21,312 nucleotides of DNA from a virus: positions 1 through 21,312 of IMG/VR virus record IMGVR_UViG_3300017749_000167, one strand, 5' to 3'. A program made the translations under genes and the position numbers. The stretch's first letter is position 1, and every line of letters starts with the position of its first letter. Below the pieces are notes generated by a model. That model did not search any database and was not told the origin of the DNA. It was given only the letters and a program-made list of their open reading frames with translations. This document shows, one piece after another, positions 1 to 21,312 of this stretch.

Positions 1-65
1 GGTGTGAGAAGCACGGTTTTACCTACGCTAACAAGACGATCCCTGATGCTTGGTTCAACGAGTAG
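1..65 (+). CDS. Endonuclease I (T7 gp3-like), C-terminal fragment
   Basis: Only the last 20 codons (from base 3) and the TAG stop at 63-65 are in the window. The peptide begins CEKHG and contains IPDAW. From memory this closely matches the C-terminal region of T7 gp3 endonuclease I, which has CEKHG and IPAEW at the same spacing; about 11 of 20 residues agree. In T7 this enzyme resolves Holliday junctions and helps degrade host DNA to recycle nucleotides. It lies just upstream of the primase-helicase, the same relative order as T7 gene 3 before gene 4, which supports the call. The gene is cut by the window edge, so catalytic residues cannot be checked. Confidence 0.72.
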   Translation, partial: CEKHGFTYANKTIPDAWFNE

Positions 66-67
66 AC

Positions 68-1702
68 ATGCAAGGGAGCAAGCGTGTGGATATAGCAATT
101 AAAGAAAGTGAGAGCGAGTTTGTACGGCACATACCGTGTGAGAATCCTGAGTGTGGTTCGAGCGATGCAAACTCTCTTTACGATGACGGACATACGCATT
201 GTTTCTCATGTGGAACTACCGTCCAACCAGATAGCACCAGTGAACAACCCAAGCAAGCAATGCTTAAATCTCCCTTACCCCAAGGGTTGATCACTGGTGT
301 TTACCAAGACCTAGTTAAGCGCAAGCTCAACAAGGAAGTGTGTAGGAAGTTTGGTTACTTCAAAGCTATGCACAAAGGAGAGTCTGTCCAAGTCGCTAAC
401 TATGTCGGCAAGGATGGCACTGTTGTCGCTCAGAAGCTACGAACCAGAGATAAAGGTTTCAGCATCTTGGGTGATGCAAAGAAGATGTCTCTCTTTGGCT
501 CCCATTTGTGGGGCAAAGGGAAGATGCTAGTTATCTGTGAAGGCGAACTCGACACGATAAGTGCTCATGTGTGTCTGGGCAAGTATCACGCAGCAACGGT
601 TGGCATACCTAACGGTTCCAACTCTGCTGTAAGAGCCATCAAAGATAACTATGACTACGTTTCCGGCTTTGACAAATGTGTGATCTGCTTCGATGCAGAT
701 GACGCTGGACGCAAAGCAGCTATGGAAGCGGCTCAGATGCTACCAGTCGGCAAAGCCTTCATAAGTCACCTCCCAATGAAGGACATAAACGACTGCTTGG
801 TGGCTGGGAAATCAGCAGCCGTGGTGAGTGCTATCTTTGAGGCGAAAGAGTATCGTCCAGATAGTATAGTTGCCGCTGCCGATCTCCGATCCGTGATAGG
901 TCAGGATGACGCTGCTTCATCCATTAGGTATCCCTACGATCAGTTGAACGCCATCACAGGCGGTATCAGGCGTGGGGAGCTTGTGACGATCACAGCAGGT
1001 TCGGGGATGGGTAAGACTACCTTAGTCCGTGAGATTGCCTACAAGTTACACCAGTCTGGTGAGAAGCTAGGTTTGCTCTGCTTAGAGGAGACCAACAAGC
1101 GCACCCTATTAGGATTGGTAGGAACACACCTCTCAAAGAACATCACGGTAGACAGATCACAGAGTACACCAGAAGAGATCGAGGCTACCTTTGACGAGCT
1201 GTTTCCAGAGGATCGACAGGTCTATCTCTACGATCACTTTGGAAGCTGTGACATCGACACAATTATCCAGCGTATCAGCTTCATGGTCAAAGCACTTGGG
1301 GTCACTGTTGTTGTCCTCGATCACATAAGCATCCTAGTCAGCGGCCTAGCCACTAACGATGAACGCAAGCTGATCGACATTGCGATGACACGGCTTCGTA
1401 CAGAGGTCGTACAAGAGCTTGGTGTAGCCCTGATCATCGTTAGCCACCTGCGTAGACCATCAGGCGACAAAGGGTTCGAGGGTGGCGAGAAGCCTACCCT
1501 GCAATCCTTACGCGGTAGCCACTCGATAGCCCAGCTATCCGATATGTGCCTGTCAATGGCTGTCCCATCAGAGACACCTGACAGCGACACCCGAATCCTC
1601 TCAGTCCTAAAGAACCGCTGGTCGGGTCAGACAGGCTGGGCTGGCAACATTCAATTCAACAGAGACACAGGCCGATTGGTCGAAGAAGGGAGCGAGTTCT
1701 AA
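68..1702 (+). CDS. T7 gp4-like DNA primase/helicase
   Basis: Bifunctional replication protein that makes primers and unwinds DNA at the fork. With the ATG at 68 it is 544 residues, close to T7 gp4 (566). Domains in order: a Cys4 zinc ribbon at about residues 24-48 (CENPEC ... CFSC), which in the family reads the primase recognition site; a Toprim core with ICEGELD near 157 and CFDADDAG near 206; and a RecA-like hexameric helicase with Walker A GSGMGKTT near 311, Walker B VVVLDH, and a late KNRWSG region carrying the arginine-finger-type segment. An in-frame TTG at 50 would add six residues inside the upstream gene; the ATG two bases after the upstream stop is preferred. Its stop overlaps the next start (TAATG). 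Confidence 0.96.
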   Translation: MQGSKRVDIAIKESESEFVRHIPCENPECGSSDANSLYDDGHTHCFSCGTTVQPDSTSEQPKQAMLKSPLPQGLITGVYQDLVKRKLNKEVCRKFGYFKAMHKGESVQVANYVGKDGTVVAQKLRTRDKGFSILGDAKKMSLFGSHLWGKGKMLVICEGELDTISAHVCLGKYHAATVGIPNGSNSAVRAIKDNYDYVSGFDKCVICFDADDAGRKAAMEAAQMLPVGKAFISHLPMKDINDCLVAGKSAAVVSAIFEAKEYRPDSIVAAADLRSVIGQDDAASSIRYPYDQLNAITGGIRRGELVTITAGSGMGKTTLVREIAYKLHQSGEKLGLLCLEETNKRTLLGLVGTHLSKNITVDRSQSTPEEIEATFDELFPEDRQVYLYDHFGSCDIDTIIQRISFMVKALGVTVVVLDHISILVSGLATNDERKLIDIAMTRLRTEVVQELGVALIIVSHLRRPSGDKGFEGGEKPTLQSLRGSHSIAQLSDMCLSMAVPSETPDSDTRILSVLKNRWSGQTGWAGNIQFNRDTGRLVEEGSEF

Positions 1703-2022
1703 TGACACTTAAAGATAACTGGAGAAAGTTCCATAACGAAAACCCAGAGGTTTATGAACTGGTTGAGCGTTTTACTTTTGATGCAATTAGAGCTGGTCGC
1801 AAGCACTTTGCCATAAACGCTATCTTCGAGAGAATACGTTGGTACACGGCAGTTGAGACCCGTGGTGAACCTTTTAAGCTAAGTAACAATCACCGTCCAT
1901 ATTACGCCAGACACTTTATGGAAATGAACCCTAAGTACAAAGGCTTCTTCCGTACTAATCGCGTACCCACAGACATTCCAGACCAGCATGGTTTTGATTT
2001 CATGGATAGGAGAGCTTCATGA
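1702..2022 (+). CDS. Conserved phage protein of unknown function
   Basis: A 106-residue protein beginning MTLKDNWRKFHNENPEVYEL and containing AIRAGRKHF, AIFERIRW and YYARHFM. I recognise this pattern from many phages and prophages, where it is uncharacterised; a small helical, possibly winged-helix DNA-binding fold is a guess. The start shares one base with the helicase stop and has GGGAG about ten bases upstream, inside the helicase gene. Its own stop overlaps the MazG-like start by four bases (ATGA). Lying between primase-helicase and the nucleotide-pool gene, it probably acts early, in replication or takeover. No signal peptide or membrane segment is seen. Confidence 0.85.
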   Translation: MTLKDNWRKFHNENPEVYELVERFTFDAIRAGRKHFAINAIFERIRWYTAVETRGEPFKLSNNHRPYYARHFMEMNPKYKGFFRTNRVPTDIPDQHGFDFMDRRAS

Positions 2023-2363
2023 CACATCCAATGACACTTGATGGATACCAGCTACAAGCTGAGACAACTTTTATTGTTGAGGAAAGCAAGATCGAATATC
2101 TAGCTCTTGGCCTAGCCTCGGAAGCTGGTGAGGTCTGTGACAAGCTCAAGAAGCATTTGCGTGACGAAGGTGAGCCACTAGCAGACATGGACTACGACAA
2201 ACGCCTAGCAGTCATGAAGGAGTGCGGTGATGTCTTGTGGTACTTGGCAAACATAGCAGCTCAGTTCCAGTTCGACCTCAGTAGCGTTGGGGAGATGAAC
2301 CTACGCAAACTAGACAGGCGTATGCAGCTCGACCTGATCAAAGGATCGGGAGATGACAGATGA
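2019..2363 (+). CDS. MazG-like nucleoside triphosphate pyrophosphohydrolase
   Basis: A 114-residue all-alpha NTP-PPase-type protein. The metal-binding pattern of the MazG superfamily is visible: EAGE at residues 35-38 and ECGD at 68-71, followed by VLWYL. Members hydrolyse (d)NTPs to monophosphate and pyrophosphate; in marine phages they have been proposed to alter nucleotide pools or ppGpp, but the substrate here is unknown. It is a single domain, unlike the two-domain bacterial MazG. AGGAG lies six bases before the ATG. The start overlaps the upstream stop by four bases, and the stop overlaps the polymerase start by four bases, so it is probably made together with the polymerase. Confidence 0.88.
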   Translation: MTHPMTLDGYQLQAETTFIVEESKIEYLALGLASEAGEVCDKLKKHLRDEGEPLADMDYDKRLAVMKECGDVLWYLANIAAQFQFDLSSVGEMNLRKLDRRMQLDLIKGSGDDR

Positions 2364-4129
2364 GGCGCATGTTCTTTGACTTGGAGACTGACGGGTTAGA
2401 CCCTGATGTTATCCACTGTATCGCGGTTGGCGAGGAAGGCCATCCAGTATGGAGCTATGGTCCTGACCAGATCAAAGAGGGCTTGGAGATGCTCTGTGAG
2501 GCTGATGAGCTGATTGCCCACAATGGCATTGGCTACGACTTCAAGGTTATCAAGAAGCTGTACCCTAGCTGGCCTTTCAAGGGCAAGCGTACCGACACCC
2601 TAGTTCTGTCGAGGCTCATACGAGCTGACCTAAAGAACGAGGACTTCACCTACAACTGGTCTACCGAGATCATGCCCAAGAAGCTCTTTGGTTCTCATAG
2701 CCTCAAGGCTTGGGGCATGAGATTACAAAGCAAGCTCGGCGGTGACTTCTTAAAAGGCGACTACGATGCTGGCTGGGAACACTGGTCACAGGATATGCAA
2801 GATTACTGTGAACAGGATGTCAGAGTGGCTATGGCTCTCTATAAGTTCCTCAAGGTGGATCAGTGGCCTGACGAAGCTCTGGACATGGCTCATGAGATCA
2901 GTGAGGTAGCCGAGAACATTGGCAACGCTGGCTGGACTTTCGATGAGGTCAAGGCTGGCAAGCTGTATGCCGAGCTATGCACAAGGCGTGAAGAGCTTGA
3001 CCATGAGCTGCAAGACCTGTTCGAGCCTTGGGAAGTGCACGAGACATTCATCCCGAAGCGCAACAATAAGACCCTTGGTTACATCGAGGGTGAGCCGTTC
3101 ACCAAGACTACTGTGGTCAACTTCAACCACAATTCGCGTAGGCACATCGAGTTCTGCCTGACCAAGAAGTACGGTTGGAAGCCTTCTAAAACGACACCAC
3201 AAGGCCATGCAATTATAGATGACGTTGTGCTTGGTGAGCTGGATTATCCAGAGGCCAAGAAGCTGTCTGAGCTGTTCTTGATACAGAAGCGCATAGGCCA
3301 ATTAGCCGAAGGGCCACAGGCTTGGTGCAAGAAAGTAGATAGTGACGGTAAGTTGCGACACAGGATCATCTGTCCAAGCACTCGGACGCTTAGATGCACA
3401 CATATAAAGCCAAACTTGTCACAGGTTCCGGCAGTGCGCCTTCCCTACGGTCAGCAGTGCCGTGAGCTGTTTACTGTTCCTACTGGATACCAACTTGTTG
3501 GTAGCGATCTTTCTGGCATCGAGATACGCCTCTTTGCCCATTTCCTTGCAGCTTATGATGGTGGTGATTATGCGAAGGTCATTCTTGAGTCCGACATACA
3601 CAGCTACAATCAGAAGGCAACGGGACTTGCTACGAGAGACCAAGCGAAATCGTGGCTCTATAGTACGCTCTACGGGGCAGGAGATGCCAAAGTCGGTTCC
3701 CTCATTGGTAAAGGAGCCAAAGAAGGAAAAAGACTAAAAGAGAACTTCATCTCTCAAGTCCCAGCTTACGGCATCCTAAAGAACAAGGTCGAGGAAGCCT
3801 CTGAGAAGGGCTTTATCACCTCGCTTGGCGGCAACCGTATCAAGGTCAACTCAACTCACACTGCTTTGAACAGTTTGTTGCAATCAGCATCGAGCGCAGT
3901 CAGCAGCAAGTGGGTTGTCCTCATAGCTAACGAAATCAAGAAGCAAAACCTCGATGTCACAATCCTCGGTTGGATACATGACGAAGTGCAAATGGCAGTG
4001 AAAGGAGACCCAGATCATGTCGGTAATATCGCTAGACGATGCGCGAAAGAAGCTGGCGAAGCGTTTAAAATCAGACTCCCCATCGAAGCTGACTACAGCG
4101 TGGGACGAACATGGGCCGAAACCCACTGA
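2360..4129 (+). CDS. DNA polymerase I family (T7 gp5-like) replicative polymerase
   Basis: The 589-residue phage replicase. An N-terminal 3'-5' proofreading exonuclease shows FDLETDG (Asp7, Glu9), an Exo II region AHNGIGYDF and Exo III YCEQD. The polymerase domain shows motif A SDLSGIEIRLFAHF (Asp383), motif B RDQAKSWLYSTLYG (Arg426, Lys430, Tyr434) and motif C HDE (Asp541, Glu542). Tyr434 sits at the position of E. coli Pol I Phe762 and T7 Tyr526. It is over 100 residues shorter than T7 gp5 (704), so a T7-sized thioredoxin-binding insert is probably absent and processivity must come from elsewhere. The start overlaps the MazG-like stop (ATGA) with GGAG seven bases upstream. The last 113 bases also encode the start of the next gene. 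Confidence 0.97.
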   Translation: MRRMFFDLETDGLDPDVIHCIAVGEEGHPVWSYGPDQIKEGLEMLCEADELIAHNGIGYDFKVIKKLYPSWPFKGKRTDTLVLSRLIRADLKNEDFTYNWSTEIMPKKLFGSHSLKAWGMRLQSKLGGDFLKGDYDAGWEHWSQDMQDYCEQDVRVAMALYKFLKVDQWPDEALDMAHEISEVAENIGNAGWTFDEVKAGKLYAELCTRREELDHELQDLFEPWEVHETFIPKRNNKTLGYIEGEPFTKTTVVNFNHNSRRHIEFCLTKKYGWKPSKTTPQGHAIIDDVVLGELDYPEAKKLSELFLIQKRIGQLAEGPQAWCKKVDSDGKLRHRIICPSTRTLRCTHIKPNLSQVPAVRLPYGQQCRELFTVPTGYQLVGSDLSGIEIRLFAHFLAAYDGGDYAKVILESDIHSYNQKATGLATRDQAKSWLYSTLYGAGDAKVGSLIGKGAKEGKRLKENFISQVPAYGILKNKVEEASEKGFITSLGGNRIKVNSTHTALNSLLQSASSAVSSKWVVLIANEIKKQNLDVTILGWIHDEVQMAVKGDPDHVGNIARRCAKEAGEAFKIRLPIEADYSVGRTWAETH

Positions 4130-4370
4130 GCTTGATGAGAACACTGAGATAGCCCTGCTTGCTATGTATGAACTCTTGATCGAAGCATGGGCTGGTGGGT
4201 TCACCACCAAATCTAAGTTTGCCCGTGACGCAGCAAACATAATCGCTGTTGCAGCGACAGAAGGGTTGATCACCACACGCCTCGAAGAAGAGGTCTGGGG
4301 TAATCGCTGGATGATCACGGAAAAGGGTATGAATTTCATGAAGGAGATACATGACGATGTTGTTAGTTGA
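4017..4370 (+). CDS. Small protein overlapping the polymerase gene, function unknown
   Basis: A 117-residue protein beginning MSVISLDDARKKLAKRLK. Its first 113 bases lie inside the polymerase gene in another frame. The early start is supported by AAAGGAG about ten bases before the ATG and by the N-terminus, which resembles starts of other small phage proteins. A shorter form from the in-frame ATG at residue 50 is possible but lacks as good a ribosome-binding site. The C-terminal half (ANIIAVAATEGLITTR ... WMITEKGMNFM) has the rhythm of a winged-helix domain, where TEKG commonly precedes the last helix; this is only a shape-based guess. The stop overlaps the exonuclease start by 20 bases. Confidence 0.75.
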   Translation: MSVISLDDARKKLAKRLKSDSPSKLTTAWDEHGPKPTELDENTEIALLAMYELLIEAWAGGFTTKSKFARDAANIIAVAATEGLITTRLEEEVWGNRWMITEKGMNFMKEIHDDVVS

Positions 4371-5142
4371 TGCCGACTTATACCTCTACAGAGCCACAGC
4401 AGCCACAGAGCAAGAGATATGCTGGGATGAGGACGATGGCTCGAACATATGGTCACTCGATACTGACCTAAAGCTGGCAAAGGAGATGTTCTTTGACCAG
4501 ATGGAAACATTCAAAGAGACATTGCACGATGATCGAGTGATCCTATGCCTTACCTCTAAGAAGAACTTTAGACGCGATGTAGACCCTCGATACAAGAACA
4601 ACCGCGTGAAGATCAGGAAACCACTTGGTTATCTGGCAATGGTTGATTGGGCAAAGCATCACTTCAGTACAGTCAGTTTGGATGGCCTAGAGGCAGATGA
4701 TGTCATGGGCATCTTGGCAACCAAGCCTGAGAATAAAGGCAAGGCAATCATCGTGTCTGACGATAAGGACATGAAGACTGTACCAGCCAAGATATATAGG
4801 CCGATGTCTGGTGAACGCCTCGACATCACAGAGGCCGAAGCTGACAGGTTCTTCCTTACACAATGCTTAACAGGCGACCCCACTGATGGCTATGTCGGAC
4901 TGAAAGGCTTTGGGCCAAAGACAGCCGAGAAGTTGCTTGGATCACGGCCTGATTGGTCAATCGTTGAGAAAGCCTACATTAAGGCTGGCCTCACCAAACA
5001 AGATGCCCTCACCCAAGCAAGATTAGCCCGAATACTCCGCTGGTGTGATTGGGACTACGAGCACAAGAAGCCAATACTTTATGGGAGCAAAGAGCATGAA
5101 GCGACACGAACAGTTCATGCAGGAAAAGCTGCAACAAGCTGA
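4351..5142 (+). CDS. 5'-3' exonuclease (T7 gp6-like, PIN/FEN family)
   Basis: A 263-residue enzyme that in T7 removes RNA primers and degrades host DNA. The metal-binding acids of the PIN/FEN fold are visible: LLVDADLY (Asp7, Asp9), NFRRDVDPRYKNNR in the arch region, EADD at 114-117 and SDDKD near 136-140, followed by GDPTDGYVGLKGFGPKTAEK (about 175-195), the helix-3-turn-helix DNA-binding motif. A strong AAGGAG lies about six bases before the ATG. It sits downstream of the polymerase, as gene 6 follows gene 5 in T7, and its 3' end overlaps the next gene by 47 bases if that gene starts at 5096. Confidence 0.95.
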   Translation: MTMLLVDADLYLYRATAATEQEICWDEDDGSNIWSLDTDLKLAKEMFFDQMETFKETLHDDRVILCLTSKKNFRRDVDPRYKNNRVKIRKPLGYLAMVDWAKHHFSTVSLDGLEADDVMGILATKPENKGKAIIVSDDKDMKTVPAKIYRPMSGERLDITEAEADRFFLTQCLTGDPTDGYVGLKGFGPKTAEKLLGSRPDWSIVEKAYIKAGLTKQDALTQARLARILRWCDWDYEHKKPILYGSKEHEATRTVHAGKAATS

Positions 5143-5449
5143 AGCACAAATAGAAGACAAACCAAAGCGTAAACCCCTCCCCACTGACGCTTCCGAGCGC
5201 AAACAGATTCCCATCTACACCGGATTCATCCGCTACTTTCCAGACGCTATCGCTGCCGTTGCCAAGGTTTCTTTGGTTGGCGGCATACAGCATGGACAGA
5301 CACCGGAAACCCTGCACTGGGATCGCAGTAAATCCAAAGATGAGCTGGATGCCATGATGCGGCACATCCTAGACGAAGACTGGGAACAAGTTGCTTGGAG
5401 AGCGTTAGCCAACCTTCAAAAAGAGATAGAGAAAAGACATGATCAGTAA
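5096..5449 (+). CDS. DUF5664-like protein (dATP/dGTP diphosphohydrolase N-terminal family)
   Basis: A 117-residue protein. After a charged, coiled-coil-like N-terminus of about 35 residues comes a conserved core: IPIYTGFIRYFPDAIAAVAK, then LHWDRSKSKDELDAMMRH and a WRALANLQKEIEK helix. I recall this YFPDA ... HWDRSKS pattern as the phage family DUF5664 (PF18909), named after dATP/dGTP diphosphohydrolases; the family name comes from memory and activity is not shown. The start at 5096 is chosen because GGGAG lies about nine bases upstream; in-frame ATG 5081 and the ATT at 5045 fit less well. It sits between exonuclease and ribonucleotide reductase, which fits a role in the dNTP pool. Its end overlaps the reductase start by 11 bases. 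Confidence 0.75.
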   Translation: MKRHEQFMQEKLQQAEAQIEDKPKRKPLPTDASERKQIPIYTGFIRYFPDAIAAVAKVSLVGGIQHGQTPETLHWDRSKSKDELDAMMRHILDEDWEQVAWRALANLQKEIEKRHDQ

Positions 5450-7349
5450 TTACTTGCCTACAGATTATCAAACATTCATTGCCACCAGCCGATACGCTAG
5501 GTGGATCGAGGACAAAGGACGCAGGGAGACATGGGTTGAAACAGTGCAAAGGTACACTGATTATCTCTATTCAAAAGGCATCAACCTAACTGGACAGGAT
5601 TGGGATGACATCGAGGGTGCCATTCTCGAACTAGAAGTCATGCCTAGCATGAGAGCACTTATGACTGCTGGTGTCGCTGCTGACCGTGATAACACCTGCA
5701 TCTACAACTGTTCATATGTTGCTGTAGATGATCCCCGCGCTTTCGATGAGGCAATGTTTATCTTGCTTTGCGGTACTGGCGTAGGTTTCTCAGTAGAGCG
5801 TCAGTCAATCAGCTTGCTGCCTGAGATACCGTTAGCACTGTCACAGGGCAATCCAACGATCAATGTTGAGGACTCTAAAGAAGGCTGGGCTAGAGCCTTA
5901 CGTTCAGTCATCGAAACCCTTTACAGCGGCATCATACCCACTTGGAACCTTGACGCTATACGCCCTGCTGGTGCGAGGCTCAAGACATTCGGTGGTAGAG
6001 CCAGTGGCCCAGAGCCTCTTAACGATTTGTTTAACTTCGTTGTAGCCAAGTTTAAAGGTGCTATGGGTCGTAAGCTCAACAGCATCGAGTGCCATGACAT
6101 CATGTGTAAGATCGGTGAAGTCGTTGTTGTCGGTGGTGTCAGACGATCAGCTATGATCAGCTTGTCTAACCTCAGTGACACACGCATGTCACATGCTAAG
6201 TCAGGGAGCTGGTGGGAAAACGAACCACAGAGAGCCTTGGCTAACAACAGTGCTTGCTACACAGAGAAGCCTGATAGCGAGACCTTCTTGCGCGAGTGGC
6301 TGGCTCTAGTGGAGTCCAAGTCTGGTGAGCGCGGTATCTTTAGCCGTGTCGCAGCCGAAGCTCATGTAGCGAAGAACGGCAGACGCGAGACAGGCTATGC
6401 TTGGGGAACTAACCCTTGCAGTGAAATCATCTTGCGGAGCAACCAGTTCTGTAATCTGACAGAGGTAGTCGTAAGAGAGACAGACGATCTTCAGTCACTC
6501 AAACGTAAGGTCAGACTGGCAACTATCCTTGGCACTGCACAAGCTACCTTCACACATATGCCGTACCTCAGACCGATCTGGACTAAGAATACAGCAGAAG
6601 AGCGTCTGCTGGGTGTGTCTTTGACAGGCATCATGGATCATCCCGTACTCGGTAAGAACGTAGACAGTCCTAAGTGGCTTGCTGAGATGAAGCAGGTAGC
6701 TATCGACACTAACGCTGAGTATGCCGCGCGTCTTGGTATCGAGGTGTCTGCTGCGATCACCTGCGTCAAACCTTCTGGTACAGTCAGTCAATTAGTTGAC
6801 AGCGCAAGTGGCATCCATGCCCGACACTCTGATCACTACATCAGGACAGTCCGAGGTGATAACAAAGACCCTCTCACTCAGTTCCTAAAGGATGCAGGGA
6901 TACCAGCCGAAGCTGACGTTATGAAGCCTGACGCTACTACAGTGTTCAGCTTTCCAACTAAGTCACCTATGAGTGCCGTAACTAGAAATGCCATGACTGC
7001 TATCCAGCAGCTCGAACTCTGGAAGACTTACGCTGAAGTATGGTGTGAGCATAAGCCTTCGGTAACTGTCACAGTCAGGGACTCTGAGTGGATGGAAGTG
7101 GGTGCATGGGTCTACAAGCACTTTGACCTTTGTTCTGGGATTAGCTTCTTGCCTCACTCAGATCATACCTACGCACAGGCTCCTTATCAGGAGTGTACCG
7201 CCGCTGAGTATGCAGACATGAAGCAGAAGATGCCCACCTCAATCGACTGGTCAGCTCTGTCTGATTACGAGAAGGAAGATCACACTAGCGGTAGTCAGAC
7301 CTTGGCATGTACTTCTGGTGCATGTGAGATCGTGGATATTGCGTCATGA
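5439..7349 (+). CDS. nrdJ: Class II (adenosylcobalamin-dependent) ribonucleoside-triphosphate reductase
   Basis: Converts ribonucleotides to deoxyribonucleotides using coenzyme B12 instead of oxygen-dependent iron, supplying dNTPs for phage replication. The residues match the monomeric Lactobacillus enzyme as I remember it: Cys91 (NCSY, redox cysteine), GTGVG near 112-116, then Asn325, Cys327 (radical), Glu329 and partner Cys338 (NPCSEI ... FCNL) at the same spacing as N406/C408/E410/C419. The C-terminal tail carries CTSGAC (Cys624, Cys629), the CX4C shuttle that re-reduces the active site. At 636 residues it is about 100 shorter than the 739-residue Lactobacillus protein, so its allosteric region may be reduced. 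No NrdB-like partner is present, as expected for class II. The stop overlaps the next start (ATGA). Confidence 0.96.
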   Translation: MISNYLPTDYQTFIATSRYARWIEDKGRRETWVETVQRYTDYLYSKGINLTGQDWDDIEGAILELEVMPSMRALMTAGVAADRDNTCIYNCSYVAVDDPRAFDEAMFILLCGTGVGFSVERQSISLLPEIPLALSQGNPTINVEDSKEGWARALRSVIETLYSGIIPTWNLDAIRPAGARLKTFGGRASGPEPLNDLFNFVVAKFKGAMGRKLNSIECHDIMCKIGEVVVVGGVRRSAMISLSNLSDTRMSHAKSGSWWENEPQRALANNSACYTEKPDSETFLREWLALVESKSGERGIFSRVAAEAHVAKNGRRETGYAWGTNPCSEIILRSNQFCNLTEVVVRETDDLQSLKRKVRLATILGTAQATFTHMPYLRPIWTKNTAEERLLGVSLTGIMDHPVLGKNVDSPKWLAEMKQVAIDTNAEYAARLGIEVSAAITCVKPSGTVSQLVDSASGIHARHSDHYIRTVRGDNKDPLTQFLKDAGIPAEADVMKPDATTVFSFPTKSPMSAVTRNAMTAIQQLELWKTYAEVWCEHKPSVTVTVRDSEWMEVGAWVYKHFDLCSGISFLPHSDHTYAQAPYQECTAAEYADMKQKMPTSIDWSALSDYEKEDHTSGSQTLACTSGACEIVDIAS

Positions 7350-7531
7350 GTGTTCCAACCTTTGAGGAGATCAAACAAGCTCTAAAGATACCTGAGTTCA
7401 AGGAAGACAAGTGGGGTCGGCGTATCTATGACCCTACTGACAACTTACCTCGCGCTGTCTCTAAACCACTTGCAGGTGTCAAGATCAGACCACGGTTTCA
7501 CAACCAATCACGAGGCAAGTGGGATGGCTGA
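7346..7531 (+). CDS. Small hypothetical protein (61 aa)
   Basis: Begins MSVPTFEEIKQALKIPEF and ends in a basic stretch (KIRPRFHNQSRGKWDG). I do not recognise it. The ATG shares four bases with the ribonucleotide reductase stop, and the stop overlaps the start of the zinc-ribbon gene, so it sits in a coupled chain that supports translation. No membrane segment or cysteine motif is present; a short amphipathic N-terminal helix is likely. As the second-last gene of the early arm, it may be an accessory or host-takeover peptide, but nothing in the sequence shows this. Confidence 0.65.
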   Translation: MSVPTFEEIKQALKIPEFKEDKWGRRIYDPTDNLPRAVSKPLAGVKIRPRFHNQSRGKWDG

Positions 7532-7682
7532 CGAAATCAAGTGTCATGAGTGTGGTCTTAACATCGCCTTTTACCATACTGGCGGTGTTTACACATGCGC
7601 TCCCTGTGAGCTGAAAAGAATAGGAATACGGCCTGTCTATATTCCTTACAAGAAAAGTCCTTACCAGAAACGTGGCAAGTAG
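7524..7682 (+). CDS. Small zinc-ribbon protein (52 aa)
   Basis: Begins MADEIKCHECGLN and contains a second pair, CAPC, 18 residues after the first, so the CxxC-x(17-18)-CxxC layout of a zinc ribbon is clear. The C-terminal half is basic (YIPYKKSPYQKRGK), which suits nucleic-acid or protein binding. The ATG at 7524 is preferred over the longer open frame from 7428, because it overlaps the upstream stop (ATGGCTGA) and has AGG eight bases before it; the extra N-terminal residues of the long form look non-coding. It is the last right-going gene, and its stop falls at the base of a small hairpin just before the terminator. Function unknown. Confidence 0.72.
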   Translation: MADEIKCHECGLNIAFYHTGGVYTCAPCELKRIGIRPVYIPYKKSPYQKRGK

Positions 7683-7710
7683 CTGTAGTTTTCTTTCATT
7701 TTCCTACAGC
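7682..7710 (+). other. 7-bp inverted repeat at the end of the early operon
   Basis: GCTGTAG (7682-7688) and CTACAGC (7704-7710) form a perfect 7-bp stem with a 15-base pyrimidine-rich loop, starting at the last base of the zinc-ribbon stop codon. No T-run follows, so it is not a classic terminator by itself; it could protect the mRNA end or be chance. Confidence 0.45.
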
Positions 7711-7721
7711 GTTGGTAAGGC

Positions 7722-7769
7722 AAAAAACACCGATACCATTTGTTCTCCCTTGCGGTATCGGTGTTTTTT
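7722..7769. terminator. Bidirectional rho-independent terminator
   Basis: Bases 7722-7737 (AAAAAACACCGATACC) and 7754-7769 are perfect 16-base reverse complements with a 16-base loop. The A-run on the left and T-run on the right mean transcripts from either side end in a GC-containing stem followed by U residues. It lies exactly between the convergent arms and touches the endolysin stop codon at 7771, so it should end both operons. Confidence 0.93.
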
Positions 7770-7770
7770 C

Positions 7771-8187
7771 TTATGCACAACTTCGGATGTTATCTGCGAT
7801 GGTTTGTGCTCTTTGACCCACCTGTCTGGCGTACCTTGAGTCGAGTAATTCATCGGCAGCTATAGCCCATTGCTGGCTGTTCAGAGCCGCTACAGTGGCC
7901 TTAAACTTCATGAGTGTCGGAGTACCCATGTTAAACGCGAGATCGACAAGTGACTCTTGTACTATCTCAGGCATGTCAGAGAAGCTTGGGAAGAGCTTTA
8001 GCAGCTCACCGTGGACGATGTTTATGTCCTCATCGAGCATCTGCATGGCGGTCTCTTCAGAGATGCCTCGGTCATCTAAGTTGCGACCTACGCCTATCGT
8101 GAGTTTGTCACTTGTGCAGCGATAAGGTGTTAGCTTCAGACCCTCATGCAAGATTAGCTGTTCACGCATACGCTTCATGTTAATCAT
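7771..8187 (-). CDS. GH24 endolysin (T4-type lysozyme)
   Basis: A 138-residue muramidase that cleaves peptidoglycan at lysis. The N-terminal active-site block is clear: LILHEGLKLTPYRC...LTIGVGRNL, with Glu15 as the general acid and Thr30 matching T4 Thr26. The residue aligned with T4 Asp20 is Cys24, the E-8-C-5-T variant of the usual E-8-D-5-T triad known in some phage lysozymes. The later segment ESLVDLAFNMG fits the family. No hydrophobic N-terminus is present, so it is not a signal-arrest-release form and should need the holin encoded just upstream. The ATG overlaps the holin stop by four bases; in-frame ATGs at codons 4 and 7 are possible alternatives. Last gene of the late arm. Confidence 0.93.
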   Translation of the reverse strand: MINMKRMREQLILHEGLKLTPYRCTSDKLTIGVGRNLDDRGISEETAMQMLDEDINIVHGELLKLFPSFSDMPEIVQESLVDLAFNMGTPTLMKFKATVAALNSQQWAIAADELLDSRYARQVGQRAQTIADNIRSCA

Positions 8188-8555
8188 TTACCGACACCTT
8201 TCACACGCTCTAGTGTTCTCATTGAACCAAGTCCGAGCATACCCATGAGAACAGGGAGCATCGTTGAAGTATCAGCTTGCGGAATATCAATACCAAACCC
8301 AGCGCATAGAGGAGACACTAAGAAGTTCACCATAAAACCCAGAACACATACCCAAGCGGTAGCTGGTCGCCAAGACGACTGGAACCAGTTTCCTTTTGCG
8401 TCTTGTTTGTTCACCTCGATCTGAGCAAGCGCAATCTGCTGTGCATGTTTCTCAGACATTGTGGCGATTTCATGTGCGATCTTCTGTTTTGTATCTGCGT
8501 CTGGAATGAACTTATCTAGTAGTCCCGTTACGGGGCCGATCAGTGCTTGCAGCAT
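8184..8555 (-). CDS. Holin, 3-TM GTA-type
   Basis: A 123-residue membrane protein with a predicted amphipathic N-terminal half (DTKQKIAHEIATMSEKHAQQIALAQIEVNKQ), a WFQSSWRPATAWVCVLGFMVNFLVSP membrane stretch and a C-terminal hydrophobic segment ending GMLGLGSMRTLERVKGV. The SSWRPA...W and GMLGLG.MRT.E..KG patterns match, from memory, the family of 3-TM holins for gene-transfer-agent release (PF11351), best known from Rhodobacterales. The role would be to open the inner membrane for the endolysin encoded next. AAGGA lies nine bases before the start. The 66 bases separating it from the previous gene hold no convincing gene. Confidence 0.86.
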   Translation of the reverse strand: MLQALIGPVTGLLDKFIPDADTKQKIAHEIATMSEKHAQQIALAQIEVNKQDAKGNWFQSSWRPATAWVCVLGFMVNFLVSPLCAGFGIDIPQADTSTMLPVLMGMLGLGSMRTLERVKGVGK

Positions 8556-8621
8556 CTTGCTTTTCCTTATTCTCTTTAGCTTGTTCTTTTGTTGTATGGT
8601 CGTGCATGTCCCACATGATCA

Positions 8622-8831
8622 CTACTTGTCTCCCTTGTGCTCATGTCCCATCCAGATGCCAAAGACAGCAGTAAGGACACCCATCACGACAGACACAAAG
8701 GCAGACTGTGCAGCCGTAGGTTCGAGCAAGGCCATAAACCATTCAGCGCACCGCCAGCTCATCATCGTAGACGCAAGCATCATGAACCTCGGCAATATCT
8801 TCCAAGCGAGGAACTGTTCAACAGTAATCAT
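8622..8831 (-). CDS. Small two-helix membrane protein in the lysis region
   Basis: A 69-residue protein with two hydrophobic stretches, about residues 12-36 (ILPRFMMLASTMMSW...) and 43-62 (SAFVSVVMGVLTAVFGIWM), and a short charged tail (HEHKGDK). The layout would suit a second holin, antiholin or pinholin, but none is recognised by sequence. The start overlaps the stop of the preceding gene by four bases (ATGA), placing it in the coupled lysis chain. Confidence 0.7.
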   Translation of the reverse strand: MITVEQFLAWKILPRFMMLASTMMSWRCAEWFMALLEPTAAQSAFVSVVMGVLTAVFGIWMGHEHKGDK

Positions 8832-9031
8832 AGCTGTGTTCCTTCGATCTTCTCACACTTGAAGCGTTTAGGTAGAACCGTACCTTTTTCTATTTCTACG
8901 ATAGCGTCACCCATCTCGTAGGCTCTCTGTTCACAGATTTCAAAGGTCGCGTATGGTCCTCTAGTGTCGCTATACTCCCAGCAGTCAGTCGGTGACGCGA
9001 TTGCACACGCCAATACTAATGTCTTAAACAT
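8828..9031 (-). CDS. Small exported cysteine-containing protein
   Basis: A 67-residue protein starting MFKTLVLACAIASPTDCWEY, a short hydrophobic N-terminus that could be a weak signal peptide or anchor, followed by a charged domain with TRGPYATFEICEQRA. Four cysteines (9, 17, 33, 59) could form disulfides in the periplasm. The V-L-A-C around Cys9 is a poor lipobox because Leu occupies the -2 position. It overlaps the previous gene by eight bases and the next by four. Its place suggests a lysis or envelope role; the function is unknown. Confidence 0.68.
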   Translation of the reverse strand: MFKTLVLACAIASPTDCWEYSDTRGPYATFEICEQRAYEMGDAIVEIEKGTVLPKRFKCEKIEGTQL

Positions 9032-9482
9032 TGTTGGCCTCTAGTAAGATTATGATAATGATGTAAAGGCTAAAACCTGCCAGTGAAAGACACACCAGCC
9101 AGTAGAAAATGGATAGCAATGCGTCTTGTCTTTTCATGGCCTTGAGCCTTGCTTGCTTGGCTGCTTCAACTCTTGCTGTTCGAGCTTCGCCACAGAACTT
9201 AACGTAAGCCTGATACATCCCAGCTCTGCCGTAGAGCTGCATGTCAGACCTAAGTTTGTTCTCTAGTTCTCTGACCTTCTCTTGAGCCATGAACTCTTGA
9301 AGGTCGGACTTGCTGCCATCGAGGTTAGTGCCTTTGGATCGGCAAGCCTTATCGACAGCATCTTTAGCGTTAGTAAAATCAGCAACGGCTTTACCAGCTT
9401 TGGTTATCTCGGCACCGTTCTTAACCACCTTCGATATTATTGCGTAGGCGGCATTAGCCGCTGCCAGACTTTCTAAAATCAT
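9024..9482 (-). CDS. Coiled-coil protein with C-terminal membrane anchor
   Basis: A 152-residue protein. Residues 1-120 are mostly helical and charged (MILESLAAANAAYAIISK ..., FMAQEKVRELENKLRSDMQ, GRAGMYQAYVKF) with coiled-coil character. A strongly hydrophobic segment follows at about 122-147 (LLSIFYWLVCLSLAGFSLYIIIIILL), ending in EANNV. Proteins starting MILE.LAAANAA with a GR.G.YQ motif recur near fibre and lysis genes of marine podoviruses in my recollection, without known function. The single C-terminal anchor is opposite to a typical Rz spanin, which has an N-terminal anchor. It overlaps the DUF1289 gene by 29 bases and the next gene by eight. Confidence 0.75.
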   Translation of the reverse strand: MILESLAAANAAYAIISKVVKNGAEITKAGKAVADFTNAKDAVDKACRSKGTNLDGSKSDLQEFMAQEKVRELENKLRSDMQLYGRAGMYQAYVKFCGEARTARVEAAKQARLKAMKRQDALLSIFYWLVCLSLAGFSLYIIIIILLEANNV

Positions 9483-9609
9483 GCACAGGAACTCCCAAGG
9501 GTAAGCTCTCCTTGGGGTGGTTAGTGATTTGTTCTATTGTTCTTGCACATCCCATGCAATACCGTCCTTTAGGGTCTAACTTACAGACACCAATGCAAGG
9601 CGACTTCAT
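9454..9609 (-). CDS. DUF1289 family small cysteine protein
   Basis: A 51-residue protein beginning MKSPCIGVCKLDPKGRYC, with CMGCARTIEQI following. The C-x3-C-x7-C-x2-C layout with the GC.RT.EQI tail is the DUF1289 signature as I know it from proteobacterial chromosomes, where it is described as a predicted iron-sulfur or metal-binding protein without firm function. The start at 9609 is chosen because it overlaps the upstream stop by four bases (ATGA); the open frame runs 25 codons further upstream but those overlap another gene. The part after residue 30 (PKESLPLGVPVHDF) differs from the usual tryptophan-containing tail. It lies among lysis-region membrane genes. Confidence 0.83.
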   Translation of the reverse strand: MKSPCIGVCKLDPKGRYCMGCARTIEQITNHPKESLPLGVPVHDFRKSGSG

Positions 9610-9809
9610 AGCTTCATCAGCAAGGATGCTGCTAGGCCAACGACAATGACCGTTGACCCCATGATCATAGCTTCCAAACGCCACAAGCGTTTATCAAGTG
9701 CGGATAGCTTGTCCTCAACCGAAGCATAACGAACTGCACATTCTTTTTCATGAGCCTCAAGTTCTAAGGCTACACGCAATTCTGGGGTCACAACTTGCTC
9801 TAGCTTCAT
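9606..9809 (-). CDS. Small coiled-coil protein with C-terminal membrane helix
   Basis: A 67-residue protein from the ATG at 9809 (MKLEQVVTPELR). A helical, heptad-like stretch (KECAVRYASVEDKLSALDKRLWRLEAM) is followed by one hydrophobic helix, IMGSTVIVVGLAASLLM. This resembles XhlA-type haemolysin-like lysis proteins in layout, not clearly in sequence. The start at 9809 shares four bases with the upstream stop and is preferred over the ATG six codons earlier. It is followed by DUF1289 through another ATGA overlap. Confidence 0.75.
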   Translation of the reverse strand: MKLEQVVTPELRVALELEAHEKECAVRYASVEDKLSALDKRLWRLEAMIMGSTVIVVGLAASLLMKL

Positions 9810-10189
9810 GCTGGCTTCGTAGGCCAAGACACATCATCGAGTGATGTTGCGCTACTAGTAATGTCACGAAGTGCCTGACGATACGCAGTGCGTTCTGATG
9901 ACATTGTAAGGTCGCTCGATGCCCACCAGTCAGTCGCCGCGATTAGACGGTCACGCTCTGCACGGAGTAGCTTCATAGGCTCTGCTGCTTTTAGTTCAGC
10001 GGCCTTTGCGTTGACGGTTGCCCAGTCAGTACCCCAGTCAGATGGGCTGCTGCTTTCGATAGCTGAACCGTTTGCATCTACGCCAGTTACTTTGCGAAAC
10101 ATCTGGGCAAACTCAGCTTCAGTGGTTGGCTCACCGCGCAACACCCATTCGGTGATGCCTAGTTCGGTTAGTGATTGTGATATGCTCAT
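9806..10189 (-). CDS. Tail-fibre assembly chaperone
   Basis: A 127-residue protein. The N-terminal half (ELGITEWVLRGEPTTEAEF) and the C-terminal LLRAERDRLIAATDWWASSDLT...ERTAYRQALRDIT...SLDDVSWPTKP match the phage tail assembly chaperone pattern (PF16778-like) as I remember it; the LRAERDRLL..TDW core is widespread in such proteins. They are thought to help fold or attach fibres and are usually encoded directly after the fibre genes, as here. AGGAAAAT lies about seven bases before the ATG, in the nine-base gap after the last fibre-like gene. Confidence 0.87.
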   Translation of the reverse strand: MSISQSLTELGITEWVLRGEPTTEAEFAQMFRKVTGVDANGSAIESSSPSDWGTDWATVNAKAAELKAAEPMKLLRAERDRLIAATDWWASSDLTMSSERTAYRQALRDITSSATSLDDVSWPTKPA

Positions 10190-10198
10190 TCTATTTTC

Positions 10199-10711
10199 CT
10201 ATCCTACTAAAAATCCAGAAAATCTACCGTATATACCAAGATATTTTGCGCTAGTGTCTTCAGATAAAACTCGTATTTTTTCTCCAACTGACATATTGAT
10301 TATGCAATGTGCTTGTGTGAACCGACCATGATTATAGTTATGAAAGTTTGATACAGTAGCATCGCTGCTATTTCTGTAATTTAGAATTATTCCAAGCGCG
10401 CCTTCAGTTTGAATTAAACAACTTGCTTGAAAATGATAAAGTCCAGCGACCGGACAAGTAAATTCTGCATTGGTGGTACTATAATTTCCACCAGTATTAT
10501 CATGGAATCCGGCTAAAGATGTATCATTATAAGTTACAACACCATAAGCACCATAACTTGTATAAGCTGATGGCCCTGTAGCTTGAAATGACACTACATT
10601 TCTTGTCAAGGAGCCTAATACTGGTGCGTTTACTTTACCACTGGTATCAACAGTCAGCGCATTAGTACCCGCCGTGTTCTGGATTTGATTAACCTTCAGG
10701 ATGCTTGTCAT
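10199..10711 (-). CDS. Short fibre-like protein with C1q/TNF-type head
   Basis: A 170-residue protein. The first 35 residues (TSILKVNQIQNTAGTNALTVDTSGKV) are a docking-like segment shared with the gene at 11208. From about residue 40 a beta-sandwich of C1q type is suggested by VVSFQATG, VTYNDTSLAGFHDNTGG and FTCPVAGLYHFQAS, ending in GRFSGFLVG. C1q-like heads are trimeric and in phages usually contact receptors or cap fibres. The base composition of the head part is visibly AT-richer than the 5' end and the neighbouring genes, suggesting a swapped domain. It overlaps the upstream gene by four bases. Confidence 0.83.
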   Translation of the reverse strand: MTSILKVNQIQNTAGTNALTVDTSGKVNAPVLGSLTRNVVSFQATGPSAYTSYGAYGVVTYNDTSLAGFHDNTGGNYSTTNAEFTCPVAGLYHFQASCLIQTEGALGIILNYRNSSDATVSNFHNYNHGRFTQAHCIINMSVGEKIRVLSEDTSAKYLGIYGRFSGFLVG

Positions 10712-11211
10712 TGTGCAATCTCCTGAACTAGAAACTTTGATTTTTGACTATAACCCGGATAATTTAATGTTACTTGCCCAGCAGACCACATACCAAGTTG
10801 GACTTTGTACGTTAATGAAGTACCTGCTGCCACAGCGGGTGCATCAAGATGCTGTCTAGTTCCAATCCCAGATATTGTTACTATTCCAGAACCATTCAGA
10901 AGTTGCCAAGCGTCACCCGAAGTACCATTAACGCCATCAATCAACGTAGAGCCTCTCTTAAAGCCAATAGCAGTACCAGTACATGTGCTTTCCATATACA
11001 AAGGACACATTGATATTAAGTATATCTTTGAATTTGCTTGTTTCGTAACAATTGTTAAATCACTACCGGTGACATCTACATAAGCGTAGGTAGTGGTTGA
11101 AACCGTAGTGTCGGTAAATTCATTGTATACTGTTTGTATTACATGATCCGGAATAACCACACCGTTGCCGCTGGTCTTTTCGGTGATTGTATCAACGTAT
11201 AACTGGCTCAT
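10708..11211 (-). CDS. Short fibre-like protein, variable head
   Basis: A 167-residue protein. The N-terminus LYVDTITEKTSGNGVVIPDHVIQTV is a pattern I know from marine phage tail fibres. The rest is beta-rich with alternating small and polar residues (TTVSTTTYAYVDVTGSDLTIV, KIYLISMCPLYMES) and ends KFLVQEIAQ. The HVIQTVYN segment and EIAQ ending are shared with the neighbour at 11208, so the two are likely paralogues with different central parts. GGAG lies seven bases before its start, inside the EIAQ codons of the upstream gene. The role is probably a receptor-binding or fibre-decorating trimer; no fold is recognised for the head. Confidence 0.8.
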   Translation of the reverse strand: MSQLYVDTITEKTSGNGVVIPDHVIQTVYNEFTDTTVSTTTYAYVDVTGSDLTIVTKQANSKIYLISMCPLYMESTCTGTAIGFKRGSTLIDGVNGTSGDAWQLLNGSGIVTISGIGTRQHLDAPAVAAGTSLTYKVQLGMWSAGQVTLNYPGYSQKSKFLVQEIAQ

Positions 11212-11723
11212 TGGGCAATCTCCATTAGGGTCATTGTGCTAACCGAAGCACCACTAGTGGAAGTTTGAGAATATATTGCACTGCCAGACAATAGCTCCAT
11301 TGAACAAAAGTATCTGGTTGCAGAGGTTGTTGCGGGGCTGTCTTCATAGCACATTGGAATCGTGTTAACCGATTCGTCTGTTGTGGCCGTGTAACCCTCT
11401 GGGGAAGACATAATTGCCATAATTGTATTACTTGCTATTGTGCCTTTTCTCAAAACTATTTGACCCCAACCCGCCCCACTAACTTGGATGTTTTGGTTAG
11501 CTAAAATTATAATTTTACTTGTATTAGATTTAGGAGTTATTGTAGCGGCCAAGCCTGTTTCAACTGCACTACCAGTGGCATTTAGAGCAATACCTGTGTT
11601 ATAAGCAACATTTACAACTTGCACAACGTGACCCGCCATAAGCACATTACCACTGCTATCAATCGTGGCAGCAGCAGTACCCGCCGCATTGTTGATTTGG
11701 TCTACATTAAGAATACTAGCCAT
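11208..11723 (-). CDS. Short fibre-like protein, variable head
   Basis: A 171-residue protein starting MASILNVDQINNAAGTAAATIDSSGNV, the same docking-like N-terminus as the gene at 10199, then GHVVQVVNV, equivalent to GHVIQ in other marine fibre proteins, and a beta-rich head (ITPKSNTSKIIILANQNIQV) ending TLMEIAQ. It therefore combines the start type of one neighbour with the junction and ending type of another. Its ATG directly follows the TAG of the upstream gene with no gap, and its own stop overlaps the next start by four bases. No enzymatic motif is seen. Confidence 0.82.
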   Translation of the reverse strand: MASILNVDQINNAAGTAAATIDSSGNVLMAGHVVQVVNVAYNTGIALNATGSAVETGLAATITPKSNTSKIIILANQNIQVSGAGWGQIVLRKGTIASNTIMAIMSSPEGYTATTDESVNTIPMCYEDSPATTSATRYFCSMELLSGSAIYSQTSTSGASVSTMTLMEIAQ

Positions 11724-12104
11724 CTATGCCACCGTCAGGTTTCCGTTGACGGTCAGCGTAGTGCTGCTGTCAATCGTTAAAGGGCCAACAGCCAAAGCGT
11801 TGTCTGTCGAGCCTATGGTTACATTTGAAGTGAGTGTCTGAGCGTGAACACGGAATATGTCACCCTTGCCATTTGTGGTGTCTCCACCAGCACCGTTGTT
11901 ACCATCGAAGTACCCTGCGCCAGCTAAGATGTTAGTCAGGTTTGCACCGGACACCGCTGGCAGTGTCGCAGGAAATCTACCGTCTGGGAGAGTGCCTGTG
12001 GACAAGGCAGACGCATCGTTACTTGCTGGTACGTTGTCCAATGCTGTAGACACAACGTCCCCATTCGCGTCCAAGAGTGACGCGAGGTTATTAGCTTTTG
12101 TCAT
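11724..12104 (-). CDS. Fibre-associated protein
   Basis: A 126-residue protein of low sequence complexity beginning MTKANNLASLLDANGDVV, with STGTLPDGRFPATLPAVSGANLTNI and a repetitive C-terminus (LTIDSSTTLTVNGNLTVA). The TG.LPD.RFPATLPAVSGANLT segment recurs in long tail fibres of marine myo- and podoviruses in my recollection, here as a separate small protein. The C-terminal TLTVNGNLTV rhythm suggests a beta-helix or trimeric fibre strand. The start shares one base with the stop of the long fibre gene and has TTGGAGA about eight bases upstream. Confidence 0.8.
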   Translation of the reverse strand: MTKANNLASLLDANGDVVSTALDNVPASNDASALSTGTLPDGRFPATLPAVSGANLTNILAGAGYFDGNNGAGGDTTNGKGDIFRVHAQTLTSNVTIGSTDNALAVGPLTIDSSTTLTVNGNLTVA

Positions 12105-14704
12105 TAGTTTGTCTCCAACGCGGCAACTCGTGCCTCAAGTGTCTCAATTCTTTGCATTGCTTCTTGCAGAGCAATCACGGCCTTCATGTAAAGCACAGAG
12201 TATCTAACAGACATCTTGCCTGTCTCTTCGCTGGTCTTAACCAGTCCAGACATACCAGCAGCTTCTACATCTTGAGCAATGACCCCAAGCATTTGCTTAT
12301 CTGGCTGACCAATAAAGTTGAACTTCTTGAACTCTAAAGCCTTGATGTCATCCCACTGATTTGTTGCATCAATGATGTTTTCCTTCAGTGTCCTATCAGA
12401 TGTACCACCAAAGCTACCACTCCGGCTTTCAATGTCACCGCTGGCTTCATGAACTTGCTGGATGGTTAGAGTTCCACCAACATCGGAGTACCAGTTGCTT
12501 ATGTGGTTTGTTGTTGATACTGTACCACGGTAAACGTCAGAAGCTCGACCAGTAGTAGCATTATTTATCGTAAGACCAGCACTGCCACTTATTGTGCTTG
12601 ACCCAACAACAAATGCTCCATTCTGTCTTATGTAAGCCTTTGTGGAAGCGGAAGATTGAGCGTCATTCTGTTGCTGGAATTGTAACTCACCACCATCAAG
12701 ACGGATTTGAAAGTTTACATTTCCTGCACCATTCGTTTCTTTTAAAAAGAATGTTGGTCTGTCTCCAGAGATTGCGAGTTGTTGAAAATCGCTGTCATGT
12801 ATAAAGAGAGAATGTGAAGTATTGGTTGCTGTGCCTATGCCAAGCTGGCCTGATACGTTTAGGCGAAGGTGTTCAGCTTGTCCATTAGTGCCAAATTGCA
12901 TTGAATTGTCAGAATGGTCATATCTGATGCGTCCTGCGGCAGAGTCACCATCATCTGCAAAAAACAAACTTGCCTTGCTAGTATTTCCAGCACCGACTGT
13001 AATCCCAGCGTCACCAGAACCTTCAACAAACAATTCGTCACCAGAACCAGCTACCGAAGAGCCTGATGAAGCGGTTTGGATGTGTGCTTTTGCACTAGGT
13101 GAAGCAGTACCAACGCCCACTTTGCCATCAGCAGCTATACGCATACGCTCATTGTTTGCAGTGTAAAACTGCATAATGTCTGCGCCGTTAGCACCTAACG
13201 CAATACCAGTGTCGGTATCTGACAATCCAAAAACTTGATCAGCACCTATGCCTACTGCTGTTGTGGATAGTTTAAGATTGTTGTTGTGGTATAGCTTAAC
13301 GTCACTGTTATCATTAAACTGTGCCAAAACTTGACTGCCTTGGTCACGCATTTCAATAGTTCCTGCGTTAGCAGAACGCAAAACCAACGTACCTAAGTTA
13401 CTGTCTATTACGTTTTCAGTACCGTTATGGCTGATCTCTAAGTCAGACCCAACACCAAAGATGGCCTTACCGTTGTCGCCCAAGGTCACGTTGCCAGTGA
13501 CATCAATACCCGCACCAAAGTCTACGTTGCCAACAAATGCACCACCGTTGGTTTTACTAACCATGTCAGCCGTAGTGAATGACTTGAAAGCTACGATATT
13601 GATTTCATCGTTTACCGCTGCTGCTACCGCCAGAACAACGCTTGTTCCGCTTGTGGCTGTATAATCAGTACCATCTTCAAGGACAATACCATTACGAGTA
13701 ACTATAAGGTTTTCTACGGTATAGCTAAGAGTATTGCTGTTTTCGTCAGAGCCACTGAATGTGGTCTGGGATGCAGTGGCTGTGTAGTGGTAGTTTATGA
13801 GTGAAGCACCACCAGCGGAACTTGCGGCAATGAACGAACCACCATCGTAAACCCGCATCTCATTAGCGGTACTATTGAAGTACAAGTCACCTTGGTCAAC
13901 CGTTAGCCCCTGTCCAGTAATGTAAGTCTGGGCTGCGCTATCAGAAGCGTGAGGGCCATAGTATCTGTCCTCGAAGTCACTGAAGACTGCGGCTGCTGAA
14001 GCTGCACTTGATGCTGCTGCCACCTGAGATGCAGAGGCTGCTGCTGCGCTTGTGGATGCTGATGAAGCTGAACTAGCTGATGCTGTGACATCAAGGCCAG
14101 TCTGAACGCGGTCAGCGGCTGTTTGCGTGGCATCGTTATTTGTAGCTGTGCGGTCTAAGCCAGTTTGCACTCTATCGGCGGCGGTTGCCGTAGCATCGGA
14201 AGATGAAGAAGCGGCAGAAGCGGCTGCGTTAGTTTCCGAAGTCGCTGATGCGTTCTTACTGACTAACGCTGCTGCTGCTGATGCGCTAGATGCAGTTACG
14301 TCCAGTCCGGTTTGCACACGGTCGGCTGCTGTAGCAACGGCATCTGCATTTGTCGAAACGACATCGGCGTTTGTTAAGACAACATCGGCTGCTGCCGCCG
14401 CTGCCGCATTGGTGCTTGTTGTAGCATTAGTCGTGGTCGTAGCGGCGTGTCCTGCGGATGTAACGACATCGGCAGCGGTGCTAATCGCATTTGCATTAAT
14501 TGACGAAACACTGCTTGCTGCTGCATTTGAATGAACGAGTGCTGATGCGGCTGATGCGGCTGAATTGGTTTCGGATACTGCGGCAGCGTTCTTGCTGGCA
14601 AGCGCAGCTTGTTCTGAAGCTAGGGCGGCGGCGGCTGACGCACTTGCGCTGCCTTGTATCTGGGTGCTAGTGCCTACGTTTTTATAAAAACTGCTGTTTG
14701 CCAT
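12104..14704 (-). CDS. Tail fibre with S74 self-cleaving chaperone domain
   Basis: An 866-residue host-recognition fibre. Residues 20-240 are Ala/Ser-rich with repeats (AADRVQTGLD three times; ASKNA/VSKNA...SETNAA blocks twice), likely a trimeric coiled stalk. Then come DFEDRYYGPHASDSAAQTYIT and GDLYFNSTANEMRVYDGGSFIA, common in marine fibres; a TATASQTTFSG/YTVENLIVTRNGI module; and repeated VGIGT/VGVGTASP segments of beta structure. The last 98 residues form an intramolecular chaperone domain (S74) starting at SDRTLKEN. The N-terminus MANSSFYKNVG lacks the T7 gp17 tail-binding domain, so attachment must differ from T7. AAGAGGC lies six bases before the ATG. Confidence 0.93.
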   Translation of the reverse strand: MANSSFYKNVGTSTQIQGSASASAAAALASEQAALASKNAAAVSETNSAASAASALVHSNAAASSVSSINANAISTAADVVTSAGHAATTTTNATTSTNAAAAAAADVVLTNADVVSTNADAVATAADRVQTGLDVTASSASAAAALVSKNASATSETNAAASAASSSSDATATAADRVQTGLDRTATNNDATQTAADRVQTGLDVTASASSASSASTSAAAASASQVAAASSAASAAAVFSDFEDRYYGPHASDSAAQTYITGQGLTVDQGDLYFNSTANEMRVYDGGSFIAASSAGGASLINYHYTATASQTTFSGSDENSNTLSYTVENLIVTRNGIVLEDGTDYTATSGTSVVLAVAAAVNDEINIVAFKSFTTADMVSKTNGGAFVGNVDFGAGIDVTGNVTLGDNGKAIFGVGSDLEISHNGTENVIDSNLGTLVLRSANAGTIEMRDQGSQVLAQFNDNSDVKLYHNNNLKLSTTAVGIGADQVFGLSDTDTGIALGANGADIMQFYTANNERMRIAADGKVGVGTASPSAKAHIQTASSGSSVAGSGDELFVEGSGDAGITVGAGNTSKASLFFADDGDSAAGRIRYDHSDNSMQFGTNGQAEHLRLNVSGQLGIGTATNTSHSLFIHDSDFQQLAISGDRPTFFLKETNGAGNVNFQIRLDGGELQFQQQNDAQSSASTKAYIRQNGAFVVGSSTISGSAGLTINNATTGRASDVYRGTVSTTNHISNWYSDVGGTLTIQQVHEASGDIESRSGSFGGTSDRTLKENIIDATNQWDDIKALEFKKFNFIGQPDKQMLGVIAQDVEAAGMSGLVKTSEETGKMSVRYSVLYMKAVIALQEAMQRIETLEARVAALETN
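12107..12400 (-). other. S74 intramolecular chaperone/autoprotease domain of the tail fibre
   Basis: Residues 769-866 of the fibre. SDRTLK puts Ser769 and Lys774 at the spacing of the Ser911/Lys916 dyad of phage K1F endosialidase, as I remember it. Known members fold the trimer and then cut themselves off just before this serine. GVIAQDVEAAG and YMKAVIALQEAMQRIETLEARV (C-terminal coiled coil) are also typical. Predicted products are a mature fibre of about 768 residues and a 98-residue released piece. Confidence 0.88.
14090..14119 (-). repeat. Fibre stalk repeat AADRVQTGLD, copy 3
   Basis: Encodes residues 196-205 of the tail fibre, followed by VTASASSAS as after copy 1. It is the last copy before the stalk gives way to the DFEDRYYGP module. 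Confidence 0.85.
14153..14182 (-). repeat. Fibre stalk repeat AADRVQTGLD, copy 2
   Basis: Encodes residues 175-184 of the tail fibre, 49 residues after copy 1 and 21 before copy 3. Followed by RTATNNDATQT, where copies 1 and 3 have VTAS. Confidence 0.85.
14300..14329 (-). repeat. Fibre stalk repeat AADRVQTGLD, copy 1
   Basis: Encodes residues 126-135 of the tail fibre. The same ten residues return at 175-184 and 196-205. The copies differ at third codon positions, so the repeat is kept at protein level. Confidence 0.85.
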
Positions 14705-14713
14705 TTGTGCCTC

Positions 14714-15346
14714 TTAGTTCGTATTGTAGGACGACTGGTAATCAGTATATGTGTAAGTCGGTTGAATGGACTGGATGCCGCCATTCATTTCTTGGTCGTG
14801 TGCTTGCTCTTGAATCTCAGGCAGGAACTGATTGTACTTTGTCTCAAACAGAGGCGCACGTTCATCTAGGTAGAAGTCAGCGGCGTAGGTGAGTGCAGCA
14901 TAGATGATCAGGTCATGAGCTACAGCGGCTAGTGTGTTTTCATCTGTGTTCTGAACCATCGGCGCAAACTCAGCATAATAGTACAAAACTAGACTACCTG
15001 ATGCTGGTTCTGGATGCAGAAACAGGTTTTGCTGCTGACGGATAAATGTAGTTGGACTTCCTTGGATCGGACTAACTGCTACAGCTCTGTACTTCGACAT
15101 CGGTATGCGTTGAAGCTCAGTGTCTTCGTAGTACAATGAGATGATCTCTAAGAAATCACTTGGAAGCACTACTGAGGTTGTACGGCTTGTGATTGCATAT
15201 GTGCTCAAGTTCTCGTTAAGAGGAGTGCGGAGCTGACGCTGAATACGAGCGATACCTTGGTCAATAAATGTTTCAGTTAGGGCTGCGGTTATGTCGCTTC
15301 TGTTGAGCACGTTATTGAAGTGACTTTTGATATCGCCATAATTCAT
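14714..15346 (-). CDS. Head-tail adaptor protein (SU10-type)
   Basis: A 210-residue protein beginning MNYGDIKSHFNNVLNRSDIT, with FIDQGIARIQRQLRTP, VLPSDFLEIISLYYEDTELQRI and YAALTYAADFYLDERAPLFETKYNQFL. The pattern of an N-terminal helical bundle, a central beta segment with P.DFLE and a C-terminal A...Y..DE....FE.KY helix matches phage adaptor proteins that sit under the portal (SU10 adaptor, gp6-like). In the virion it would join portal to tail. It lies between the small basic genes and the long fibre gene. The C-terminal tail (YTYTDYQSSYNTN) is Tyr/Ser/Asn-rich and may contact the nozzle. Confidence 0.82.
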   Translation of the reverse strand: MNYGDIKSHFNNVLNRSDITAALTETFIDQGIARIQRQLRTPLNENLSTYAITSRTTSVVLPSDFLEIISLYYEDTELQRIPMSKYRAVAVSPIQGSPTTFIRQQQNLFLHPEPASGSLVLYYYAEFAPMVQNTDENTLAAVAHDLIIYAALTYAADFYLDERAPLFETKYNQFLPEIQEQAHDQEMNGGIQSIQPTYTYTDYQSSYNTN

Positions 15347-15349
15347 AGC

Positions 15350-15505
15350 TTATGCCCTTCCAGTTTTAGGTTTCTTTGCAGTCTTTGCTGCCTTCTTAAA
15401 CGCTGCTGCTGTTGGTCTTCCTTTGGCTCCAGCCTTTGCCATCTTCTCACCAGAACCAGCGGCAATACGTTTACGTTTTGCATGTATGTTTCTATAGAGG
15501 CTCAT
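15350..15505 (-). CDS. Small basic protein (51 aa), conserved in marine podoviruses
   Basis: Reads MSLYRNIHAKRKRIAAGSGE and continues to a Lys/Ala-rich end (FKKAAKTAKKPKTGRA). I remember very similar MSLY.NIHAKRKRIAAGSGEKM proteins from marine podoviruses, of unknown function. The ATG shares one base with the stop of the previous small gene (TAATG) and the adaptor starts three bases after its stop, so it belongs to the late operon. The tail resembles histone H1-like termini, which suggests nucleic-acid contact; that is inference. Confidence 0.85.
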   Translation of the reverse strand: MSLYRNIHAKRKRIAAGSGEKMAKAGAKGRPTAAAFKKAAKTAKKPKTGRA

Positions 15506-15624
15506 TACGCCATCCCCTTCTTAGGCTTCTTGTTCTTATTGGAAGCGATCTTCACAGCAGCTTTCTTTGCAGCAGCTTTACCAGCCTTCGTGTATGCGTA
15601 TTTCTTTCCACCAACATTAGGCAT
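15505..15624 (-). CDS. Small basic protein (39 aa)
   Basis: Reads MPNVGGKKYAYTKAGKAAAK, then a Lys/Ala-rich tail ending KNKKPKKGMA. Short proteins beginning MP.VG.K.YPYT..GKA.AKKAA are familiar to me from marine phage late operons, without a proven role. Start and stop both lie in TAATG overlaps with neighbours, which strongly supports translation despite the tiny size. Nearly one residue in three is lysine, with no acidic residues. Confidence 0.82.
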   Translation of the reverse strand: MPNVGGKKYAYTKAGKAAAKKAAVKIASNKNKKPKKGMA

Positions 15625-15854
15625 TATGATCTCCGTGATTTCTTACCGCTGCACTTCCACTTAGCGCGAGACAGTCTTAGGGGTGAGTTTGGGTTCTTAG
15701 CAGCTTTGGTATGCTTCTTCATCTGCCCATCAGATCGAGCACAGTAGCTGTCACCAGCAGATGTGCCTGACTTAACTTTATAGCCTTTGGCACCATACCT
15801 GACGGTCTTGTTGCCGACTTTCTTGCTAAACTTCTTTGGACCTGAGTAAGCCAT
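15624..15854 (-). CDS. Small basic protein (76 aa), DUF6321-like
   Basis: Begins MAYSGPKKFSKKVGNKTVRY, then GAKGYKVKSGTSAGDSYCAR and NSPLRLSRAKWKCSGKKSRR. The SYCAR...NSPL.LSR.KWKC.GKKS pattern is one I remember from many marine phages (DUF6321-like); the name is from memory. Two cysteines (near 38 and 68) could form a disulfide or bind metal. Highly basic. It shares one base with each neighbour through TAATG overlaps. The role is unknown; a virion-internal or head protein is possible from its position after the capsid gene. Confidence 0.84.
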   Translation of the reverse strand: MAYSGPKKFSKKVGNKTVRYGAKGYKVKSGTSAGDSYCARSDGQMKKHTKAAKNPNSPLRLSRAKWKCSGKKSRRS

Positions 15855-16159
15855 TAGATACTCTTTTCTGTTGCCATGAAGCCATCTAGGTTTTCTGCTT
15901 TCAGCTTCTTGATGATTTCCTTGAAAGGCACTGAGCCATCCATGATGTCAAAGCCTTCCTTCTTCCACTTCTCGACAAAGATGACAGGTATCGAAGCTAC
16001 ATGCTGGAAGTCACCTTCGAGCTGGTTCGTACTGTGGTTCCGTTTGTCTTTGAGGTCGTCAAGAAAGCCTTGGCTAATCTGTTGGCTGTCTGTTCTAACG
16101 AGGTTGCCAGCCTCTTCACTAAAGTCGTTTTGGACTCCAATTAAACCAATCTTATTCAT
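15854..16159 (-). CDS. Conserved phage protein downstream of the capsid gene
   Basis: A 101-residue protein beginning MNKIGLIGVQNDFSEEAGNL. It contains GDFQHVASIPVIFVEKWKKEGFDIMD and IIKKLKAENLDGFMATEKS. The HVASIPV..VEKW..EGFDI and LKAE.LD.F..T segments recur in phage head-gene clusters in my recollection, function unknown. A strong AAGGAG lies six bases before the ATG, immediately after the terminator hairpin, so translation restarts independently here. Its stop shares one base with the next start. Confidence 0.83.
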   Translation of the reverse strand: MNKIGLIGVQNDFSEEAGNLVRTDSQQISQGFLDDLKDKRNHSTNQLEGDFQHVASIPVIFVEKWKKEGFDIMDGSVPFKEIIKKLKAENLDGFMATEKSI

Positions 16160-16178
16160 AAGAACTCCTTAAATAGAA

Positions 16179-16206
16179 AAGCCCCCAGAGTTTCCTCTGA
16201 GGGCTT
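16179..16206 (-). terminator. Rho-independent terminator after the capsid gene
   Basis: On the minus strand AAGCCCTCAGAG, loop GAAA, CTCTGGGGGCTT form a 12-position stem with one mismatch, followed by TTTTC. It lies between the capsid gene and the 101-residue protein gene, inside the late operon, so it probably terminates only part of the transcripts and gives more capsid than downstream mRNA. No promoter can fit in the 19 bases between it and the next ATG. Confidence 0.83.
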
Positions 16207-16216
16207 GGTGTAAGGC

Positions 16217-16263
16217 GTGAGGGGCAGTGGTAAGGAGAGCAGAATCCACTGTGATCCCCTCAC
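16217..16263 (-). other. Long imperfect hairpin between capsid stop and terminator
   Basis: GTGAGGGGCAGTGG (16217-16230) pairs with CCACTG (16246-16251) and CCCCTCAC (16256-16263), giving 6-bp and 8-bp stems separated by a 4-base bulge (TGAT), with a 15-base loop. It starts 15 bases after the capsid stop codon in the direction of transcription and is followed by the terminator. No U-run follows, so it is more likely an mRNA-protecting or processing structure. In the 119 bases between the genes only these two hairpins are seen. Confidence 0.75.
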
Positions 16264-16278
16264 TCCTATCTCACTCCA

Positions 16279-17163
16279 TTAAGTCAGGGCATCAATCTGT
16301 CCTGATCCTAGTGGATTCTTGTGCATGAGGCCGAGTTCCCCGACAACCATATGGGTGTCTGAGTCGCCTGTCTTTGCGAGTAATGTACGCGCAAACGGAC
16401 GAAGTGATGCTGTGCGCCACATTGACGGATCAAGCAAGAAAGCATGAGTAGTCATCTGGTGGCGGTTAAGAGTCACACGGTACTCACCGAATGGGCTGAC
16501 GTACAAATTCACGGCATTTGTGAGTGTTTTGTTACCATCATTGAACTCACGGGTACGACCAGCGGCACCTGTGAAACCAGCAATGATAAGTGAGTCAGCA
16601 GGTTTGACCATAAGAATGGTTGCGTCACCACCGTTGTTGTACACAGCCTGACCAGTAGCTGTAATCATAGCTTCTGTAAGTGCGGCTGAACCGCCAGCGG
16701 TTGTGTTACCTGCACCAATCAACTGATCGGCTGAATCCATCTCACGGGCTGTTGTAGCGTTACCAGCTACAGTAGCATTAGAAGCACCAACAAAGGCGTA
16801 TTCTACGTCTTTCTTGATTTCTTTTAGGGCTTTAGATAACTGATATGCAGTTTCCTTCGCTCTACCGTAGGCTTTTACAGCATCAGCGGTGGCTGATACT
16901 TGGAAAGTCTTTTGTAGGATTTGGGTGTTACCGTTGATCATTGTTGTTGGGATTGCTGTACCTGCTGATGCAGTGAATCCCTCAAGCTGTGCGTTTGATG
17001 CGGCAGCAGCAAGTGAGTCAGTCATGTAGCTATACTGTCGCGCATGAACCTTCTCAGTTTTGATCATTGAATACAGAGGTGTATCAGTAGGTGTGATATC
17101 ACTAATGATGTTAGATACGTCCTCAGCGAGTCCGATCTGTTCGTAGGTCTTGTAGATTGCCAT
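16279..17163 (-). CDS. Major capsid protein (DUF5309/SU10-type)
   Basis: A 294-residue HK97-fold capsid protein. Typical features are the start MAIYKTYEQIGLAEDVSNII with SDITPTDTPLYSMIKTEK soon after, GNTQILQKTFQVSATADAVKAYGR and AYQLSKALKEIKKDVEYAFVG in the spine-helix region, then ILMVKPADSLIIAGFTGAAGR and a C-terminal MVVGELGLMHKNPLGSG. This set matches the DUF5309 capsid family (SU10-like) as I know it. It follows the scaffold gene after a 39-base gap; AAGGG lies about 12 bases before the ATG, and GGGAAAACCC could form a tiny hairpin there. Two hairpins lie downstream, consistent with high expression. It is shorter than T7 gp10 and not similar to it. Confidence 0.92.
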   Translation of the reverse strand: MAIYKTYEQIGLAEDVSNIISDITPTDTPLYSMIKTEKVHARQYSYMTDSLAAAASNAQLEGFTASAGTAIPTTMINGNTQILQKTFQVSATADAVKAYGRAKETAYQLSKALKEIKKDVEYAFVGASNATVAGNATTAREMDSADQLIGAGNTTAGGSAALTEAMITATGQAVYNNGGDATILMVKPADSLIIAGFTGAAGRTREFNDGNKTLTNAVNLYVSPFGEYRVTLNRHQMTTHAFLLDPSMWRTASLRPFARTLLAKTGDSDTHMVVGELGLMHKNPLGSGQIDALT

Positions 17164-17202
17164 CTTGGGGGTTTTCCCTTCTTATTTGGCTAAGTTTTGT
17201 TT

Positions 17203-18228
17203 TTATGTCTCCCAGTTACCTAAGATTGCTGCTGCAATATCGTCTAAGTCCCTACCACCGTTTGCGACCATGTTCTGCCTAGCCTTCTCAGCTTTCGCCT
17301 TCGAGCTAGTCTTATTGTCTGGTGTACGTTTGCTTCGTAGCACCTTCTTGGTGGCTGCACTTTTCTTCTTAACCAAAGCTACCTTCTTACCTTCGTCATA
17401 TAGACGAGCTTTATTAAGCAGTATGATCACGTTTGGATCAACATACTGATCGACATCGGCTGCTGGTAAACCTTGGGTAACAGCATAGCTTCTTATGTCA
17501 TCATAGAGCTTGTTATCCCAGTCAGGTAACTTCTCTTTCAGCGTAGATACACACTCTTGAGCTGCTTGCTTCTGTGTGGTCTGTTGCTGTTCTTTGATGT
17601 CTTTGTAAAAAGCATCTGCTTCCTCATTAAGAAACTTCAAGTCGTTGAAGGCATCTTGAGCTTCTTTTCTGAGTTGTGCGAAGTCTTCTGTTTCCATAGT
17701 TTTGCTGGCAACAAGCATATCCACTTCACCATAAGGCTTGTAGCGTTCTTGAGCTTTTTCCAACATCTTTTGAAACACAAGATGGTTCTTTTCGATAGCT
17801 GCATCAGCGTCTTTGCGCTGGGAAGCAACGAGCTGAGACTTTTGAGTAAGACTAGCCTCTTGTCCTGCAAGCCGTTTAAGATCAGCCAAAGATACCTTCT
17901 GGGTCTCACCTGATACGACAACTTCGATCTCAGTGTCATCAGACAGGGCAGTTTCTTCAACTGCATCTTCATCATCTGAATCATCTTCTTCAGTATTGTC
18001 ATCATCGGTTTCATCCTCATCAGGGTCTTCTTCTTCCTCATCGGGTTCGTCAGTTTCGGTAATCTCTTCTTCCTCAACAATGTCCGTAGTCCCTTCTGGA
18101 TCATCTTGAGGTGCCTCTGCTTCGTCTTCGGATGGCTCTTCAGCGTCTTCCCACTTAGCTAAGATGGCTTCTTCTGGATCGAGGGGAAATCCCTCATTTA
18201 AGTTGTTGCTTTCTTGCACGTTTGACAT
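17203..18228 (-). CDS. Capsid scaffolding protein
   Basis: A 341-residue protein with an extremely acidic N-terminal third (residues 25-95, long Glu/Asp runs), a short beta segment (TEIEVVVSGETQKVSLADLKRLAG), a long helical and coiled-coil middle (about 130-225) and a Lys-rich C-terminus (GKKVALVKKKSAATKKVLRS). This polarity, the helical middle and the position between portal and capsid genes identify a scaffold; in known phages the basic C-terminus binds the capsid protein. The last residues DLDDIAAAILGNWET are hydrophobic/acidic. Five bases separate it from the previous gene, with AGAGG upstream. No protease motif (Ser-His) is seen, so it is probably not a scaffold-protease fusion. Confidence 0.88.
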   Translation of the reverse strand: MSNVQESNNLNEGFPLDPEEAILAKWEDAEEPSEDEAEAPQDDPEGTTDIVEEEEITETDEPDEEEEDPDEDETDDDNTEEDDSDDEDAVEETALSDDTEIEVVVSGETQKVSLADLKRLAGQEASLTQKSQLVASQRKDADAAIEKNHLVFQKMLEKAQERYKPYGEVDMLVASKTMETEDFAQLRKEAQDAFNDLKFLNEEADAFYKDIKEQQQTTQKQAAQECVSTLKEKLPDWDNKLYDDIRSYAVTQGLPAADVDQYVDPNVIILLNKARLYDEGKKVALVKKKSAATKKVLRSKRTPDNKTSSKAKAEKARQNMVANGGRDLDDIAAAILGNWET

Positions 18229-18233
18229 GGTGC

Positions 18234-18506
18234 TTATTCAACCTCTTTGCTGTTGTTGCGTTCTGCGTTCTTAGTGATGATTTCGTCTTTTACTGATACT
18301 TGCTCTCGCAAGGTCGAAACGATGTCTACTAAGGCTCTGTAGTGGCTGTAAGCGCGTTCCCTGCCTTCTGTATGCTCTGGCTTAGAGTTTACAAAAGTCT
18401 GAAACGTGCCTTGCACCATCTGGTCGATAGTGTTCGAGAAAGCGTCAGTGCCTAGTAGCACTTCAGCCGCCTCTCCTTTTGCTATCATTTGCTCTTCTTC
18501 GTTCAC
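18234..18506 (-). CDS. Conserved small protein between portal and scaffold
   Basis: A 90-residue, largely helical protein beginning MNEEEQMIAKGEAAEVLLGT. It has FSNTIDQMVQGTFQTFVNSKPEHTEGRERAYSHYRAL, a TEGRER.Y pattern that I have seen in small proteins encoded next to portals in other phages, with unknown role. Acidic at the start, mixed at the end (ITKNAERNNSKEVE). It lies 12 bases after the portal stop and five before the scaffold start; AGGAG lies in the gap before its ATG. It probably functions in head assembly. Confidence 0.83.
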   Translation of the reverse strand: MNEEEQMIAKGEAAEVLLGTDAFSNTIDQMVQGTFQTFVNSKPEHTEGRERAYSHYRALVDIVSTLREQVSVKDEIITKNAERNNSKEVE

Positions 18507-18518
18507 TTAACTCTCCTA

Positions 18519-20558
18519 TTATCCCGTTGGGGATGCTATGCCCCTCAAGTCTTCGGCAGTGCGAAGTATCTCTAGCTCATTACTGTCAATGAACTGCTTG
18601 AACTTAAACTGCTGTTCTTTGAGGTCTTGGTTGTCGCTCTTCAGAGCGTGTTCAGCTTCAGCTTTCATTTGCTCAAGCTGCATCTTCATCTGAGCTACCT
18701 GTGCGTCTACCTGTGCCTTTGCTTCGGCTACAGCGGTCTGACGCTCTGATAGTTCCAGTTGTTTCTGTGCCATCTGCATCTGCATTTCAGCAGCAGGGTC
18801 AGGCTGTGGTGGCGGTAACTGATCTGGTGGTGTCAGGTAATCACTGACATTCAAGATACCCGCCTTCTCCATTACGTCCTTCACCAGAGCATATGCGTTC
18901 TGCTGTTGGTACATAGGCTGAAGGATAGGGTCTTGTGAGAACATCTGGTGCATAGCTAGATGCTTCTGGCTCTCTGCTTCTTGTTCACCGTATCCGAGGT
19001 GGAGCTGCACCATAACATCGCGCTTGCTGTCCCATACAGATGGGTTCACCTGCACATACTCCCCAGACAAGTCTACGATCTTCTGCTGTTCTTCATTTTC
19101 AGTTACCAGCATGTAAATATGGTGGAACAAAGGTTTCACGAACTGAGCTGCGAAGTTCCGTGCGATTATCTTCTGCCGCTGCTGCGACATGGTGGCAAGT
19201 TGCTCAACCATCGCGGCACTGTTCTGGTGCGAGATAGCATCTTTGTTCAACCCTTGGCTGAGTCTACTGACACCTGAGTTATCTTCCTTGTCCTCATCGA
19301 GAAGCTGTAGTGTCTGGAATACAAACGGGTTCAGTGATGCTTGCGGCATTGGTGAGATGGCATCAGGCCGTGATACGTTGACGATACCGCCTACACGGTT
19401 GTCAATAAGCTCACGCGGGTTAGTAAGGCCACCTTTGACAACCATGTAACGTGGGTTGTTAGTGATCATCGAGTGATCGAGGATTGACCGTGTTAAGATA
19501 GTCCTAGCGTTCTGTGTAGCTACCAGCTTTTCAGCAAAGTTAGAGCCATAGAAAGCATGAGGTATCGGGAGTGGCGTGAAGCACACAAAAGGTATGCGTG
19601 GTGCTTCCTCGATCTCTAGGATCACTGCGCCAGCCTTTAGGATGCGGTGTAGCTTGGCGATACCTGTGCCTTCGATGTCGAGGTTAATGTAAGCCTCGTA
19701 AACCATGATGGTACGGACTTGATCTTGGTAGCCTTTGCTTGTGCTCTGGCCTCTGTCAGCTCCGATCTCTTCAAAACGAGCTAGTATCTCTGCATCAGTC
19801 TCCAGCTCTACATCTTCGTGTGAGCTGCCTATCCGGTCTAGCTTTTCTTCGCTAAAACCCATCTCTCGAAGCTCTGAGAGCGTCTTGCGTGTCCTGTGAG
19901 CCATAAAGTTAGCTTTCTCTAGGCTGACAGCTTGGCTTTCGATCAGGAACTCTTCTGGTGGGATAGCTTCTACAACTACTTGGCTGGTGTCCTTTGGTGT
20001 AGACACTACGCCGTTGAGTAGGCCGTTCTCATCTTCTGTACTATCGACAAGCTCGACATCATCTTCAGCTAGAACCATGTCCAGTTCGCTTTGGGTCAAG
20101 CCCTCGAACTCCGACAGGTCGTCTTCGGTGCTTTCTTGCCAGAAGACTTTGGCTATACCAGCCCTTGCAACTAGACCATCGTGGATCACTGACCTAAACA
20201 GGCCAAAGCCATCGTTTTGTCTGAACAGGACGTAATCAGTGTAGGCAGAACACACTGCTGCAAGCTGTACGTCCTCTGGTCCTTGCGGTGCGAACTTCAC
20301 GATCTTGTTACCGCTTGAGAATGTCTCTAGCAGCGCAGCCTTCATAGACTCCACAGTGTCGTAGACATCCTGAGAGACATACTTAGAGTTACCATCATGA
20401 GCTGGCTTCGGTAGAGTAGCGTTATAGTAGTCGGTGACTTTCTTACGCTCTCTTGCTAGATCGCTGTCATTAGCACCAATGGACTGTCGTATCTCAGTGT
20501 CCAGAATGGTGACAATATCATCATCTTCTAGCTTTTCGTATTCTTCTACTTTTGCCAT
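18519..20558 (-). CDS. Portal protein (P22/SU10 type)
   Basis: A 679-residue portal, the dodecameric ring through which DNA is packaged. Typical segments are RERKKVTDYYNATLPKPAHDG, SKYVSQDVYDTVESMKAALLETF, a domain ending QVVVEAIPPEEFLIESQA, IPFVCFTPLPIPHAFYGSNFAEKL, and SRLSQGLNKDAISHQNSAAM with the following Q-rich helix. The VSQDVYDTVE and IPPEEFLI patterns fit the P22/SU10 portal group and not T7 gp8. Residues 590-679 are a Gln/Met/Lys-rich coiled coil (MQMQMAQKQLELSERQTAVAEA), consistent with a C-terminal barrel. It is preceded by the terminase gene by three bases. Confidence 0.93.
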   Translation of the reverse strand: MAKVEEYEKLEDDDIVTILDTEIRQSIGANDSDLARERKKVTDYYNATLPKPAHDGNSKYVSQDVYDTVESMKAALLETFSSGNKIVKFAPQGPEDVQLAAVCSAYTDYVLFRQNDGFGLFRSVIHDGLVARAGIAKVFWQESTEDDLSEFEGLTQSELDMVLAEDDVELVDSTEDENGLLNGVVSTPKDTSQVVVEAIPPEEFLIESQAVSLEKANFMAHRTRKTLSELREMGFSEEKLDRIGSSHEDVELETDAEILARFEEIGADRGQSTSKGYQDQVRTIMVYEAYINLDIEGTGIAKLHRILKAGAVILEIEEAPRIPFVCFTPLPIPHAFYGSNFAEKLVATQNARTILTRSILDHSMITNNPRYMVVKGGLTNPRELIDNRVGGIVNVSRPDAISPMPQASLNPFVFQTLQLLDEDKEDNSGVSRLSQGLNKDAISHQNSAAMVEQLATMSQQRQKIIARNFAAQFVKPLFHHIYMLVTENEEQQKIVDLSGEYVQVNPSVWDSKRDVMVQLHLGYGEQEAESQKHLAMHQMFSQDPILQPMYQQQNAYALVKDVMEKAGILNVSDYLTPPDQLPPPQPDPAAEMQMQMAQKQLELSERQTAVAEAKAQVDAQVAQMKMQLEQMKAEAEHALKSDNQDLKEQQFKFKQFIDSNELEILRTAEDLRGIASPTG

Positions 20559-20561
20559 TTG

Positions 20562-21312
20562 CTATACCATTTCCAAGTAAAGTTCATTAGGTATCTCCAC
20601 AGGTTCCCAAGCTCCTTCATGAACGTGGTTTGCCAAGGCCAAGGCCATTACACAGTCATCGAAGCAAGAGGGTTCAGCTTCCATCGCACCGTTCTCAGTA
20701 ACGATGTAGGTCATAAGCTCTCTTATGGTTGTCTTGTCGTTCAGCTCAAGCTCATCCTCGCGCAGTGATGCCCGAAGCTGATCTATGATCAGAGGTTTAG
20801 TCTTAGAGGTTGTCGTGAAGCCTAGCTTGACAGTCTCTCTGTCTGTGAGCTTGTCTACCTGCACTTCTGTGTAGAAGTTAGGATAGGCAAAGTCTTTTCC
20901 TAGCCTTGTGCAAGTCAGGATACCGTGACTGTTGTTTTCTACTATGATGAACGCTTCGTTGTAGAACTCACCGAGGGCTTTGAGTACCTCTGCGAAGTAA
21001 TCGGGGTGAACTTGTCCTCTCCATTTGTCGACTTGCCTTTTCTTGGAGTCGAGGATTTGTGCAACCGACCAGTCTCCATTACGGACACCCATTGCAACGT
21101 CTGCCCCCAAGACATAGCCTGTCTCCCCTGCGTCATGCTTTCGATAAGTGGTCAGCTCACCTCTGATGTTAGGGACAAACTCATCACCTTCGAGGGCAAG
21201 TCTATCTTCAACATCGTTAGCGTCTTTGAGACACTGTTGGAGCTGTTCTGGATTAAACACAGGACGACCCGTGGTTAGGAAAGCCATCTCTGGCTCTGCT
21301 GGGTACTCTTGA
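20562..21312 (-). CDS. terL: Terminase large subunit, C-terminal nuclease part (5' end missing)
   Basis: The last 249 codons of the DNA-packaging motor; the reading frame stays open to the window edge (QEYPAEPEMAFLTTGRPVF), so the ATPase half lies outside. An internal methionine near 21287 is not the real start. The RNase H-like nuclease is recognisable: VLGADVAMGVRNGDWSVAQIL (first acidic residue), AFIIVENNSHG (second) and CFDDCVMALALANHV (third). The EYP..PE.AFL.TGRPVF motif that precedes the nuclease is typical of phage terminases. The role is to cut concatemeric DNA and pump it through the portal encoded next. It ends three bases before the portal start. Confidence 0.93.
   Translation of the reverse strand, partial: QEYPAEPEMAFLTTGRPVFNPEQLQQCLKDANDVEDRLALEGDEFVPNIRGELTTYRKHDAGETGYVLGADVAMGVRNGDWSVAQILDSKKRQVDKWRGQVHPDYFAEVLKALGEFYNEAFIIVENNSHGILTCTRLGKDFAYPNFYTEVQVDKLTDRETVKLGFTTTSKTKPLIIDQLRASLREDELELNDKTTIRELMTYIVTENGAMEAEPSCFDDCVMALALANHVHEGAWEPVEIPNELYLEMV

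Follow-up and report, generated by a model that had tools for sequence, protein, structure and literature searches.

In bacteriophage T4, the internal proteins IPI, IPII and IPIII are small, basic and linked to head assembly, with about 300 copies of each basic internal protein per head that bind DNA at low salt; the 10 N-terminal residues of IPIII direct proteins into the head, and gp21 cuts after L/I-x-E (PMC9026906, in the portions available). The T4 record gives the start of ipII and ipIII as MKTYQEFIAEA. Searches of the literature on cyanophage capsid-targeting and internal head proteins, and on small basic marine podovirus proteins, brought up the two protein modules described below in none of the titles or abstracts shown, and the literature searched, in the parts of it available, held no description of either module and no paper on DUF6321 (Pfam PF19846).

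The window, by which we mean the whole stretch of 21,312 nucleotides analysed here, is a 21.3-kb virus record from an uncultured phage with a portal (Pfam E 4e-185), capsid and adaptor of the SU10 type, and none of the matches listed from INPHARED phages exceeds about 40% identity to its capsid protein. The minus strand reads portal, a 90-aa gene, scaffold, capsid, a terminator-like hairpin, four small genes of 101, 76, 39 and 51 aa, and adaptor (Table 1), with no protease gene between the portal and capsid genes of this record, which is a fragment. The first-pass annotation had described three consecutive small genes of 76, 39 and 51 codons joined by TAATG overlaps, and this was confirmed: all three are minus-strand ORFs with exactly those coordinates, and the TAA stops of the 101-, 76- and 39-aa genes each give their last A to the next ATG, while the 51-aa gene and the adaptor gene meet without overlap (TAA-GCT-ATG). 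Shine-Dalgarno-like purine-rich stretches precede the starts, within the upstream gene where genes abut (GGAG 5' of the 39-mer, AAGAAGGGG 5' of the 51-mer, and a weak one 5' of the 76-mer). The three proteins are very basic, as had been noted, with pI values of 10.7, 10.6 and 11.9 and computed net charges of about +19.5, +11.5 and +14.6 for the 76-, 39- and 51-mers, respectively; the accompanying description as Lys/Ala-rich suits the 39- and 51-mers but not the 76-mer, which is Lys/Ser-rich (16 K, 11 S, 7 A). The 101-aa protein has a pI of 5.1 and is retained in relatives without the basic genes, and therefore lies outside the basic set.

Table 1. Features of the basic gene cassette and its flanks in the window.
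Feature	Position	Strand	Evidence
76-aa basic protein, DUF6321-like module, conserved C-A-R ... W-x-C core	15624..15854	-	ORF; Pfam below cut-off; HMM matches; dN/dS
39-aa basic protein, MPNVGGKK.YTKAGKAAAKKA type	15505..15624	-	phrog_33179 E 1e-4; dN/dS 0.27; slot contents of 25 cassettes
51-aa basic protein, module SLYxNIHAKRKRIAAGSGEKM...	15350..15505	-	phrog_16028 E 7.4e-22; hhalign to myovirus version
101-aa acidic protein, head of cassette	15854..16159	-	phrog_3982 E 1.5e-9; relatives
Terminator-like hairpin, capsid gene/cassette gap, 12-pair stem, T-rich tail	16179..16206	-	Pattern match only
Major capsid protein, SU10 type (flank)	16279..17163	-	Pfam SU10_MCP E 2.6e-77
Head-tail adaptor, SU10 type (flank)	14714..15346	-	Pfam SU10_adaptor E 3.9e-24
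Scaffold-like protein, first 110 residues very acidic (net -51)	17203..18228	-	phrog_9013 E 4.5e-17; computed charge

Judged by their conservation, the 76-, 39- and 51-aa ORFs are real genes under selection. Pooled dN/dS against the window was 0.12 for the 76-mer (9 of 55 relatives in the usable range), 0.27 for the 39-mer (10 of 15 usable) and 0.18 for the 51-mer (19 of 35 usable), compared with 0.12 for the MCP and 0.07 for the adaptor, values that are non-independent because all pairs share the window and the contigs are related. The one-base stop/start overlap was retained in 23 of 27 loci at the 76/39 junction and in 22 of 26 at the 39/51 junction, overlapping contigs included. When relatives were fetched by the capsid protein alone and presence was tallied by hand in the 40 loci with both capsid and adaptor genes, the 51-mer was found in 25, the 76-mer in 17 (all 17 also carrying the 51-mer) and the 39-mer in 6, with all three absent from 15. 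That close relatives might lack the reading frames had been put forward as an outcome that would speak against virion proteins; some do lack them, and this makes the basic genes accessory without disproving that they encode virion proteins.

Comparison of relatives indicates that the basic genes are part of a swappable cassette. Between the window and locus L092, identity was 97% for the capsid protein, 99% for the 101-aa gene, 80% for the 76-mer, 81% for the 51-mer and 91% for the adaptor, and 48%, which amounts to no real similarity, in the slot of the 39-mer. Of 25 distinct cassettes, 12 have a relative of the 39-mer in the slot that separates the 76-mer from the 51-mer, and 8 have a basic peptide of about 28-31 residues with four cysteines. 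One cassette has a basic peptide of 13 residues there, one has another basic peptide followed by a 39-mer, and in 3 the slot is empty. The four-cysteine peptide starts MTPCKTC... or MKPCKGC... (for example at L092 2490-2600 and L144 4040-4140, and in six more cassettes), and direct tblastn with the 39-mer, run with the low-complexity filter on, gave no match. As a separate observation, the capsid gene of several close relatives (L090 601-932, L094 2793-3042, L105-L108, L117, L132, L156, L205 and L214) is interrupted by inserts of about 0.2-0.6 kb that leave it in 2-3 frames, a pattern expected of an intron or homing insert, and the window copy is intact.

A cassette with such exchangeable content, seen both in L092 and among the 25 cassettes, would suit ejected counter-defence or host-takeover peptides, which would be carried in the head and act in the cytoplasm instead of condensing DNA, like IPI*, the mature T4 protein, a 76-residue inhibitor of a restriction enzyme. 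The T4 internal proteins have indeed been described as a diverse defence set with a common CTS (PMC3012670, in the portions available). We nevertheless regard this explanation as unlikely, since the 51-mer, unlike host-specific inhibitors, varies very little between phages that infect cyanobacteria, Pelagibacter and Roseobacter, and an HMM of window-type 76-mers found no similarity to T4 ipII or ipIII.

The 51-mer belongs to a very common family. Its residues 3-46 align with positions 6-49 of the 50-position profile of PHROG 16028, a clear full-length match, and no function is annotated there or for PHROG 11180, in which both modules lie within one protein. At least 592 relatives were confirmed in IMG/VR, the consensus matched 155 phage records, mean column identity was 71% over 69 sequences, and the podovirus and myovirus alignments matched each other with an hhalign probability of 98.8% (E 4e-17). 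Named carriers are phages of the three host groups mentioned above, among them HTVC022P, S-B28, CRP-810 and CRP-118. We surveyed the neighbourhoods of the 80 best IMG/VR loci out of these at least 592 relatives, and in 57 of them a DUF6321-like ORF accompanies the 51-mer, always on its strand and in 47 cases within 300 bases; by hand count it precedes the 51-mer in 37 loci and follows it in 20. Large neighbours in the 80 loci were mostly scaffold, portal, terminase and capsid genes; the nearest large upstream gene matched a head assembly PHROG in 27 of 69 cases, with portal, terminase and capsid PHROGs also matched, and psbA was the commonest single downstream match (14/61). In S-CRES3 the two modules are the adjacent genes gp109 and gp110, and P-SCSP1u has the order capsid, DUF6321 84-mer, 51-mer relative, adaptor. 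The 51- and 76-mers are stand-alone versions of two modules that recur together in the head-gene clusters of unrelated marine podoviruses. The cultured podoviruses Syn5, P-SSP7 and HTVC019P gave no match, so the set is dispensable.

The interval between capsid and adaptor genes, occupied in both the window and P-SCSP1u, might also be expected to encode minor structural components, such as cement or head-completion proteins, located in the head shell or at the portal-adaptor junction. That role appears very improbable, given that the genes are lost in the 15 relatives that retain capsid and adaptor, that the cassette changes position, preceding the capsid gene in HTVC022P and the terminase in CRP-212 and lying close to the lysozyme gene in CRP-810, and that the available text of the P-SCSP1u structure paper names models of the capsid, portal, adaptor, nozzle and fibre only.

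The 76-mer has in common with DUF6321 the Cys-Arg ... Trp-x-Cys core; it differs in scoring 16.4 bits, below the gathering cut-off of 28.5, and in an extra basic tail past the last Cys, whereas ACG-2014i_93, S-SCSM1 gp029 and S-CREM2 gp137 exceed the gathering score. An HMM built only from 12 window-type 76-mers and the window (E-values for 1000 sequences) matched S-TIM5 (7e-33), HTVC023P (3e-10), P-SCSP1u (9e-6), S-CREM2 gp137 (3e-5) and ACG-2014i_93 (8e-4), and did not match P-HM2_112, S-SCSM1 gp029, HTVC022P_32 or S-CRES3_110. S-SCSM1 gp029 was reached by iterated HMM and Pfam (module E 3e-22), and the P-HM2_112 module was the seed of the cyanophage HMM. In the CAR + W-x-C core, both Cys were present in 98 of 103 scorable module ORFs, neither in 5 and a single one in none (the pattern classed 97, inspection by eye settled 6 of the other 10, and 4 partial ORFs were dropped), and at least 2 of the losses look independent by sequence; this all-or-none pattern suggests a disulfide or other paired role. 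AlphaFold models of the 76-mer (pLDDT 75.5, two strands, three helices) and the 51-mer (pLDDT 88.0, pTM 0.48, two helices) are too small to argue from, and the best BFVD fold matches of the 76-mer are unnamed phage proteins, with DUF6321 proteins and the S-SCSM1 virion protein also among the matches but at E >= 0.34. Elsewhere, S-B28 gp25 (L004 4419-4772) carries DUF6321 fused C-terminal to another stretch, which we take to resemble a piece of an ADP-ribosyltransferase, and Pfam finds DUF6321 only; the 152-aa protein of the window (9024-9482, minus strand) resembles by eye CRP-212 gp46 (153 aa; L002 6484-6945), which sits directly before the DUF6321 gene of CRP-212.

Both modules also occur in fused form in T4-like cyanophages. 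Larger proteins with DUF6321 at their C-terminal end are P-HM2_112 (297 aa), encoded between the terminase genes gp16 and gp17, S-SCSM1 gp029 (517 aa), and S-CREM2 gp137 (490 aa), whose gene is likewise flanked by terminase genes. The 51-mer module is internal to P-HM2_164 (438 aa; match to residues 343-384 with E 7e-15) and to S-CAM3 gp077 (404 aa), both encoded in the cluster adjoining the cytidyltransferase gene. ACG-2014i_93 (141 aa, between terminase genes) unites both modules in one protein, as do 19 IMG/VR ORFs. The fused 51-mer module is preceded within 7 residues by [LI]-x-E in 24 of 30 distinct contexts (background 6%); before the fused DUF6321 module the strict [LI]-x-E occurs in 27 of 71 contexts (background 5%) and the broader [LIVMFC]-x(1-2)-E in 65 of 71 (background 13%), and since the contexts come from related phages, binomial p-values overstate these enrichments. 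CTS-like starts were found in 11 of 94 module ORFs and in 3 of 481 other ORFs, including MKNFREFRELAEA and MRDYKEFKELCEA, N-termini that resemble the start of T4 ipII/ipIII; S-CREM2 gp137, S-SCSM1 gp029 and P-HM2_112 start without a CTS-like sequence. P-HM2 itself encodes gp21 and gp22. Such starts and the protease-like sites, which liken the cyanophage carriers to the T4 internal proteins, are confined to cyanomyovirus-type relatives; the window proteins begin at the module and differ from the T4 proteins in having no CTS and needing no cleavage.

Two of the fused proteins have been reported in virions. ORF137 of S-CREM2 (108049-109521), the DUF6321 module of which has a Pfam E of 3.5e-10, is listed in the virion Table 3 with 4 unique peptides and 4.1% coverage, which need not include the module, and the authors caution that co-purification is possible (PMC10665884, in the portions available). 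For S-SCSM1, 45 virion proteins were identified by mass spectrometry (PMC9602691, in the portions available), and the record labels gp029 'virion protein'. We infer that this label reflects mass-spectrometric detection, because the NMNAT record bears the same label and NMNAT is named in the available text of the S-SCSM1 paper. The same label is borne by S-SCSM1 gp279 (L230 11627-11836), a 69-aa stand-alone basic protein of the SKAQQRFMGMVHAV type. We take gp279 to be DUF3008-like, and it is possibly another member of the mini-protein kit. Neither published nor computed evidence places a stand-alone 51-mer or 39-mer, or the window peptides, in a virion.

Late proteins that stay inside the cell and bind phage DNA or RNA during replication or packaging would account for the terminase genes among the neighbours (at 51-mer loci, in CRP-212 and in ACG-2014i) and for chromosomal homologues of the 51-mer, which were matched in 10 of 81 genomes of one bacterial genus and mean that the module is not exclusive to virions. 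The module was seen in genomes and one MAG assigned to Variovorax and Xylophilus (L428, L400, L408, L456 and L457), and in L428 the gene after it looks by eye glycosidase-like and not phage. The RIAAGSG stretch of the 51-mer (window 15350-15505), which we take to resemble the RNA-binding motif of Ffh, would point the same way, but SRP_SPB matched only 18 of 69 members with a best E of 0.056, below significance, and the motif is absent from the myovirus version; the Ffh M-domain likeness was kept as a lead only. We consider a purely intracellular role quite improbable, as DUF6321-tailed proteins are reported in virions of S-CREM2 and S-SCSM1, according to the parts of those papers available, and protease-like sites precede the modules in fused proteins.

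Instead, the three basic window proteins probably lie alongside the DNA inside the virus head, and our main reading, to which we give a probability of about 0.58, is that they are internal head peptides, probably ejected. The first-pass suggestion of virion proteins that may condense DNA or be ejected thereby gains indirect support, from the DUF6321-tailed proteins reported in virions of two cyanomyoviruses, from the T4-like head-targeting and prohead-protease-like sites in proteins that contain the modules, and from the association of the 51-mer family with head and packaging genes. Small basic proteins made late would be taken into the prohead or head, where their lysines and arginines would hold them against the packaged DNA, and would be delivered with the genome into the next cell. 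Contact with DNA is suggested by their charge, by the T4 precedent and by the Comamonadaceae chromosomal homologues of the 51-mer, which have long Lys- or Arg-rich tails (up to 43% K+R). The proposed likeness of the 39- and 51-mers to histone H1 tails proved to be one of lysine-rich composition, with no homologous domain: no Pfam match appeared at E up to 1, no PDB sequence match was significant (the best for A3 was 5mfb_A, YIII(Dq)4CqI, E 0.055) and no PDB fold match was significant, leaving the basic proteins without solved relatives by PDB sequence or fold. Electrostatic recruitment by the acidic scaffold was also unsupported, because scaffolds are just as acidic in relatives that lack the basic genes as in those that carry them (38 loci), which gives no specific recruitment signal.

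How the peptides are made may differ between phage types. In T4-like cyanophages, the modules would be produced as beads on a string within long head proteins, CTS-bearing or otherwise, and a gp21-type prohead protease would likely cut these bead strings apart in the prohead; in the window podovirus, each module is encoded by a separate mini-gene that has a ribosome site and a coupled start to itself. We tentatively propose, at somewhat under even odds, that unrelated head lineages of ocean phages share a mobile mini-protein kit delivered by these two routes, protease-cut bead strings and translation-coupled mini-genes, with the TAATG cassette as the operon counterpart of a head polyprotein. 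Such a kit would link T4-type head proteolysis to phages in which no prohead protease is seen. If the window peptides are internal head peptides, several conserved unknown families, including the common and unnamed 51-mer family, would gain a first function; the finding would show what marine podoviruses pack with their DNA and would supply small natural tags with which proteins could be loaded into phage heads.
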